A stretch of DNA of 64,000 nucleotides from Mesorhizobium ciceri biovar biserrulae WSM1271. GTDB taxonomy: Bacteria; Pseudomonadota; Alphaproteobacteria; Rhizobiales; Rhizobiaceae. A model generated the notes under the pieces. The model was not told where the DNA came from, did no database searches, and saw nothing but the letters and a program-made list of their open reading frames with translations. The DNA lies in assembly GCF_000185905.1 (NCBI RefSeq), contig NC_014923.1, positions 4,301,501 through 4,365,500 on the forward strand. Direction: 5' to 3'. The number at the start of each line of letters is the position of its first letter. Position 1 is the stretch's first letter. Shown here one piece after another: positions 1 to 64,000 of this stretch. The position numbers and the translations under genes were made by a program.

Positions 1-169
1 AGGCACCACCTTCCAGCGAAACCTTCAAAATGCCTTTGTCGATGGCCTGCTTGCCGACATAGCGGGACAAGTCATCGGACAATTGCTTCGCACCCTGACT
101 GTCGACGGTCTGACTGAGAGCAGGGGCACTCAACGCAAGAAGGAACACGAATGGCAGGGCACGGTTCAC
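1..169 (-). CDS. Secreted protein, N-terminal part only (partial)
   Basis: Only the first 56 codons are in the window; the gene runs off the left edge. The chosen start is GTG (167-169 on the plus strand read backwards), preceded by GGAGA six bases upstream. The product begins MNRALPFVFLLALSAPALSQ, a typical signal peptide with a hydrophobic core and a probable cleavage site near residue 20, so the protein should be periplasmic. The visible mature part contains SDDLSRYVGKQAIDKGI and has no motif I recognise. Function unknown. It lies on the same strand as the GNAT gene with a roughly 107-base gap. Confidence 0.6.
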   Translation of the reverse strand, partial: MNRALPFVFLLALSAPALSQTVDSQGAKQLSDDLSRYVGKQAIDKGILKVSLEGGA

Positions 170-276
170 GCGAATTCTCCGTTTGACCGAGAAGAAAGGC
201 TTTGTCCGTCTGGTATGAAATTACCGCTGCAACCGCAAGGTGAGATCGACAACGGCATCCGGGCAGGCAATCTCGA

Positions 277-852
277 TCAAAGCACCAGCCGCATCAGCGG
301 CCGACCGGCCTTGCGTTCCAACAGCCTCTCGAAACCAGCCTTCTCGAAGACCCGCGACGAGCCGACGAACAGGCCGATCGAACGCGAATCGCGAGACAGA
401 TCTATCGGACAAGCCTCGAGCAGCCGTGCACCGTTCAGGCGGGCGAAATCGATGCCGCCTTCGACGAGGCGATGCGTGATGCCCCTGCCGCGCGCCTTGG
501 TGCGGATGAAGAAGCAGGAGATGGCCCAGACGGCCGGATCCGTGGCGTCGGCAGGATCGACCGGTGCCGACCCCCTGCCCTGGTTGTTCCATTCGGGCAC
601 GTCGGCGCGCGGTCCGATCTGCATCCAGCCAACCGCCTGACCGTCCTCGAATGCCAGCAGGCCCGGCGGCGGGCCGGCCTCGATGCGCGCCTTGATGTGG
701 TCCTTGTTGCGTTCCCGGCTGCTCTCGCGACGCATCGCCGGCGCCAGCCGGAAATGCGTGCACCAGCAGCCGTAGCAGGCACCTTGCTTGCCGAAGAGGT
801 CCTCGAATTCAGCCCAAAGCTCGGGCGCAAGCGGCGCTATGGTCGTGCTCAT
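277..852 (-). CDS. GNAT family N-acetyltransferase
   Basis: 191 residues. Predicted to transfer an acetyl group from acetyl-CoA to an unknown small substrate. The acetyl-CoA loop is visible as [18 protein letters not shown] around residues 117-134, followed by the usual amphipathic helix and the C-terminal [10 protein letters not shown] segment of GNAT folds. A cysteine-rich N-terminal stretch, [12 protein letters not shown], is characteristic of one uncharacterised GNAT subgroup. ATG start with GGGGAGAA upstream. It is transcribed divergently from dinB with only 77 bases between the two starts, so promoters must overlap or abut. The substrate cannot be read from the sequence. Confidence 0.85.
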
Positions 853-929
853 GCGTTCTCCCCAGGCCAGCCTTGTCGCTGGCCTTGCACTGTCGTACCA
901 TTGCCTCTGTTCTCTTTATGTTCGCAGCG

Positions 930-2246
930 ATGGCGGCCCCTGTCAACAATCCCGATCACGGTTTTTGCCGCGACTGCCTGATGCTTCAGCGCAGCCAGAC
1001 GCGCCGCTGCGAGCGCTGCGGCAGCCCCCGGCTTGCGCGTCATCCCGAGCTTTACCGGCTGCATCTGGCCCATATCGATTGCGACGCCTTCTATGCGGCA
1101 ATCGAAAAGCGCGACAATCCGGCGCTCAAGGACAAACCGTTGATCATCGGCGGCGGCAAGCGCGGCGTCGTCTCCACCGCATGCTACATCGCCCGCATCC
1201 AGGGGGTCCGCTCGGCCATGCCGATGTTCAAGGCGCTCGAAGCCTGCCCGGAGGCGGTGGTCATCAGCCCCAACATGGAAAAATACGTCCGCGTCGGCCG
1301 CGAAGTGCGCGCCATGATGCAGGCGCTGACGCCGCTGGTCGAGCCACTGTCGATCGACGAGGCGTTTCTCGACCTCGCCGGCACCGAACGACTGCACGGC
1401 CTGCCACCCGCTGTGGTGCTGGCGCGCTTTGCGCTGGCGGTCGAGAAGGAGATCGGCATCACTGTTTCGGCCGGCCTGTCCTACTGCAAGTTCCTCGCCA
1501 AGATAGCGTCGGACTTCCGTAAACCGCGCGGCTTCTCGGTCATCGGCGAAGCCGAGGCGGTCGGCTTCCTGGCGGCGCAGCCGGTGACCATGATCTGGGG
1601 TGTCGGCAAGGCGTTCAACGCAACGCTGGAGCGTGACGGCATCCGCACCATCGGCCAGCTGCAGCAGATGGATCGCGGCGACCTCATGCGCCGCTATGGC
1701 ACGATGGGCGACCGGCTCTACCACCTTTCGCGCGGCGAGGATGTCCGCCGCGTCGATCCCGATCAGGACGCCAAGAGCGTATCGGCCGAAACCACCTTCG
1801 ACACCGACATCGCGTCGCTGGAGGAACTGATCGCGGTTCTCAGGGGTCTTTCGGAAAAGGTTTCGGCACGGCTGAAAAAGTCAGGCATTGCCGGGCGCAC
1901 CGTGGTGCTGAAACTGAAGAGCCAGGATTTCAAGCTGCGCACGCGCAATCGCCAGCTCGGCGACCCGACCCGGCTCGCCGACCGCATCTTTCAGACTGGG
2001 GTGGAGCTTCTGCGCAAGGAAACCGACGGCACGAAGTATCGGCTGCTCGGCATCGGCGTCAGCGACCTCTCGGACGACGACAAGGCCGACCCGCCCGATC
2101 TGGTCGACATCCAGTCGCGCAAGCGCGCCATGGCCGAAGGCGCCATCGATGCCTTGCGCGACAAGTTCGGCCGCAAGGCGGTGGAAACCGGCTACACATT
2201 CGGCAAGGGCCGCGATGCCCATCCGCCGGAGCCGCTCGAGGATTAG
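930..2246 (+). CDS. dinB: DNA polymerase IV (Y-family translesion polymerase)
   Basis: 438 residues from the chosen ATG. Error-prone polymerase that copies past damaged bases. The first metal site lies in HIDCDAFYA (Asp50, Asp52) and the second in [10 protein letters not shown] (SIDE at 141-144). Helix-hairpin-helix and little-finger regions follow, and the C-terminus is polar. Ahead of the catalytic core sits a four-cysteine motif (C13, C16, C27, C30), CRDC...CERCG, like a zinc knuckle; E. coli DinB lacks it, but I recall it from rhizobial DinB proteins. The start is uncertain: an in-frame ATG at 918 and TTG at 873 exist and none has a clear ribosome site. The stop overlaps the convergent downstream gene by three bases. 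Confidence 0.92.
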
Positions 2247-2749
2247 GTGCGCTGCAAGTCTATCCTGCTCGTCACCACGCTCTTGCCGGTTTTCGGGTCG
2301 GTGTCGATGACGGTCAGCCGCATGCCGTTCTCGCCGCGTTTCTCGACCTTCATCTGCGCCCTTCGGTCGCCATTGACCTCCTTGGCCCAGCGAATGCCCA
2401 GGTTGATCGCATTGCCCGAACGGCTGCCGTTGAGTTGCGCCGGTCCCGTGCGAGAGCCGACATAGGTGCCGCTGTATTTGGCACCTGTAACTTTCAGATT
2501 GGCGCTGATGGCCCGCGACACCACAATGAGACCGCGGCAATTTCCATCCAGCGATAGCGAGGTTGAGGTCGCATTCGACTTGAAGCTGCACGATACGGTG
2601 ACGTTCGGAGCATCCGTGGTTACCTGGACAGTGCCCTTGCCGGCGAAATTGCCCTTGAACGACTGGAGAAATTGGGTCTCGTCGGCATGTGCTGCGCCTG
2701 CCGCAACCAATAGACCGCCGGTAAGCGCGAATTGCGCGAAGGATCTCAT
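2243..2749 (-). CDS. Small periplasmic protein of unknown function
   Basis: 168 residues from an ATG with GGAGAG five to six bases upstream; longer in-frame starts have no ribosome site. The N-terminus [20 protein letters not shown] is a signal peptide ending near AHA-DE. The mature part is rich in Ser, Thr, Gly and Asn with alternating hydrophobic residues (for example [19 protein letters not shown]), suggesting a beta-barrel or lipocalin-like fold, and it has two cysteines that could pair. No enzyme motif is visible. The gene is convergent with dinB (tail overlap) and divergent from the DMT exporter. Confidence 0.75.
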
Positions 2750-2947
2750 CGAAGCTCTCCTTGTCGTTTTCGAAAAAAGGCGGGGCGATCCACGAGCACG
2801 GCTGACCATCGGGACTCAACGCCACCTACCGTTTCAGGTTCCGCCCGCCACATGACTGTTTTACAACATCGAGCCAGTCGCGACTGGCCCAGAAGAATGC
2901 CTTGGCTAGCGGTTGCGGCAGAGGTGCTGGCCTGCGACATAGCGCGA

Positions 2948-3829
2948 ATGGCACCCACCCCCTCGATCCCCAAGGCCGCGTTCTGGATGGCGCTGTCTAT
3001 CGCCTCGTTCCTTGGCATGACGGTCGCCGGCCGGGCCACGACAGCGGAGCTCAACGTCTTCCAAGTGCTGGAGTTGCGCTCCGTGATCGGCTTCTTCATC
3101 CTGCTGCCGCTGGTGATGATGAGTGGCGGCTTTCAAGCCATGCGCACGCAGCGCCCGGTTGCCCATATCGCCCGCAACGTCATCCATTACACGGGCCAGG
3201 CGGCATGGCTCTACGCCCTCACCTTGATTCCGCTGGCCGTGTTGATCTCGATCGAATTCACCACTCCGATCTGGACAGCTATCCTGGCGGTGATCTTTCT
3301 GGGCGAAAGGCTGAACCGGCCGAAGTTGGCAGCGATCGCGCTGGGGCTGATCGGCGTGGTGATCATCGTGCGCCCCGGTGTCGGCTCGGTCGATCCTGGA
3401 CATCTGGTCGTGCTGGGCGCCGCGGCATGCTTCGGCATCTCGGTGGTCACCGTCAAGTCGCTGACCCGGACGGACAGCGTCGTACGCATCATCTGCTGGA
3501 TGCTGATTGTCCAGTCGGTGGTCGGTCTCATCCCGGCACTCTATACGTGGCGCAACCCGCCACTGGAGCTATGGCCATGGATCGTGCTGATCGCCTTCAC
3601 CGGCATGTCGTCGCATTTCTGTATGGCCCGCGCGCTTGGTTATGCCGACGCGACCATCGTCTCGCCGATGGATTTTCTACGCGTGCCGCTATCGGCACTG
3701 ATCGGCTGGCTGCTCTATAGCGAGCAGATCGACGCCTTCACCGCCGGCGGCGCGCTGCTGATCCTGATGGGCAATCTGCTCAATCTGCAGCGCAGGCAGA
3801 TAAAGCCGGCCGAAGTGGCGGCGTCGTAG
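2948..3829 (+). CDS. DMT superfamily (EamA) transporter
   Basis: 293 residues, about ten hydrophobic segments in two homologous EamA halves, the standard size for this family of inner-membrane exporters of metabolites or amino acids. The first half ends with the conserved TPIWTAILAVIFLGERL stretch, where the GER motif marks the end of helix 4, followed by VIIVRPG. The second half carries SPMDFLRVPLSALIGWLLYS. The substrate cannot be inferred. I chose the ATG directly before the first predicted helix. The frame is open further upstream (ATG at 2852 and 2897), but those give an unlikely Arg/Ser-rich leader and no better ribosome site. Confidence 0.85.
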   Translation: MAPTPSIPKAAFWMALSIASFLGMTVAGRATTAELNVFQVLELRSVIGFFILLPLVMMSGGFQAMRTQRPVAHIARNVIHYTGQAAWLYALTLIPLAVLISIEFTTPIWTAILAVIFLGERLNRPKLAAIALGLIGVVIIVRPGVGSVDPGHLVVLGAAACFGISVVTVKSLTRTDSVVRIICWMLIVQSVVGLIPALYTWRNPPLELWPWIVLIAFTGMSSHFCMARALGYADATIVSPMDFLRVPLSALIGWLLYSEQIDAFTAGGALLILMGNLLNLQRRQIKPAEVAAS

Positions 3830-3841
3830 TCCCGCCGGCCG

Positions 3842-4645
3842 TCAGTTCCCTTCGTCGGGTATGTTGAGAAGATGGCCGCAGGCCTTGCAATGCACGGCGT
3901 CCGGCTCGTGCCGCCGCAAGCCGCACTGCGGACAGGGAAACAACACCTTGGCTGGCCGGAAGATCGCCTGAGCCAGTCTGACAAACAGCGATATGCCGAT
4001 GATCATGGTGACGATTGCCGTCAGCTTGCCGGCCATGCCCGGCAGCACGATGTCGCCGAAGCCGGTCGTCGTCACCGTGGCGACAGTGAAATAAAGCGCG
4101 TCGATATAGTTTTCCAGGCCAGCGCCAGTGCGAAAGAAGAACGTGTAGACGAAGCCGGTGATGACGAACAGGAAGGTCAAAAGGTTGATGACCGCGTGGC
4201 TGGCCTCTCGCCACGGCCGCAGGCCTCGCATCTCGAAATGCCGCCAGAGCGAACCGCTGCGTGACAGCGACCACAGCCGCAGGATGCGCAGGAAGGCGAG
4301 ATTGGCGAACGCCGTTGGCATCAGCAGCGTCAAGAGGATGAAGACATCGACCCACGACGTCGGCTGCTTCATCAGCCGCAGCATGTTCTTGGAGGCAAGC
4401 AGGCGGGCAGCGAGGTCCGCGGCAACCAGCGCGGCCGCCGAATAGTCGAGCCAGAGGAATGACGGCTTGTCCTGGAGAACCGGCGTCGCGATGAAGAAGG
4501 CGATGATGGCGAGGTCGATGACGACGGCCACCAGTTGGAACCGGAAAGCGGCCGGCGTGCGCCCATGATAAAGCTTGCGCAGCCGGTCACGCAGCCGCGC
4601 CAAGACCGAAACCGCCTGCGACCCATTCCTCTGCGCCGGCTTCAT
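3842..4645 (-). CDS. Voltage-gated-type K+ channel with C-terminal zinc ribbon
   Basis: 267 residues. Six-helix ion-channel layout: hydrophobic segments near 37-55, 65-83, 98-116, an S4-like helix with Arg120 and Arg123, then S5 at 150-170, a pore helix and S6 at 205-225. The selectivity filter reads TTTGFGD (192-198), matching TxGFGD K+ channels. After S6 the chain ends in a compact four-cysteine zinc-ribbon pattern (C238, C241, C253, C256; CPQC...CKAC). Known relatives conduct K+ across the inner membrane. Zinc binding and any gating role of the ribbon are inference. It is convergent with the DMT transporter, 12 bases apart. Confidence 0.85.
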   Translation of the reverse strand: MKPAQRNGSQAVSVLARLRDRLRKLYHGRTPAAFRFQLVAVVIDLAIIAFFIATPVLQDKPSFLWLDYSAAALVAADLAARLLASKNMLRLMKQPTSWVDVFILLTLLMPTAFANLAFLRILRLWSLSRSGSLWRHFEMRGLRPWREASHAVINLLTFLFVITGFVYTFFFRTGAGLENYIDALYFTVATVTTTGFGDIVLPGMAGKLTAIVTMIIGISLFVRLAQAIFRPAKVLFPCPQCGLRRHEPDAVHCKACGHLLNIPDEGN

Positions 4646-4712
4646 GCTGACTGCGCTGGCGTTGGCGGCAGCGACCGCCCGGCTGATTGCCGCGCGCCGA
4701 AAAGAGCGGGGG

Positions 4713-7700
4713 TCACACCAATTCCACTTCGACCACGCCCGGCACCGCGCGCATCGCCGAGGCGATCTGCGGCGAGATACGGTAGCGGTTCGGCAGCTCT
4801 ATCTCGATTTCACCCTCGCCTTCTTCCTTGATCAGCACGAAACTGACCTGGCCTTCGCCCCTGACGGTCAGTTGGCCGGCCAGCGTGTTGATCGGCGTGG
4901 CGTTGCGCACGAAGATACGCAGCGCCTTCTGGATGCGACTTGCCTCATCCTCCAACGACTGCACCGAGTTGATGCGCAGATTGACGCCTTCCGGCCTGTC
5001 CTCGGCCGCAACGGTGATAACGACGGAGCGGCCGGCCTCGAGCAGGTCGCGATACTGTGCCAGTCCTTCCGAAAACAGCACGGCTTCGTACTGGCCTGAC
5101 GTATCCGAAAAGGCGATGACGCCCATCTTGTTGCCGGTGCGCGTCTTGCGTTCCTGTTTGGATGTTACCGTGCCGGCCAGACGGCCGGCGGCGGCACCGC
5201 GTTTGACGGCCGCCGAGAACTCGGCCCACGTCTGCACCCGCATCTTCTGCAGGGCCGCCTTGTACTCGTCGAGCGGGTGGGCCGAGAGGTAGAAGCCGAC
5301 CACCTGGAATTCACGATGCAGCCGGTCGGCGGCGAGCCACGGCTCTGTCGCCGGCAGATTGAGTGCCTGCGACTGGGCGCCGAGCGAGGCGCCGAAGATG
5401 TCGTGCTGTCCGGAAACCGCGTTCTGCTGCGCCAGCGACGCCAGTCCCATCATGCGTTCCACGCCCGCCATCATCGACGCGCGGTCGTGGCCGAAGCAGT
5501 CGAGCGCGCCGGCCATGATCAGGCTTTCGAAGACGCGCTTGCCGACGATCTTGGGATCGACCCGCTCGCAGAAATCGGCGAGGTTCTTGAACGGCTTTTC
5601 GCCACGCTGGGCAACGATGTGCTCGACCGCCGCGTCGCCGACGCCCTTGAGCGCTGCCAGCGAATAATAGATGCGGTTCTCACCGACCTCGAAGGGGCGA
5701 AAGCTCGATGTCACCGACGGCGCCAGCACCTCGATGCCGAGGCGCAGCGCGTCCTGGCGGAAATCGGCGAGCTTGTCGGTGTTGCCCATGTCGAGCGTCA
5801 TCGACGCCGCCAGGAACTCGACCGGATAATGCGCCTTGAGATAGGCGGTCTGGTATGAAACCACCGCATAGGCGGCGGCGTGCGATTTGTTGAAACCATA
5901 GTCGGCGAACTTGGCCAGCAGGTCGAAAATGAAGTCGGCTTGCGGCTTGCCGACGCCACGCTCGACCGCGCCGGAGACGAAGCGCTCGCGCTGCTTGTCC
6001 ATCTCGGCGCGAATCTTCTTGCCCATGGCGCGGCGCAGCAGATCGGCTTCGCCGAGCGAGTAGCCCGACAGCTCCTGCGCGATCTGCATCACCTGTTCCT
6101 GGTAGACGATGACGCCTTGCGTCTCCTTCACCAGATGGTCGATCTTGGGATGGATCGAGGCCATCTCCTCCTCGCCATGCTTGCGGGCGTTGTAAGTCGG
6201 GATGTTTTCCATCGGGCCGGGTCGATACAGTGCGACCAGCGCGATGATGTCCTCGATGCAGTCGGGCCGCATGCCGATCAGCGCCTTGCGCATGCCGGCA
6301 CTTTCCACCTGGAACACGCCGACCACTTCGCCGCGCGACAGCATGGCGTAGGTCTCGGGATCGTCGAGCGGGATGGTTGCCAGGTCGATCTCGATGCCGC
6401 GCCGGCGGATCAGCTTCACCGCCGTCTCCAGCACGGTCAGCGTCTTCAGGCCGAGGAAGTCGAACTTCACCAGTCCGGCCTGCTCGACATATTTCATGTT
6501 GAACTGGGTGACGGGCATGTCCGAGCGCGGATCGCGGTACATCGGCACCAGCTCCGAGAGCGGCCGGTCGCCGATGACGATGCCGGCGGCGTGCGTCGAG
6601 GCATGGCGGTAGAGGCCTTCCAGCTTCTGCGCCATGTCGAGCAGCGTCTGGACGATCGGCTCCCTCTCGGCCTCTTCGGCAAAACGTGGCTCGTTGGCGA
6701 TGGCGTCGGCGAGCTTGACCGGATTGGCCGGATTCTGCGGCACCATCTTGGAGAGCTTGTCGACCTGGCCATAGGGCATCTGCAGGACGCGGCCGACGTC
6801 GCGCAGCACGGCGCGCGCCTGCAGCGTACCGAAGGTAATGATCTGGCCGACCTGGTCGCGGCCGTATTTCTGCTGGACGTAGCGGATGACCTCCTCGCGC
6901 CGATCCTGGCAGAAGTCGATGTCGAAGTCGGGCATCGACACGCGGTCGGGATTGAGAAAGCGCTCGAACAGCAGCGAGAAGCGCAGCGGATCAATGTCGG
7001 TGATGGTGGTCGAATAGGCGACCAGCGAGCCTGCGCCCGAACCGCGGCCAGGCCCGACCGGAATTCCTTGCGCCTTGGCCCATTTGATGAAGTCGGCAAC
7101 GATCAGGAAGTAGCCGGGAAACTTCATCTTGGTGATGATGCCAAGCTCGAAGTTCAACCGCTCGCGGTATTGCTCGACCGTATAGCCCGCGGTCGGGCCA
7201 TGCATGGCAAGGCGCGCGTCGAGCCCCTCATGGGCCTGGCGGGCCAGTTCGTCGGCTTCCGCCTGCACGGCGGCGTCATTGTCGGCGACATCGCCGCCGG
7301 TGAAGCGCGGCAGGATCGGATTGCGGTTCTTCGGGTAATAGGAGCAGCGCAGCGCGATCTCGACAGTGTTGTCGATCGCCTCCGGCAGGTCGGCAAAGAG
7401 CCTTGCCATATCGGCCTGGCTGCGCAGGAAATTGTCGGGCGACAGCCGGCGGCGGTTGTCGGCGGCAACGACCGATCCCTCGGCAATGGCAATCAGCGCG
7501 TCATGTGCATCATAGTCGTCGCGAGAGGAAAAGAACGCCTCGTTGGTGGCGACCAGCGGCAGTTCATGGGCATAGGCCAGATCGATCGAGGATTTTTCGA
7601 TCACGCGATCATAACCGGAAACCCGGTCAAGCTCGACATAGAGCCGGTCGCCGAACATATCCTTGAGAGTCAAAAGCCGGGCTTCGGCCAGATCGCGGCG

Positions 7701-8240
7701 ATCTTCCTTGAGCGCGGTGCCGATCGGTCCGCGCGGTCCGCCGCTGAGGCAGATCAACCCGTCACAATAGCCTTCCATCATTTCGGTGGTCAGGTGCACG
7801 GCTTCGCCCGGCGGCGTTTCGAGGTAGACGCGGCTGACCAGCCTGACCAGATTGGAATAGCCCGCCTCGGTCGCGGCAAGCAGGACGACCGGCCGCATAT
7901 CGGGACCTTGCCGTCGGCGGTCGCGCTGGCCATCGCTGTTTTCGCCGGAAAAGGCGAGCGCCGTCTGGCAGCCGATGATCGGCTGGATGCCGTCCTTCAC
8001 CGCCTTCTGCGCGAATTCGAGCGCGCCGAACAGGTTGTTGGTGTCGGTAACGGCGATGGCCGGGGCTTCGTCCTTGACCGCATGAGCCACCACCTTGCCG
8101 ATCTGCAAGGCGCCTTCCAGCAGCGAATAGGCCGAATGCACGCGCAAATGGACGAAGGGCCGCGCCGGGGCCTCCGGCCGCGCCGCAGCAATCGCCGCTT
8201 CGCGCTTCAAGGGATCGCGGGGGAGTTTTTCGTCGGCCAT
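4713..8240 (-). CDS. dnaE: DNA polymerase III alpha subunit (replicative)
   Basis: 1175 residues, the normal length for DnaE1. Catalyses leading- and lagging-strand synthesis in the replisome. The PHP domain begins near residue 30 (HLRVHSAYSLLEGAL). The polymerase active site shows GPGRGSGAGSLVAY followed by PDFDIDFCQDRR, which supplies the catalytic aspartates. An internal beta-clamp motif QHDIF lies near residue 945, then an OB-fold region and a short C-terminus. The ATG follows AAGGA; an upstream open extension of about 100 codons is arginine-rich and has no family match. A large unrelated frame on the opposite strand here is a codon-bias shadow. Confidence 0.97.
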   Translation of the reverse strand: MADEKLPRDPLKREAAIAAARPEAPARPFVHLRVHSAYSLLEGALQIGKVVAHAVKDEAPAIAVTDTNNLFGALEFAQKAVKDGIQPIIGCQTALAFSGENSDGQRDRRRQGPDMRPVVLLAATEAGYSNLVRLVSRVYLETPPGEAVHLTTEMMEGYCDGLICLSGGPRGPIGTALKEDRRDLAEARLLTLKDMFGDRLYVELDRVSGYDRVIEKSSIDLAYAHELPLVATNEAFFSSRDDYDAHDALIAIAEGSVVAADNRRRLSPDNFLRSQADMARLFADLPEAIDNTVEIALRCSYYPKNRNPILPRFTGGDVADNDAAVQAEADELARQAHEGLDARLAMHGPTAGYTVEQYRERLNFELGIITKMKFPGYFLIVADFIKWAKAQGIPVGPGRGSGAGSLVAYSTTITDIDPLRFSLLFERFLNPDRVSMPDFDIDFCQDRREEVIRYVQQKYGRDQVGQIITFGTLQARAVLRDVGRVLQMPYGQVDKLSKMVPQNPANPVKLADAIANEPRFAEEAEREPIVQTLLDMAQKLEGLYRHASTHAAGIVIGDRPLSELVPMYRDPRSDMPVTQFNMKYVEQAGLVKFDFLGLKTLTVLETAVKLIRRRGIEIDLATIPLDDPETYAMLSRGEVVGVFQVESAGMRKALIGMRPDCIEDIIALVALYRPGPMENIPTYNARKHGEEEMASIHPKIDHLVKETQGVIVYQEQVMQIAQELSGYSLGEADLLRRAMGKKIRAEMDKQRERFVSGAVERGVGKPQADFIFDLLAKFADYGFNKSHAAAYAVVSYQTAYLKAHYPVEFLAASMTLDMGNTDKLADFRQDALRLGIEVLAPSVTSSFRPFEVGENRIYYSLAALKGVGDAAVEHIVAQRGEKPFKNLADFCERVDPKIVGKRVFESLIMAGALDCFGHDRASMMAGVERMMGLASLAQQNAVSGQHDIFGASLGAQSQALNLPATEPWLAADRLHREFQVVGFYLSAHPLDEYKAALQKMRVQTWAEFSAAVKRGAAAGRLAGTVTSKQERKTRTGNKMGVIAFSDTSGQYEAVLFSEGLAQYRDLLEAGRSVVITVAAEDRPEGVNLRINSVQSLEDEASRIQKALRIFVRNATPINTLAGQLTVRGEGQVSFVLIKEEGEGEIEIELPNRYRISPQIASAMRAVPGVVEVELV

Positions 8241-8347
8241 GGTGCTGCGTGAAGGTCCTTGAGTCGATGGAGATGTATTGTCCGGGACCGCGCGATGCCA
8301 GTCCAGCACAAACCACTGCTGATCACAGGCTGCCTGCCCGGCTAGCC

Positions 8348-10360
<2,013 letters not shown>

Positions 10361-10570
10361 GCGAAATGTCATCCCTCGGGTCGGCCGTTCCTTTTATGGC
10401 CTGTGCTTGCAGGGTCAAGCCGACCATGCAATTCACTGCCTTTCAATCGACTTGCGATTCCAATTCATCGCTGTGGCCCAGTCGGGGAGCCAGCTGCCAG
10501 TTGATCTGCCAGTTGATCGTGTCGGCAAAACCTGAAACCTTGGAAAAAAATTCGCATTGGAGGACGCCTG

Positions 10571-11698
<1,128 letters not shown>

Positions 11699-11767
11699 GG
11701 AAGATCGCAGGCCGCGGTCCAACCGGCGCGCGGCCTCCGTGGTTCACAATGGGAGGAGAAAAGAAAC

Positions 11768-12238
11768 ATGAGCGAACTCCCCGCCATTCTCGTCGATGCA
11801 GACGCCTGCCCGGTCAAGGCCGAGGTCGAAAAAGTGGCCGACCGGCATGGCGTCGTTGTCACCTACGTCTCCAATGGCGGCCTGCGGCCGTCGCGCGATC
11901 CGATGGTCCGCAATGTCGTGGTCTCCAAGGGCGCTGATGCCGCCGACGACTGGATCGTCGACAATGCACGCACCAACGACATTGTGATCACCGCCGACAT
12001 TCCGCTGGCCGCCCGCGCGGTGGCGCTTGGCGCCCATGTGCTTGGGCCAACCGGACGTCCCTTCACGCCGGAAACGATCGGCATGGCGGTGGCGATGCGC
12101 GACCTGAAGCAGCATCTGCGCGAGACCGGCGAAAGCAAGGGCTACAATGCCAGCTTCGCGCCGCAAGACCGGTCGCGGTTTCTGGGCGAACTCGATCGCA
12201 TCTTGCGGCGTGCCATGAAATCGGCCACACCGGATTAG
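11768..12238 (+). CDS. UPF0178 (YaiI/YqxD, DUF188) family protein
   Basis: 156 residues, the usual family size. The N-terminal ILVDADACPVKAEV and the central ITADIPLAARAVALGAHVL are signature stretches of the YaiI/YqxD family, which has a PIN-like fold with conserved aspartates (DADACP, ADIPLA). The biochemical role is not established; nuclease activity has been proposed on fold grounds only. GGGAGGAG precedes the ATG. It lies 69 bases after adhC, and the interval holds an 8-bp inverted repeat (11709-11716 with 11729-11736) with no U-tract. Confidence 0.88.
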   Translation: MSELPAILVDADACPVKAEVEKVADRHGVVVTYVSNGGLRPSRDPMVRNVVVSKGADAADDWIVDNARTNDIVITADIPLAARAVALGAHVLGPTGRPFTPETIGMAVAMRDLKQHLRETGESKGYNASFAPQDRSRFLGELDRILRRAMKSATPD

Positions 12239-12261
12239 CGCTATCCAGGGCTGGAACCACC

Positions 12262-12939
12262 ATGGCCGCCGAAGCTCCGATAGACAAACCCATGCAGCGC
12301 CACATGCTGTTTGCTGTGTCTGCCTGCTTCGGCGTCTTTGCGCTTCTGGTGGCGTTGCTGCTGCACGCTCCGCTTGCCTATTCGATCGGCGCCAACGCGT
12401 TCTTTGCCGCCTATGTCATTCTCGTCGTCGCCCAGATGCCGAAGTTCACCGGCAGGTATCTGAGCAAGAATGCGCGCGCCACCGACCAGCCGGTGCTGGT
12501 CATCTTCGCCGTGACGCTTGTCGTCGTCGGCGTTGCCGTTGTCGCATTGTTCCTGCTGATCAATCAGAAGGACAGAAGCCATCCCATCGAGCTCTTCTTC
12601 GCGCTGCTGTCGATCCCGCTCGGCTGGTTCACCATCCATGCCATGGCAGCGCTCCATTATGCTCATGTCTACTGGATGGATGGCGATGCGATGGATGCCG
12701 AGACCAGGAAGAAAATCCCGGTCGGCGGACTGCTGTTTCCGGGCGACAAACGGCCGGAGGGTTGGGACTTCCTCTATTTCTCGACGGTGATCGGCATGAC
12801 GGCGCAGACCGCCGACACCAACATCTCGACGACGCATATGCGTCGTGTCGTGCTTGTCCACTCGATCCTGTCGTTTTTCTTCAACACGGTCATCGTCGCC
12901 GCTGCCGTCAATCTCGCCGTCAGCCTGGGCGGTCCGTAA
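12262..12939 (+). CDS. DUF1345 membrane protein
   Basis: 225 residues with five hydrophobic segments. The C-terminal part, GLLFPGDKRPEGWDFLYFS then VIGMTAQTADTNI, is the hallmark of DUF1345, an uncharacterised inner-membrane family. The acidic and aromatic residues in that loop suggest a pore or ligand site, but no function is established. The start follows UPF0178 by 23 bases, so the two are probably co-transcribed. The cytochrome b gene begins 97 bases downstream on the same strand, which may place all in one unit. Confidence 0.85.
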   Translation: MAAEAPIDKPMQRHMLFAVSACFGVFALLVALLLHAPLAYSIGANAFFAAYVILVVAQMPKFTGRYLSKNARATDQPVLVIFAVTLVVVGVAVVALFLLINQKDRSHPIELFFALLSIPLGWFTIHAMAALHYAHVYWMDGDAMDAETRKKIPVGGLLFPGDKRPEGWDFLYFSTVIGMTAQTADTNISTTHMRRVVLVHSILSFFFNTVIVAAAVNLAVSLGGP

Positions 12940-13036
12940 TAAATCCGTGATCGGATGAAACATCGGTTTGGATCGCGACGTATCAGGAGGACAATGAGCG
13001 CGCAGGCCATGCCGCGAGGCCGGGAGACGAAACACG

Positions 13037-13918
13037 ATGGAATCCGTTGCCAGAAGCCAATCCGCCGCCGATCCAGGCGCTTCGGCGTCGAACGACAAAA
13101 CGCTGATTTACCGGCAGTCGCGCTGGACGCGGCTGACGCATTGGCTGTGGGCCATCTCGCTGTTCTTCATGCTGTTGTCCGGCCTGCAGATCTTCAATGC
13201 CCGTCCGCAGCTCTATATCGGCAAGCAATCGGGCTTCGATTACAACAACACCATCTTCGCCATCGGCGCCGAGAACTCCGATGCGGGTCCGCGCGGCTAC
13301 ACGGAGATCTTCGGCAAACGCTTCAACACCACTGGGGTGCTCGGCTGGTCGGGTCCGGCCGGCCAGGAGACGTCCCGCGCCTTCCCGTCCTGGGCGACCA
13401 TCCCGTCCTACTATGATCTCGGCACTGCGCGCGTCATCCATTTCTTCTTTGCCTGGATACTCACCACGACGTTGATCGTCTGGCTGGTCGCCAGCATCGT
13501 CAACGGTCACATCCGCCGCGATCTCGCGCCACGCCTCGACGATTTGAAGCGGTTGCCGCAAGACATCGTCGACCACGCCAAGCTCAAATTCCACCACACG
13601 CGCGAATACAACACGCTGCAGAAGATGGCCTATGGCGGGGTTCTGTTCGTGCTGCTGCCGCTGATGATCATCACCGGTCTGGCGATGTCGCCAAGCATGA
13701 ACTCGGTGCTGCCTTTCCTCAACGATCTGCTCGGTGGCCGGCAGACGGCACGCACCATCCATTTCACCGTGATGGTGCTGCTGGTCGCCTTCTTCGTCGT
13801 CCATATCCTGATGATCCTGGCCGCCGGCCCGATCAACGAGCTGCGCTCGATCATCACCGGCTGGTACCGCACCGATCCTCCCGCACAGAACGACAATACA
13901 GCCGAGAGGAGTGCCTGA
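13037..13918 (+). CDS. Cytochrome b (b561/HydC-like) membrane subunit
   Basis: 293 residues. Four to five transmembrane helices with histidines placed for b-type haem: RLTHWLWAISLF near 33-44, ARVIHFFFAWIL near 135-146, and ARTIHFTVMVLLVAFFVVHI in the last helices. This is the cytochrome b/b6-like family used as a quinone-linked membrane partner for periplasmic oxidoreductases. A roughly 70-residue soluble insert (FDYNNTIFAIGAENSDAG...) separates helices 1 and 2 and probably faces the periplasm. It is followed one base later by the Tat-exported molybdoenzyme, so this protein probably exchanges electrons with it. Confidence 0.88.
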   Translation: MESVARSQSAADPGASASNDKTLIYRQSRWTRLTHWLWAISLFFMLLSGLQIFNARPQLYIGKQSGFDYNNTIFAIGAENSDAGPRGYTEIFGKRFNTTGVLGWSGPAGQETSRAFPSWATIPSYYDLGTARVIHFFFAWILTTTLIVWLVASIVNGHIRRDLAPRLDDLKRLPQDIVDHAKLKFHHTREYNTLQKMAYGGVLFVLLPLMIITGLAMSPSMNSVLPFLNDLLGGRQTARTIHFTVMVLLVAFFVVHILMILAAGPINELRSIITGWYRTDPPAQNDNTAERSA

Positions 13919-13919
13919 C

Positions 13920-14711
13920 ATGGCGAAGTTTGAGATCAGCCGCCGCAAATTCCTGACCGCTGCCGGCCTTGGCGCTTCCGGTATCATGCTGTCGGGCTGC
14001 GACGCCTTTGACAGCCAGCTAAGCGTCGGCAGCGGCCTGCGCAGTTTCCTCGAAAACGCCAATGGCCTGACATACCGGGCGCAACGCCTGCTCGCCGGAC
14101 GCGGTGCGCTGGCGCCGGAATTCACCGAGGCCGATATCCGCCAGCCGCAGCGGCCGAACGGCGTCACCGCTCCCGATGACGACGTCTACAAGGGCCTGCT
14201 CGCCAACAATTTCGCCGACTGGCGTCTGGAAGTGACGGGTCTTGTCGAAAAGCCGCTGTCGCTCAGCCGCGAGCAGCTCCAGAACATGCCAAGCCGCACC
14301 CAGATCACCCGCCATGACTGCGTCGAAGGCTGGAGCTGCATAGCCAAATGGACCGGCACGCCGCTGTCGCTGGTGCTGGACCAGGCGGTGGTCAAACCGC
14401 AGGCGCGCTATGTCATGTTCCATTGCCTCGACACGATCGACCGCAGCCTGTCGGGCGACATCAAATATTACGGCACCATCGACCTCATCGATGCCCGTCA
14501 CCCGCAGACGATCCTCGCCTACGGCCTGAACGGCAAGCCGCTGCCGGTCGAGAACGGCGCGCCGCTGCGGGTTCGCGTCGAGCGCCAGCTCGGCTACAAG
14601 ATGCCGAAATATCTCTACAAGATCGAACTGGTCGACGGCTTTGCCGATGTCGGCGGTGGCAGGGGCGGCTATTGGGAAGACAATGGCTATGACTGGTACG
14701 GCGGGATCTGA
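13920..14711 (+). CDS. Tat-exported molybdopterin oxidoreductase (sulfite-oxidase fold)
   Basis: 263 residues from the ATG with GAGAGGAG eight bases upstream; a GTG three codons earlier overlaps the previous stop. The N-terminus SRRKFLTAAGLGASGIML is a twin-arginine signal, and LSGC at 24-27 could be a lipobox. The oxidoreductase domain includes TRHDCVEGWSCIAKWTGTPL, where Cys134 is the expected molybdenum ligand, and PLRVRVERQLGYKMPKYL near the end. In this family the enzyme binds mononuclear Mo-pterin and works in the periplasm. It resembles MsrP (YedY) in layout, but the partner here is a different cytochrome b from MsrQ, so the substrate is unknown. Confidence 0.87.
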   Translation: MAKFEISRRKFLTAAGLGASGIMLSGCDAFDSQLSVGSGLRSFLENANGLTYRAQRLLAGRGALAPEFTEADIRQPQRPNGVTAPDDDVYKGLLANNFADWRLEVTGLVEKPLSLSREQLQNMPSRTQITRHDCVEGWSCIAKWTGTPLSLVLDQAVVKPQARYVMFHCLDTIDRSLSGDIKYYGTIDLIDARHPQTILAYGLNGKPLPVENGAPLRVRVERQLGYKMPKYLYKIELVDGFADVGGGRGGYWEDNGYDWYGGI

Positions 14712-14742
14712 GCTGCACACCGCAAATCCGGCGCTGAAGATG

Positions 14743-15540
14743 CTAGCCTAGCGAGCGGCGAAACAGCTCGCCTTTTCCGGCAATCTGCTCGCCAATGCCG
14801 CCAAGCCGCAGCATATGCCAGGCAAGTGCATGGTTGCTGGAGGTGACCGGTTTCCCCAACTCCTTCTCGACCTCCTCGATGATGCGGGCAACGCGCATGC
14901 TGGTGCAGGAAACGAACACCGCATCACAGTCGCTCGACGCACCGATTTCCAAGATGGCCTGCTTGACCGATGCCGGCGTGATGCGTGCAACGACATTGTC
15001 GTCCGCCTCGTTGAAGGAGCCCATGACCGGAATATCCATCCCCCGCGCCATCAGCGATGCCCGCAGCGAATGATTGATTTTCGCCAAGTAAGGGGTGAGC
15101 AGCGCGATCCTCGAGACCCCCAGGGCCTTCAGCGCGGCGCGTGCCGCGGTCACCGGATTGGTCACCTGCACACCAGGCAGCACCTCGTGAACGCGCTCGG
15201 CAACCTTATCCTCGCCGATGACCAGCGCTCCCGACGTGCAGGCAAAGCCGATCACATCGAACTTGACGTCGGGCAAGAGTCCCACCGTTGCCGGGATTAC
15301 CGCCGACATTTTCATCAGGTTTTCCGGTGTGATCTCGACATCGCTGTAGAGCCGCGCCTCGTACAGCGCGATGTCGCGCGCGGGCAGCGCATACCGGAAT
15401 TCATCCTCGATGGTCTGGTCGGTCCGCAGCACGAGCAGGCCGAGATTGGCGCGCGTGCCGATACCGTCATCGGTCTTGAAGGGAATGTGTTCCTTGTCGA
15501 GGACAAGCGTGTCGTCGGCGCGGCTAACCGGGGCGTCCAT
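14743..15540 (-). CDS. Asp/Glu racemase / maleate isomerase family protein (EutA-like)
   Basis: 265 residues. Two cysteines lie in the family's catalytic positions, Cys101 (GFACTSGALVIG) and Cys212 (VFVSCTSMR), as in maleate cis-trans isomerase, arylmalonate decarboxylase and EutA-type proteins. The stretch TNPVTAARAALKALGVSRIA and the TPY loop also match. EutA belongs to ectoine catabolism, but the other ectoine genes are not nearby, so the substrate is unknown. The ATG is preceded by GGGAGGGG. It is transcribed divergently from the FAD dehydrogenase, and a copy of the shared palindromic operator lies 31 bases upstream of its start. Confidence 0.82.
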   Translation of the reverse strand: MDAPVSRADDTLVLDKEHIPFKTDDGIGTRANLGLLVLRTDQTIEDEFRYALPARDIALYEARLYSDVEITPENLMKMSAVIPATVGLLPDVKFDVIGFACTSGALVIGEDKVAERVHEVLPGVQVTNPVTAARAALKALGVSRIALLTPYLAKINHSLRASLMARGMDIPVMGSFNEADDNVVARITPASVKQAILEIGASSDCDAVFVSCTSMRVARIIEEVEKELGKPVTSSNHALAWHMLRLGGIGEQIAGKGELFRRSLG

Positions 15541-15570
15541 GGCGCAGTCCCCTCCCTGATGCCAATCAGA

Positions 15571-15582
15571 ATTGTCGACAAT
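15571..15582. promoter_or_regulatory. Palindromic operator 1, racemase side
   Basis: Perfect palindrome ATTGTCGACAAT, within a longer block GAATTGTCGACAATAG that is repeated at 15723-15738. TTGT-N2-ACAA-type palindromes are typical of FCD-class GntR regulators, and such a gene lies in this locus. On the minus strand a TTGACA -35 element (15606-15611 read backwards) ends 23 bases before the palindrome, so a bound regulator would cover the -10/start region of the racemase promoter. Confidence 0.7.
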
Positions 15583-15696
15583 AGAAACGGCGATATTGCC
15601 GAAACTGTCAAGGGCTCTGTGCAGATCCTGGGAACCGGTAAACGCCTGAATTTTGCGCTTGCGCGGATCGCTTGTCCGTCGCCGACCCATTCACCG

Positions 15697-15702
15697 TTGA
15701 CA
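15697..15702 (+). promoter_or_regulatory. -35 element of the FAD-dehydrogenase/GntR promoter
   Basis: Consensus TTGACA. A plausible -10 (TATTGA or TTGAAT, 16-18 bases downstream) overlaps the left edge of operator 2. The transcription start would then fall inside or just after that palindrome, about 25-35 bases before the coding start. The mirrored TTGACA on the other strand (15606-15611) has nearly the same spacing to operator 1. Confidence 0.55.
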
Positions 15703-15724
15703 GGGATCGGCGTCTTCCTATTGA

Positions 15725-15736
15725 ATTGTCGACAAT
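15725..15736. promoter_or_regulatory. Palindromic operator 2, dehydrogenase side
   Basis: Second perfect copy of ATTGTCGACAAT, with flanks GA...AG also shared with operator 1; the two centres are 154 bases apart. It begins 22 bases after the TTGACA -35 element and ends 25 bases before the dehydrogenase ATG, the expected place for repression by steric block. The probable ligand-sensing regulator is the FCD-GntR protein encoded at the end of the same transcript. Confidence 0.7.
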
Positions 15737-15761
15737 AGGAACACAGCCCTTCGGGACAGCA

Positions 15762-17042
15762 ATGCGCGTATTGATCTTGGGCGGCGGCGTGGTCGGGATC
15801 ACCACCGCTTATCAGTTGCAAAAGGACGGCCACGCGGTCACTGTTCTCGAGCAGGCACCGCAGGTGGCCGAGGGCGCGAGCTGGGCAAATGCAGGCATGA
15901 TCGCGCCCGGTCACTCCTTCGTCTGGTCATCACCAGCCGCGCCAAAAATCCTGCTGAAGTCGCTGTTCCTGAAAGACCAGGCGCTTCGCTTCAAACTTTC
16001 CGCCGACCCGCATCTCTACAGCTGGTCGCTGCGCTTCCTCAGGGAATGCACGGCCGCCAAAGCGCGTCGCAACACCCTCCTCAAACATCGGCTTGCGGTC
16101 CATTCCCAATCGGTCCTGCAGGCGGTCGTCAGGGAGGAATCGATCCAATACGACAGGACCTCGGCCGGCATCCTTTACTTCCACCGCAGCCGTCAGGCGC
16201 TCGACAAGGGCGTCGCCAACATGCGCCTGCTGGAGGCCGACGGCCAGGAGATCCGCATTGTCGACGCACAGGAAATCATTGACCGCGAGCCGGCGCTGGC
16301 TTCGTCGCGCGGCAGCATTGCCGGCGGCATAATGTGTCCAACCGATGAAACCGGCGACGCCGCCAAGTTCACGCGCGCGCTGGCGGCCATCGTCGAAACG
16401 AGGGGCGGCAAGATCCTGACAAGCACGAGGATCGTCGGGATCGAACGCAGGAATGACGCGATCATCCGGGTCGTCACCGACAAGGGAGAATTTCTGGCCG
16501 ACACCTACGTTCTGTGTCTCGGCGCCGAAAGCCCGATCCTCGCCCGCAAGATCGGCCTTGGTTTGCCGATCTATCCGGTCAAAGGATATTCCCTGACCAT
16601 TCCCATCGTCGACCCGGCGCTGGCTCCAAAACTCCCCGTCATCGATGAGCACAATCTCGTTGCCATCACGCCGATGGGCGATCGCATCCGCGTCACCGCC
16701 ACCGCGGAATTCGCGGGCTATGATCGCAGCCACAAGCCTTCGGATTTCGCCTTCATGAAGCGCGTCACGCAGGACCTGTTCCCGCGCGGTATCGCCTATG
16801 ATCGCGCCGAAATGCGGGCCTGCCTGAGACCCATGACGCCCGACAATCTGCCGATCCTCGGCCTGCGCAACATCAAGAACCTCTGGCTGAACACCGGCCA
16901 CGGCCATATTGGATGGACGATGGCGCATGGATCGGCCCGCATCGTCGCCGAACTGATCGCCGGCCGGGCTGCGCCGATCGCCCTCGACGGTATCCTTCCC
17001 ACACAGGCGCGGTTCGCCGAACCAAGCGCCGCAAAGGCTTGA
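15762..17042 (+). CDS. FAD-dependent D-amino-acid dehydrogenase-like oxidoreductase (DAO/DadA family)
   Basis: 426 residues. The N-terminal dinucleotide fold is MRVLILGGGVVGITTAYQLQ (GxGxxG at 8-13) with the acidic end of strand 2 in VTVLEQ. The C-terminal FAD motif is LNTGHGHIGWTMAHGSARIV. The layout is that of DadA, a quinone-linked enzyme that deaminates D-amino acids to 2-oxo acids at the inner face of the membrane. The substrate is not readable; related oxidases act on glycine, sarcosine or hydroxyproline. The ribosome site is weak. The GntR regulator gene starts 8 bases downstream, so the two form an operon facing the racemase-like gene. Confidence 0.85.
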   Translation: MRVLILGGGVVGITTAYQLQKDGHAVTVLEQAPQVAEGASWANAGMIAPGHSFVWSSPAAPKILLKSLFLKDQALRFKLSADPHLYSWSLRFLRECTAAKARRNTLLKHRLAVHSQSVLQAVVREESIQYDRTSAGILYFHRSRQALDKGVANMRLLEADGQEIRIVDAQEIIDREPALASSRGSIAGGIMCPTDETGDAAKFTRALAAIVETRGGKILTSTRIVGIERRNDAIIRVVTDKGEFLADTYVLCLGAESPILARKIGLGLPIYPVKGYSLTIPIVDPALAPKLPVIDEHNLVAITPMGDRIRVTATAEFAGYDRSHKPSDFAFMKRVTQDLFPRGIAYDRAEMRACLRPMTPDNLPILGLRNIKNLWLNTGHGHIGWTMAHGSARIVAELIAGRAAPIALDGILPTQARFAEPSAAKA

Positions 17043-17050
17043 CCGACGCC

Positions 17051-17779
17051 ATGCTCCGACCCACCAGGCACAGCAACCAGGACGACGATGCGGCGTTGGC
17101 ATCCAAGCCGATCAAGACCGGCCCGCGCGTCTATGAAGAGATCCGTCGCATGGCGATGGACTATCGCTTCAAGCCGAACGAGCGCATCAACGAAGTGGCG
17201 CTTGCCGCGAGGCTGAATGTCAGCCGCAGCCCGATCCGGGAGGCCCTCCAGCGGCTGGTCACGGAGGAACTCATCACCTTCCAGACCAATCGCGGCTTCT
17301 TTTGCCGCGGCTTCGATGTCGACGAGGTCGTCAATCTTTCCGACGTGCGGGCGGTGCTTGAGGAGCGCTCCGTCAGGCTGGCGATCCAGCGCGCGACCAA
17401 TGAAGAGCTCGCCGCGCTCGTCGACTGGTGGACGCTCACCATGGCGCGCGCCGACTCGTTTTCCAGCGCCGAGCTGACCGCCAGGGACGAGGAGTTTCAC
17501 ATCCGCATCGCCAGGCTGTCAGGCAATCCCGAACTGGCGCGCATGCTCGAAGGCATCAACACGCGCATCCATTTCGTTCGCAAGATCGAAGTGGAGAAGC
17601 ACCGGCGACTGTCGACGACCTACACCGAACACAGCGAAATCGCCCGAGCCATGGTAGCTCGCGATGCCGACACGGCCGCAAGGCTCATGCATGACCACAT
17701 CGACATCAGTGTCGCCGATGCCATGTCGACCGTCCGGGAAGGCCTGGCCCGGATATACGTCGACGTCGATCAGATCTGA
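17051..17779 (+). CDS. GntR family regulator, FCD subclass
   Basis: 242 residues. The N-terminal winged helix spans about residues 20-88 (LAARLNVSRSPIREALQRLV is the recognition helix region). The C-terminal all-helical FCD sensor carries the metal/ligand signature: EERSVRLA, DEEFHIRIARLSGN with Asp and His, and MHDHIDIS near the end. It binds DNA as a dimer and usually responds to an organic acid or amino-acid derivative. The two ATTGTCGACAAT palindromes in the adjoining divergent promoter region are its likely operators. Autoregulation follows if it shares the dehydrogenase transcript. Confidence 0.9.
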   Translation: MLRPTRHSNQDDDAALASKPIKTGPRVYEEIRRMAMDYRFKPNERINEVALAARLNVSRSPIREALQRLVTEELITFQTNRGFFCRGFDVDEVVNLSDVRAVLEERSVRLAIQRATNEELAALVDWWTLTMARADSFSSAELTARDEEFHIRIARLSGNPELARMLEGINTRIHFVRKIEVEKHRRLSTTYTEHSEIARAMVARDADTAARLMHDHIDISVADAMSTVREGLARIYVDVDQI

Positions 17780-17816
17780 CCAGCATCCCGGAACCGATTA
17801 AGCAATCCCTGGCCGG

Positions 17817-18818
17817 TCAGGCAACCTTGTCGAGCAGCGGCCTGAGCGCCGGGTGAATTTCCGGCGAGGCGTGCTTGATCAGGGTCAGCAGCGCGCGTTC
17901 GTTCTCGTAAAGTGGCCTGTCGACGCCGATATGTTCGATCAGCCAGCCGGCTTCGCCGGCATCGATCGTCTCGGCACGGCGGGCCAGGGCCTCGGCCGCC
18001 CTGTTCTTGGCTTCCCATTCGGCTTCGATGTCGCCAGGAGATCGGTAGGCCTCCATGATGCCGGCAAGCCCGCCGGAGATCATGCGGCTGAAGAAGCCGC
18101 CGATTTCCGGATCGGCATGTTCGAGGAAGGCGTCATGGCGCAGCGCCACGTCGCGCGTCGGTGCTTCGTAGCCGGCCGAGCACATGACGAAATTGGCGAT
18201 CGCCTTGACGAACAGCTCGTTCCAGGACGGATCGTTTTGTCCTTGAGCAGTCCGCTCGTTGATCTTGAGCAGCACCTCGGCCTCGGCGCGCGTGATGGCG
18301 ATGTTGCCGTCGCCGCCATGGGCATGGAGGATCCGGCGCAAAAGCTCGACCTCCGCCTGCGCGACGAGGCCCGGAGCCAGCACGCCGCCGAGCATCAGCG
18401 GCCCCTTGCCGTCAATGACGGCATGCGCCACCTGCTCCAGCGCATACACACAAAGCTGGGCCGGCGACGATTTCGCCTGTTCCAGCACATGCACCAGCAA
18501 TTCGAGTTCGGTCCGGCTGTCGACCATGCCGTCGCGCGAGATCGTGCGGATCAGCCAGTCGGCATTGTCCTGCGAGATATAGCCCGACGGCTTTTCCTGG
18601 TGGACGATATAGTCGGTGACCGCCTCAATGAAGAAGGGCGGCCATTCCTGGCATTTGTCCTTCGCCGTGCCATCGAGCGCGAACAGCGCCTCGGCCTCGC
18701 CACGCGTCACGACGCCGTCGCCGAACACTTCATGGCGCAACATCGCCACGTCCTCCGCGGCGATGCGGCTTTTCGAGGTCAGCCCGGCCACCGGCGCGCT
18801 CATGATCAATTCGCCCAT
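17817..18818 (-). CDS. Uncharacterised helical protein with a duplicated A-B-A-B architecture
   Basis: 333 residues from the ATG preceded by GGGGACGACAA. There is no signal peptide or membrane segment, so it is probably cytosolic. The chain is an internal duplication. Unit A reads GDGVVTRGEAEALF...EWPPFFIEAV (33-72) and again GDGNIAITRAEAEVLL...SWNELFVKAI (169-212). Unit B reads YISQDNADWLIRTISRDG (80-97) with a following E-LL-L-SP tail, and again IDAGEAGWLIEHIGVD (285-300) with the same tail. I do not recognise an enzymatic family. It is divergent from the gcv riboswitch and has a copy of the intergenic palindrome 118 bases upstream. Confidence 0.8.
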   Translation of the reverse strand: MGELIMSAPVAGLTSKSRIAAEDVAMLRHEVFGDGVVTRGEAEALFALDGTAKDKCQEWPPFFIEAVTDYIVHQEKPSGYISQDNADWLIRTISRDGMVDSRTELELLVHVLEQAKSSPAQLCVYALEQVAHAVIDGKGPLMLGGVLAPGLVAQAEVELLRRILHAHGGDGNIAITRAEAEVLLKINERTAQGQNDPSWNELFVKAIANFVMCSAGYEAPTRDVALRHDAFLEHADPEIGGFFSRMISGGLAGIMEAYRSPGDIEAEWEAKNRAAEALARRAETIDAGEAGWLIEHIGVDRPLYENERALLTLIKHASPEIHPALRPLLDKVA

Positions 18819-18935
18819 TTGTCGTCCCCGTCCGCCGTCGCCAAGCGCCGGCCCCATAGCGTCACACAAGCCAACATATCAGCAGTGTCTTGAAAAACCG
18901 GCAAACGGCGTGGTTAGTGAAGACTTGTCGCCAAC

Positions 18936-18978
18936 GCATGTCGCCTGAAAGCGTGCCGCGGTTTGAAGAACGACATGC
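18936..18978. repeat. Intergenic palindromic repeat, copy A
   Basis: Ends are the perfect inverted repeat GCATGTCG / CGACATGC, with a weaker inner stem (CCTGAAA / TTTGAAG) around a GC-rich loop. It is the most diverged of three copies in the window. It sits in the 480-base gene-free stretch between the divergent duplicated-architecture gene and gcvT. Confidence 0.65.
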
Positions 18979-19065
18979 ACCCGCTTTAGATGTTGCTGAC
19001 AGGTGACAAGCCGTCGCGCGCAAGCTATGGATGGCGCGTCGAGGACTCAGGGTCTTGAGTCCTAC

Positions 19066-19250
19066 CTGTTTGCGGGAGAGAACAGCGAGAGCTGTCGCCG
19101 AAGGGGAAATCGCCCGAAATCTCTCAGGCAAAAGAACCGTAGACGGGAAAGACACTCTGGAAAGTCGGGGCTTGCCCCCGCGCCGAAGGTGTAAGCGCCG
19201 CTGACAGAGTTCCGGCTGCGCGAGTCTCTCAGGCTTCAGACAGAGGGGCA
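19066..19250 (+). promoter_or_regulatory. Tandem glycine riboswitch controlling gcvTHP
   Basis: Two adjacent glycine aptamers. Aptamer 1 starts GCGGGAGAG (19072-19080), passes CGCCGAAGGGG and closes with CTCTCAGGCAAAAG (19121-19134). Aptamer 2 spans about 19148-19250 with GCGCCGAAGGTG, then GTCTCTCAGGCTTCAGACAG. Both show the CGCCGAAGG and CTCTCAGGC signatures of the family. It ends 48 bases before gcvT. In this class, glycine binding usually switches the cleavage operon on. A 7-bp hairpin (GGACTCA / TGAGTCC, 19043-19062) stands just ahead of it. Confidence 0.93.
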
Positions 19251-19298
19251 CGGACTGGTCGCCATTCGCGACCGATTGCGTGCGACTCTGGAGACGAC

Positions 19299-20399
19299 AT
19301 GACGGGCGACGACACAAAACACCTTCCCCTTGAAGATATCCATATGGCCGCCGGTGCGCGCTTCGGCGCCTTTGCCGGCTGGTCGATGCCGCTGACCTAT
19401 CCGGCCGGCGTCATGAAGGAACACCTTCACACCCGCGAGCAGGCCGGCCTGTTCGACATCTCGCACATGAAGCTGTTCGAGGTCAGCGGACCGGAAGCGG
19501 CGGCACTGCTCAACCGTGCCTGCCCACTGGATGCCGGCGGGCTCGAAATCTCGCAATCCAAACTGTCCTTTTTCCTCAACGAAGCAGGCGGCATCCTCGA
19601 CGACCTGATCGTCACCAGGCTTGGCGATGCCAGGTTCATGGTGGTCGCCAATGCCGGCAACGCCGTAGCCGACGAAAAGCATTTGCGTGCACTTGCCGCG
19701 GATTTCGACGCCAGGATCGAGCCGCTCGACCGCGTCTTCCTGGCCATCCAGGGTCCTGAAGCCTGGGCCGCCCTTTCCCGCGCCGGCATCGAGACCGGCT
19801 CGCTGCTGTTCATGCATGGGGTCGAACCGCGCAAGAACTGGTTCATGAGCCGGTCGGGCTATACCGGCGAGGACGGGTTCGAGATCGGCTTGCCGGAGGC
19901 CGATGCACGCGACCTCGTCGCGAAGCTGCTCGGAGACGAGCGCGCGCTGTGGATCGGCCTGGCCGCGCGCGACAGCCTGCGCCTGGAGGCCGGTCTCTGC
20001 CTGCATGGCCAGGACATCACACCGGAAACCGACCCGGCCAGCGCCGCCTTGATGTGGGCAATTCCAAAGGACATCCGCGCTTCCGGCACTTTCATCGGCG
20101 CCGATGCGCTCCGCGCCGCGGTGGAACGAGGACCCGCGCAAAAGCGCGTCGGTTTGAAGCCGGAAGGCCGCCAGCCGGTGCGTGGCGGTGCCGCGCTCTT
20201 CGACGCCGACGGCAATTCGGCCGGCCATGTCACATCGGGCGGCTTCGGCCCCTCGGCCGGCCATCCGGTCGCCATGGGCTATGTCTCGACACCTCTGGCA
20301 AAGCCCGGAATACGGGTTTTCGCCGATGTGCGCGGCACGAGAATCCCAGTCGATATCAGCTCCCTGCCCTTCACACCGCATCGCTACCGAAAAGGATGA
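19299..20399 (+). CDS. gcvT: Glycine cleavage system T protein (aminomethyltransferase)
   Basis: 366 residues. Transfers the methylene carbon from the aminomethyl-lipoyl arm of GcvH to tetrahydrofolate, releasing ammonia. The N-terminal [13 protein letters not shown] and [13 protein letters not shown] are family signatures, and [11 protein letters not shown] marks the folate-binding domain. The C-terminal barrel includes [19 protein letters not shown] with GGAG upstream, directly under the glycine riboswitch. gcvH starts five bases after the stop. Confidence 0.96.
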
Positions 20400-20404
20400 T
20401 CTCA

Positions 20405-20773
20405 ATGGCAACGACCTATTTCACATCAGATCACGAGTGGCTCCGCGTCGAGGGCGGCATCGCCACGGTCGGCATCACTGATTACGCGCAGGAGCAGCTC
20501 GGCGACCTCGTCTTCGTCGAACTGCCGGAGACGGGAAAGAAATTGACCAAGGGCGACACCGCCGTCGTGGTCGAATCCGTCAAGGCGGCGTCCGATGTCT
20601 ATGCACCAGTCGACGGCGAGATCACCGAGGCCAACGGCACGCTGTCGTCGGATCCGTCACTGGTCAATTCGGCCGCAACAGGGGCCGGCTGGCTGTGGAA
20701 GATGAAGCTTGCCGACGAAAGCCAGCTCGCCGGTCTCATGGATGAGGCCGCCTACAAAGCCCATATCGGTTGA
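20405..20773 (+). CDS. gcvH: Glycine cleavage system H protein (lipoyl carrier)
   Basis: 122 residues, normal length. Carries the aminomethyl group between GcvP, GcvT and the L protein on lipoyl-lysine. The lipoylated residue is Lys60 in [15 protein letters not shown]. The start [10 protein letters not shown] and the C-terminal GAGWLWKMK are conserved. AAGGA lies eight bases before the ATG; another ATG three codons upstream overlaps that ribosome site and is less likely. gcvP starts 17 bases after the stop. Confidence 0.96.
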
Positions 20774-20790
20774 TATCAGGACTTATTGAG

Positions 20791-23601
20791 ATGACCGCAG
20801 CACCCTACCCCTTCTCGGCCCGCCATATCGGTCCCGGCCTCAACGATACCAGAGCCATGCTGGCCGCCATCGGCGTGCCCTCGATCGAGACGCTGATCAG
20901 CCAGTCCGTCCCGAAGTCGATCCGGCTCGATCGGCCGCTTGCCCTGCCGGCACCAGCGAGCGAGGCGGAAGCGCTGGCTGAGCTTTCGGCTGTCATGGCC
21001 GGGAATACGGTGCTGAAGAGCTTCATCGGCGCCGGTTATCACGGCGTCCATGTGCCGCCGGTTATCCAGCGCAATCTGTTCGAGAACCCGGCCTGGTATA
21101 CGGCCTACACGCCCTATCAGGCCGAGATCAGCCAGGGCCGGTTGGAAATGCTGTTCAACTTCCAGACCCTGGTCACCGAACTGACCGGCCTGCCGGTGGC
21201 ATCGGCGTCGCTGCTGGATGAAGCAACCGCCGTGGCCGAGGCGGTCGGCATTGCGCTGCGCCATCACCGCGACAAGCGCACCAAGGTAGCACTTGCCGGC
21301 ACGCCGCACCCGCAGACGCTGGACGTGGTGCGCACCCGCGCCGAGCCGCTCGGCATCGAGATCGATGGCGAGACGATCGACGACAACACCGCCGCCCTGC
21401 TTGTCTCCTGGCCGGATACATTTGGCGTCTATGGCGACCACAAGGCAGCGATCGACAAGGCACACGCGACCGGCGCCCTCGTCGTCTTCATCGCCGACCC
21501 GCTCGGCCTGACGCTGACCGACGCGCCGGCCAAGCTTGGCGCCGACATCGCCGTCGGCCCGATGCAGCGCTTTGGCGTGCCGATGGGCTTTGGCGGCCCG
21601 CACGCGGCCTATTGCGCCGTCTCCGACAGGCTGACGCGGCTGATGCCTGGCCGCCTGGTCGGCCAGTCCACCGACAGCAAGGGTCGGCCCGGATACCGGC
21701 TTGCCTTGCAGACGCGTGAGCAGCATATCCGCCGCGACAAGGCGACCTCCAACATCTGCACCGCGCAGGCGCTGCTCGCCAATATGGCGACCGCCTATGC
21801 CATCTGGCACGGCCCCGCCGGGCTGCAGGCGATTGCCGGGCGCATCCACACGCTGGCCAATCGTCTTGCCGCCGGGCTCAAAGCAGCAAACATCTCCGTG
21901 CTCGGTTCAAGCCGCTTCGACACGGTGACGGCCGAGGTGAAGGGCAAGGCAGCTTCGATCGCCGCCGCCGCTGAAAAGGGCGGCAGATTGCTGCGTGCCG
22001 TGGATGCCGACCACATCGGCATCGCCTTCGACGAAACCTCCACCGAGGCCGATCTCGACGCAATCGCGGCCCTGTTCGGCGCCAAGGCTGGCGCCTCCGC
22101 CGACAGCACGGTGCCCGGCAAGCCGCGCGGCAAGGAGTTCCTGACCCAGCCTGTTTTCCGCGAAAACAAGTCGGAAACCGAGATGATGCGCTTCCTGCGC
22201 CGGCTGGCCGACAAGGACCTGGCGCTCGACCGCGCCATGATCCCGCTGGGATCCTGCACCATGAAGCTCAACGCCGCCGCCGAGATGATGCCGGTGAGCT
22301 GGCCGAGCATTGCCAATCTGCACCCTTTCGCCCCGGCCGCGCACTCGGCAGGCTACCGTGCCATGATCGGCGAGCTGGCGGGCTGGCTGTCGGAGATCAC
22401 CGGCTTCGACGCCGTCACCTTGCAGCCCAATGCCGGCAGCCAAGGCGAATATGCCGGACTGCTCGCCATCCGCGGCTATCACCGCTCTCGCGGCGACAAC
22501 CACCGCACCGTCTGCCTGATCCCCTCCTCGGCGCATGGCACCAATCCCGCGAGCGCGGCGATGGCCGGCATGAACGTCGTCGTCGTGCGCTGCACCGAAG
22601 ACGGCAACATCGACATGGACGACATGAAGGCCAAGGCGACTGAGCATGCGCAAAATCTCGCAGCGCTGATGTTCACCTATCCCTCGACGCATGGCGTGTT
22701 CGAGGAAGGCGCACGCGATCTCTGCGCGCTGATCCATGAGCATGGCGGCCAGGTCTATTTCGACGGTGCCAACCTCAACGCGCTGGTCGGGCTTGCCCGT
22801 CCCGGCGACATCGGCGCCGATGTCTGCCATATGAACCTGCACAAGACCTTCTGCATTCCGCATGGCGGCGGCGGACCCGGCATCGGGCCGATCGGCGTCA
22901 AGGCGCATTTGAAGCCGTATTTGCCCGGCCATGTCACTGAAGGCTCGGCGCACGCCGTCTCCGCCGCCCCCTTCGGCAGCGCCTCGATCCTGCCGATCAC
23001 CTGGATGTATATCCGCATGATGGGCGCCTCGGGCCTGAAGCAGGCGACCGAAACAGCGATCCTTTCCGCCAACTACATCGCAACGCGGCTCGGTGCGCAT
23101 TTCCCGGTGCTCTACAAGGGCAGGCAGGGACGCGTCGCGCATGAATGCATCCTCGACACCCGTGTGCTCAAGGAGAGTGCAGGCATCAGTGTCGACGATG
23201 TCGCCAAGCGACTGATCGATTATGGTTTTCACGCGCCGACCATGTCGTTCCCGGTCGCCGGCACGCTGATGGTGGAGCCGACCGAGTCCGAGCCCAAGCG
23301 GGAAATCGATCGCTTCTGCGAGGCCATGATCGCCATATCGGCAGAGGCAGCAAAAGTCGCCAGGGGCGAATGGCCTTTGGCCGACAATCCGCTGGTCAAC
23401 GCGCCGCACACCGCCGCCGAGGCGCTGGCCGGCCAGTGGAACCATCCCTACTCGCGCCTGGAAGCGGCCTATCCGGCCGGCGACGCCGACACGGCAGCCA
23501 AGTACTGGCCTCCGGTGTCACGCATCGACAATGTCGCCGGCGACCGCAACCTGGTCTGCTCGTGCCCGCCGCTGTCCGACTATCTGGGGGCCGCGGAGTA
23601 A
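20791..23601 (+). CDS. gcvP: Glycine dehydrogenase (decarboxylating), P protein
   Basis: 936 residues, full single-chain P protein. PLP-dependent decarboxylation of glycine with transfer of the aminomethyl group to GcvH. The PLP lysine is Lys685 in [16 protein letters not shown]. The N-terminal half ([23 protein letters not shown]) and the C-terminal half ([13 protein letters not shown]) are the two homologous domains. The gene is the last of the gcvTHP operon; the L protein is supplied from elsewhere. It ends two bases from the convergent diguanylate cyclase gene, with no obvious terminator between them. Confidence 0.96.
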
Positions 23602-23602
23602 T

Positions 23603-24778
23603 TTACGCTGAGCGCAAGGCCGGCTTGATCGGCTCGGCCTTGCCCATCCTCTTGCGGCTGATGACGCAATTTCGTCCGGCGCGTTTGGCGGCATAGAGCG
23701 CTGCGTCTGCCTCGGTGAGCACGTTGTCGAGGCTGCTGCCGCTTGCCTCGCCAAAGCCGATGCCGCCGCTGACCGTGCTGCGCAATTTGCCGAGCTGGGT
23801 GGGGACGATTTCGGCGCCGAAAGCCACGCCGATCTTGCTGGCGAGATCGTAGGCCTTTTCGTCCGTCATCCGCGACATGACGACTGCGAACTCCTCGCCG
23901 CCAAGGCGAAAAGCGTCGACGCCGGGCCGGGCATATTTCTTGATGACGGCGGCAAAACGGCACAAGACCTGATCCCCAACCGGGTGACCGTAGACATCGT
24001 TCGTCCGCTTGAAGTGGTCGAGGTCGAACATGACGATGGACATGAATGGACCGAAACTCCGCTCGCCGTAAAGCGACGTCAATGCCCGGCGGTTCAGCAA
24101 CCCTGTCAGCGGGTCGGTCATGGTCTCGGCCTTGAGCTCGATCTGCGCCTGCAGATGATGGAGGGAGAGCGTCAATGCTCCGAGCCCGGTCATGCAGGCC
24201 ACCGCCACGACGGAATTCAATCGTTCGGCCCAATTGTCGGGCGCAATCGCGAGCGTCCATTGCCCCTTGGTCAGCAGAACCACGCCGCAAAACGCAAACG
24301 ACATCGCGCAGGTGCCGCTCAGAAACGAAACCACCAGAAGGATGCGGCGATCGTGACTGCCGTTGATCCAGAACATGGCGCCGATCGCCGACAGCAGCGC
24401 CGTCACCGTGGTGTAGGTGATGATGAAACCAACGCCGTCAAAGCCAAGGAAAGTGACAGCGGCACAGATAGTCATGGCAGCAAGCGCCGGTGCAACGGCG
24501 CGCCTGTAGCCGGGCACGCCGAGATATTGCATGGCCGACAAGCAGAGGATCAGGAACCCCAGGCTGAGCAGCGCAAGCACGATCTGGCAAAGCAGCGGAT
24601 CGGGATCCTTGGTGTACCGCCAGAACAGGATCACATGCGCGACGAGCACCAGAATTCCGCACGCCACCGTCAGCACGAAACCTGCCTTGGGTGCGGTGAA
24701 CCAGATCGCAAACATGGTGACGCTGAGGCATATGCCCGACAGCGCGGCTGCGAGCAGGAGCGAACTGAAGTCCAGCAT
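23603..24778 (-). CDS. Membrane-anchored diguanylate cyclase (GGDEF)
   Basis: 391 residues from the ATG (an in-frame TTG three codons earlier is possible). Six or seven hydrophobic segments occupy roughly residues 1-205 and form a membrane sensor of unknown ligand. The GGDEF domain follows, with TDPLTGLLNRRAL, FDLDHFKRTND and the active-site loop RLGGEEF (GGEEF near 293-297). The enzyme makes cyclic di-GMP from two GTP. The inhibitory I-site, normally RxxD five residues before GGEEF, reads RPGV, so product inhibition is probably weak or absent. Cyclic di-GMP often influences pili, and a Tad locus follows, but a link is only inference. Confidence 0.92.
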   Translation of the reverse strand: MLDFSSLLLAAALSGICLSVTMFAIWFTAPKAGFVLTVACGILVLVAHVILFWRYTKDPDPLLCQIVLALLSLGFLILCLSAMQYLGVPGYRRAVAPALAAMTICAAVTFLGFDGVGFIITYTTVTALLSAIGAMFWINGSHDRRILLVVSFLSGTCAMSFAFCGVVLLTKGQWTLAIAPDNWAERLNSVVAVACMTGLGALTLSLHHLQAQIELKAETMTDPLTGLLNRRALTSLYGERSFGPFMSIVMFDLDHFKRTNDVYGHPVGDQVLCRFAAVIKKYARPGVDAFRLGGEEFAVVMSRMTDEKAYDLASKIGVAFGAEIVPTQLGKLRSTVSGGIGFGEASGSSLDNVLTEADAALYAAKRAGRNCVISRKRMGKAEPIKPALRSA

Positions 24779-24938
24779 ATCGGGCAAGGGCCTCTCGAGC
24801 GTCGGCGGTTGCGCTGCATTCTAGGTCAGCGGCTGCCCCCAGATACGGATTTTCAGGCGATCCATCGATGCAACCTGCAGATAGGGTTTACAAAGCGTCG
24901 ATGGCACGTGTCCCGAAACCGGACCATTGGACGCGAGA

Positions 24939-25409
24939 TCAACCCTTGTTCAGGAGAGCGAGGTTGGCGTTGACGACGGTGGGATCGGCCATGCCGGCCT
25001 TCGCTTCGAGCAGCAGCGCCTTGGCCTTCTTGCGATTGCCGCGCAGCAGTTGCGAATAACCCATATTGTTGACGATCTGCGGCCTGCGACCGGCGACTTT
25101 CAGAAGCTGGCCGTAGGCACGGTCGGCGAAGTCGAAGCGGCCGAGTTCATCATAGGAAGCCGCGAGCCCCATCCAGGCCTCCGCATTGTCGGCCTTCAAC
25201 TCGACGGCCTTGCGGAAGTGCTTTTCGGCGAGGCCGTAATTGGCGTCGCGAAACTGCGCCTTGCCTTGCGCCAGATCGGAGGTTTCGGTGTCTTTAGCCG
25301 CCGGTTGGATGGCGGTGGTCTTGGTGGTGTCGACGCCACTCGTCGAACATCCAGACATCATCAAGACGGCCGCCATCGTGGCCATTGCCGGGAAATTATT
25401 GTGACGCAT
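24939..25409 (-). CDS. tadD: Tad pilus assembly lipoprotein TadD (TPR protein)
   Basis: 156 residues. Lipoprotein signal with LMMSGC (Cys21). TPR-like helices follow: DLAQGKAQFRDANYGLAEKH, KADNAEAWMGLAASYDELG, and RRPQIVNNMGYSQLLRGN. In the Tad/Flp system TadD is an outer-membrane lipoprotein needed for assembly. It is the last minus-strand gene of the tad cluster, separated from tadC by one gene of unknown function and by about 160 bases on its upstream side, so it may have its own promoter. Confidence 0.85.
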   Translation of the reverse strand: MRHNNFPAMATMAAVLMMSGCSTSGVDTTKTTAIQPAAKDTETSDLAQGKAQFRDANYGLAEKHFRKAVELKADNAEAWMGLAASYDELGRFDFADRAYGQLLKVAGRRPQIVNNMGYSQLLRGNRKKAKALLLEAKAGMADPTVVNANLALLNKG

Positions 25410-25569
25410 GCCCCTGCCTCATCGCCCGATTTGCCGGGTCGTTCTTCAGGAAACACAATATATCAGCGGCGATTAAACTTCGGTGCCGAAACGCCGCCAA
25501 AATTCGGCTTCGGGCACACCAGCCATTAACCACCAGGCCGCGGTGCTTCAGTCGCAGCCAGCGGCGTCC

Positions 25570-26394
25570 TCACGGCTCCAGGGCTTTGAGCCCCGCAGGA
25601 GCCGTATACCGGCTGCCGTCATAGCGCAGCCGGTAGGTTTGGCTCACGGACTTGCCGGGATGGGACTGGCACTCGCCATCCTTGTCGGGCAACGGATTGT
25701 CGGTATCCATTCGCTCGACCACCGTTATGTCGTGGTAGCCATGATGTTTGGCTGGGCTCATCGCCAGGCTAACCCGACTGGTATGGAAGGATCCGGCGCA
25801 ATTGGTATCACCCTCGCCGCCATTGCCGGCCACGACCAGGCCATCGAGCACCATCCTCAGGGAATCGCCATCGACGGCATAGAGCCGCAGGTCGGTTTCA
25901 CTGAACGGATTAGGCAGCGAATTGTTTGCCATTTCGATGCGCAGGCCAAAGGCAGTAACATCGGGCGCCAGCGCATAGCGGCCGGTATCAAGCTCCACCT
26001 GGCGGATGGCGATGGCATCATCATTCATCAGCCCAGGCTGGAGCAGGCGCTGGCGCACCTGCCGGCTCTTCCTGTCGACAATCAAAAGCTCGATATCGCC
26101 GGCATGCGCGTAGTCGCTGGGTTGGGACCCGTCCATCAGCGGCACTGCGACCAACAGCAGGTCGTCATGGGCGGGCCAGATCTTGCAAGCCAGCCCTGGC
26201 GGATCGCCATACGCGAATGTCAGGGCAATGCTGGTGTGGGGTTCGAGCGTGAACGAGGTGCCGTCGGCGCTCTTTCGAGCTTTGGGATAGGCCTGCTGCA
26301 CCAAGGCGGCGGCATCGCCGCAATCGCCGGCCACGGCCCAGGCGGGCGACAGGCTGGCCGCGGCAAGGCCAAGGAAGAGGGTGCGCAGCAGCAT
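25570..26394 (-). CDS. Secreted protein of unknown function within the tad cluster
   Basis: 274 residues from an ATG with AGGTGAG eight bases upstream. N-terminal signal peptide MLLRTLFLGLAAASLSPAWA. The mature protein contains paired cysteines (AGDCGDAAAL, GLACKIWPA, TNCAGSF, DGECQSHPG) that could form disulfides. It has many short beta-like stretches and no transmembrane segment. I recognise no catalytic motif. It sits between tadC and tadD on the same strand, 81 bases after tadC. Whether it belongs functionally to the pilus cannot be told from the sequence. Confidence 0.75.
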   Translation of the reverse strand: MLLRTLFLGLAAASLSPAWAVAGDCGDAAALVQQAYPKARKSADGTSFTLEPHTSIALTFAYGDPPGLACKIWPAHDDLLLVAVPLMDGSQPSDYAHAGDIELLIVDRKSRQVRQRLLQPGLMNDDAIAIRQVELDTGRYALAPDVTAFGLRIEMANNSLPNPFSETDLRLYAVDGDSLRMVLDGLVVAGNGGEGDTNCAGSFHTSRVSLAMSPAKHHGYHDITVVERMDTDNPLPDKDGECQSHPGKSVSQTYRLRYDGSRYTAPAGLKALEP

Positions 26395-26475
26395 GGACTT
26401 TCTCACCTGCAAAGCCGGGTTCGGTCGAGAACAATGGTTTGTCAGCCCCTTGCTAGGGCTTTTGTAGAGCGCTCG

Positions 26476-27438
26476 CTAGTGCGCCGTCATTTTGACGATG
26501 ACTGGAATGGCCGCGATCATCAGCACCACCGGCAGGATGCACACAACCACGGGCACCGACATCTTGGCAGGCAGAGCGTGCGCCTTTTCCTCGGCCAACG
26601 ACATACGCTTATGGCGCATGTCGTCGGAGAAGACGCGCAGCGCCCCCGACAGGCTGGTGCCGAGTTCCTTGGACTGCTGCAGCAGCGTGGCGAAGGAACG
26701 CACCTCGTCCAGGCTGAGGCGATCGGCGAGCGCCTTCAGCGCATCGTCGAGGCTGCGCCCGGCCCTCAGCTCCAGCGACACCAGCTGCAGGTTCTGGCTG
26801 AGCGCGGGATAAGTCTTGGCAAGTTCCTTGGAGACGCGCTCTATGCCTGCCTCCATGCTCATGCCGGCATCCGAGCAGACAATCATCAGGTCCATGAAAT
26901 CGGGAAAGCCGTTGCGGTACTCACGCCTGCGTTCCCGCACTTTCTGGCTCAGCACCAGGCCGGGCAGGAAATAACCGGCCGCGCCCGACAGGATGACGAA
27001 TGTCCAGCGGCTGGCCATCGTTGCGTCCGGACTGGCCATCCAGCGGTTGAGCACAAACACACCGATTGCCGTGCCGATCATCGCAGTGAACCGGATCAGG
27101 AAGAACGTGCCGACAGCGCGCGGCTCCATGTAGCCCGCCTGGATAAGCTTCATGCGCAGCCGCGCGACATTTTCCGGATCGCTCCTGGCGTAGAATTCCT
27201 GCGCCCGCTTCACCGCCTTCTCGCGCACGATGCCGGTATTCTTCTTTTGCACCGGCTCCGGTTTGGCGGCCACGGGACCGTTGTCGACCCTGAGCCGGCG
27301 CATGACCTCGTTGCGATCGCCCTTCGCCATGACAACAGGCCAGGCAACAGCGGCCGCACCCACCGCCAGCAGCAGGATGGCCACCGGCATCAATGAGGTC
27401 GGCGCAAGCGAGGCGAGGAATTCGATGAAACCCTGCAT
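26476..27438 (-). CDS. tadC: Tad pilus inner-membrane protein TadC
   Basis: 320 residues, type II secretion system F (GspF) domain protein. The GspF core is visible as GFPDFMDLMIVCSDAGMSME followed by SLELRAGRSLDDALKALADR; transmembrane helices lie at the N-terminus, centre and C-terminus (VPVVVCILPVVLMIAAIPVI). With TadB it forms the inner-membrane platform of the Flp pilus. It follows tadB with one base between stop and start, clearly the same operon. Confidence 0.93.
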   Translation of the reverse strand: MQGFIEFLASLAPTSLMPVAILLLAVGAAAVAWPVVMAKGDRNEVMRRLRVDNGPVAAKPEPVQKKNTGIVREKAVKRAQEFYARSDPENVARLRMKLIQAGYMEPRAVGTFFLIRFTAMIGTAIGVFVLNRWMASPDATMASRWTFVILSGAAGYFLPGLVLSQKVRERRREYRNGFPDFMDLMIVCSDAGMSMEAGIERVSKELAKTYPALSQNLQLVSLELRAGRSLDDALKALADRLSLDEVRSFATLLQQSKELGTSLSGALRVFSDDMRHKRMSLAEEKAHALPAKMSVPVVVCILPVVLMIAAIPVIVKMTAH

Positions 27439-27439
27439 G

Positions 27440-28405
27440 TCAGAACTTGAAATTCGACATCTTGAACATCATCAGATTGCCCAGCATCAGCCAGGTGATC
27501 GACGCGCCAAGCAGATACCAGGTCTTCGGCTCGCCCCAGACGTCGCTGTAGAAGCCCGGCATCAGTGCCATGATGGCGGCAAACAGCAACGCCGGCACGG
27601 CCGTCAGAATGTAGGCCGACATCCGGCCTTCTGTCGCAATGGCGCGCACCTTGCGGCGCAGCTTGCCACGCTCGCGAATCGTCGTCGCCAGGCCGTCGAG
27701 GATCTCGCGCAGATTGCCGCCCGAACTGGTCTGGATCGAGACGGCGGTGACGAACAACGGCAGATCCTCCTGGCCGACCCGGTCGAACAGCGAGTTCAAC
27801 GCCGAAACCAGATCGGATCCGTAGGTCACTTCGTCGGCGATGACGCCGAACTCGCTGCCGATCGGGTCGGGCATCTCGCGCGCCACCATGGCGATCGCCA
27901 CCGGCACCGGATGGCCGGCCTTCAGGCCACGCGTGATCAGTTCCAGCGCCTCCGGCAACTGCATGCCGAACCGCTTCAGCCGGCGCTTGCGCTTGAAACG
28001 CAGCGTCAGCACCGGCAATAGCGGCATGAGCACCACGAACAGGACGAACCCCATCAGCGGCGGCAAGCCGTACCAGATGGCGACCAAGGCCATCGCCATC
28101 GCCACGCCGCAGGTGATCATGAGGAATTTCGACAGCGGCATGATCATGCCCGACTGGGTTCGCAGCGCGCGAAACCGGTCCGCCGAAAACAGCGGCGTGC
28201 CCGCGTCAAGGCCGCGCTCCTTGCGCAGTTGGACGAGCACCTGCTCCTGGCTGATCTTGTTTTCCTGCAGCTTCATGCGCCGGTTGATGGCGGTGCGCTT
28301 GTCGCTGCGGCCGGCATAAAGCAGGTAGCAGGCCTCGGCGATCAGGATGCCGGTCAGCGCGGCCGCGGCATAGACGACATAGATCGCGCTCATTCCATCG
28401 AACAC
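27440..28405 (-). CDS. tadB: Tad pilus inner-membrane protein TadB
   Basis: 321 residues from a GTG with GGAG seven bases upstream (an ATG four codons later is the alternative). N-terminal transmembrane helix, a basic cytoplasmic region (RFKRKRRLKRF), then the GspF domain QLPEALELITRGLKAGHPVP and SSGGNLREILDGLATTIRER, and C-terminal helices. It partners TadC in the pilus platform. Its start is four bases after the cpaF stop. Confidence 0.93.
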   Translation of the reverse strand: MFDGMSAIYVVYAAAALTGILIAEACYLLYAGRSDKRTAINRRMKLQENKISQEQVLVQLRKERGLDAGTPLFSADRFRALRTQSGMIMPLSKFLMITCGVAMAMALVAIWYGLPPLMGFVLFVVLMPLLPVLTLRFKRKRRLKRFGMQLPEALELITRGLKAGHPVPVAIAMVAREMPDPIGSEFGVIADEVTYGSDLVSALNSLFDRVGQEDLPLFVTAVSIQTSSGGNLREILDGLATTIRERGKLRRKVRAIATEGRMSAYILTAVPALLFAAIMALMPGFYSDVWGEPKTWYLLGASITWLMLGNLMMFKMSNFKF

Positions 28406-28409
28406 TTGG

Positions 28410-29831
28410 CTACTCCTGCGGCCGGCCGGGTTCGAAATATCGTCCGGGAAACTCGATGCCCATGGCGCGCAGGTCCTCGAGGAAGCGCGGCCGGATGCCG
28501 GTCGCCTCGTAGTGGCCCAGAATCTTGCCGTCGGCCTCCATGCCGGTGCGCACGAAGCGGAAGATCTCCTGCATCTGGATGACATCGCCTTCCATGCCGG
28601 TCACTTCGGCGACACTGGTCACCTTGCGCTTGCCGTCGGACAGGCGCGTCAGTTGGACGATCAGGTCGAGCGCGCTGGCGATCTGGCTGCGGATCGACTG
28701 CACCGTCATCGGCATGCCGGTCATGCCAAGCATCTGCTCGAGCCGCGAAATGGCGTCGCGCGGCGTGTTGGCATGGATGGTCGCCATCGACCCTTCGTGG
28801 CCGGTGTTCATTGCCTGCAGCATGTCGAAAGCCTCCTCGCCGCGGCACTCGCCGAGGATGACGCGGTCGGGGCGCATGCGCAGTGCGTTCTTGACCAGGT
28901 CGCGCTGCTTCAGCTCGCCATGGCCTTCGATGTTGGCCGGCCGCGTTTCCATGCGCGCGACATGCGGCTGCTGCAGCTGGAGCTCGGCCGCGTCCTCGAT
29001 GGTGATCAGCCGCTCGTCTTCCGGAATGAAGGCCGACAGTGCATTGAGCATGGTCGTCTTGCCGGTGCCGGTGCCGCCCGAAATGATCGTCGTCTTGCGG
29101 GCATGCACGGCCGCCGCCAGCACTTCGGCCATGTTCTGGGTGATGGCGCCGAATTCGACCAGTTTATGCAGGCCGAGCTTGTTCTTGGAGAATTTGCGGA
29201 TCGACACCAGCGGGCCGTCGACCGCAACCGGGCGGATGGCCGCGTTGAAGCGCGAGCCGTCCAGCATGCGGGCATCGACCATCGGCTGCGATTCGTCGAC
29301 GCGGCGACCGACCGCGGCGACGATCTTGTTGACGATGCGCAGGAGATGCGCCTCGTCCTTGAACGGAATGTGGACCGGCTGCAGCTTGCCCTTCTTTTCG
29401 ACAAAGCAGTTCATGTGGCCGTTGATCAGGATATCGTTGATGTCGGGATCCTTGAGCAGCGGCTCGAGCGGACCGAGGCCGACCATCTCGTCGACGATGT
29501 CGTCGACCAGCGCGTCAAGCTCGACGGTGTTGATCGCCATCCGCTCCTGCTTGGTCTTTTCCGAAACGAAGTCATGCACTTGCCGGCGCATCTCATCCTT
29601 CGGCAAACGCTCCAGCGCGACAAGATTGATCTCTTCGAGCAGCAGCCGGTGGATACGCACGCGCGCATCGAGCACCTTGTTGGCATTCTTTGCCAGCGCT
29701 GCTTCCGGCTTTGCCGGCAAAGCCTTTCGGCTGGTTGGTATGACGACGGCATGATGGGCGACCGGCGTCGTCTCAGGCGCGCGCTGCGGACGCGCATCGC
29801 GGTTCTGCAGGGTGGAGAAGCGGCTGGTCAT
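28410..29831 (-). CDS. cpaF: Tad pilus assembly ATPase CpaF/TadA
   Basis: 473 residues, type II/IV secretion ATPase of the Tad family. A variable N-terminal region of about 100 residues is followed by LGPLEPLLKDPDINDILING. The Walker A is GGTGTGKTT (252-260), the Asp box is ITIEDAAELQLQQPHVARME, Walker B is VILGECRGEEAFDML, and the His box is SMATIHANTPRDAISRLEQM. It powers pilin polymerisation, in some species also retraction, at the inner membrane. The ATG overlaps the cpaE stop by four bases, showing translational coupling. Confidence 0.96.
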   Translation of the reverse strand: MTSRFSTLQNRDARPQRAPETTPVAHHAVVIPTSRKALPAKPEAALAKNANKVLDARVRIHRLLLEEINLVALERLPKDEMRRQVHDFVSEKTKQERMAINTVELDALVDDIVDEMVGLGPLEPLLKDPDINDILINGHMNCFVEKKGKLQPVHIPFKDEAHLLRIVNKIVAAVGRRVDESQPMVDARMLDGSRFNAAIRPVAVDGPLVSIRKFSKNKLGLHKLVEFGAITQNMAEVLAAAVHARKTTIISGGTGTGKTTMLNALSAFIPEDERLITIEDAAELQLQQPHVARMETRPANIEGHGELKQRDLVKNALRMRPDRVILGECRGEEAFDMLQAMNTGHEGSMATIHANTPRDAISRLEQMLGMTGMPMTVQSIRSQIASALDLIVQLTRLSDGKRKVTSVAEVTGMEGDVIQMQEIFRFVRTGMEADGKILGHYEATGIRPRFLEDLRAMGIEFPGRYFEPGRPQE

Positions 29832-31042
29832 CCGGCTTTCCTCTTCAGCAATCCACGGCCCATGCCAAACAGCGAGCGCGATTTCGCCCGGGTCGGGACC
29901 GCTTCTTCCGGCAGGATGATCTTCTTCAGATCGTTGACGACATTGGCGTTCGGATCGATCTCGTGCAGCGGTACGCCGCGATCGACTGCTTCGCGCACCA
30001 GCCGGTAGTTGTTGGCGATGCCGCCGACGAAATGCTCGCCAAGGATTTCCTGGACGTCCGCCTGCTTGATGCCGTTATCGAACATCTTCTGTTCGAAACG
30101 GTTGACGATGACGTTCGGCTTCACTTCCTTGCCGGCCGTCTCGTAGACTGCCTGGATCAGCCGCTGGGTGTGGCGCAGGCACGGCACCGTCATTTCCGCG
30201 ACGATGTAGAGCTTGTTGGAACCGAGCAGCACGGTCTCCGTCCATGGAAACCAGGTGCGGGGCATGTCGATGACGACATTGTCGAAATAGGCCGAAACGA
30301 GATCCAGCATGCGCACCACGACATCGGTCTTGAACGAGCGCATCTCGGCTGGATGCGCCGGCGCCGCCAGCACGCAAAGCCCGCTGGCATGCTTGGACAG
30401 CATCACGTCGAGCAGTTGGCGGTCGAGACGCTCGGGCTGGTTCTCGATCTCGGTGATGTCGAAACGCGGTTCGAGGTCGAGATATTCGGCACAGGCGCCC
30501 TGCTGGAAGTTGAGATCGACGACGCAGGTCGAGGCTCCGCGCGTCACCGAGTGATGCAGCTGGAAGGCGGTCTGCAGCGCCAGCGTCGTGGTGCCGACGC
30601 CGCCCGCCGCAGGCATGAAGGTATAGATTTGCGACTCGGTGTTTTCCTCGCGCCCGGGCCCTTGCAGCGCCCGTACCACGGAGCGCACCAGATCGGCCGT
30701 GGTGATCGGCTTGACCAGGAAATCCGCGACCTTGAGCTGCACGAGAATACGCACCGCGGCCGCGTTGAACTCCTGGGTGACGACGACGACCGGAACCTTG
30801 TCCTCCAGCCGACGCATGATGCGCTGCAGCGACTCGACCTCCTCCAGCCTTGCCGCATCCATGTCGACGATGATGGCGCCGAAGTCGGCTTCCTGGATCT
30901 CACCGCGCAACTCGGTAACGTTCTTCTCCACCGTCGAGAGCTGTATGATCTCGGAGGCGGAAAATGCGGTGCGCGTGTCCTGCGCAAACGTCCTGTCGGT
31001 CGATACGAGCAGGATCTTCCTGGTCTTGATGCCGTTTGCCAT
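29828..31042 (-). CDS. cpaE: Tad pilus localisation protein CpaE (receiver-like + MinD-like)
   Basis: 404 residues. The N-terminal 125 residues have a response-regulator receiver fold with Asp60/Asp62 and Lys111 (LVKPITTADLV) in the usual places. A MinD/ParA-type domain follows, whose Walker A reads AAGGVGTTTLA (146-156): the lysines of KGGxGKT are replaced by Ala and Thr. The Walker B-like strand is FDNVVIDMPRTW. CpaE proteins localise the pilus machine to the pole. Loss of the P-loop lysine suggests little or no ATP hydrolysis, a variation known from other CpaE/TadZ proteins. Confidence 0.92.
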   Translation of the reverse strand: MANGIKTRKILLVSTDRTFAQDTRTAFSASEIIQLSTVEKNVTELRGEIQEADFGAIIVDMDAARLEEVESLQRIMRRLEDKVPVVVVTQEFNAAAVRILVQLKVADFLVKPITTADLVRSVVRALQGPGREENTESQIYTFMPAAGGVGTTTLALQTAFQLHHSVTRGASTCVVDLNFQQGACAEYLDLEPRFDITEIENQPERLDRQLLDVMLSKHASGLCVLAAPAHPAEMRSFKTDVVVRMLDLVSAYFDNVVIDMPRTWFPWTETVLLGSNKLYIVAEMTVPCLRHTQRLIQAVYETAGKEVKPNVIVNRFEQKMFDNGIKQADVQEILGEHFVGGIANNYRLVREAVDRGVPLHEIDPNANVVNDLKKIILPEEAVPTRAKSRSLFGMGRGLLKRKAG

Positions 31043-31086
31043 TCTGTCAGCCTGTCAGGTCGCCCGTTGACCAGTTGCCCGTTGAA

Positions 31087-31356
31087 TCAGTTGCCTGTGG
31101 TCGACTGCGACGCCTTGGCACCGGCCGCCTGATCGGGTGTGACAGCCGCGGCACTGCCTCGTTGGGCCGGCACCAGGAGCCTGGTGTTCTGGACCCCGTA
31201 TTTCCAGGGATCGACCATCTGCATGACGGTGTTGGCGGCCTGCGCATTGCCGGCGCCGGCCGTTGGCCCTTCGCTGCGCACATAGTCGTCGCTGGTGCAG
31301 CCAGCGGCAAAGCCGGCCAGCAGCAAGGCGACGCTCGATCCAAAGACCAGACGCAT
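31087..31356 (-). CDS. Short lipoprotein in the cpaD position of the tad locus
   Basis: 89 residues. Lipoprotein signal MRLVFGSSVALLLAGFAAGC with Cys20 as the acylated residue. The short mature part contains AQAANTVMQMVDPWKYGVQN and ends in a Gln/Ala/Ser-rich tail. It sits between cpaC (four bases upstream) and cpaE (44 bases downstream), exactly where cpaD lies in other tad loci, but CpaD is typically over 200 residues. The N-x-x-x-M-V-D-P pattern loosely recalls the end of CpaD. It may be a reduced CpaD or an unrelated small pilotin; this is inference. Confidence 0.75.
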   Translation of the reverse strand: MRLVFGSSVALLLAGFAAGCTSDDYVRSEGPTAGAGNAQAANTVMQMVDPWKYGVQNTRLLVPAQRGSAAAVTPDQAAGAKASQSTTGN

Positions 31357-31360
31357 GGCT

Positions 31361-32809
31361 TCAATCCTTCGGCAGGTCGAGGAAATGCCCAGCCGAAGCG
31401 GCCGCTGCAGGTTGAGTGACGCGGCCGTCTGCCAGCGCCACGGTGCGACCGGCATCGGAATCCTTCACTTCCTCGGTGTTGTTGAGAAAATAGTCGGCAT
31501 TGCTGGCCGGCTGCGTGCCATCTGTCGGCTCGACGAGCTTCTTCGACGGATCGACCGGCTTGACCAGATAGGGCGTTACGATGATGACGAGGTCGGTCTC
31601 GCGCCGCTGATAGGATTTCGACGAGAACAGCGCCCCAAGCACCGGCATCTTGCCGAGGCCCGGAATGCGCGACGTGGTGATGTCGTTTTGCGACTGCAGC
31701 AGTCCAGCGATCATGAAGCTCTGGCCGTTCTTCAGGTCGACTGACGTCCTGGCACGCCGCACGATGAAGCCAGGAACCGAGATCGTCCCGATATTGTAGG
31801 AGGCCGACGCATCGATCGAGGAGACTTCCGGCGCGATATCAAGGCTGACCAGCCCGTCTTTCAGAACCGTCGGCGTGAAATCCAGGCTGACGCCGTATTT
31901 CTTGTAGCTGACCGAGATCTTGCCGTTGTCCTCCGAGACCGGGATCGGGAACTCGCCGCCGGCGAGGAAGCTCGCCGTCTGGCCGGACCGGGCGATCAGG
32001 TTCGGCTCGGCCAGTCGCCGCGCCAAGCCGCGCTCTTCCAGCGCCTTGATGGCGATATCGATCGATACGCCGTTCGATAGGAGACGACCGATGATCTCGC
32101 CAGTACCGGCCGTCGGCACTGTGCCCGGATCGATCGAGACGTCGCGGCCGCCAAGGCCATAGGCGAAATTGGCGGCGTATTTGGCACCCAGATCCTGGCC
32201 CGCCTGGCGGTTGATCTCGACAAAGCGGACGTTGAGCTGGACCTGTTGCGAAGATGAGATGTTGACCGAGTTGATCACCTCCTCGGCACCGGAAAAGCGC
32301 GTCGCGATCTTGTTTGCCTTTTCGGCGGCGACGGCATCGTCGGCCTCGCCCGACAGCACGACACGGCCATTGGCCGATCCGACCTTGATCCTGGCATCCG
32401 GCACGCTGGCGCGAATGGTGCTGGCCAGTTGGTCGGTGTCGAGCGTCACCTCGATGTCGACGGTGCCGACAAGCTGCTTTTTCTCATCGAACAGCGCAAT
32501 CCCGGTGGTGCCGAGATTGTTGCCGAGCACATAGAAGGATTTGTCGGTCAGCGGATTGACGTTGGCGATCTCCGGATCGCCGATGACGATCTGGTAGAAG
32601 GCAGCACTGGTGATGATCGTCTTCGGCTTGCCCTTGGCAACCTTGATTGACGCATTCTTGGTCGACGACACGTAGACGACGTCGTTGTCAGCTCTCGCCG
32701 CCGAGGCGCCCAAGGCCAGCATCGCCGCAGCGGCCAGCGAAGACGCGACAGCCACGGCGCGCAAAACGCGCAACCGCGTCATGACCCGATATATGAACAG
32801 CCCGAACAT
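31361..32809 (-). CDS. cpaC: Tad pilus secretin CpaC/RcpA
   Basis: 482 residues from an ATG with GGGACGGG upstream. Signal peptide with a long hydrophobic core ending near ARADNDVV. The N-terminal pilus-assembly/BON-like part includes KSFYVLGNNLGTTGIALFDE and SANGRVVLSGEADDAVAAEK. The secretin domain follows with VRFVEINRQAGQDLGAKY, ARSGQTASFLAGGEFPIPV and VDLKNGQSFMIAGLLQ, then ETDLVIIVTPYLVKP. It forms the outer-membrane channel for the pilus. GTG 15 bases upstream is an alternative start. Confidence 0.95.
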   Translation of the reverse strand: MFGLFIYRVMTRLRVLRAVAVASSLAAAAMLALGASAARADNDVVYVSSTKNASIKVAKGKPKTIITSAAFYQIVIGDPEIANVNPLTDKSFYVLGNNLGTTGIALFDEKKQLVGTVDIEVTLDTDQLASTIRASVPDARIKVGSANGRVVLSGEADDAVAAEKANKIATRFSGAEEVINSVNISSSQQVQLNVRFVEINRQAGQDLGAKYAANFAYGLGGRDVSIDPGTVPTAGTGEIIGRLLSNGVSIDIAIKALEERGLARRLAEPNLIARSGQTASFLAGGEFPIPVSEDNGKISVSYKKYGVSLDFTPTVLKDGLVSLDIAPEVSSIDASASYNIGTISVPGFIVRRARTSVDLKNGQSFMIAGLLQSQNDITTSRIPGLGKMPVLGALFSSKSYQRRETDLVIIVTPYLVKPVDPSKKLVEPTDGTQPASNADYFLNNTEEVKDSDAGRTVALADGRVTQPAAAASAGHFLDLPKD

Positions 32810-32839
32810 TGTCCCGTCCCTCACCCAGTCCCCACTGGT

Positions 32840-33766
32840 TTATTTCTGGTCCCGCGAAGGAACCTGGTATTCCTCGGCCTTCGTGCCGCGCGTTACGATG
32901 ACCGTCTTGAACTTCGGTTTCTCCGGCTCCTTGGTGACGGCGTCGAACACCGAGCCGGCCGCGGCCTGCACATTCGAGGCGACCGATCCGCCGAAGGAGG
33001 AGATGGTGGTGACGCCGCTCTTGCCGTCAGCGCCTTCGCTGGCGGACCGAAGCGACAGCGAGAGCGTGCCGACGGTGCGGGCCAGCGCTACTTTCTGCGC
33101 GCCGTCCGTCGTCACCTCGATTGTCACCGAATTGGAAATCTGCGGCGTCGTCTGGCGCTCGTCGGCGCCCTGCCCGACGCTCAGCACCTTGGCATCGGCG
33201 ACAACGATCTCGGAGGTGATGGTGGAACCGGCAGCGCCTTGCGCATTCTTGGCCACTTCCTGGATTTCGCCGGCATCGCGTGTCAGCACCACATCAACCC
33301 GGTCGCCCGGCGTGACGAAGCCGCCAACCCCGGCGATCTCGTCGGTACGGATGGTCACCGCCCGCATTCCGGGCGTCATCATGTTGGAGAGCGTCGCGCG
33401 GCCATTTGGCCCGGACAGCTTGGTCAGCAGCACCGGTTCGTTGACCTCGATCGGCGACAGCACCACGCGGCTGCCGTCGGCGAGCAACGCATTGATGGTG
33501 GTGAAGGCGCCCTGCGGCACGGACTCTTGCGACCACGGGATTTCGCTGAGCTGCGCGCGGTCGAGCTCCATGCCGTAGCGCAACGGGGCATTCGCCACCA
33601 CAATGGTCTTGAATTCGACCTTCGGCACGACAGGTGCCGGAATCGACGACGTCTTCTCTTCGGAATCGGCCTTGGCCTGGCTTTTGACCCAGAAATCCGC
33701 GGCAAAGATCGAGATCGCGCCGAAAACGGCGGCGATGCCGATCATCGATATGGCCTTGCCCCTCAC
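32840..33766 (-). CDS. cpaB: Tad pilus periplasmic protein CpaB/RcpC
   Basis: 308 residues, GTG start. An N-terminal hydrophobic anchor (SMIGIAAVFGAISIFAADFW) is followed by an SAF-like domain (TIVVANAPLRYGMELDRAQL) and VTIRTDEIAGVGGFVTPGDR, the classic CpaB signature that precedes VDVVLTRD. It works in the periplasm with the secretin. It is the first gene of this minus-strand cluster in the window; flp pilin and cpaA peptidase genes, often just upstream, are absent, since parE follows on the other strand. Confidence 0.93.
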   Translation of the reverse strand: MRGKAISMIGIAAVFGAISIFAADFWVKSQAKADSEEKTSSIPAPVVPKVEFKTIVVANAPLRYGMELDRAQLSEIPWSQESVPQGAFTTINALLADGSRVVLSPIEVNEPVLLTKLSGPNGRATLSNMMTPGMRAVTIRTDEIAGVGGFVTPGDRVDVVLTRDAGEIQEVAKNAQGAAGSTITSEIVVADAKVLSVGQGADERQTTPQISNSVTIEVTTDGAQKVALARTVGTLSLSLRSASEGADGKSGVTTISSFGGSVASNVQAAAGSVFDAVTKEPEKPKFKTVIVTRGTKAEEYQVPSRDQK

Positions 33767-33994
33767 GCCTAAACCCCTGATATCAGCAGTTTCTTATTTA
33801 GTTGGGCTCACGTTAGGCGGCATTGTTAAAGAATCAGGAATCCCGGGCGTTGGTATCGGATCTATTTCCGCCGGCTTGGTTATCGAATGGTTTTGGGGTA
33901 AGAGGGCCCAGATCCCCGAACGGAACAGGAACCTCGGTCGCTTGGCGCTGAAAAGCGTGGCAGTATCGCGAGGTGATTCGCAGCACCGGAACCT

Positions 33995-36061
33995 ATGGCA
34001 GGCATGGACGACAGCAACGATCTCTTCGGCAATATGGACAAGCAGCCGCAGCCGGTGCGTACCGCTGCGCGCCCGGCGGATCCACTGGTGGTGCAAGCCA
34101 CCAAGCGTCCTGCCTCGACCAAGGACGGCAGCGAGGGCTATAGCGCCGCCGACATCGAGGTGCTGGAAGGGCTGGAGCCGGTGCGCCGCCGGCCAGGCAT
34201 GTATATCGGCGGTACCGACGACAAGGCGATGCACCATCTGTTCGCCGAGGTCATCGACAATTCGATGGACGAAGCGGTTGCCGGCCACGCCACCTTCATC
34301 GATGTCGAGCTTTCGGCCGACGGCTATCTCGCCGTGACGGACAATGGCCGCGGCATCCCGATCGATCCGCACCCGAAGTTCAAGAAGCCGGCGCTTGAAG
34401 TGATCATGACGACGCTGCATTCGGGCGGCAAGTTCGACTCCAAGGTTTACGAGACATCAGGCGGCCTGCATGGCGTCGGCGTGTCCGTGGTCAATGCGCT
34501 GTCGGACCATCTCGAGGTCGAGGTCGCGCGGGGACGGCAACTCTATCGGCAAAAATTCTCGCGCGGCGTTCCCGTGACCGGCCTGGAACAGTTGGGCGAG
34601 GTCCACAACCGGCGCGGCACAAAGATCCGCTTCCACCCCGACGAGCAGATTTTCGGCAAGGGCGCGGCGTTCGAACCGGCGCGGCTCTACCGTATGACGC
34701 GCTCGAAAGCCTATCTGTTCGGCGGCGTCGAAATCCGCTGGACCTGCGATCCGTCGCTGATCAAGGAAAAAGACCAGACGCCGGCCAAGGCGGAATTCCA
34801 TTTTCCCGGCGGCCTGAAGGACTATCTCAAGGCATCGCTCGGCGACGACTTCCAGGTGACGCGCGAGATTTTCGCCGGCAAGAGCGAGAAACAAGGCGGC
34901 CACGGCTCGCTCGAATGGGCGGTGACCTGGTTCGGCGGCGACGGCTTCATCAATTCCTACTGCAACACCATCCCGACCGGCGAAGGCGGCACCCACGAGG
35001 CCGGCTTCCGCAACGTTCTGACGCGAGGCCTGCGCGCCTATGCCGACCTCGTCGGCAACAAGCGCGCCTCGATCGTCACCTCGGAAGACGTCATGATCTC
35101 GGCAGCGGGCATGCTGTCGGTGTTCATCCGCGAGCCGGAATTCGTCGGACAGACCAAGGACAGGCTGGCGACGATCGAGGCAATTCGAATTGTCGAGACC
35201 GCGATCCGCGATCCGTTCGACCATTGGCTGGCCGACAATCCGCAGGAAGCCTCGAAGCTGCTCGAATGGGTGATCGCACGCGCCGACGAGCGGGTGCGCC
35301 GGCGCCAGGAAAAGGAAGTGTCGCGCAAGAGCGCGGTGCGCAAGCTGCGGCTGCCGGGCAAGCTCGCCGACTGCACGCAGAATGCCGCGGCCGGTGCAGA
35401 ACTGTTCATCGTCGAAGGCGACTCGGCCGGCGGCTCGGCCAAGCAGGCGCGCGACCGCGCCAGCCAGGCCGTGCTGCCATTGCGCGGCAAAATCCTCAAC
35501 GTCGCCAGCGCCGGCAACGATAAGCTGGCGGCCAACCAACAGATTTCAGACCTGATCCAGGCGCTCGGCTGCGGTACGCGTTCGAAGTACCGCGATGAGG
35601 ATCTGCGCTACGACCGCGTGATCATCATGACCGACGCCGATGTCGACGGCGCCCATATCGCCTCGCTGCTGATCACCTTCTTCTACCAGGAGATGCCGGC
35701 GCTGGTGCGTGGCGGCCATCTCTATCTCGCCGTGCCGCCGCTTTACTCGATCAGGCAAGGCGGCAAGGTCGCCTATGCCCGAGACGACGCCCACAAGGAC
35801 GAGCTCCTGCGCACCGAATTCACCGGGCGCGGCAAGGTGGAACTGGGCCGCTTCAAGGGTCTGGGCGAGATGATGGCCGCCCAGCTCAAGGAAACCACCA
35901 TGGATCCGAGGAAGCGAACGCTGCTCAGGATCGATGTAATCGACGCCGAGACGGCGACCAAGGACGCCGTCGATGCGTTGATGGGCACGAAGCCGGAGGC
36001 CCGCTTCCGCTTCATCCAGGAACGCGCCGAATTCGCCGAGACGGAAGTGCTGGATATCTAG
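33995..36061 (+). CDS. parE: DNA topoisomerase IV subunit B
   Basis: 688 residues. ATPase subunit that, with ParC, decatenates daughter chromosomes. GHKL motifs: [24 protein letters not shown] and [15 protein letters not shown]. The TOPRIM domain begins [20 protein letters not shown] with catalytic Glu474, and [13 protein letters not shown] supplies the metal aspartates. The length and the lack of the long GyrB insertions favour ParE over GyrB. A charged N-terminal extension of about 45 residues precedes the fold. The start could also be ATG at 34004. The 228-base gap to cpaB is AT-richer and holds the divergent promoters; I see no gene in it. Confidence 0.93.
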
Positions 36062-36106
36062 CCGCCAGCCGGTCCATAACAAGGCTCCAGTTGCGGAGAC
36101 GAGCAT

Positions 36107-38173
36107 GTGACCAGGACGCGGCTGAAAGGCTATTTCGAGACGAGTTTAGCCGGGTTGACGCAGCCGACGCGCTCCGACTGGATCTTTGCCTTGCGCACCG
36201 TTTCAGCCGGCTTGATCGCGCTGCTGGCAGCCTATGCGCTGAAGCTCGACCATCCGCAATGGGCCATGATGACGGTGTTCATCGTCGCCCAGCCGGTTGC
36301 CGGCATGGTGCTGGCGAAGGGCTTCTACCGGCTGCTCGGCACGCTGGTCGGCGGCATCGCCGCGATCGGCATCACCACCGTTTTCGGCACCAACCCCTGG
36401 GTGCTGGTGACTGTGCTTGCCATCTGGATCGGCATCTGCACCTTCGTCTCGTCGCTGCTGCGCAATCCGGAAGCCTATGGCGCCGCCCTGGCCGGCTACA
36501 CCGCAATGATCATCGGCCTGCCCGCTTTCGGACAGCCGCATCTCGTCGTCGACCTCGCTGTCGCGCGCTGTGCCGAGATCGTGCTCGGCATCGTCTGCGC
36601 CGGCCTGACCAGCCGGCTGATCCTGCCAAAACTGGCCAGCGACGCCATCGTCTCGCGCCTGAAACGCTGCATCCTCGATCTTGCCACCTATGCCGGCGGT
36701 GCGTTCTCCGGCGGCGACCCGGCAACGCTGTCCGCGCTGCACCGAAAGCTGGTCACGGATACCCAGACGCTCGGCGAGATGCGCGCCTATGCCAGGCTCG
36801 AGGCGCCGAGCTTCGCGCCGCGCGCCCATCCGGTCCGGCGCACCATCGGACAACTGCTCTCGGCGTTGTCGGCGGCACGTGCGTTGCATTCGCATGCCGC
36901 TCCGAAGAATGCGGCGCTCATTCCGGTGCGTTCGGAGTTGCAGGCCCTTGTCGGTGAAATGGCCGCGAAGCCCGGCGCGCTGGACGACACCACGCCTTGG
37001 GTGGCGCGGCTCGACACCATCTCGGCCAAGGCCCGGCAAATGCCCGATGCCTCGACCGACCAGGGCGACGACAGGGTCGGCACGATCACCCGCCTGACCA
37101 TTGCCGCCGATTTCGCCGATGCGCTCAAGCAGGTGCTGCGCGGCCTTGATGCCCTGCGTGCGCCTGCCACGCGCCCGGCCAGGGGCAGCAGGCAGCCTGC
37201 GCTGGTGGTGCATCGCGATTACGCCGGCGCATCGCGCAACGCGGTGCGCGCTGCCCTTGCGACGCTGCTGGTCGCGGCCTTCTGGTTGACGACGAAATGG
37301 TCGGAAGCCGCCGGCACGGTCATTCTCGTCGCCGTCGTGTCGAGCCTGTTTGCTGCTCGCCCCGACCCTGTGCAGGTCGCCTGGGGTTTCTTCAAGGGAA
37401 CGCTTCTGGCGCTGCCGTTTGCCTTTCTCGTCGGCCAGATCGCATTGCCGGCCCTGCCCGGCTTCGGCTGGTTCATGCTGTTTGTCGTGCCGATCCTGGT
37501 GCCGACGGCGCTGGCCATGGCCAATCCACGTTATGTCGGCGTGGCGACGGCTTTCGCCATCAACTTTCTCGCCTTCCTCAGTCCACACCAGGCGATGACC
37601 TACGATCCCGGACCCTTCTTCGCCGGTTCGGCGTCGATCCTGGTCGGCATCCTGCTGGCGATCGGTGTCTTCATCGTCGTGCTGCCGGCCGATCCTTGGC
37701 TCGCGGCCAACCGCATCGTGCGCGCCATGCGTGAGGATCTGGCGCGGCTTTGCCTGCATGAGCGGGTGCCGAGGCGGTCGGCCTTCGAGAGCCTCGCCTA
37801 CGACCGCATCAACCAATTGATGCCGCTGGTGCAGAATGCCGGTCAGAAAGGCGATGCGGTTCTGGGCGGCGGCGTCGCCGCCGTCACCGTCGGCCTGGAG
37901 GTCCTTCGGCTGCGCGATGCGAGCCAAAGCCATGCCATCCCATCCGAGACCGCGCTTTCGATCGCCAACTTCCTGAGAGGGCTGGCGCGCGAACTGCTCT
38001 TCCGCGCCCCCGGCGATCCGCAGACATCAACCGTCACCGTCGCCCGGCAATATTCGGCGAGCATTGCGCAGCGAAACGGTACCGGGGAATTGCTGCAGAT
38101 CGCGGCATCGCTGCGCATCATCGCCGCCGCGATGGAGGATTTTCCGGATTTTTTCGCCAGGGATAAAGGCTAG
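36107..38173 (+). CDS. FUSC family efflux protein (aromatic acid exporter-like)
   Basis: 688 residues, GTG start with GGAG eight bases upstream. Two blocks of about six transmembrane helices (residues 25-180 and 380-530) each precede a cytoplasmic helical domain, the standard two-repeat layout of the FUSC/AaeB family. The first block carries DHPQWAMMTVFIVAQPVAGM, the second WSEAAGTVILVAVVSSLFAA. Relatives export aromatic carboxylates or confer resistance to toxic compounds, usually with a membrane-fusion partner, which is not adjacent here. The stop overlaps the convergent DUF2336 gene by four bases. Confidence 0.88.
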   Translation: MTRTRLKGYFETSLAGLTQPTRSDWIFALRTVSAGLIALLAAYALKLDHPQWAMMTVFIVAQPVAGMVLAKGFYRLLGTLVGGIAAIGITTVFGTNPWVLVTVLAIWIGICTFVSSLLRNPEAYGAALAGYTAMIIGLPAFGQPHLVVDLAVARCAEIVLGIVCAGLTSRLILPKLASDAIVSRLKRCILDLATYAGGAFSGGDPATLSALHRKLVTDTQTLGEMRAYARLEAPSFAPRAHPVRRTIGQLLSALSAARALHSHAAPKNAALIPVRSELQALVGEMAAKPGALDDTTPWVARLDTISAKARQMPDASTDQGDDRVGTITRLTIAADFADALKQVLRGLDALRAPATRPARGSRQPALVVHRDYAGASRNAVRAALATLLVAAFWLTTKWSEAAGTVILVAVVSSLFAARPDPVQVAWGFFKGTLLALPFAFLVGQIALPALPGFGWFMLFVVPILVPTALAMANPRYVGVATAFAINFLAFLSPHQAMTYDPGPFFAGSASILVGILLAIGVFIVVLPADPWLAANRIVRAMREDLARLCLHERVPRRSAFESLAYDRINQLMPLVQNAGQKGDAVLGGGVAAVTVGLEVLRLRDASQSHAIPSETALSIANFLRGLARELLFRAPGDPQTSTVTVARQYSASIAQRNGTGELLQIAASLRIIAAAMEDFPDFFARDKG

Positions 38174-39294
38174 GCGGCCGCTATCGCCAGCGCGTGGCCG
38201 CGCGCGTTCTCGCGCAGCGCGTCGAGATGGATCGATTTGACCAAGGCGGCGAGATCACCCTCGGCGGATTGACCGCCCGCTTCCTTGAGCATCAGCCAGC
38301 TGACCTCCTGCACACCGGCGACGCGCTTGCCGTTGGCGACCTCGCGCCAGATCTTCAGCGCACGCAGGATGATGGCGTGCGTGGCGCCGGCGAGCCCGGC
38401 GCTGCGGAACAATGCCTGCAAGGCCACGTCGTGCCCGCCGGCCAGCAGCGCCCTCACACGTTGTTCGGACTGCTGGCTGAGCGCAACCAGTGCCGAGCCG
38501 AAGAAATCGACCTTGCCATGCGCGATGGTGCGGATGAGGAAGCTCGCGGTGAGGTCGCCACGCAGCCTGAGATGCTCGATCAGGGCCGCATGTTCTTCCG
38601 TGCGCGTGCCTTCGATCAGCGTCACCGAAGCCTTGACGCAGGCGTCGCGCATGACGCGGTCGGCTCGCGCCGCGCCCATCATCGCCATCACCAGTGGCGA
38701 CGTTTTCAGCATTTCGCCAAGCTTGACGAGCAGCATATGCCGGCAGTCGGCCGGCAGCCTGACATCCGATATCAGCGCCTCGCGCACCAGCGGCAGGTGC
38801 CCATGCCGTTCGGCCATGCGGCGGAAGCTGAGCGAGGCGATGTCGGCGCCGCTGTTGGCGAGCAGCACGGCGCAGGCGTCCGCCTCGCCGATCTCGGCGA
38901 TGGCCGCCGACAGCGCCATCGAGACGAGCGGCCGGTCTGCGATCAGTTTTTGCGTCGCCTTCGGACTCGAAGCCACGCGGTTGATCAGGTCGGCGTCGGT
39001 GAGCAGCGGCGAGCGCGCCAGCACCACGCCGGCGACTTCCGGCTGGTCGGAGGCCAGCACGCTGATGATCTGCATTGGCGCGTGTTGGCTCATCGACAGC
39101 GCCTCGGCCATCGCCAGCCGCACCTTTGACGAGGCATCGTCGAGCAACAGTGTCAGCGCCGCCTCTGCGGCGCAGCGGTCCTCGAAGGGCAATTCGGAAT
39201 TGATGTAGGCTCGGGCCAGAGCGCTCGCCGCCGCGGCGCGCTCCGACACCTTGGCCGTGTAGATCCATTTCAGGAAATGCGAAACAACAACCAT
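38170..39294 (-). CDS. DUF2336 domain protein
   Basis: 374 residues from an ATG with AGGCGGG upstream. An alpha-helical, HEAT-like protein (many Ala/Leu/Arg helices, for example AALTLLLDDASSKVRLAMAE) matching DUF2336, a family found in alphaproteobacteria and frequently associated with signalling or cell-surface regulation. No signal peptide or catalytic motif is visible. The precise role is unknown. It is divergent from maoC with about 150 bases between the starts. Confidence 0.8.
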   Translation of the reverse strand: MVVVSHFLKWIYTAKVSERAAAASALARAYINSELPFEDRCAAEAALTLLLDDASSKVRLAMAEALSMSQHAPMQIISVLASDQPEVAGVVLARSPLLTDADLINRVASSPKATQKLIADRPLVSMALSAAIAEIGEADACAVLLANSGADIASLSFRRMAERHGHLPLVREALISDVRLPADCRHMLLVKLGEMLKTSPLVMAMMGAARADRVMRDACVKASVTLIEGTRTEEHAALIEHLRLRGDLTASFLIRTIAHGKVDFFGSALVALSQQSEQRVRALLAGGHDVALQALFRSAGLAGATHAIILRALKIWREVANGKRVAGVQEVSWLMLKEAGGQSAEGDLAALVKSIHLDALRENARGHALAIAAA

Positions 39295-39445
39295 GCCCGC
39301 CTGCTTACGCCCCTTGCCGGAAGGTTCCGACCCCACTGACGACCGTAGGCAGAATTGGTTTACGAACCGTTCACCATGTTCATTAACTGGCTTGCGAGGC
39401 TGATTTGCAGCGCCTATCAACCGTCAAGCACCTGAGGAGAGAGAA

Positions 39446-39898
39446 ATGGCCGGACTTTATCTCGAAGAGTTCGTCGTCGGCCATGTCTTCCAGCACACGC
39501 TGCGCAAGACCGTTACCGAAAGCGACAACATGCTGTTTTCGGTGATGACGCTGAACCCGCAGCCGCTGCACATCGACTTCGATTTCGCCACCAAGAGCGA
39601 ATGGGGCAAGCCGCTGGTCAATTCGCTGTTCACGCTCGGGCTGATGATCGGCATTTCGGTCAATGACATCACCGTCGGCACCACGGTGGCCAATCTCGGC
39701 ATGAAGGAAACCGTGTTTCCGCATCCGGTCTTCCATGGCGATACCGTTCGCGTCGAAACGACAGTCATCTCGGTGCGCGAGTCCAGGTCGAAGCCCGATC
39801 GCGGCATCGTCGAATTCGAGCATCGCGCCTACAACCAGCATGGCGATCTCGTCGCCAAATGCACCAGGCAAGCCATGATGCTGAAGAAGGCGGCCTGA
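39446..39898 (+). CDS. MaoC family dehydratase/hydratase
   Basis: 150 residues, single hot-dog domain. The family's hydratase signature is visible as SDNMLFSVMTLNPQPLHIDF, with the Asp and His of the MaoC hydratase motif (D27, H42). It acts on a CoA thioester, probably adding water to an enoyl-CoA. GAGGAGAGAG precedes the ATG. The CoA-ester lyase gene starts two bases after the stop, so the pair probably act in one pathway, for example mesaconyl/methylmalyl-CoA or similar branched C5 chemistry; that assignment is inference. Confidence 0.88.
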   Translation: MAGLYLEEFVVGHVFQHTLRKTVTESDNMLFSVMTLNPQPLHIDFDFATKSEWGKPLVNSLFTLGLMIGISVNDITVGTTVANLGMKETVFPHPVFHGDTVRVETTVISVRESRSKPDRGIVEFEHRAYNQHGDLVAKCTRQAMMLKKAA

Positions 39899-39900
39899 TC

Positions 39901-40782
39901 ATGCGCTCGCTGCTGTTCGTCCCCGGTGACTCCGAGAGGAAGCTGGAAAGGGGTTTTGGTGCCGGCGCCGACGTGGTCATCGTCGACCTCGAGGATTCCG
40001 TGGCGCCGCACAACAAGGCGCTGGCGCGCGGCGTAGCGGCGCGCTTCATCCTGGAACGCAGGGCACAAACGACTTCCGCCATCTATGTCAGGGTCAATGA
40101 CCTCGCGACCGGGCTGACGGATAACGATCTGGCGGCGCTGGTTCCGGCGAAACCCGACGGCATCATGCTGCCCAAGTCGAACGGCGGCCAGGATGTGCAG
40201 CACCTGTCGGCAAAACTCAGGGTGCGCGAGGCCGAAAACGGCCTGGCCGACGGCGCGATCAAGATCCTGCCGATCATCACCGAAACGCCGGCAGGCGTGC
40301 TGGCGGCGGCAACCTATGCCGGGACCAGCGCGCGGCTTGCCGGGCTCACCTGGGGCGCGGAAGACCTGTCGGCGGCGCTCGGCGCGCGCAGCGCCCGCGA
40401 CGAGCATGGCCGCTACACGGACGTGTTCCGTCACGCTCGCACCATGACCATACTCGCCGCCGGTGCGGCGGAGGTCGCGGCGATCGACACCGTCTTCCCG
40501 AATTTTCGCGACATGGCGGCCTTCGCCGCGGAGTGCGCCGAGGCCGAACGCGATGGCTTCACCGGCAAGATGGCGATCCACCCCGATCAGGTGCCGGTCA
40601 TCAACGCAGCCTTCACGCCGTCGGCCGAGGCGGTGAGACAAAAGGCGGCAATCGTTGCTGCGTTCGCGGCAGCGGGAAGCCCCGGCGTCGTCGCTATCGA
40701 CGGCAAGATGTTCGACCGCCCGCACCTGCGGCTGGCTGAGCGGCTTCTGGCGCGGGCAAAGGCGGCAGGTGTTTCCGCCTGA
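39901..40782 (+). CDS. HpcH/HpaI-CitE family CoA-ester lyase
   Basis: 293 residues. TIM-barrel CoA-ester lyase of the CitE/malyl-CoA lyase type. Visible signatures are MRSLLFVPGDSERKLERG at the start, VVIVDLEDSVAPHNKALARG (metal/substrate Asp and Glu), the catalytic region IITETPAGVLAAATY and LTWGAEDLSAALG, and GKMAIHPDQVPVINAAF. Mg2+-dependent cleavage or formation of a beta-hydroxyacyl-CoA bond is expected; malyl-CoA, methylmalyl-CoA and citramalyl-CoA are all possible. It overlaps functionally with the MaoC gene directly upstream. Confidence 0.9.
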   Translation: MRSLLFVPGDSERKLERGFGAGADVVIVDLEDSVAPHNKALARGVAARFILERRAQTTSAIYVRVNDLATGLTDNDLAALVPAKPDGIMLPKSNGGQDVQHLSAKLRVREAENGLADGAIKILPIITETPAGVLAAATYAGTSARLAGLTWGAEDLSAALGARSARDEHGRYTDVFRHARTMTILAAGAAEVAAIDTVFPNFRDMAAFAAECAEAERDGFTGKMAIHPDQVPVINAAFTPSAEAVRQKAAIVAAFAAAGSPGVVAIDGKMFDRPHLRLAERLLARAKAAGVSA

Positions 40783-40789
40783 GCGCCTG

Positions 40790-41464
40790 CTACCAAACCA
40801 ATGGAATCAGGCGGTAACGGACCCGGGCCACATAGTCGTCATAGCCGCGCAGACCGGCGCGAAGCGTTTTCTCTTCGATGAAGGTGCGGATGGCCAAGAG
40901 AACGACGAGCACGAGCACCGACGCCAGCCCCCACCAGGAACCAAGCAGAAGTGCCGTGCCGGCGAAGAAGAGGATGGCGCCGGCATACATCGGATGGCGG
41001 ACGTAGCTGTAAGGCCCGGTGGAGATCACACGTTGTCCGCGTTCGTCCTGGATCTTGACCACGGGCGCCGCAAAACTGTTCTCCAGCATCGTCAGATAGC
41101 AGATCCAGATTCCGAGCAGCAGGACCAGTGCGCCGACCACCTGCACCCAGACGGGAACCGCCGACCAGCCGAAACGAACGTCGAATCCCATGAATATCTG
41201 AGAACCAAAGATGGCGAGCAGAAGTATGGACAGCAGCACCTTGTCGGCCGCGTCCTGATTCTTCTGGATGGGAGAGCTCAGCCGCTCATTCATCAGACCG
41301 GGATCGCGCCTCGCCAGCGCCACGCCCAAGGTGAGACTGAGGCCCACCATCCCCACCAGATAGACCCAGGCCCCCGGCCAATGCAGCGTGCCGGCCGACA
41401 GGAAGAGCAAGGCGCCCATAGCGACGAACCAGACGAATGTCTGAAGAACCAATTTCGCGATCAT
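40790..41464 (-). CDS. Isoprenylcysteine carboxyl methyltransferase-like membrane protein
   Basis: 224 residues with about six hydrophobic segments. The SAM-binding signature of the ICMT/PEMT-like family appears as STGPYSYVRHPMYAGAILFF, with the Arg-His-Pro core, followed by Glu residues in IRTFIEEKTLRAG. Members methylate lipidic substrates at the membrane; the bacterial substrates are mostly unknown. AGG precedes the ATG. Its promoter (41517-41545) carries two palindromes, and a TetR regulator gene lies 390 bases away in the opposite direction, suggesting tight inducible control. Confidence 0.82.
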   Translation of the reverse strand: MIAKLVLQTFVWFVAMGALLFLSAGTLHWPGAWVYLVGMVGLSLTLGVALARRDPGLMNERLSSPIQKNQDAADKVLLSILLLAIFGSQIFMGFDVRFGWSAVPVWVQVVGALVLLLGIWICYLTMLENSFAAPVVKIQDERGQRVISTGPYSYVRHPMYAGAILFFAGTALLLGSWWGLASVLVLVVLLAIRTFIEEKTLRAGLRGYDDYVARVRYRLIPLVW

Positions 41465-41502
41465 GATCGACCTGCCTTGATATCCGCTGATGATTGGTAT
41501 TT

Positions 41503-41517
41503 TAGACCATTGGTCTA
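41503..41517. promoter_or_regulatory. Palindromic operator O1, over the ICMT transcription start
   Basis: TAGACCATTGGTCTA, seven-base perfect arms about a single central base. It overlaps the predicted -10 edge and covers the expected start point (near 41510, minus strand). A second copy lies exactly 20 bases away, centre to centre. Size and symmetry suit a TetR-family dimer. Confidence 0.7.
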
Positions 41518-41545
41518 CCATACAGACCACTGGTCTATAGTTCAA
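41517..41545 (-). promoter_or_regulatory. Predicted sigma70-type promoter of the ICMT-like gene
   Basis: On the minus strand, -35 TTGAAC (41540-41545) and -10 TATGGT (41517-41522) are separated by exactly 17 bases. The whole spacer is occupied by operator O2 and the region just after the -10 by O1, so repressor binding would exclude RNA polymerase. The leader would be about 45 bases. Confidence 0.6.
41524..41536. promoter_or_regulatory. Palindromic operator O2, in the -35/-10 spacer
   Basis: AGACCACTGGTCT, six-base arms around one central base and the same AGACCA/TGGTCT half-sites as O1. It lies wholly inside the 17-base spacer of the predicted ICMT promoter. The 20-base centre spacing to O1 equals about two helical turns, so two regulator dimers would bind on the same DNA face. 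Confidence 0.7.
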
Positions 41546-41651
41546 GCGAACCTTCGACCCGAGGCTCCGAACTCCAGCTTAATAAAAGGCTTGCAGCAGT
41601 CGGTTGTGTTGGCCGCTTTTGCCGGGCAGCCTCCGTGATAGGAATTTTTTC

Positions 41652-41735
41652 TTGACTCGGTGATCTCAGCTATGGTACATTTTTGCCCATGGTGCTGATT
41701 TGCGCCAGTGACCCGCCGCACAGGCGGGTTTTTCG
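41652..41735 (+). ncRNA. Candidate short structured RNA or leader ending in a terminator
   Basis: Part of the 392-base gap between the ICMT-like gene and tetR. A TTGACT -35 (41652-41657) with TACATT 18 bases downstream could start an RNA near 41688. A 5-bp hairpin GGTGC/GCGCC follows, then the strong hairpin CCCGCC-GCACA-GGCGGG and TTTTT. The result would be a terminated RNA of about 50 bases, or an attenuated leader of the downstream regulator. I cannot match it to a named RNA family. The remaining stretch to 41856 contains an inverted repeat GGCTGC/GCAGCC (about 41803-41835) and no gene. Confidence 0.4.
41712..41735 (+). terminator. Rho-independent terminator in front of tetR
   Basis: Six GC pairs CCCGCC/GGCGGG around a five-base loop, followed directly by five T residues on the plus strand. 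No plus-strand coding gene ends nearby, so it must terminate a short RNA or act as an attenuator. Confidence 0.75.
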
Positions 41736-41856
41736 TTTGATGCTCAGCCAACGCGCAAGCGGAGACTCCGAAGGGACCCGTTAACCCGAAATCCGTTGCC
41801 CTGGCTGCCGACGTCGGGACTGGACGGGAGCAGCCATCACGTGCAGAAAGTTCGTC

Positions 41857-42573
41857 ATGCCCCGTGTCATCAAGCATCCAGAACTCAGGCGAGAAGAACT
41901 TCTGGATCATGCCCAGACCCTGTTCCTGACCCAAGGCTATGACAAAGCGAGCCTCAATGACGTGATTGCGTCCGCCGGCATCTCGAAGGGTGCTTTCTAT
42001 CATTACTTCCCCTCCAAGGAGGCTCTCCTGGAGGCATTGGCCGATCGCTTTGCAAGACAGGCGCTGGCTGGGGTTCAGGACATACTCCACGATCCCGGCC
42101 TCGACCCGCTTGGCCGCCTGAATGGCCTGCTCAGCCAGTCGCGGCGGGCCAAGATCGAAACCGCGCCGGAAGCTTGGGCTCTTTTCGAGACGATGTTCCG
42201 GCCTGAGAATCTGGTGCTTTTCCACCGTATCAATCTGGCCGCCAGCGCGTCGTTTTCACCGCTGCTGGTCAAGGTCATCAGGCAAGGAATCGAAGACGGC
42301 ACTTTCAGGACCTTCGATCCGGAAGGTGTCGCCGACATCGTCATGCAATTCGGCATGGCCACGCGTGATGTCGTGGCCAAGGCCATTGCCGGCGGCAGCG
42401 ACGCCGACATGGAGGCCGCGATCGAAGTCCTGGAGAAACGCGTCAGGCTCTACGAGATCGCCCTCGACCGCATACTGGGCCTGCCCGATGGAAGCATTCG
42501 GATCGGCGAGCCCGGCTATGTGCGCACCGTCATGACCGCCAGGCGGCGAACGAGTGCCGGCAAGGCGTGGTAG
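41857..42573 (+). CDS. TetR/AcrR family transcriptional regulator
   Basis: 238 residues. The N-terminal helix-turn-helix is typical: HAQTLFLTQGYDKASLNDVI then ASAGISKGAFYHYFPSKEAL. The C-terminal helical domain is a ligand-binding region without recognisable specificity. The two palindromes in the ICMT promoter region, 320 bases upstream of this gene, are its most plausible operators. The start ATG has no clear ribosome site, and the long untranslated leader contains a terminator-like structure, so expression may also be limited after initiation. Confidence 0.92.
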   Translation: MPRVIKHPELRREELLDHAQTLFLTQGYDKASLNDVIASAGISKGAFYHYFPSKEALLEALADRFARQALAGVQDILHDPGLDPLGRLNGLLSQSRRAKIETAPEAWALFETMFRPENLVLFHRINLAASASFSPLLVKVIRQGIEDGTFRTFDPEGVADIVMQFGMATRDVVAKAIAGGSDADMEAAIEVLEKRVRLYEIALDRILGLPDGSIRIGEPGYVRTVMTARRRTSAGKAW

Positions 42574-42590
42574 CTGGCCGAGCCTGATAT

Positions 42591-43199
42591 CTAGTCCTTG
42601 TCCCAGCGCGGCCGGCGCATCGAAAACACCTCGTCGACGCTGGCATAGTCCATATAGCCGAGACGAGCGACATTGCCGGCCTTGGTGATGTCGAACAGGC
42701 CGTCCGTCAGGAAGGCGTCGTCGATATGCACGCCGACCACTTCACCGGCGACGATGACGGCACTTGTCGGCGGCCCGTCCAAGGCCTTTGGCCGAAAAAC
42801 TTCAGTCACCCGGCATTCGAGCGCGGCCGGCGCTGCCGCCACGCGCGGCGGCGCCACCAGCCGAGACGGCGCCATGGCAAGATCGGCATAGACGAACTCA
42901 TTGACGCCGCGCGGAGCATTGACCGACGTGCGGTTCATCTTCTCCGCGAGATCGCGGCTGACCAGATTGGCCACGAACTCGCCGGTTTCCTGGGCGAAGG
43001 AGGCGCTGTCCTTCTCGCCTTCGGAGGAGAACCAGACGATGAAAGGCCGCGTCGAAACGGCATTGAAGAAGGAATATGGCGCGAGGTTGATCTCACCAGC
43101 CCTGTTCAGTGTCGAAATCCAGCCGATCGGACGCGGCGCCACGATCGCCTTCGAAGGGTCGTGCGGCAGGCCGTGGCCCTTTGAAGGCTCGTAGAACAT
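42591..43199 (-). CDS. Flavin reductase-like domain protein (FMN-binding split barrel)
   Basis: 202 residues. The conserved FMN-binding stretch is visible as PRPIGWISTLNRAGEINLAP followed by YSFFNAVSTRPFIVWFSS and GEFVANLVSRDLAEKMN. These proteins bind FMN and are either NAD(P)H:flavin reductases or flavin-using enzymes of unknown substrate. The start ATG is immediately adjacent to the nitroreductase stop, so the two are translationally linked and may function as a flavin pair. Confidence 0.87.
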   Translation of the reverse strand: MFYEPSKGHGLPHDPSKAIVAPRPIGWISTLNRAGEINLAPYSFFNAVSTRPFIVWFSSEGEKDSASFAQETGEFVANLVSRDLAEKMNRTSVNAPRGVNEFVYADLAMAPSRLVAPPRVAAAPAALECRVTEVFRPKALDGPPTSAVIVAGEVVGVHIDDAFLTDGLFDITKAGNVARLGYMDYASVDEVFSMRRPRWDKD

Positions 43200-43784
43200 T
43201 CAGCCGACCCACGGCCCCGAATAGTCACTGTACAGCTTTGCCGGATCGGGCCGGGGCCGCTCCGGCGCCGGGCCGGCATAGGAGCCGATATGGATGAAGC
43301 CGATGACCCGCTCCTGCGGCGCCAGCCCCAGCAGTGCCCTGCCCTCCGGCACATCCGAATACCAGTTGCTGATCATGTTGGTGCCAAAGCCCAGCGCGTT
43401 GGCTGATATCATCAGGTTCATCGCCGCCATGCCGCCCGACAGGAACATTTCCCATTGCGGGATTTTTGGATTCTCCCTGGGGACAGATATGACGCCGATT
43501 ACCAGCGGTGCGCGCGAGAACCGCGCCAGTTCCTGATTGCGGCGGCCCTCCGTCAATGGGCCCTCCCGCTGCTCGGCAAGTGCTGCCAGTTGCCTGCCGA
43601 TCTCGACGCGGGCGTCGCCACGGTAGAGGATGAAGCGCCAGGGCTCCAACCGGCCATGATCGGGCACCCGGGAGGCAGCAGTGATCATTGTCGCGATCTC
43701 CGCATCGCTCGGCGCCGGCTCCTTCAGATCTGGAATCGGTGCGGAGTTTCGGGTCAGCAGGAAGTCGATGATCGGCGACGCCAT
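43200..43784 (-). CDS. Nitroreductase family protein (YdjA-like)
   Basis: 194 residues, FMN-dependent NAD(P)H oxidoreductase fold. Signature stretches: SRVPDHGRLEPWRFILYRGD near the start (FMN phosphate contacts), SGGMAAMNLMISANALGFGT and LGLAPQERVIGFIHIG at the end. The size matches single-domain YdjA-type enzymes. AGGAGA lies ten bases before the chosen ATG; an ATG seven codons earlier is possible. The natural substrate is unknown. It is upstream of, and coupled to, the flavin reductase gene. Confidence 0.88.
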   Translation of the reverse strand: MASPIIDFLLTRNSAPIPDLKEPAPSDAEIATMITAASRVPDHGRLEPWRFILYRGDARVEIGRQLAALAEQREGPLTEGRRNQELARFSRAPLVIGVISVPRENPKIPQWEMFLSGGMAAMNLMISANALGFGTNMISNWYSDVPEGRALLGLAPQERVIGFIHIGSYAGPAPERPRPDPAKLYSDYSGPWVG

Positions 43785-43941
43785 GGGCGCAAGTCTCCTG
43801 GACATTCTGTTTTGAGCTGAAGCGCACCATCGGGGATTCGGGCGGCTCGGGCATTGGCGCGGGATACGCCGGACGGAAGAGTCGTATCGGTCGGACTCTT
43901 AAGCCTTGAAATTGCCACCGCCATGGGCTTCAACGCAAGGC

Positions 43942-44904
43942 ATGTTTGAGGGGACTGTCCGTCTTTTCCTGGTCTGGCTCGGCGCCCTGCTGTTCATGGC
44001 GCCGGTTTCGTTCGCCATGGCGCAGAATGTCGACGGAGTCAGCGACCTGAAGCTTCCGGGAATTTCGAGCTACGCGACGCCGAAAGGCGAGACGTCACTG
44101 GCACTGAGCGGCGGCGGTGCCATCACACTCTCTGCCCAGTTGACCGACAAGGGTTCCGACATCACGCGCGGCATCGTCTGGCGGGTCTTCAAGCCGGAAG
44201 CCGTCAACGGCAAATTGCCGATGGTCGCCTCCTCGCATGGCGGCACCGCCGTCTTCCAGCTCGAACCCGGCAGCTATCTGGTTCACGCCTCCTACGGCCG
44301 GGCCGGCGCCACCAAACGCATCACTGTCGGCAAGGACGCCAAGCGCGAAAGCCTCGTGCTCGATGCCGGCGGCCTCAAGCTCGACGCCGTGCTGTCCGGC
44401 GGCGTGCGCATTCCACCGAAGAAGCTGCGCTTTTCGATCTACGAGGGCACTGCCGAGGCCAATGGCGACCGCGCGCTGATCATTCCCGATGTCGAGCCCA
44501 ACAGCGTCGTGCGGCTCAACGCCGGCATCTACCATGTCGTCTCGACCTATGGCGCGGTCAATGCGGTCATTCGCTCCGACATCCGCGTCGAGGCCGGCAA
44601 GCTGACCGAAGCCACCGTCGAGCATCACGCCGCCGAGATCACGATGAAGTTGGTGCGCGAAACCGGTGGCGAGGCGATCGCCGACACGTCCTGGTCACTG
44701 CTCAACGAGTCCGGCGATCCGATCAAGGAAACCGTCGGCGCTTTCGCCTCGATGGTGCTGGCCGAGGGCGACTACACCATCATCGCCAAGAACCGCGACC
44801 GCATCTACCAGAAGGATTTTACGGTCGTGGCCGGGCAGAACCAGGAAATCGAGGTTCTGGCCACCGAGGCCGCGGCGATGGATCCTGAAGAAGGCGCGGA
44901 TTAA
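43942..44904 (+). CDS. Secreted protein with three Ig-like beta repeats
   Basis: 320 residues. Signal peptide with the hydrophobic stretch FLVWLGALLFMAPVSFAMAQ. The mature part repeats a beta-sandwich unit about every 80 residues. Each unit ends in a short aromatic turn and a return strand: PGSYLVHASYGRAGATKRIT, AGIYHVVSTYGAVNAVIRSD and EGDYTIIAKNRDRIYQKDFT. This resembles carboxypeptidase-regulatory/PEGA-type domains of envelope proteins. No enzyme motif is visible. The ATG has only a weak ribosome site; TTG at 43906 is an alternative. It is divergent from the nitroreductase gene. Confidence 0.8.
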   Translation: MFEGTVRLFLVWLGALLFMAPVSFAMAQNVDGVSDLKLPGISSYATPKGETSLALSGGGAITLSAQLTDKGSDITRGIVWRVFKPEAVNGKLPMVASSHGGTAVFQLEPGSYLVHASYGRAGATKRITVGKDAKRESLVLDAGGLKLDAVLSGGVRIPPKKLRFSIYEGTAEANGDRALIIPDVEPNSVVRLNAGIYHVVSTYGAVNAVIRSDIRVEAGKLTEATVEHHAAEITMKLVRETGGEAIADTSWSLLNESGDPIKETVGAFASMVLAEGDYTIIAKNRDRIYQKDFTVVAGQNQEIEVLATEAAAMDPEEGAD

Positions 44905-44919
44905 CCTTCGTTTTAAGGA

Positions 44920-45858
44920 TCAAGCCGCCAGTTCGGTCCGCGCCGGCAGGAACGGGATCCGGTGGCGTGGCAAAGCTGGCGCCAGGTCGAACACGCCGCG
45001 ATAGAGGCGGTCGAGCAAGGCCTTGCGGTCGCGCAACGGCTCCAGTTCGCTCCAGCTCAGCACATCGCCGACGCGCATGTCGATCGCCTTGCCCGACAGC
45101 CGCGCGAATTCGTGGATGAGCAGCGACGTGCGCAGCGTCAGCGAGGCCTTGCCGACGAACTTGGCCACCCGGCCGTCGCGCTCGGCCATGTTCATCGGCC
45201 CGCTGACAAGATGGAACAGCCTGCCGTTCTGCCCGGAAAAATGCATCGGGATGACCGACGCCCTGGCGTCCTGGACGAGGCGGGCCGGAAACATCTTCCA
45301 CGGCAGATCGCGCGCCCGGCCAAAACCCTTTGGCGCGGTGGCGACACCGCCGGCCGGAAATACCACGATGGTGACGCCCTCTTTCAACAGGCGCACCGCT
45401 TCATGGCGCACGGCCATGTTGTTCTTCAGCGCATCCTTGGTCTCCGAAAAGTCGATCGGCAGCGAATAAGGCTCCATCTCGCGGATCTTGAGCAGATCCT
45501 TGTGGATCATCACCCGGAACGGACGGCCGAGCTGCTCGGCCAGCGACAGCACGGCGATACCGTCACCGATGCCGAACGGATGATTGGCGACGATCACCAG
45601 CGGCGTGTCCGGCAATTGCGCGGGTGGCCACTGATCAGCGGTCCGCACCCGCACGTCGATCAGGTCGAGCATGCGGCTGAACACGCGTTCGCCGGTCGGC
45701 ACGATCTGGCGGCGCCAGAAATCATAAAGTGCTGTGTAGCGGTCGCGGCCCGACAAGCCTTCGACCGAATGTATGAACCAGCGCGTCAGCGCCGGCTGGC
45801 GCGGATTGGCATAGGAAAGCTCGGGAAAGGGTCGTTCGCGCAATTTCAACTTGAGCAT
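44920..45858 (-). CDS. Lysophospholipid/1-acylglycerol-phosphate acyltransferase family protein
   Basis: 312 residues. The acyltransferase motif I is VIVANHPFGIGDGIAVLSLA, where the NH(x4)D core is read as NHPFGIGD. Motif III is FPAGGVATAPKGFGRARDLP. This arrangement is found in OlsA-like enzymes and hemolysin-type acyltransferases of rhizobia that acylate lysophosphatidic acid or lyso-ornithine lipid; the acceptor cannot be inferred. No transmembrane helix is obvious, so a peripheral membrane location is likely. It lies downstream of thrS on the same strand but after thrS's strong terminator. Confidence 0.83.
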   Translation of the reverse strand: MLKLKLRERPFPELSYANPRQPALTRWFIHSVEGLSGRDRYTALYDFWRRQIVPTGERVFSRMLDLIDVRVRTADQWPPAQLPDTPLVIVANHPFGIGDGIAVLSLAEQLGRPFRVMIHKDLLKIREMEPYSLPIDFSETKDALKNNMAVRHEAVRLLKEGVTIVVFPAGGVATAPKGFGRARDLPWKMFPARLVQDARASVIPMHFSGQNGRLFHLVSGPMNMAERDGRVAKFVGKASLTLRTSLLIHEFARLSGKAIDMRVGDVLSWSELEPLRDRKALLDRLYRGVFDLAPALPRHRIPFLPARTELAA

Positions 45859-45895
45859 AGGGGCTCGTTACAAGGTAGGCGTGACAGGGATATGA

Positions 45896-45925
45896 AAATG
45901 GCGGTGGATCGCTCCACCGCCATTT
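45896..45925 (-). terminator. Rho-independent terminator of thrS
   Basis: Perfect 13-bp stem around a four-base loop (arms 45896-45908 and 45913-45925), beginning 18 bases after the thrS stop on the minus strand and followed by a short T run (TTTTC). One of the strongest hairpins in the window; it separates thrS from the acyltransferase gene. Confidence 0.8.
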
Positions 45926-45942
45926 GGTCGAAATTATGCCAA

Positions 45943-47919
45943 TCAGGCCACGCGTTTGCGCCGGCGGTCGGGTGTGACGGCTTCCTCGGTCAGTTGCGCG
46001 ATCGCCTGGTCAAGGCCAAGCGATTCCTGGTCGCGCGAGCCCAGTCGGCGCATGTTGACCGTCTGCTCTTCCGCTTCGCGCTTGCCGCAGACGAGGATGA
46101 CCGGAACCTTGGCCAGGCTGTGCTCGCGGACCTTGTAGTTGATCTTCTCGTTGCGCAGATCCGCTTCCGCCAACAGCCCAGCGGCCTTGAGCTTTGCCAC
46201 CACCTCGGTCGCATAGTCGTCGGCATCCGACGTGATCGTCGCCACCACCACTTGCAGCGGCGCGAACCACAGCGGGAAATGGCCGGAATAGTTCTCGATC
46301 AGGATGCCGAGGAAGCGCTCCATCGAGCCGCAGATGGCGCGGTGAACCATGACAGGCTGCTTCTTCTCGGAATCCGAGCCGATATAGAAGGCGCCAAACC
46401 GCTCCGGCAGGTTGAAATCGACCTGCGTCGTGCCGCACTGCCATTCGCGGCCGATGGCATCCTTCAGCACATATTCGAATTTCGGCCCGTAGAAGGCGCC
46501 CTCACCCGGATTGATCGAGGTCTTGATGCGATTGCCGGACCGTGTCCTGATCGTCTCCAGCACGCCGCCCATGATCGCCTCGGCGTGATCCCACGCCTCG
46601 TCGGTACCGACGCGTTTGTCCGGCCGCGTCGAGAGCTTGACGCTGATTTCGTCGAAACCGAAATCAGCATAGGTCGACAGGATCAGATCGTTGATGCGCA
46701 GGCATTCCGCCGCCAATTGCTCCTCGGTGCAGAAAATGTGCGCATCGTCTTGCGTAAAACCGCGCACGCGCATCAGCCCGTGCAGCGCGCCGGATGGTTC
46801 GTAACGGTGGACGTTGCCGAATTCCGCAAGTTTGACAGGCAGATCGCGATAAGACTTCAACCCATGCTTGAAAATCTGCACATGGCCCGGGCAGTTCATC
46901 GGCTTCAGAGCGAAAACCCGGTCGTCATCGGTATCGTCGCCGGCCACCGTCACCTTGAACATGGCGTCGCGATACCATCCCCAATGGCCTGACGTCTCCC
47001 ACAGGCTCTTGTCGAGAACCTGCGGCGCGTTGACCTCCTGATAGCCCTGCTCGTCGAGGCGGCGGCGCATGTAGTTGACCAGGTTCTGGAACATCTTCCA
47101 GCCCTTGGCGTGCCAAAAGACGACGCCAGGCCCCTCTTCCTGGAAATGGAACAGGTCCATCTCGCGGCCGATCTTCCTGTGGTCGCGCTTCTCGGCCTCC
47201 TCCAGCATCGTCTGATAGGCTTCGAGCTGCGCCTGATCAGCCCAGGCCGTGCCGTAGATGCGGGTCAGCATCGGATTGTTCGAATCGCCGCGCCAATAGG
47301 CGCCGGCCACCTTCATCAGTTTGAAGGCGTTGCCGATCTGCCCCGTCGAGGCCATGTGCGGGCCACGGCAAAGATCGAACCAGTCGCCCTGCGCGTAGAT
47401 CTTGAGATCCTGATCCTCGGGAATGGCGTCGATCAGTTCCAGCTTGTAGCGTTCGCCCTTGTCGGCAAACACTTTCTTCGCCTTGTCGCGCGACCAGACT
47501 TCCTTGGTGAACGGCTTGTTGCGCGAAATGATCTCGCGCATCTTCTTCTCGATCACGGGAAAATCGTCAGGCGTGAACGGCTCGTTGCGGGCGAAGTCGT
47601 AGTAAAACCCGTTCTCGATCACCGGCCCGATGGTCACCTGCGTTCCCGGCCACAATTCCTGCACGGCTTCCGCCAACACATGTGCGGCGTCGTGACGGAT
47701 CAGTTCGAGTGCGCGCGGGTCGTCGCGGGTGACGATCTCGACCTTGCCGGATTTGCCAAGCGGATCGCTGAGATCGCGGACGGTGCCGTCGATCGCATAG
47801 GCGACCGCCTTCTTGGCCAGCGATTTTGAGATCGATTCGGCGAGGCCCGCACCGGTCATCGCCGCGTCGTATTCGCGGACGGAGCCATCGGGAAATGTCA
47901 GGGAAACGGAATTCAGCAT
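45943..47919 (-). CDS. thrS: Threonyl-tRNA synthetase
   Basis: 658 residues. Charges tRNA-Thr. The domain order is standard: TGS domain ([14 protein letters not shown]), editing domain with [19 protein letters not shown] and the second site [10 protein letters not shown], then the class II core with motif 2 ([20 protein letters not shown] and [20 protein letters not shown]) and motif 3 ([19 protein letters not shown]), and the anticodon-binding domain ([20 protein letters not shown]). AGGAG lies seven bases before the ATG. A palindromic repeat (copy B) sits 47 bases upstream of the start. A strong terminator follows. Confidence 0.97.
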
Positions 47920-47965
47920 GTATATCTCCTATCCAGTCCCGCAAACGAGCGCGGGTGGTTGAAAT

Positions 47966-48011
47966 GCATGTCGCCCAAAAGTGTGTGGACGGTTTTGGGG
48001 TTACGACATGC
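47966..48011. repeat. Intergenic palindromic repeat, copy B
   Basis: The best-formed copy: outer arms GCATGTCG/CGACATGC and inner arms CCCAAAA/TTTTGGG around the loop GTGTGTGGACGG, giving a long cruciform or stem-loop. It lies in the 176-base gap between thrS and the beta-lactamase gene; both genes are on the minus strand, so it is upstream of thrS and downstream of the beta-lactamase. Confidence 0.8.
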
Positions 48012-48095
48012 AAAGAGTAGGCCGGATGCGTCCGGCAGCGGCTGTCTTTTATGGACAGATTCCGCCGCCGTAAAGCCCGGCTCAAATGTCAGACT

Positions 48096-48923
48096 TCATT
48101 TGATGAGCAGCGGCAGGTCCTTCAGGAACGCGGCTCGGGTCTTGAGGCCTTTGGGCATATCGGTCCGATCGGTGTCGACGACAAGGCGCGCAAAGACGAT
48201 CTGGCGGCCATCCTTGTTCGCCCAGCCGACGAACCACCCAAGCGAGCGCTTATCCTGAACCTTGTCGGCATCGTTGCGCAGCCTAGTGCTTCCGGTCTTG
48301 CCCTGCACCGTCCAGCCTCCGGCCTGGAAGGTCGGGATGATGGCTGATGTCATGTCGTAGGCCCTGGCCGAGACAGGCAGCTTGCGGGCCAGCAGCTTGC
48401 GCAGGAAATCGACCTGCTCGACCGGCGTGATCTTGAGCGAGGAGTTTATCCAGGATTGGGTCAAACCATCATTCTTGCCGGGATTGCCGGAAACATCGGC
48501 ATTGCCGTAGCCGAATTTGGAGACATAGCCAGCCAATTTTTCCGGCCCGAGCCGACTGGTGATTTCACGGGAGAACCAGACGATCGAATCCCGTTCCCAG
48601 ATCACCGGATCGACGGTCTTCTGGTCCCGCTTCACCGCCTTGAACTCCGGCTTGTAGTCCCACGCCGGCGTATGCTCGTCGCTCAGGATCCCGCTGTCAT
48701 AGCCGATCAGCGACAGCGGCACCTTGAACGTCGAGGCCGGGCTGAACCGCTGGTCGCACACTCCGTCCTGGTAAAGCGTCTTGCCGCTCGCCGCATCGGC
48801 GATCACCGTGCACTGCAAATCCCCCAGCGGCGCCGATTGCGCGCGCAGCGGAAATCCCAGCAGCCAGGCGAGCAGGAACAGAATCCCGGCAAAGATGAAG
48901 GGAAGACGGTCGAAATTGCGCAT
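48096..48923 (-). CDS. Class D (OXA-type) beta-lactamase
   Basis: 275 residues with an N-terminal signal peptide (FIFAGILFLLAWLLGFPLRA). All class D motifs are present: the active-site STFK (Ser64-Lys67), SIV (113-115), YGN (139-141) and KTG (209-211). In this family the lysine of STFK is carboxylated and the enzyme hydrolyses penicillins and often oxacillin in the periplasm. The gene shows no flanking insertion sequence or composition change, so it looks intrinsic. Substrate range cannot be told from sequence alone. Confidence 0.92.
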   Translation of the reverse strand: MRNFDRLPFIFAGILFLLAWLLGFPLRAQSAPLGDLQCTVIADAASGKTLYQDGVCDQRFSPASTFKVPLSLIGYDSGILSDEHTPAWDYKPEFKAVKRDQKTVDPVIWERDSIVWFSREITSRLGPEKLAGYVSKFGYGNADVSGNPGKNDGLTQSWINSSLKITPVEQVDFLRKLLARKLPVSARAYDMTSAIIPTFQAGGWTVQGKTGSTRLRNDADKVQDKRSLGWFVGWANKDGRQIVFARLVVDTDRTDMPKGLKTRAAFLKDLPLLIK

Positions 48924-49058
48924 TTTCTGCTCGCTCCAGAAGGGGGTTCGCGAGCGGCTTAGCGGGGTCTCTTGTCTCGATTTTGTCTCAAATGCGCAGT
49001 CTTTGTGCAGGCTGTTGTTAACCCTACCGGATCGTAAACCTGCTATTCTCCCCGGCCA

Positions 49059-49433
49059 TCATTCCTGCGCTTTGTCGCGCTTGCTGCCGATCCGCCAGTA
49101 CCGCCAGGGCATGAACCAGAGATAGCGATCCGCAAGCGCCTCCGGCACCAGGTCTATGCCATGCGTGCCGAATGGCCCGCAGCGCAGCACGCGGAAGAAT
49201 CCCATCCAGCCGCCGGCCCACAGACCATGGCGGGCGATCGCCTCATGCGCATATTCCGAACAGGTCGGCAGATGCCGGCAGGAATTGCCGACAAAGCCCG
49301 ACAGCGTCAGCTGGTAGAGGCGCACGAGCGACGTGCCGAGGAGACGGCCTGGCGTCTTGCGCCAGGGGCCGGGCCAGTTGCGGCCGCGTTTTTGCGACCC
49401 GTCTATATGCGCATGCCCATGCTGGTCGCGCAC
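49059..49433 (-). CDS. yidD: Membrane protein insertion efficiency factor YidD
   Basis: 124 residues from a GTG with GGAG six bases upstream; a GTG one codon earlier is equally possible. The family core is present: LVRLYQLTLSGFVGNSCRHL then PTCSEYAHEAIARHGLWAGG and RVLRCGPFGTHGIDLVPE. YidD is a small inner-membrane-associated protein that helps YidC and SecYEG insert proteins. The amphipathic N-terminus is followed by the three conserved cysteines. The frame is open further upstream, but that sequence is not protein-like. Confidence 0.9.
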   Translation of the reverse strand: MRDQHGHAHIDGSQKRGRNWPGPWRKTPGRLLGTSLVRLYQLTLSGFVGNSCRHLPTCSEYAHEAIARHGLWAGGWMGFFRVLRCGPFGTHGIDLVPEALADRYLWFMPWRYWRIGSKRDKAQE

Positions 49434-49518
49434 CACAGTCTCCGTATCGCGTTTCCCAGGCGATAGATGTGGACTTCCGCCGGAGAACGCAATCCCCGCT
49501 CCTTCCGCGCCCCCGCCA

Positions 49519-49677
49519 TCACGGACGGGAACGGCGAAACGGCTGCCTGTCAGCCGACGGCGCCCAGCGGCCACGACTGGCCGGCTCCTCGCGGCGCTTT
49601 GAATACTGCTTTTCGTCACGCCATTGAAACGTCGCGATCCGCATGACATCGCCAAAAATGTTCAGCAACTGGATCAT
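49519..49677 (-). CDS. Small basic protein candidate upstream of yidD
   Basis: 52 residues from an ATG with AAGGAG seven bases upstream, one of the best ribosome sites in this stretch. The N-terminus MIQLLNIFGDVMRIATFQW is hydrophobic and the rest is rich in Arg, Ser and Pro. I recognise no family. It lies 83 bases upstream of the yidD start on the same strand and is divergent from the LysR gene. It may be a genuine small protein or a leader peptide of the yidD transcript. Confidence 0.5.
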   Translation of the reverse strand: MIQLLNIFGDVMRIATFQWRDEKQYSKRREEPASRGRWAPSADRQPFRRSRP

Positions 49678-49769
49678 GGTCGGTCTCCTTTGACATGGAT
49701 TAGACCGCCGCTGGCCTTCGCCTTCAAACGAGTATAATTTCCACTTCGGATAATCCTGGGTTATGCGAA

Positions 49770-50687
49770 ATGAAGCGTGGGCGCCTGCCGCTGACGGCAT
49801 TGAGGAGCTTCGAGGCGGCGGGCCGGCATCTGAGCTTCAGCCGGGCGGCCGAGGAGCTTTTCGTCTCGCAGGCGGCGATCAGCCGGCAGATCCGCGAGCT
49901 CGAAATCTTCCTGCATCGACCCTTGTTCGAACGTCACCATCGACGAGTCGAACTGACCGACACCGGCCGGCGTCTGCTGGATCAGCTTGTCAGAAGTTTC
50001 GACGCCATCGATACCTTGCTTGGCGATCTGGTGGCGACACCGGCGCAGTCCGTGGTCCGTGTCAGTGTCGAGCCGTCGCTTGCCTCCGTGTGGCTGGTTC
50101 CCCGGCTCAACCGGTTTCGCCAATTGAGGCCCGACATCGACGTCTCCCTCGAAGTCGATCCAAGGCTGATCGAGTTCCGCAGCGATCAGCCGGAGCTTGC
50201 CTTGCGCTTCAGCGCGCATGCCGACTCGTGGCCGCGCAGCCAGGCCGAGCGGCTTGCCTCGACGGTCGATTCGCCGGTCCTGTCGCCGGCGCTGCTTGCT
50301 TCTGGCCCTGCCCTCAGGAAGCCAATCGATCTTGGCCGCTACACGCTTTTGCACGAGGAGAACCGCCAGGGCTGGGTGCGCTGGTTCGAAGCGGCCGGCG
50401 TGCCCGCCGACGCCGTGCCCGCGCGCGGGCCGATGCTGGCGGATGCGTCGCTTTCAAAGCAGGCCGCCTTGCTCGGACATGGCGTGGCATTGGGCGATCT
50501 GTTGCAGATCGGCGGGGAAATCGCATCCGGCGCGCTGGTCAAGCCGTTCGACATCGACGTCGCATCCGGCGCCTATTGGCTGGTGGCCAGAAACCTGCAC
50601 GACCTCTCGGAGCCGGCCGCCGCGTTCGCCGACTGGCTCAGAAGTGAATTTGCCGAAAGCAGGCGGGCGCTGGAAGCGCAGGCTTAA
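49770..50687 (+). CDS. LysR family regulator, GcvA-like
   Basis: 305 residues. The N-terminal winged helix reads LPLTALRSFEAAGRHLSFSR then AAEELFVSQAAISRQIRELE, the stretch shared by GcvA-type regulators, and HRPLFERHHRRVELTDTGRR. The C-terminal substrate-binding domain of about 210 residues has no readable ligand. GcvA proteins control glycine cleavage in enterobacteria, but this one is 26 kb from gcvT, and gcvTHP here is under a riboswitch, so that role should not be assumed. Ribosome site is weak. Confidence 0.92.
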   Translation: MKRGRLPLTALRSFEAAGRHLSFSRAAEELFVSQAAISRQIRELEIFLHRPLFERHHRRVELTDTGRRLLDQLVRSFDAIDTLLGDLVATPAQSVVRVSVEPSLASVWLVPRLNRFRQLRPDIDVSLEVDPRLIEFRSDQPELALRFSAHADSWPRSQAERLASTVDSPVLSPALLASGPALRKPIDLGRYTLLHEENRQGWVRWFEAAGVPADAVPARGPMLADASLSKQAALLGHGVALGDLLQIGGEIASGALVKPFDIDVASGAYWLVARNLHDLSEPAAAFADWLRSEFAESRRALEAQA

Positions 50688-50789
50688 ACCCTTCTGGCCC
50701 GGTTCCTGTCCAGCCAAATGCCAGCCGTGGCAGCAAAGATTTTGGGCGCCTGCGCGAAGCCTGCGCACCGTGGACGGCCAATCCCAAGG

Positions 50790-51236
50790 TCAGGCCGCTT
50801 CTTCGGCGCGCTTCTTCTCGATCTGGCCGATCGCGTCGACCACGGCATCGAAAGTCAGCATGGTCGAAGCGTGCCGCGCCTTGTAGTCGCGCACCGGCTC
50901 CAAATATCTGAGATCCGCAAAGCGGCCGTCCGGCGGGGCGCCATTTTCCTTGAGCATCTTCAGCATGGTGTCGCGCACCGCGCGCAATTCCTCGGCACTC
51001 GCGCCGACGACATGCTGCGCCATGATCGATGACGACGCCTGGCCGAGCGCGCAGGCCTTCACGTCATGGGCAAAATCCGTGACGACGCCGTCCTGCATCT
51101 TGAGGTCGACGGTGACGGTCGAACCGCATAGCTTGGAGTGCGCCTTGGCGGTCGCGTCAGGATGATCGAGACGGCCGATGCGGGCGATGTTTCCGGCAAA
51201 ACCGAGAATTTTCGCGTTGTAGACGTCGTTTATCAT
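50790..51236 (-). CDS. NifU/IscU-like Fe-S scaffold family protein lacking the third cysteine
   Basis: 148 residues. The IscU/SufU N-terminal fold is recognisable: [18 protein letters not shown] (Cys37) and [20 protein letters not shown] (Cys62). In IscU the third ligand is the Cys of a His-Cys pair near the C-terminus; here the aligned stretch is [10 protein letters not shown], so the Cys is replaced by Ala (residue 123). Cluster assembly would need another ligand, or the protein has a different role. It is divergent from folE; the 240-base gap contains a perfect TATAAT (51312-51317) oriented toward folE. Confidence 0.87.
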
Positions 51237-51476
51237 AATTTTCCAATCCGTCGCCGCCAAGCGAACAGCGATTGCCGCTGTCGTGTCTTCCTTTCGCTCG
51301 CTATGACCTTATATAATGCTGGCAGTCCGGTATCGACAAGAACGACGAAAGCCAATGTCCTTGCCGGGAAGTTCACGCCGCTTACGGGGCTGGAAACGGG
51401 GCGAGTTTCCGACACCGAAAGGTCGTGGTCCGTTCAACTCGTTCCTCCGCCGAGAGGGACTACGGGAGACGCCTTT

Positions 51477-52112
51477 ATGGATGCCGTCATCAAGAAGCTC
51501 ATGCCACAGTCAGCCTATATGGAAAAGCCGGTCACCGACCGGCCAAGCGAAGCCGAAGTCGAAGCCGCCGTGCGCACGCTTTTGCGCTGGACCGGCGACA
51601 ATCCGGACCGCGAAGGGTTGGTCGACACGCCGAAGCGGGTGGCAAAGGCCTTTCGCGAAATGTTCGGTGGTTACGACATGTGCCCGGCCGACGAGCTCGG
51701 CCGCACCTTCGAGGAGGTCGCCGGCTACGATGACCTGGTGATCGTCAAGGACATCACATTCCATTCGCATTGCGAGCACCATATGGTGCCGATCATCGGC
51801 AAGGCGCATGTCGGATATCTTCCGGACGGCAAGGTCGTCGGCCTGTCCAAGATCGCACGCGTCGTCGATATCTTCGCCCACCGCCTGCAAACCCAGGAGG
51901 CGCTGACGGCGCAGATCGCCGGCGTCATCCAGGACGTGCTCAATCCGCGCGGCGTCGCCGTCATGATCGAGGCCGAGCACATGTGCATGGCCATGCGCGG
52001 CATCCGCAAGCAGGGATCAACCACGCTGACCTCGACCTTCACCGGCGTTTTCAAGGACACGCCCGAAGAGCAGGTCCGTTTCGTCACCATGGTGCGCGGC
52101 GGCGGGGTCTGA
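51477..52112 (+). CDS. folE: GTP cyclohydrolase I (type IA)
   Basis: 211 residues. Converts GTP to dihydroneopterin triphosphate, first step of folate synthesis. Zinc ligands are Cys99 and His102 in HSHCEHH and Cys170 in [11 protein letters not shown]. Also present are [14 protein letters not shown] and the C-terminal [10 protein letters not shown]. The ATG has GGGAG eight bases upstream; the frame is open for another 110 codons upstream but without family similarity. hisI follows after 35 bases, and the two are probably co-transcribed. Confidence 0.96.
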
Positions 52113-52147
52113 TCGGCCCTCGCCGGCCATCAAAATAAGGACCGGCG

Positions 52148-52609
52148 ATGTCGGCACTGGAATTTCCAAAAGCTCCGTCGGACAAGAAGGCTCTCGAGGA
52201 AGGCGCGGTGTTTTCGCCGCGCTTCGATGCAGCCGGGCTGGTCACGGTCGTCGTGACAGACGCCGCGGACGGCATGCTGTTGATGGTTGCGCATATGAAC
52301 GCGCAAGCACTGGCACTGACGCTTGAGACCGGCATCGCCCACTACTGGTCGCGCTCGCGCAGCGCGCTTTGGAAAAAGGGCGAAACATCAGGCAATTTTC
52401 AGCATGTCGTCGAGATGCTCACGGATTGTGACCAGGATGCCATATGGTTGCGCGTCAAAGTGTTGGGCCACGACGCAACCTGTCACACTGGCCGGCGTTC
52501 ATGCTTTTATCGGACGGTGGGGCTGGTCGACGGCAAAGGGACGCTTGCCATCGACGGCAGCAAGCCGCTGTTCGATGCGGAAAACACGTATCGGAAACCA
52601 ACAGCTTGA
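52148..52609 (+). CDS. hisI: Phosphoribosyl-AMP cyclohydrolase
   Basis: 153 residues. Opens the purine ring of phosphoribosyl-AMP in histidine synthesis. Family motifs: [53 protein letters not shown] (metal-binding Asp/Cys cluster) and [11 protein letters not shown] with the zinc cysteines. It has no fused HisE domain, as usual in alphaproteobacteria. AAGGA precedes the ATG. It is downstream of folE and 81 bases before the patatin gene. Confidence 0.95.
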
Positions 52610-52690
52610 ACCTTCTGCCTGACACCAACGACACAGATTCATCATTTCGATACGCCCCGCTCGTATAGTAGCCGTGGGACAAGGGAGATT

Positions 52691-53665
52691 ATGATGCTCG
52701 AGTGGGCGTCATTGCGTAACAGACCAGATGTCAGGGAGGCCAACGGCCTGTCCTCGTCAGGCGGCGCGTCCGAAACGAACTCCCAAAAGAAAACAGGCAT
52801 TTCGCTTGCCTTGGGTGGCGGGTGCGCCCGCGGCTGGGCGCATATCGGCGTGCTGCGCGCGCTGGATGAAGCCGGCATCGAAGTATCGATGATCGCCGGC
52901 ACCTCGATCGGCGCGCTGGTCGGCGGCTGCTATCTCGCCGGCAAACTGGACGAGCTCGAAGAATTCGCCCGCAGCCTGACCAAGCGCCGCATTTTCGGCC
53001 TGCTCGATCTCAATTTACGCGGCAGCGGCCTGTTCGGCGGCATGAAACTCGATGCAAGGCTGCGCGAGCACATGGCCGGCATTCGTTTCGAGGACCTTGC
53101 CAAGCCGTTCGTCGCGGTCACTTCCGAAATCCGCACGGGCCACGAAATCTGGCTGTCGAGCGGCTCATTGATCACCGCCATGCGCGCCTCTTATGCGCTT
53201 CCCGGCGTGTTCGAGCCGGTGAATTGCAACGGCCGCGTGCTGGTCGACGGCGCTCTGGTCAACCCCGTACCGGTTTCGGTCTGCCGCGCCTACGAGCAGC
53301 CGCTCGTCGTGGCGGTCAACCTTCACTATGACCTGTTCGGCCGTGCCGCCGTCATCAAGCACAGCGCTGGCGAACTGGTCGTCGAAAAGGACGCGCCGAG
53401 GGCCGGACATGGCGATCCCGAACACCAGTCGCATCAGACCCGGCTCGGCATCACCGGCGTCATGGTCGAGGCCTTCAACATCATCCAGGACCGCATTTCG
53501 CGCGCAAGACTTGCCGGCGATCCGCCAGACATGTCGCTGCAGCCGAAGCTCAGCCATATCGGCCTGACCGAGTTCCACCGCGCCGACGAGGCGATCAATC
53601 TCGGCTATCAGGCGACGATGGCGCAGATCGGCGAACTGACCCGGCTGCAGACAGTTCTCGCCTGA
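52691..53665 (+). CDS. Patatin-like phospholipase (RssA-type)
   Basis: 324 residues. The catalytic dyad is recognisable: oxyanion loop ALGGGCARGWAHIGVLRAL, nucleophile serine in the GTSIGAL elbow (GxSxG), and aspartate in VDGALVNPVPVSV. It hydrolyses phospholipid or neutral-lipid acyl esters. There is no signal peptide. The 40-residue N-terminal leader is polar. GGGAG precedes two adjacent ATG codons. It ends seven bases before the convergent recJ stop. Confidence 0.9.
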   Translation: MMLEWASLRNRPDVREANGLSSSGGASETNSQKKTGISLALGGGCARGWAHIGVLRALDEAGIEVSMIAGTSIGALVGGCYLAGKLDELEEFARSLTKRRIFGLLDLNLRGSGLFGGMKLDARLREHMAGIRFEDLAKPFVAVTSEIRTGHEIWLSSGSLITAMRASYALPGVFEPVNCNGRVLVDGALVNPVPVSVCRAYEQPLVVAVNLHYDLFGRAAVIKHSAGELVVEKDAPRAGHGDPEHQSHQTRLGITGVMVEAFNIIQDRISRARLAGDPPDMSLQPKLSHIGLTEFHRADEAINLGYQATMAQIGELTRLQTVLA

Positions 53666-53672
53666 TCAAAAC

Positions 53673-55457
53673 CTACGCACGAGCCGCATCGGTGATACGA
53701 AACTGAACGGTGCGGTTGCCGTTCCAGTAATTCCCTGAGAGCGAACCGGCGACGTGGATTGTCTTGCCCCGGTTCTTGAACAGGAATTCGCCAAGCGCGG
53801 TATCGACGGCGCGAAAGGCGATCGCCTGGATCCGGCCGCCGCTTTCCGATTGCAGCTCGACGCGGATGTGATTGGTGCCGACCGGCCGCGCATCGGCCAA
53901 CCGGTGGCGCGGCAACGCGAAAACAGGGGCCACGTGCCCGGCACCGAAAGGTCCGGCTTGTTCCAGCGCGTCGAGCAGGCTGAGTGTCGCGCCTTCAGCG
54001 GCAAGCGCACCGTCTATGGCCAGGCTTTCCTCGCCCTGCAGGCGAAACACATCGGCTGCCGCCCGCTCTTCGAAAAACGCCCTGAGCTCACCAAGCCTCG
54101 CCCGCTCGACGGTGATGCCCGCCGCCATGCCATGCCCGCCACCCTTGACGATCAGACCGGCAATGGCCGCCTCGCGCACCAGCCGGCCGAGGTCGAACCC
54201 CGAGACCGAGCGGCCCGAGCCGGTGCCGATGCCGTTGGCGTTGAAGGCGATGGCGAAGGCCGGCCGGCGGGCATGATCCTTCAGCCGTGAGGCGAGCAAA
54301 CCGACGATGCCCGGATGCCAGCTGTTGCTGGCGGTGACGACGATCGCCGGGCCATTGCCGCCGGCGAGCTCCGCATCGGCCTCGGCGCGCGCCGCCGCGA
54401 GCATCTCCTGCTCCATCAACTGCCGTTCCTGGTTGAGCCGGTCGAGCGTCTCGGCAATGGTGCGCGCCTCGACCGGGTCGTCGGTCGCAAGCAACCGGCT
54501 GCCAAGTGCGGCATCGCCGATGCGTCCGCCGGCATTGATGCGCGGGCCGATCAGATAGGCCAGATGGAAAGTGCTGATCGGCTCGCCGATGCGCGACACC
54601 CGTGCCAGTGCCGCGAGCCCTTCGTTCTTCTGCTGGCGCGCCATCTGCAGCCCCTTGACCACGAAGGCACGGTTGACGCCGGTCAGCGGCACCACGTCAC
54701 AAACGGTGGCCAATGCCACGATATCGAGCAGCGAAAGCAGGTCCGGCGGCGTAGCATCGGCCATGCGGCTACGCAGGATCCTGGCCGTCTGCACAAGGGC
54801 GAGGAAGACCACGCCGGCGGCACAGAGATGGCCCTGCCCGGAGAGGTCGTCGTCGCGATTGGGATTGACGACAGCGATTGCCGCCGGCAAGGCACCGCCG
54901 ACCTGGTGGTGGTCGAGCACCACGACATCGGCCCCGGCCTCATTGGCGGCATCGATGGAGGCGGCGCTGTTGGTGCCGCAATCGACGGTGACGATCAGTG
55001 TCGCGCCACGCGAAACAAGTTCGCGCATGGCGTCAGGGTTGGGGCCATAGCCCTCGAAAATACGATCCGGGATGTAGATTTCCGACGGCACCGAGAAATG
55101 CGTGAGGAACCGCTTCAGCAAGGCCGACGAGGCGGCGCCGTCGACATCATAGTCGCCGAAGATCGCCACCTTTTCCCTGGCCATCACCGCGGCGGCGATC
55201 CGGGCCGCCGCCCTGTCCATGTCGGTCAGCGATGCCGGATCCGGCAGAAGATCGCGGATCGTCGGATCGAGAAACCGCTCGGTCTGCTCGGCGGTGACGC
55301 CGCGGCCGGCAAGCACCCGTGCTACGATATCGGGTACCCCGTAGCCTTGCGCGATGGCGAGCGCGATCATGTCCTGCCGCTCGGTCAGCCGGTGCTCCCA
55401 GGAAACCCCTGACACCGACTGCCTGACATCGAGGAAGAGGCGCTTTTCGCCGGTCAT
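53673..55457 (-). CDS. recJ: Single-stranded-DNA-specific exonuclease RecJ
   Basis: 594 residues. 5'-3' exonuclease acting in recombination and mismatch repair. DHH-family motifs: VAIFGDYDVDGAASSALLKR (motif I), LIVTVDCGTN (II), VVLDHHQVGG (III), and ALATVCDVVPL (IV), then the DHHA1 motif KGGGHGMAAG and an OB-fold at the C-terminus. An ATG 13 codons upstream (55496) lies inside the palindromic repeat copy C, so the ATG at 55457 is preferred; it lacks a strong ribosome site. Confidence 0.95.
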   Translation of the reverse strand: MTGEKRLFLDVRQSVSGVSWEHRLTERQDMIALAIAQGYGVPDIVARVLAGRGVTAEQTERFLDPTIRDLLPDPASLTDMDRAAARIAAAVMAREKVAIFGDYDVDGAASSALLKRFLTHFSVPSEIYIPDRIFEGYGPNPDAMRELVSRGATLIVTVDCGTNSAASIDAANEAGADVVVLDHHQVGGALPAAIAVVNPNRDDDLSGQGHLCAAGVVFLALVQTARILRSRMADATPPDLLSLLDIVALATVCDVVPLTGVNRAFVVKGLQMARQQKNEGLAALARVSRIGEPISTFHLAYLIGPRINAGGRIGDAALGSRLLATDDPVEARTIAETLDRLNQERQLMEQEMLAAARAEADAELAGGNGPAIVVTASNSWHPGIVGLLASRLKDHARRPAFAIAFNANGIGTGSGRSVSGFDLGRLVREAAIAGLIVKGGGHGMAAGITVERARLGELRAFFEERAAADVFRLQGEESLAIDGALAAEGATLSLLDALEQAGPFGAGHVAPVFALPRHRLADARPVGTNHIRVELQSESGGRIQAIAFRAVDTALGEFLFKNRGKTIHVAGSLSGNYWNGNRTVQFRITDAARA

Positions 55458-55492
55458 ACGCTTTGCCAACTCATCGTTGGCCGCACGATAGT

Positions 55493-55537
55493 GCATGTCG
55501 CCCAAAAGTGCGCAGCGGTTTTGGGGCGACGACCTGT
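55493..55537. repeat. Intergenic palindromic repeat, copy C
   Basis: GCATGTCG + CCCAAAA + loop GTGCGCAGCGG + TTTTGGG + CGACCTGT. The inner stem is perfect; the right outer arm has decayed from CGACATGC. It abuts the recJ start region, and its left arm even provides an in-frame ATG for recJ. The downstream flank ATTTAAAGCGTGTCACG resembles the tail of related rhizobial elements I recall. Confidence 0.75.
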
Positions 55538-55635
55538 ATTGGCAACAATTTAAAGCGTGTCACGTTCATGCGATGCTCTATAGGCCAAAGGCAGGCAAAG
55601 CCAAGCGATTCACGGGGTGCGCCGTCCGGGAAGTG

Positions 55636-55869
55636 TCAAGAAAACTGCGCTTTCCGCTTTTCAGCCTGGCGCCGAAGCCATTCGTCGGCCGCATCGCCCA
55701 TCGTCTTTTCCACACCGTCCTTCAGCCAGGCCATGAAAGACCGGTCGAAGCTGAATGCGTCGCCGCATTCCCGGATGAGAAAGCGACGCACATTCTGGGT
55801 GTTGCGATAAGACTGCGTGATGGCGGTGGCGCGCGAAATCGGATCCGCGTGCCAGTCGAACGGTTTCAT
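55636..55869 (-). CDS. DUF6434-like small protein
   Basis: 77 residues from an ATG with AAGGA seven bases upstream. The stretch TQSYRNTQNVRRFLIREC and the closing ADEWLRRQAEKRK match my memory of DUF6434, a small helical domain often seen with SAP-type DNA-binding proteins. Role unknown. It is between glpX and recJ on the same strand, in neither's tight operon (73 and about 98 bases of spacing to neighbours on either side). Confidence 0.75.
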   Translation of the reverse strand: MKPFDWHADPISRATAITQSYRNTQNVRRFLIRECGDAFSFDRSFMAWLKDGVEKTMGDAADEWLRRQAEKRKAQFS

Positions 55870-55942
55870 CGTCAAATCCTTGCAGCCAATATCGGGTGCG
55901 CCCGAATGGCTAACAATTGCAAGGTGGCTTCGCAAGCAAGCG

Positions 55943-56926
55943 TCAGAACTTATCCAGGTCCTGATGGCGTGCCTTGATCTCGCGCACCGTCCGCGACGAC
56001 GAGCGCAGCACGATCGTGTGGGTGGTGATGTAATTGTGGCCGAACTTGACGCCAGCCAGCATGTTGCCGTCGGTGACACCGGTGGCCGCAAACAGCACAT
56101 CGCCGCGCGCCATGTCCTCCGTCCGATAGACCCGTTTCGGATTGGAAATACCCATCTTTGCCGCGCGAGCAACCTTTTCCGGTGTGTCGAGGATCAGCCT
56201 GCCCTGCATCTGGCCGCCGGTGCAGCGCAGCGCGGCGGCGGCCAGCACGCCCTCGGGTGCTCCGCCAGTGCCGAGATAGATATCGATGCCGGTTTCTTCC
56301 GGATCCGTGGTGTGGATGACGCCGGCGACATCGCCGTCGCCGATCAGCCGGATCGCGGCACCCGTGGCGCGCACGGCATCGATCAGCTTGGCATGACGTG
56401 GCCGGTCGAGGATACAGGTGGTGATGTCCGAAATAGCCACGCCCTTGGCGCGGGCGAGGCTGGCGATGTTTTCGGCCGGTGAGGCATCGATATCGATGAC
56501 GCCGTCCGCATAGCCCGGACCGATGGCGATCTTGTCCATGTAGACATCGGGCGCAAACAGCAGGCTGCCCTTTTCGGCGATGGCGATGACGGCGAGCGCA
56601 TTGGGCAGGTTCTTGGCGCAGATCGTCGTGCCTTCGAGCGGATCGAGCGCGATATCGACCGCCGGACCTTTGCCGGAGCCGACTTCTTCGCCGATATAGA
56701 GCATCGGCGCTTCATCGCGCTCGCCCTCGCCGATCACCACCGTGCCCCTGATGGAAAGCCGGTTGAGTTCCTGGCGCATGGCATCCACGGCGACCTGGTC
56801 GGCCGCCTTTTCGTCGCCGCGCCCACGCAGCCTGGCGGCCGCGACGGCGGCCCGTTCGGTGACGCGCACCAGTTCCATGGTGAGTATCCGGTCAAGGCCG
56901 GCGACGATGTTCTGGGCCACATTCAT
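55943..56926 (-). CDS. glpX: Class II fructose-1,6-bisphosphatase
   Basis: 327 residues. Gluconeogenic hydrolysis of fructose-1,6-bisphosphate. GlpX signatures are present: VVIGEGERDEAPMLYIGEEV with metal-binding Glu/Asp, DIALDPLEGTTICAKNLPNA, and LGTGGAPEGVLAAAALRC. GAGGAAA precedes the ATG. Its 5' region up to the next gene holds an inverted repeat CCCGCC/GGCGGG (around 56950) and an AT-rich stretch with repeated ATCGAATATC/AACAATATC, a likely promoter zone. In rhizobia glpX normally follows hom; here two small genes lie between. Confidence 0.95.
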   Translation of the reverse strand: MNVAQNIVAGLDRILTMELVRVTERAAVAAARLRGRGDEKAADQVAVDAMRQELNRLSIRGTVVIGEGERDEAPMLYIGEEVGSGKGPAVDIALDPLEGTTICAKNLPNALAVIAIAEKGSLLFAPDVYMDKIAIGPGYADGVIDIDASPAENIASLARAKGVAISDITTCILDRPRHAKLIDAVRATGAAIRLIGDGDVAGVIHTTDPEETGIDIYLGTGGAPEGVLAAAALRCTGGQMQGRLILDTPEKVARAAKMGISNPKRVYRTEDMARGDVLFAATGVTDGNMLAGVKFGHNYITTHTIVLRSSSRTVREIKARHQDLDKF

Positions 56927-57130
56927 CTGGTGATTTCCTCGTTGGCAATGCGGCCTCCCGCCGGAGGCGGGCCTGTTTTGTCAAACGAGCATGACAACGG
57001 CAAGACCTGCCACGAATATTATCGAATATCCAACAATATCAATCGATTAAACTACGTCTTGAAACACGACCGGCCCGATCGCCACGCGCCGGGCCAGTCT
57101 TAAAACGGTGAGAATGGCGGCCTTCGCGGC

Positions 57131-57298
57131 CTAAAAAACCGCGAGGTATTTGAGCAGCGAAATGATGCCGATGATGATGACGATGACCTGAACTATCTGT
57201 CTCATCCGGCCATCGAGCGGCAGGCGTTGAACCAGATAGAGAACGAGGATGATGACGAGGAATGTGATCAGGATGCCGATCAACGCTGATGAAGCCAT
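57131..57298 (-). CDS. Thivi_2564-type small membrane protein
   Basis: 55 residues, not shown by longer-frame methods. ATG with a near-perfect AAGGAGG. Two hydrophobic helices: ALIGILITFLVIILVLYLV and IVQVIVIIIGIISLL, joined by a conserved-looking QRLPLDGRMRQ loop. This matches a family of tiny two-helix inner-membrane proteins of unknown role. A hairpin terminator (57336-57355) separates it from the upstream DUF883-like gene. Confidence 0.75.
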   Translation of the reverse strand: MASSALIGILITFLVIILVLYLVQRLPLDGRMRQIVQVIVIIIGIISLLKYLAVF

Positions 57299-57335
57299 GG
57301 TGTCCTCCTTAAAAGTGATTTGCTGAAAACAATAG

Positions 57336-57355
57336 AAAAGGCCGGAAGCCCGGCC
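57336..57355 (-). terminator. Terminator of the DUF883-like gene
   Basis: Minus strand reads GGCCGGGCTTCCGGCCTTTT: six GC pairs, four-base loop, then a T tract, starting about 15 bases after the stop codon. Confidence 0.75.
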
Positions 57356-57369
57356 CTATTGCGCTGCGG

Positions 57370-57726
57370 TCAATACCAGCGGCGGGAGGTATCGTTCGTC
57401 GATTGAGCAATGGCGAAGCCGGCCAGAAAGCCGAGCAGGCCGATCACGCCGACCAAAGCTGTCGTCGTACCAGGATTCTCGCGCGCGACTTCCGAAACAG
57501 CCTGGGCCTGGCTGCGCAGTTGTTGCGCCGTACGCGAAGCGCGGTTCGCCGCGGTGTCGTACAACTCGGACGCCTGTTCGCTGGCGTCGTCGAACATCTC
57601 CGCGCCCCGCGCCGAAATGCTCTTGTTGATCTTGGTGATCTCTTTGCGCAGTTCGGCAATCTGCTTTTCCAGCGTCTTCTGGACGTCGTCGATATCGGGG
57701 GTGTCGGATTTGTTGGTGTCAGCCAT
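57370..57726 (-). CDS. DUF883/ElaB-YqjD-type membrane-anchored protein
   Basis: 118 residues from an ATG with AGAGGAA upstream. A heptad-rich soluble helix (TLEKQIAELRKEITKINKSI, then SEQASELYDTAANRASRTAQ) is followed by one C-terminal transmembrane helix (ALVGVIGLLGFLAGFAIAQ). E. coli relatives ElaB/YqjD are tail-anchored, bind ribosomes and are induced in stationary phase; extending that role to this protein is inference. It lies between hom and the 55-residue membrane protein. Confidence 0.82.
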   Translation of the reverse strand: MADTNKSDTPDIDDVQKTLEKQIAELRKEITKINKSISARGAEMFDDASEQASELYDTAANRASRTAQQLRSQAQAVSEVARENPGTTTALVGVIGLLGFLAGFAIAQSTNDTSRRWY

Positions 57727-57859
57727 GAAGCGGTTCCTCTGGTTGGTGACCAAGAGAACGGCGTCGACGCGAATTCGTTCCGGTCTGTGGCGGCTGCCTG
57801 CCTCCAGACCGGACTTCAATGCCTGCGGAATTCTTGTCCCGCGCGACTGTCGGACAAAG

Positions 57860-59173
57860 CTACCCTGCCCGTTCGATGCGGATGACCTGCGGTTTGTCGG
57901 TCAGATGTCCGTCCTTGGTGATGCCGTCTACCGCCTTGCGCACGGCGGCCTCCGTCGTCTCGTGGGTGACAAGGATCACCGTCTTCTGTGCCGCCGCCTC
58001 GCCGTTGACTGCGTGCTGGACGATCGATTCCAGCGAGATGTCATTGTCGGCCATGCGCTTGGCGATTGCCGCGAACACGCCGATGCGGTCGTGCACGGTC
58101 AGCCGGATGAAATAACCGCCGGCATGGCTGCGCATCTGCGCCTTCTTGTAGGGTTTCAGCTCCTTGGCCGGCCGGCCGAAGACCGGACCATGCTGGAAGC
58201 CTGGCCGGCTCTTGGCGATGTCGGCGATGTCGCCGATGACGGCCGATGCGGTGGCGTTGCCGCCCGCACCGGGGCCGGACAGCAGCAGCTCACCCAGAAT
58301 GTCGGTCTCGATCGCCACCGCATTGGTGACGCCATGCACCTGCGCGATGACCGATGCGGTCGGCACCATGGTAGGATGCACGCGCTGCTCGATGCCGCTC
58401 TCGGTGCGCTGGGCGACACCCAGCAGCTTGATCCGGTAGCCGAGATCGGCGGCCGCGCGGATGTCGGCCTGGGTGATGTTGGAAATGCCTTCCATGTAGA
58501 TGTCGTTGGCGGCGATCCTGGTGCCAAAGGCAAGGCTGGTCAGGATCGACAGCTTGTGCGCCGTGTCGTGACCCTCGATGTCGAAGGTCGGATCAGCCTC
58601 GGCATAGCCCAGCCGCTGCGCGTCCTTCAGGCAAGCATCGAACGAGATGCCCTCGGCCTCCATGCGGGTCAGGATGTAGTTACAGGTGCCGTTGAGGATG
58701 CCGAACACGCGGGTGACCGAATTGCCGGCCATCGCCTCACGCATCGTCTTGATGACGGGGATGCCGCCCGCCACCGCCGCCTCGTAATTGAGAAGCACGC
58801 CCTTCTTCTCGGCGATCTCAGCCAGCGCCACGCCATGCTTGGCCAGCAGCGCCTTGTTGGCGGTGACGACGTGACGGCCGGCTTCGAGTGCCGTCTTCAC
58901 CGATGAGCGCGCCGGGCCCTCGTCGCCGCCGATCAGTTCGACGAACACGTCGATTTCTGCGGTCTGGGCCATCTTGACCGGATCGTCGAACCACTTTGCA
59001 GAGCTCAGATCGACGCCCCGATCGCGCTTGTGGTCGCGCGCCGAGACGGCGGTGACGATCACGTCACGGCCGCACTGGCGGGTCAGTTCCACCGCTTTGT
59101 CGCGCAGCACGCGCGCCACCGATGCACCGACCGTGCCGAGGCCGGCAATTCCAACACGCAATGCTTCAGCCAT
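57860..59173 (-). CDS. hom: Homoserine dehydrogenase
   Basis: 437 residues. Reduces aspartate semialdehyde to homoserine, branch point to threonine and methionine. NAD(P)-binding AGLGTVGASVARVLRD at the start, catalytic core with ILNGTCNYILTRMEAEG and DPTFDIEGHDTAHKLSILTS, and a C-terminal ACT domain (YFIRLTVHDRIGVFAAIAKR) for feedback control. A 33-base inverted repeat (CCGGTCTG/CAGACCGG, 57780-57812) lies after its stop but has no U-tract. Confidence 0.95.
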   Translation of the reverse strand: MAEALRVGIAGLGTVGASVARVLRDKAVELTRQCGRDVIVTAVSARDHKRDRGVDLSSAKWFDDPVKMAQTAEIDVFVELIGGDEGPARSSVKTALEAGRHVVTANKALLAKHGVALAEIAEKKGVLLNYEAAVAGGIPVIKTMREAMAGNSVTRVFGILNGTCNYILTRMEAEGISFDACLKDAQRLGYAEADPTFDIEGHDTAHKLSILTSLAFGTRIAANDIYMEGISNITQADIRAAADLGYRIKLLGVAQRTESGIEQRVHPTMVPTASVIAQVHGVTNAVAIETDILGELLLSGPGAGGNATASAVIGDIADIAKSRPGFQHGPVFGRPAKELKPYKKAQMRSHAGGYFIRLTVHDRIGVFAAIAKRMADNDISLESIVQHAVNGEAAAQKTVILVTHETTEAAVRKAVDGITKDGHLTDKPQVIRIERAG

Positions 59174-59220
59174 GTCCGGCGACGTCCCTCAAAGTCAGAT
59201 CGAATTTGCGTGCGGCAAGC

Positions 59221-60438
59221 TTACCGGTGAGCGGAGAGCGGCACGACATTGTTGGGCTGCTTGGCGCTGGTCGACAGGAAGCGCTTGATGTTGCGCGCCG
59301 CCTGCCGGATCCTGTGCTCGTTCTCGACCAGAGCAACGCGCACGAATTCGTCGCCATGCTCGCCGAAGCCGACACCGGGCGCCACGGCCACGTCGGCATG
59401 TTCGATGAGCAGCTTGGAGAATTCGAGCGAGCCGAGATGCTTGAACGGCTCCGGGATCGGCGCCCAGGCGAACATCGATGCCGCCGGTGCCGGAATGGTC
59501 CAGCCGGCGCGGCCGAAGGCGTCAACCATCACGTCGCGGCGCTTGTGGTAGATGTCGCGCACCTCGGCGATGTCGGCGCCGTCGCCGTTGAGCGCGTGTG
59601 CCGCCGCCACCTGGATCGGCGTGAAGGCGCCGTAATCGAGGTAGGACTTCACCCGCGTCAGCGCCGAGATCAGCCGCTCGTTGCCGACGGCAAAGCCCAT
59701 GCGCCAACCGGGCATGGAGAAGGTCTTCGACATGGAGGTGAATTCGACGCAAACGTCGATCGCGCCAGGCACCTGCAGCACCGAAGGCGGCGGATTGCCG
59801 TCGAAATAGATCTCCGAATAGGCAAGGTCGGACAGGATGATGATGTCGTTCTTCTTGGCGAAGGCGACCACATCCTTGTAGAAATCGAGCGAGGCGACCA
59901 GCGCTGTCGGGTTCGACGGATAGTTGAGGATCAGCGCCAGCGGCTTCGGGATCGAATGCTTGACACCGCGCTCGAGCGCCGGGATGAAACCGTCGTCCGG
60001 CTCCACCTGCAGCGAGCGGATGACGCCGCCCGACATGATAAAGCCGAAGGCATGGATCGGATAGGTCGGGTTCGGGCACAGGATGACGTCGCCGGGCGCG
60101 GTGATCGCCTGCGCCATGTTGGCAAAGCCTTCCTTCGAGCCAAGCGTGGCCACCACTTGCGTGTCGGGATTGAGTTTCACGCCGAAGCGCCTGCCATAGT
60201 AGGCGGCCTGGGCGCGGCGCAGGCCCGGAATGCCGCGCGACGAGGAATAGCGATGCGTGCGCGGGTCGCGCACGACCTCGCACAATTTGTCGACGATAGC
60301 CTTGGGCGTCGGCAGGTCCGGATTGCCCATGCCGAGGTCGATGATGTCGGCGCCACGCGATCGGGCGCTGGCCTTGAGCCGGTTGACCTGCTCGAACACG
60401 TAAGGCGGAAGCCGGCGAACCTTGTGAAATTCTTCCAT
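59221..60438 (-). CDS. Class I/II aminotransferase, alaC/LL-DAP aminotransferase type
   Basis: 405 residues, PLP-dependent. Signature TSMSKTFSMPGWRMGFAVG carries the PLP lysine; LNYPSNPTALVASLDFYKDV binds substrate and cofactor. Sequence style matches the AlaC (glutamate-pyruvate) group, often named LL-diaminopimelate aminotransferase in automatic annotation. It transfers amino groups between alanine or diaminopimelate and 2-oxoglutarate; which one is not readable. It is immediately upstream of hom, 47 bases apart, consistent with one amino-acid operon. Confidence 0.88.
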   Translation of the reverse strand: MEEFHKVRRLPPYVFEQVNRLKASARSRGADIIDLGMGNPDLPTPKAIVDKLCEVVRDPRTHRYSSSRGIPGLRRAQAAYYGRRFGVKLNPDTQVVATLGSKEGFANMAQAITAPGDVILCPNPTYPIHAFGFIMSGGVIRSLQVEPDDGFIPALERGVKHSIPKPLALILNYPSNPTALVASLDFYKDVVAFAKKNDIIILSDLAYSEIYFDGNPPPSVLQVPGAIDVCVEFTSMSKTFSMPGWRMGFAVGNERLISALTRVKSYLDYGAFTPIQVAAAHALNGDGADIAEVRDIYHKRRDVMVDAFGRAGWTIPAPAASMFAWAPIPEPFKHLGSLEFSKLLIEHADVAVAPGVGFGEHGDEFVRVALVENEHRIRQAARNIKRFLSTSAKQPNNVVPLSAHR

Positions 60439-60482
60439 GGCAGTTCCAGACAGCGAAGGGGTGTTGGGCGCGCGCTATATAC

Positions 60483-60875
60483 TTATTTGCAGGTAGGGTC
60501 GAGGGCGGGGTCGCATTTGGCTTCGATCTGCTTCAGCGTTTCGTCGCCATGCTTCTTGGCCAGATCCGTCAGCGCCGCCTGGTTGGCGACCTTGGGGCCG
60601 CCGCCCTTTGCCGCCTGCGCATTCTCATCCGCCTTCAATTGTGCGAGCTTGGCGTTCTTCTCGGCTTCGGTGAACTGCGGCGCCGCCACTTGCGGCTTGA
60701 TGTTCAGGTTCGGGAAGGTGCCGGTGTCCTTCGGTCCCGCACCCACAGCGACAGGCGTCGGGCCATTCGTGTTGGTGCTCGAGCACCCGGCAATGCCGAT
60801 GAGGACGATCGCCGCGCCGATGCGGCAAAAACGACCGGAACCGAAAAAAACAGTCTCGCCAATATTAATCGTCAT
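60483..60875 (-). CDS. Small lipoprotein of unknown function
   Basis: 130 residues from ATG with AAGGAA six bases upstream. Lipobox IGIAGCSS places the acylated cysteine near residue 31. The mature part is Asn/Pro/Ala-rich, then a helical stretch ENAQAAKGGGPKVANQAALT and a C-terminal pair of cysteines (KCDPALDPTCK) that could form a disulfide. No recognised domain. It is divergent from phaC, 97 bases apart, and is followed by the aminotransferase on the same strand. Confidence 0.78.
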   Translation of the reverse strand: MTINIGETVFFGSGRFCRIGAAIVLIGIAGCSSTNTNGPTPVAVGAGPKDTGTFPNLNIKPQVAAPQFTEAEKNAKLAQLKADENAQAAKGGGPKVANQAALTDLAKKHGDETLKQIEAKCDPALDPTCK

Positions 60876-60972
60876 ATTGTTTCCTTGGCAGCCGAGGTAG
60901 AGCGAGATTGGCCCGGTCGGATGTCCCATGTTAATATGTCAAGAAAAGGCCTCGGGAGGAACCCCGCCAACC

Positions 60973-62808
60973 ATGTCCAAAACACCCGATTCGGGCAAAG
61001 CGGAAGATGACCAGCCTTCGACCGTCGAGCAATATCTGGTGAAGGACCCGGAACGCTTCGCCCTGAACATGGCGCGCATGATCGAGCAGGCCGGCAAGGC
61101 CGCTTCCGCCTGGGCCGAGCCGCGCGAAAAAGGCGACGTGCGCGACCATGTGGCCGAGCCCGTCGTCGATATGGTGAAGACCTTTTCCAAGCTCAGCGAA
61201 TACTGGCTTGCCGATCCGCAGCGCGCGCTGGAAGCGCAGACGCGGCTGTTCTCCGGCTATATGACAGTCTGGGCCAACGCCATTCAGCGCACCAGCAACG
61301 CCGCGCAAGACACCGAAGACGCGGTCAAGCCGGAGCGCGGCGACAAACGCTTCCTCGACCCGGAATGGGGCCGCAACGCCTTCTTCGATTTCCTCAAGCA
61401 GGCCTATCTCGTCACCTCGCGCTGGGCGGCCGATCTGGTCGAGCACGCCGAAGGCCTTGACGAGCACACCCGCCACAAGGCCGGCTTTTACGTCAAGCAG
61501 GTGTCCAACGCCATCTCGCCGTCGAATTTCATCCTGACCAATCCGGAACTGTTCCGCGAAACCGTCGCCTCGAACGGCGAAAACCTGGTGCGCGGCATGA
61601 AGATGCTGGCCGAGGACATCGCCGCCGGCAAGGGCGACCTGAAGCTGCGGCAGGCCGACTACTCGCCCTTCGAGATCGGCAGGAACATCGCCACCACTCC
61701 CGGCAAGGTGGTCGGCCGCAGCGACGTCGCCGAAATCATCCAGTACGAGCCGGCGACCGAGACGGTGCTCAAGCGGCCCCTGCTGATCTGCCCGCCATGG
61801 ATCAATAAATTCTACATCCTCGATCTGAACCCGCAGAAATCCTTCATTCGCTGGGCGGTTGAACAGGGCCACACCGTGTTCGTCATCTCCTGGGTCAATC
61901 CGGACGAGCGCCACGGCACCAAGAGCTGGGAAGCCTATATCCGCGAGGGTCTGCAATACGGCCTCGACACGGTCGAGAAGGCCACCGGCGAACGCGACGT
62001 CAACGCGATCGGCTATTGCGTCGGCGGCACGCTCCTGGCGGCGGCACTGGCGCTGATGGCGCAAGAGGGCGACGACCGCATCAAGTCGGCGACCTTCTTC
62101 ACCACGCAGGTCGACTTCACCTATGCCGGCGACCTGAAGGTGTTCGTCGACGAAGAACAGGTCGCGGCAGTGGAAAAGTCGATGAGCGAAAAGGGCTATC
62201 TCGACGGCACCAAGATGGCGACCGCCTTCAACATGCTGCGATCAGGCGACCTGATCTGGCCCTATGTCGTCAACAACTACATGCGCGGCAAGGATCCCCT
62301 GCCCTTCGACCTGCTCTACTGGAATGCCGATTCCACCCGCATGGCCGCGGCCAACCACTCTTTCTACCTGCGCAACTGCTATCTTGAGAACAACCTTTCG
62401 CAAGGCACGATGGAACTGGCGGGCCGCACGGTCTCGCTCGGCGACATCACGATCCCGGTCTACAACCTCGCCTCCAAGGAAGATCACATCGCGCCGGCGC
62501 TTTCGGTGTTCCTCGGCTCGAAATATTTCGGCGGCACGGTCGAGTATGTGATGGCGGGGTCGGGCCATATCGCCGGGGTCGTCAATCCGCCGGCATCCAA
62601 CAAATACCAGTATTGGACCGGGGGTACGCCGACGGGCGACTTCAGCCAGTGGATAGCCAATGCCACCGACCATCCAGGATCCTGGTGGCCGCACTGGCAA
62701 GGCTGGATAGAGGCCAAGGACAACACCCGTGTGCCTGCCCGCAAACCGGGCAAGCATATGAAAACCTTGGGTGATGCTCCGGGCACCTATGTGAAGGTCC
62801 GTGTGTAA
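60973..62808 (+). CDS. phaC: Class I poly(3-hydroxyalkanoate) synthase
   Basis: 611 residues. Polymerises (R)-3-hydroxybutyryl-CoA into PHA granules. The lipase-like box is GYCVGG with nucleophile Cys349; the triad is completed by Asp504 (SKEDHIAP) and His532 (SGHIAGVVNPP). The N-terminal half carries the long helical PhaC_N domain. ATG with GGGAGGA 12 bases upstream, so spacing is somewhat long. No phaP, phaR or phaAB gene is adjacent. After it lies a 221-base gap with no feature I can identify. Confidence 0.95.
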   Translation: MSKTPDSGKAEDDQPSTVEQYLVKDPERFALNMARMIEQAGKAASAWAEPREKGDVRDHVAEPVVDMVKTFSKLSEYWLADPQRALEAQTRLFSGYMTVWANAIQRTSNAAQDTEDAVKPERGDKRFLDPEWGRNAFFDFLKQAYLVTSRWAADLVEHAEGLDEHTRHKAGFYVKQVSNAISPSNFILTNPELFRETVASNGENLVRGMKMLAEDIAAGKGDLKLRQADYSPFEIGRNIATTPGKVVGRSDVAEIIQYEPATETVLKRPLLICPPWINKFYILDLNPQKSFIRWAVEQGHTVFVISWVNPDERHGTKSWEAYIREGLQYGLDTVEKATGERDVNAIGYCVGGTLLAAALALMAQEGDDRIKSATFFTTQVDFTYAGDLKVFVDEEQVAAVEKSMSEKGYLDGTKMATAFNMLRSGDLIWPYVVNNYMRGKDPLPFDLLYWNADSTRMAAANHSFYLRNCYLENNLSQGTMELAGRTVSLGDITIPVYNLASKEDHIAPALSVFLGSKYFGGTVEYVMAGSGHIAGVVNPPASNKYQYWTGGTPTGDFSQWIANATDHPGSWWPHWQGWIEAKDNTRVPARKPGKHMKTLGDAPGTYVKVRV

Positions 62809-63029
62809 CGGACTGTAATGTGTGGTGAGTTGACGGGCCGCCAAAAGCGGGCGAAATGGTGTCGTCAACCATCAAGCGGCCGTAATTCGGCAATCACTGC
62901 AAAAATACTTCCAGGCTTGCGGATTTGACACAGGTCTCGTTTCCGGATCGGAGACAAAGGTCACCTTGGCAGCGACGCATGCATGCCGCGCCAAGATATG
63001 CCGACCGGACATCGAGGGGGAATTTGACT

Positions 63030-64000
63030 TTGAAATCAGCAGGATGGAGCCTCGCAAAGGGAGAACGCCGCGCCATTGTGGCAGCGCTCTGCTCCTTGCT
63101 TCTGGCCTCCTGCACTTCGGCTGGCGACCCGGCAATGTCGGTCGGAATGCCCGGCTACAATGCCACCGTATCGGATGTAAACGCGGCCTCCAGCGGCAAG
63201 GCGATCGCCGCCTCCGATTCGTCTGATGTCACGACGGAGCAGACGACCGTGATGACGGCAAGCGACACGGCGCTGCCTGAAAAGGTCGCCTATGTGCCTG
63301 TGTCCAAACCGGGAGCTGCCTTTCCGCTGACCATGCCGGCGGGCGCCGAAACCATCGTTGGAAACACGCCGCAGTCGCTGACGCAGCAGGCACAGACCGC
63401 GCAGCAGACCGATGCGGTCGCCCAGCAGATTGCCGCGGCCGACGGCGACGTGGCGGCGCCGAAGCCCGCTGCCGCTCCGGCCATGAACAACCCGGTCTAT
63501 GTGACGGCTGGCGAGATGCCGCAGGCCGAAGCACCAAAGAAGAAAGGCTTCCTCGCCTCGATGTTTGGCGCAACGCCAGCCTCGGCGACACCAGCCCCCC
63601 TCATCAGCAACGCCCGGACGGGCGAGCAGCCCCCGGCGCAGGCAAAAGCGGCGCCAGCAGCGGCAAAGCCGATCATCACGCTTGCCTCGGCCAATTCCAC
63701 GGCCAAGCCGGTACAACTGGCTTCGCTCGGTGGCGATAGCGGTCACATCACCGGTAGCGATGCCCTGCCCGGCGTGCGCCAGACGGCCCTGTTCGAGATC
63801 AAGCGCAAGTCCGGCCTCGATGACGAAAGCGACGTCGACCTCAACGAGGATGAGGGGCCAGTGGGCGGCTCCTATCAGGTTGCGTCCGCCGCCGGCATGG
63901 CCCGGCTGGCGCCCAACGGGCTGCTCAAGCAGAACGAGAGCGTCGATGTGGCCTGCCTGAAACCGTCGCTGGTGCGCGTGCTGAAGACGATCGAAGGCCA
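63030..64000 (+). CDS. Lipoprotein with DUF882/peptidase M15-type C-terminus (partial)
   Basis: Runs off the right edge after 323 codons. TTG start with GAGGGGG about nine bases upstream (TTG at 63024 also possible); there is no ATG, so a strict ATG-only search misses the true start. Signal with a lipobox: AIVAALCSLLLASC. A long Ala/Pro/Gln-rich linker follows (for example QQTDAVAQQIAAADGDVAAP). At the edge VDVACLKPSLVRVLKTIEG begins what I recognise as the D-Ala-D-Ala carboxypeptidase-like M15A/DUF882 fold; its zinc residues are beyond the window. Confidence 0.75.
   Translation, partial: MKSAGWSLAKGERRAIVAALCSLLLASCTSAGDPAMSVGMPGYNATVSDVNAASSGKAIAASDSSDVTTEQTTVMTASDTALPEKVAYVPVSKPGAAFPLTMPAGAETIVGNTPQSLTQQAQTAQQTDAVAQQIAAADGDVAAPKPAAAPAMNNPVYVTAGEMPQAEAPKKKGFLASMFGATPASATPAPLISNARTGEQPPAQAKAAPAAAKPIITLASANSTAKPVQLASLGGDSGHITGSDALPGVRQTALFEIKRKSGLDDESDVDLNEDEGPVGGSYQVASAAGMARLAPNGLLKQNESVDVACLKPSLVRVLKTIEG

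Follow-up and report, generated by a model that had tools for sequence, protein, structure and literature searches.

Twin palindromes in a divergent promoter region of Mesorhizobium ciceri as probable operators of an FCD-GntR regulator linked to a dad-like racemase and dehydrogenase module

Two identical palindromes lie between the divergent units of a small catabolic module in the window (the whole stretch of 64,000 nucleotides of Mesorhizobium ciceri biovar biserrulae WSM1271 that was analysed), and both are probably operators of the FCD-subfamily GntR regulator encoded within the module, which would repress the racemase gene and the dadA-gntR unit of a dad-like route in a coordinated manner (probability about 0.7; Table 1). 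Each operator would cover the start region of one divergent unit, about 20–23 bases past its TTGACA, such that a repressor dimer on each of them would block both promoters, including the regulator's own (autoregulation). A small carboxylate that derives from the substrate or is related to it may bind to the metal-centred pocket of the FCD domain, upon which both units would be released together. As judged from the comparison of relatives, this control model is well supported.

Table 1. Predicted features of the module and of its divergent region in the window
Feature	Position	Strand	Remarks
Racemase-like gene, 265 aa, EutA-like, Asp/Glu racemase superfamily	14743..15540	-	Pfam Amdase 8.3e-22; cysteines C101, C212
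Operator 1 (putative), ATTGTCGACAAT	15571..15582	.	Racemase promoter region, 30 bases 5' of ATG; invariant in 12/12 form-A genomes
TTGACA, -35-like, racemase	15606..15611	-	23 bases from operator 1; inside invariant run of 7
TTGACA, -35-like, dadA-gntR	15697..15702	+	22 bases from operator 2; inside invariant run of 9
Operator 2 (putative), ATTGTCGACAAT	15725..15736	.	dadA promoter region, 25 bases 5' of ATG; inside invariant run of 16
dadA, D-amino-acid dehydrogenase subfamily	15762..17042	+	NF001933 420 bits (cutoff 383); Pfam DAO 2.2e-72
FCD-subfamily GntR regulator, 242 aa, presumed repressor of both units	17051..17779	+	Pfam GntR 1.4e-15, FCD 2e-25

The geometry of the sites is as a preliminary description of this DNA had reported, in that both exact 12-mers are present with their starts 154 bases apart, and each lies 22–23 bases past a TTGACA box, on opposite strands. 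They are embedded in a direct repeat of 20 bases (15569-15588 and 15723-15742), in which 19 of 20 bases are identical. The shared flanks GA...AG that had been described are indeed present, but both copies carry them in one and the same orientation; the repeat is thus a direct one, and mirroring is confined to the promoter elements. With regard to these mirrored promoters, the TTGACA boxes on opposite strands are conserved, but a sigma-70 consensus scan of 15541-15770 returned no promoter and no consensus -10, so that the label “promoter” rests on the conserved boxes. A search of the own genome (6.69 Mb, two contigs), which had been proposed as a check, yielded four exact copies of the 12-mer, two of them at this locus, versus none for the control pattern read backwards, indicating that the twin 12-mers are not due to chance. 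The other two copies are located 5' of another FCD-GntR gene (L004) and in stretch L001, respectively, while the 14-mer AATTGTCGACAATA is matched exactly only at the two operator places.

The regulator scores above the Pfam gathering thresholds for both of its domains (GntR, 57.1 bits versus 27; FCD, 90 bits versus 24.3), which places it in the FCD subfamily. Its gene starts 8 bases past the dadA stop and is, judged by position, the promoter-distal gene of the dadA unit. An acid or amide together with three histidines (D..H, H, H), recognised by eye in the regulator alignment with the L004 row left out, forms the candidate metal site. Next to the module a 350-aa ORF (17817-18869, minus strand), which has no Pfam or NCBIfam match at 0.001, adjoins it in nine of ten Mesorhizobium loci.

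Conservation within the genus was assessed by searching 146 Mesorhizobium genomes with the racemase (E <= 1e-60), which gave a match in 62 of them; here and throughout, counts across species are uncorrected for kinship. The matches fall into form A, with 95–100% racemase identity (12 genomes, the own included), and form B, with 43–47% (50 genomes). Each of the 62 genomes has one match, so that the two forms never occur together among the 146 genomes at this threshold (P = 0.005 for chance non-overlap). Ten of the 12 form-A loci are the ten Mesorhizobium loci found earlier (named relatives, 95–98%) and were counted once. Both exact 12-mers are present in all 12 form-A loci, and when the intergenic regions are aligned the two sites are the sole fully invariant 12-mers, lying in runs of 14 and 16 bases. 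The next longest invariant runs, CCGTTGACA and TGTCAAG, correspond to the two -35-like boxes, and of the 143 columns between the sites 33% are invariant. Among 394 genomes of the family an exact pair 130–160 bases apart was found in three: one is the own genome, a second is of form A as well, and the third is G082, whose pair was taken for chance, since the outer bases of its sites differ. The sites are thus real and, as their conservation indicates, functional.

Beyond the genus, the sites are found in six loci of the Rhizobium/Shinella type (L014-L018, L020), where dadA and a livK-type gene flank them; a livKHMGF-type importer is inserted between the site and the racemase gene, and dadA is followed by a Rid gene and then the regulator. 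Both sites are exact in five of the six, and L014 has one change (ATTGCCGACAAT) on one side; regulator orthologs with 71–77% identity stand beside dadA in all six. Two further loci with both exact sites beside dadA were found in plasmid records of Neorhizobium and Rhizobium 11515TR, and a record of Shinella sumterensis, the same species as L020, has an identical gene order as annotated. In all eight loci tested (two from one species; L014 left out) TTGAC precedes the site by 19–21 bases on the proper strand on both sides, so that the twin sites and their mirrored geometry are kept in Rhizobium, Shinella and Neorhizobium despite the importer genes between site and racemase. Absence of the palindromes from relatives had been named as the observation that would count against the model; instead, they are kept in all form-A and in the Rhizobium/Shinella-type loci. 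In these six loci an EamA-type transporter gene is located 3' of the regulator (L070-L075; L204 907-1851) and may belong to the unit.

The kind of control proposed here is already known from Atu1419 of Agrobacterium fabrum, which according to the excerpted account is an FCD/VanR-group GntR repressor with a 10-mer palindromic operator, ATGTATACAT, present in three copies, two of which lie 190 bp apart in a divergent region that contains its own promoter (PMC7797058). In the same account Arg45 reads G3 of the operator, the effector domain contains Zn, and the controlled genes are those for hydroxycinnamate, with a folate derivative as the proposed effector (PMC7797058). The module regulator aligns with the Atu1419 structure 6z74 (3e-14) and retains the arginine, and its decamer TTGTCGACAA has G3 and C8. 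The excerpted system and the module are alike in having an FCD regulator, a short palindrome with G at position 3, and a divergent region that carries this palindrome twice, unchanged, together with the promoter of the regulator; they differ in the palindrome, the spacing, the controlled genes and the proposed effector. In view of the twin sites conserved across relatives, the module's FCD-GntR regulator is likely to repress both units along with its own gene, as has been published for Atu1419. Atu1419 was further reported to be a tetramer and was seen to loop DNA by electron microscopy (PMC7797058), which raises the possibility that a tetrameric module regulator holds both operators and represses by means of a DNA loop. 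The recurrence of twin sites in diverged loci would fit with such a loop, but the exact twin-site spacing ranges from 150 to 208 without a common helical phase; looping is therefore possible but unneeded, and we consider it doubtful.

The position of the sites bears on the sign of the control. FCD regulators that activate are known, so that activation of one or both units by the module regulator, instead of repression, was considered. Yet on both sides the palindromes are placed past, and not before, the TTGACA in the 12 plus 8 loci that were checked, which is the position of a repressor, making activation very improbable.

Four more distant loci (L019, Cupriavidus, Azospirillum and Caballeronia) have two palindromes each, with other letters. 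In L019, whose regulator is 62% identical, both sites read CTGTCGACAG, at a distance of 200 bases. In the other three the pair occupies the divergent region next to dadA or to the Rid gene: AGTGTCGACACT and AGTGTCGACAGT, 127 apart, in Cupriavidus; TGTGTATACACT and TCTGTATACAGA, 138 apart, in Azospirillum; and a perfect AGTGTCGACACT with an imperfect ACTGTCGACACC, 145 apart, in Caballeronia, where no GntR gene is annotated in the stretch. As background, five such loci contain 0.31 perfect 6+6 palindromes with G3/C8 per kb, the module sites included, and 2.5 per kb when up to one mismatch is allowed. Wherever the regulator is seen, the recognition helix differs in step with the operator letters: SRSPIREALQR is paired with TTGTCGACAA, SRSPVRESLQR with CTGTCGACAG, SRTPLREALNR with GTGTCGACAC, SRTPVREALNR with GTGTATACAC and SRTPVRAALNR with GTGTACTCAC. 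Such regulator-operator pairs can be used to test how FCD regulators read DNA. Some loci count against the model, as does the missing GntR gene in Caballeronia. A set of 21 stretches from 15 loci contained no TTGTCGACAA, and among them a clear pair of perfect palindromes was found in L019 only; GTATAC-like sites were noted by eye in TRAP-type loci. Burkholderia cenocepacia has the racemase, the dehydrogenase, the Rid protein and a regulator (70% likeness to the Cupriavidus one) all on one strand, and the scan used found no TGTCGACA site in this locus.

Within Mesorhizobium, form B provides a further case of such parallel change. Of its 50 loci, 22 were fetched (L140, L141, L143-L162), in which dadA and the 43–47% racemase homolog stand in place of form A, and six of them have GTGTACTCAC at the dadA promoter. 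This operator is present in four of four loci with a linked GntR gene versus two of 18 without (Fisher p 0.002, kinship ignored), and in the remaining 16 loci 3–5 of the 10 operator positions differ. The two loci that keep the operator without a linked GntR gene count against the model; one of them, G438, encodes a GntR homolog with 43% identity elsewhere in the genome.

A second FCD-GntR gene of the own genome (C1:5272108-5272797), whose product is 29% identical to the module regulator over 85 residues, carries the exact 12-mer on its 5' side (L004 1501-1512, C1:5272059-5272070). Orthologs of this gene are present in 47 of the 61 genomes searched, and the 12-mer, 47–51 bases 5' of the gene, is exact in 29 of the 30 loci fetched and has one change in the 30th, indicating that it suits more than one FCD protein. 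The second regulator might accordingly also, or mainly, bind to both module sites, placing the module in a two-regulator circuit. However, in other lineages the operator letters shift along with the module's own regulator, and the outer flanks differ, being AG..CT at the second regulator and GA..AG at the module. Because of the parallel change of operator and regulator the linked regulator is favoured, and we regard a shared operator as rather improbable, although the common 12-mer poses a testable question of cross-talk. The earlier proposal that one regulator controls both directions is thus supported by comparison, with the qualification that its 12-mer also occurs 5' of a second FCD-GntR gene. 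The latter is followed by an enolase-superfamily-like ORF (by eye). Elsewhere in the genome a copy with one mismatch, AATTGTCGGCAATA (L080 1501-1514, C1:4384927-4384940), is found 56 bases 5' of an ORF in which a Nudix-like box was recognised by eye, and the other near-matches in the seven stretches examined gave no clear regulon.

The genes under this control resemble a dad-like set, with a EutA-like two-cysteine racemase and a D-amino-acid dehydrogenase in the window, accompanied by a Rid protein and an importer in relatives. In the predicted route an amino acid would be inverted at its alpha carbon by the cofactor-free racemase, the D form would be oxidised to the imine by the FAD dehydrogenase, and the imine would be hydrolysed to the 2-oxo acid, with help of the Rid protein in relatives. 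An excerpt on the dad system of Pseudomonas aeruginosa describes DadX, DadA and the Rid protein DadY as acting in series; the alanine racemase DadX uses PLP, and the regulator DadR is of the AsnC type (PMC9714295). Compared with this account, the module shares a racemase, an FAD D-amino-acid dehydrogenase and, in its relatives, a Rid protein within one regulated set, but it has a cofactor-free-type racemase and an FCD-GntR regulator, and the window is without a Rid gene. The best Rid match of the own genome lies elsewhere (62%). A search with the livK-type binding protein of Shinella gave a best match of just 30%, so that an ortholog was counted as not found in the own genome, and a linked importer is missing.

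A functional link between the racemase-like protein and a DadA-like enzyme, as the preliminary description had proposed for this locus, is supported by comparison: among 20 loci from beyond the genus whose racemase is at least 57% identical, as called with a home-made gene caller, the dehydrogenase stands beside the racemase in 20, a Rid gene is present in 19 and the regulator in 14, although absences are not firm since some stretches stop at contig ends, and the regulator side of eight loci was taken from the regulator search. Racemase, dehydrogenase and Rid protein are found together in 19 of the 20, and the importers are of liv type in eight, of TRAP type in seven and represented by peptide-type binding proteins in two, with none seen in three. 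The earlier remark that no such pathway is evident thus holds for the window, but not for relatives, in which an importer and a Rid protein complete a dad-like set. In two loci, L028 (10158-10766) and L030 (9104-9649), a further Asp/Glu-racemase-like ORF was noted by eye 3' of dadA, and that of L030 has no Pfam match.

The dehydrogenase exceeds the curated cutoff of NF001933 and belongs to this subfamily. In the racemase-like protein, C101 and C212 are conserved as cysteines throughout the alignment of 87 relatives, a pair that a two-base racemase should have, and racemase activity is therefore predicted. The closest solved structures are, however, maleate isomerases and arylmalonate decarboxylases, and in the structure alignment maleate isomerases have the same cysteine pair. 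Together with EutA being the best NCBIfam model, this leaves room for a decarboxylase, a cis-trans isomerase or a EutA of hydroxyectoine breakdown instead of an amino-acid racemase. Arguing against these, the protein reaches 177.5 bits with TIGR02990 (EutA), under the curated cutoff of 318, and 62.2 bits with NF052327 (arylmalonate decarboxylase), under the cutoff of 225, while a true EutA from an ectoine cluster (L055, positive control) reaches 393.8 bits; in addition, the partners are DadA and Rid proteins, not EutBCDE. Arylmalonate decarboxylase has one cysteine, and the module protein has two that are invariant. Such other activities are thus unlikely, and, given the model score and the gene context, a role in hydroxyectoine breakdown was rejected for the window. 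The protein nevertheless shares a superfamily branch with EutA, from which it differs in score, partners and regulator; according to an excerpt from a review the EutABC steps of ectoine and hydroxyectoine utilisation have not been biochemically evaluated (PMC5924519). Arylmalonate decarboxylase and maleate isomerase (PMC4996985, excerpt) belong to the same superfamily as the racemase-like protein.

Among the matches listed in full-text literature (open-licence PMC papers), in which the letters of the decamer occur in 38 papers, none describes this gene set, and it looks like an apparently undescribed variant of dad-type catabolism. More broadly, and tentatively, the family might represent a widespread, mobile and unpublished pathway that leads from a cofactor-free EutA-like racemase through a dedicated DadA and a Rid protein to, in some bacteria, an indolepyruvate-type ferredoxin oxidoreductase and beta-oxidation, and in whose divergent versions a pair of operators tends to be retained as their letters change together with the regulator. 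If so, the module family would offer a natural experiment on shifts of DNA specificity among FCD repressors. Proteins named only “Asp/Glu racemase family” would be given partners, a regulator and a likely function, and finding the inducer of the twin-operator promoters would be a direct way to the substrate.

With regard to the substrate, a gene annotated as indolepyruvate ferredoxin oxidoreductase is located near the module in Caballeronia, Azospirillum and Cupriavidus (L198 11202-12735, L199 1-405, L200 1-2854), accompanied in Cupriavidus by SDR and beta-ketothiolase genes. SDR, acyl-CoA dehydrogenase and thiolase-like genes are present in L019 with L076, and in L022. By tblastn the oxidoreductase was found in none of L005-L077 (most with about 5 kb flanks) nor in B. 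cenocepacia, and the annotation of the Neorhizobium, Shinella and two Paraburkholderia stretches lacks it as well. As the oxidoreductase is near the module in some loci and was not found in others, a hydrophobic or aromatic amino acid is at most a first guess. The unusual D- or 3-substituted amino acid that the preliminary description had suggested is likewise a guess. A gene of the ATC_hydrolase family (PF14196) directly 3' of the racemase in L023 (5773-6246) and L024 is a weak lead to a cysteine-related ring compound. In the form-B loci cystathionine beta-synthase-like and gamma-lyase-like genes lie upstream in 19 of 22 and are absent in three; the own genome has the gamma-lyase-like gene (94%), with no DadA match nearby. 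This neighbourhood is probably inherited synteny inside one genus, and a sulfur amino acid as substrate is likewise a weak lead. In racemase relatives of about 50% identity (L197 5953-10455; L038, L039) dadA is replaced by genes for an M24-type peptidase and an M20-type peptidase and by a cystathionine-lyase-like gene.
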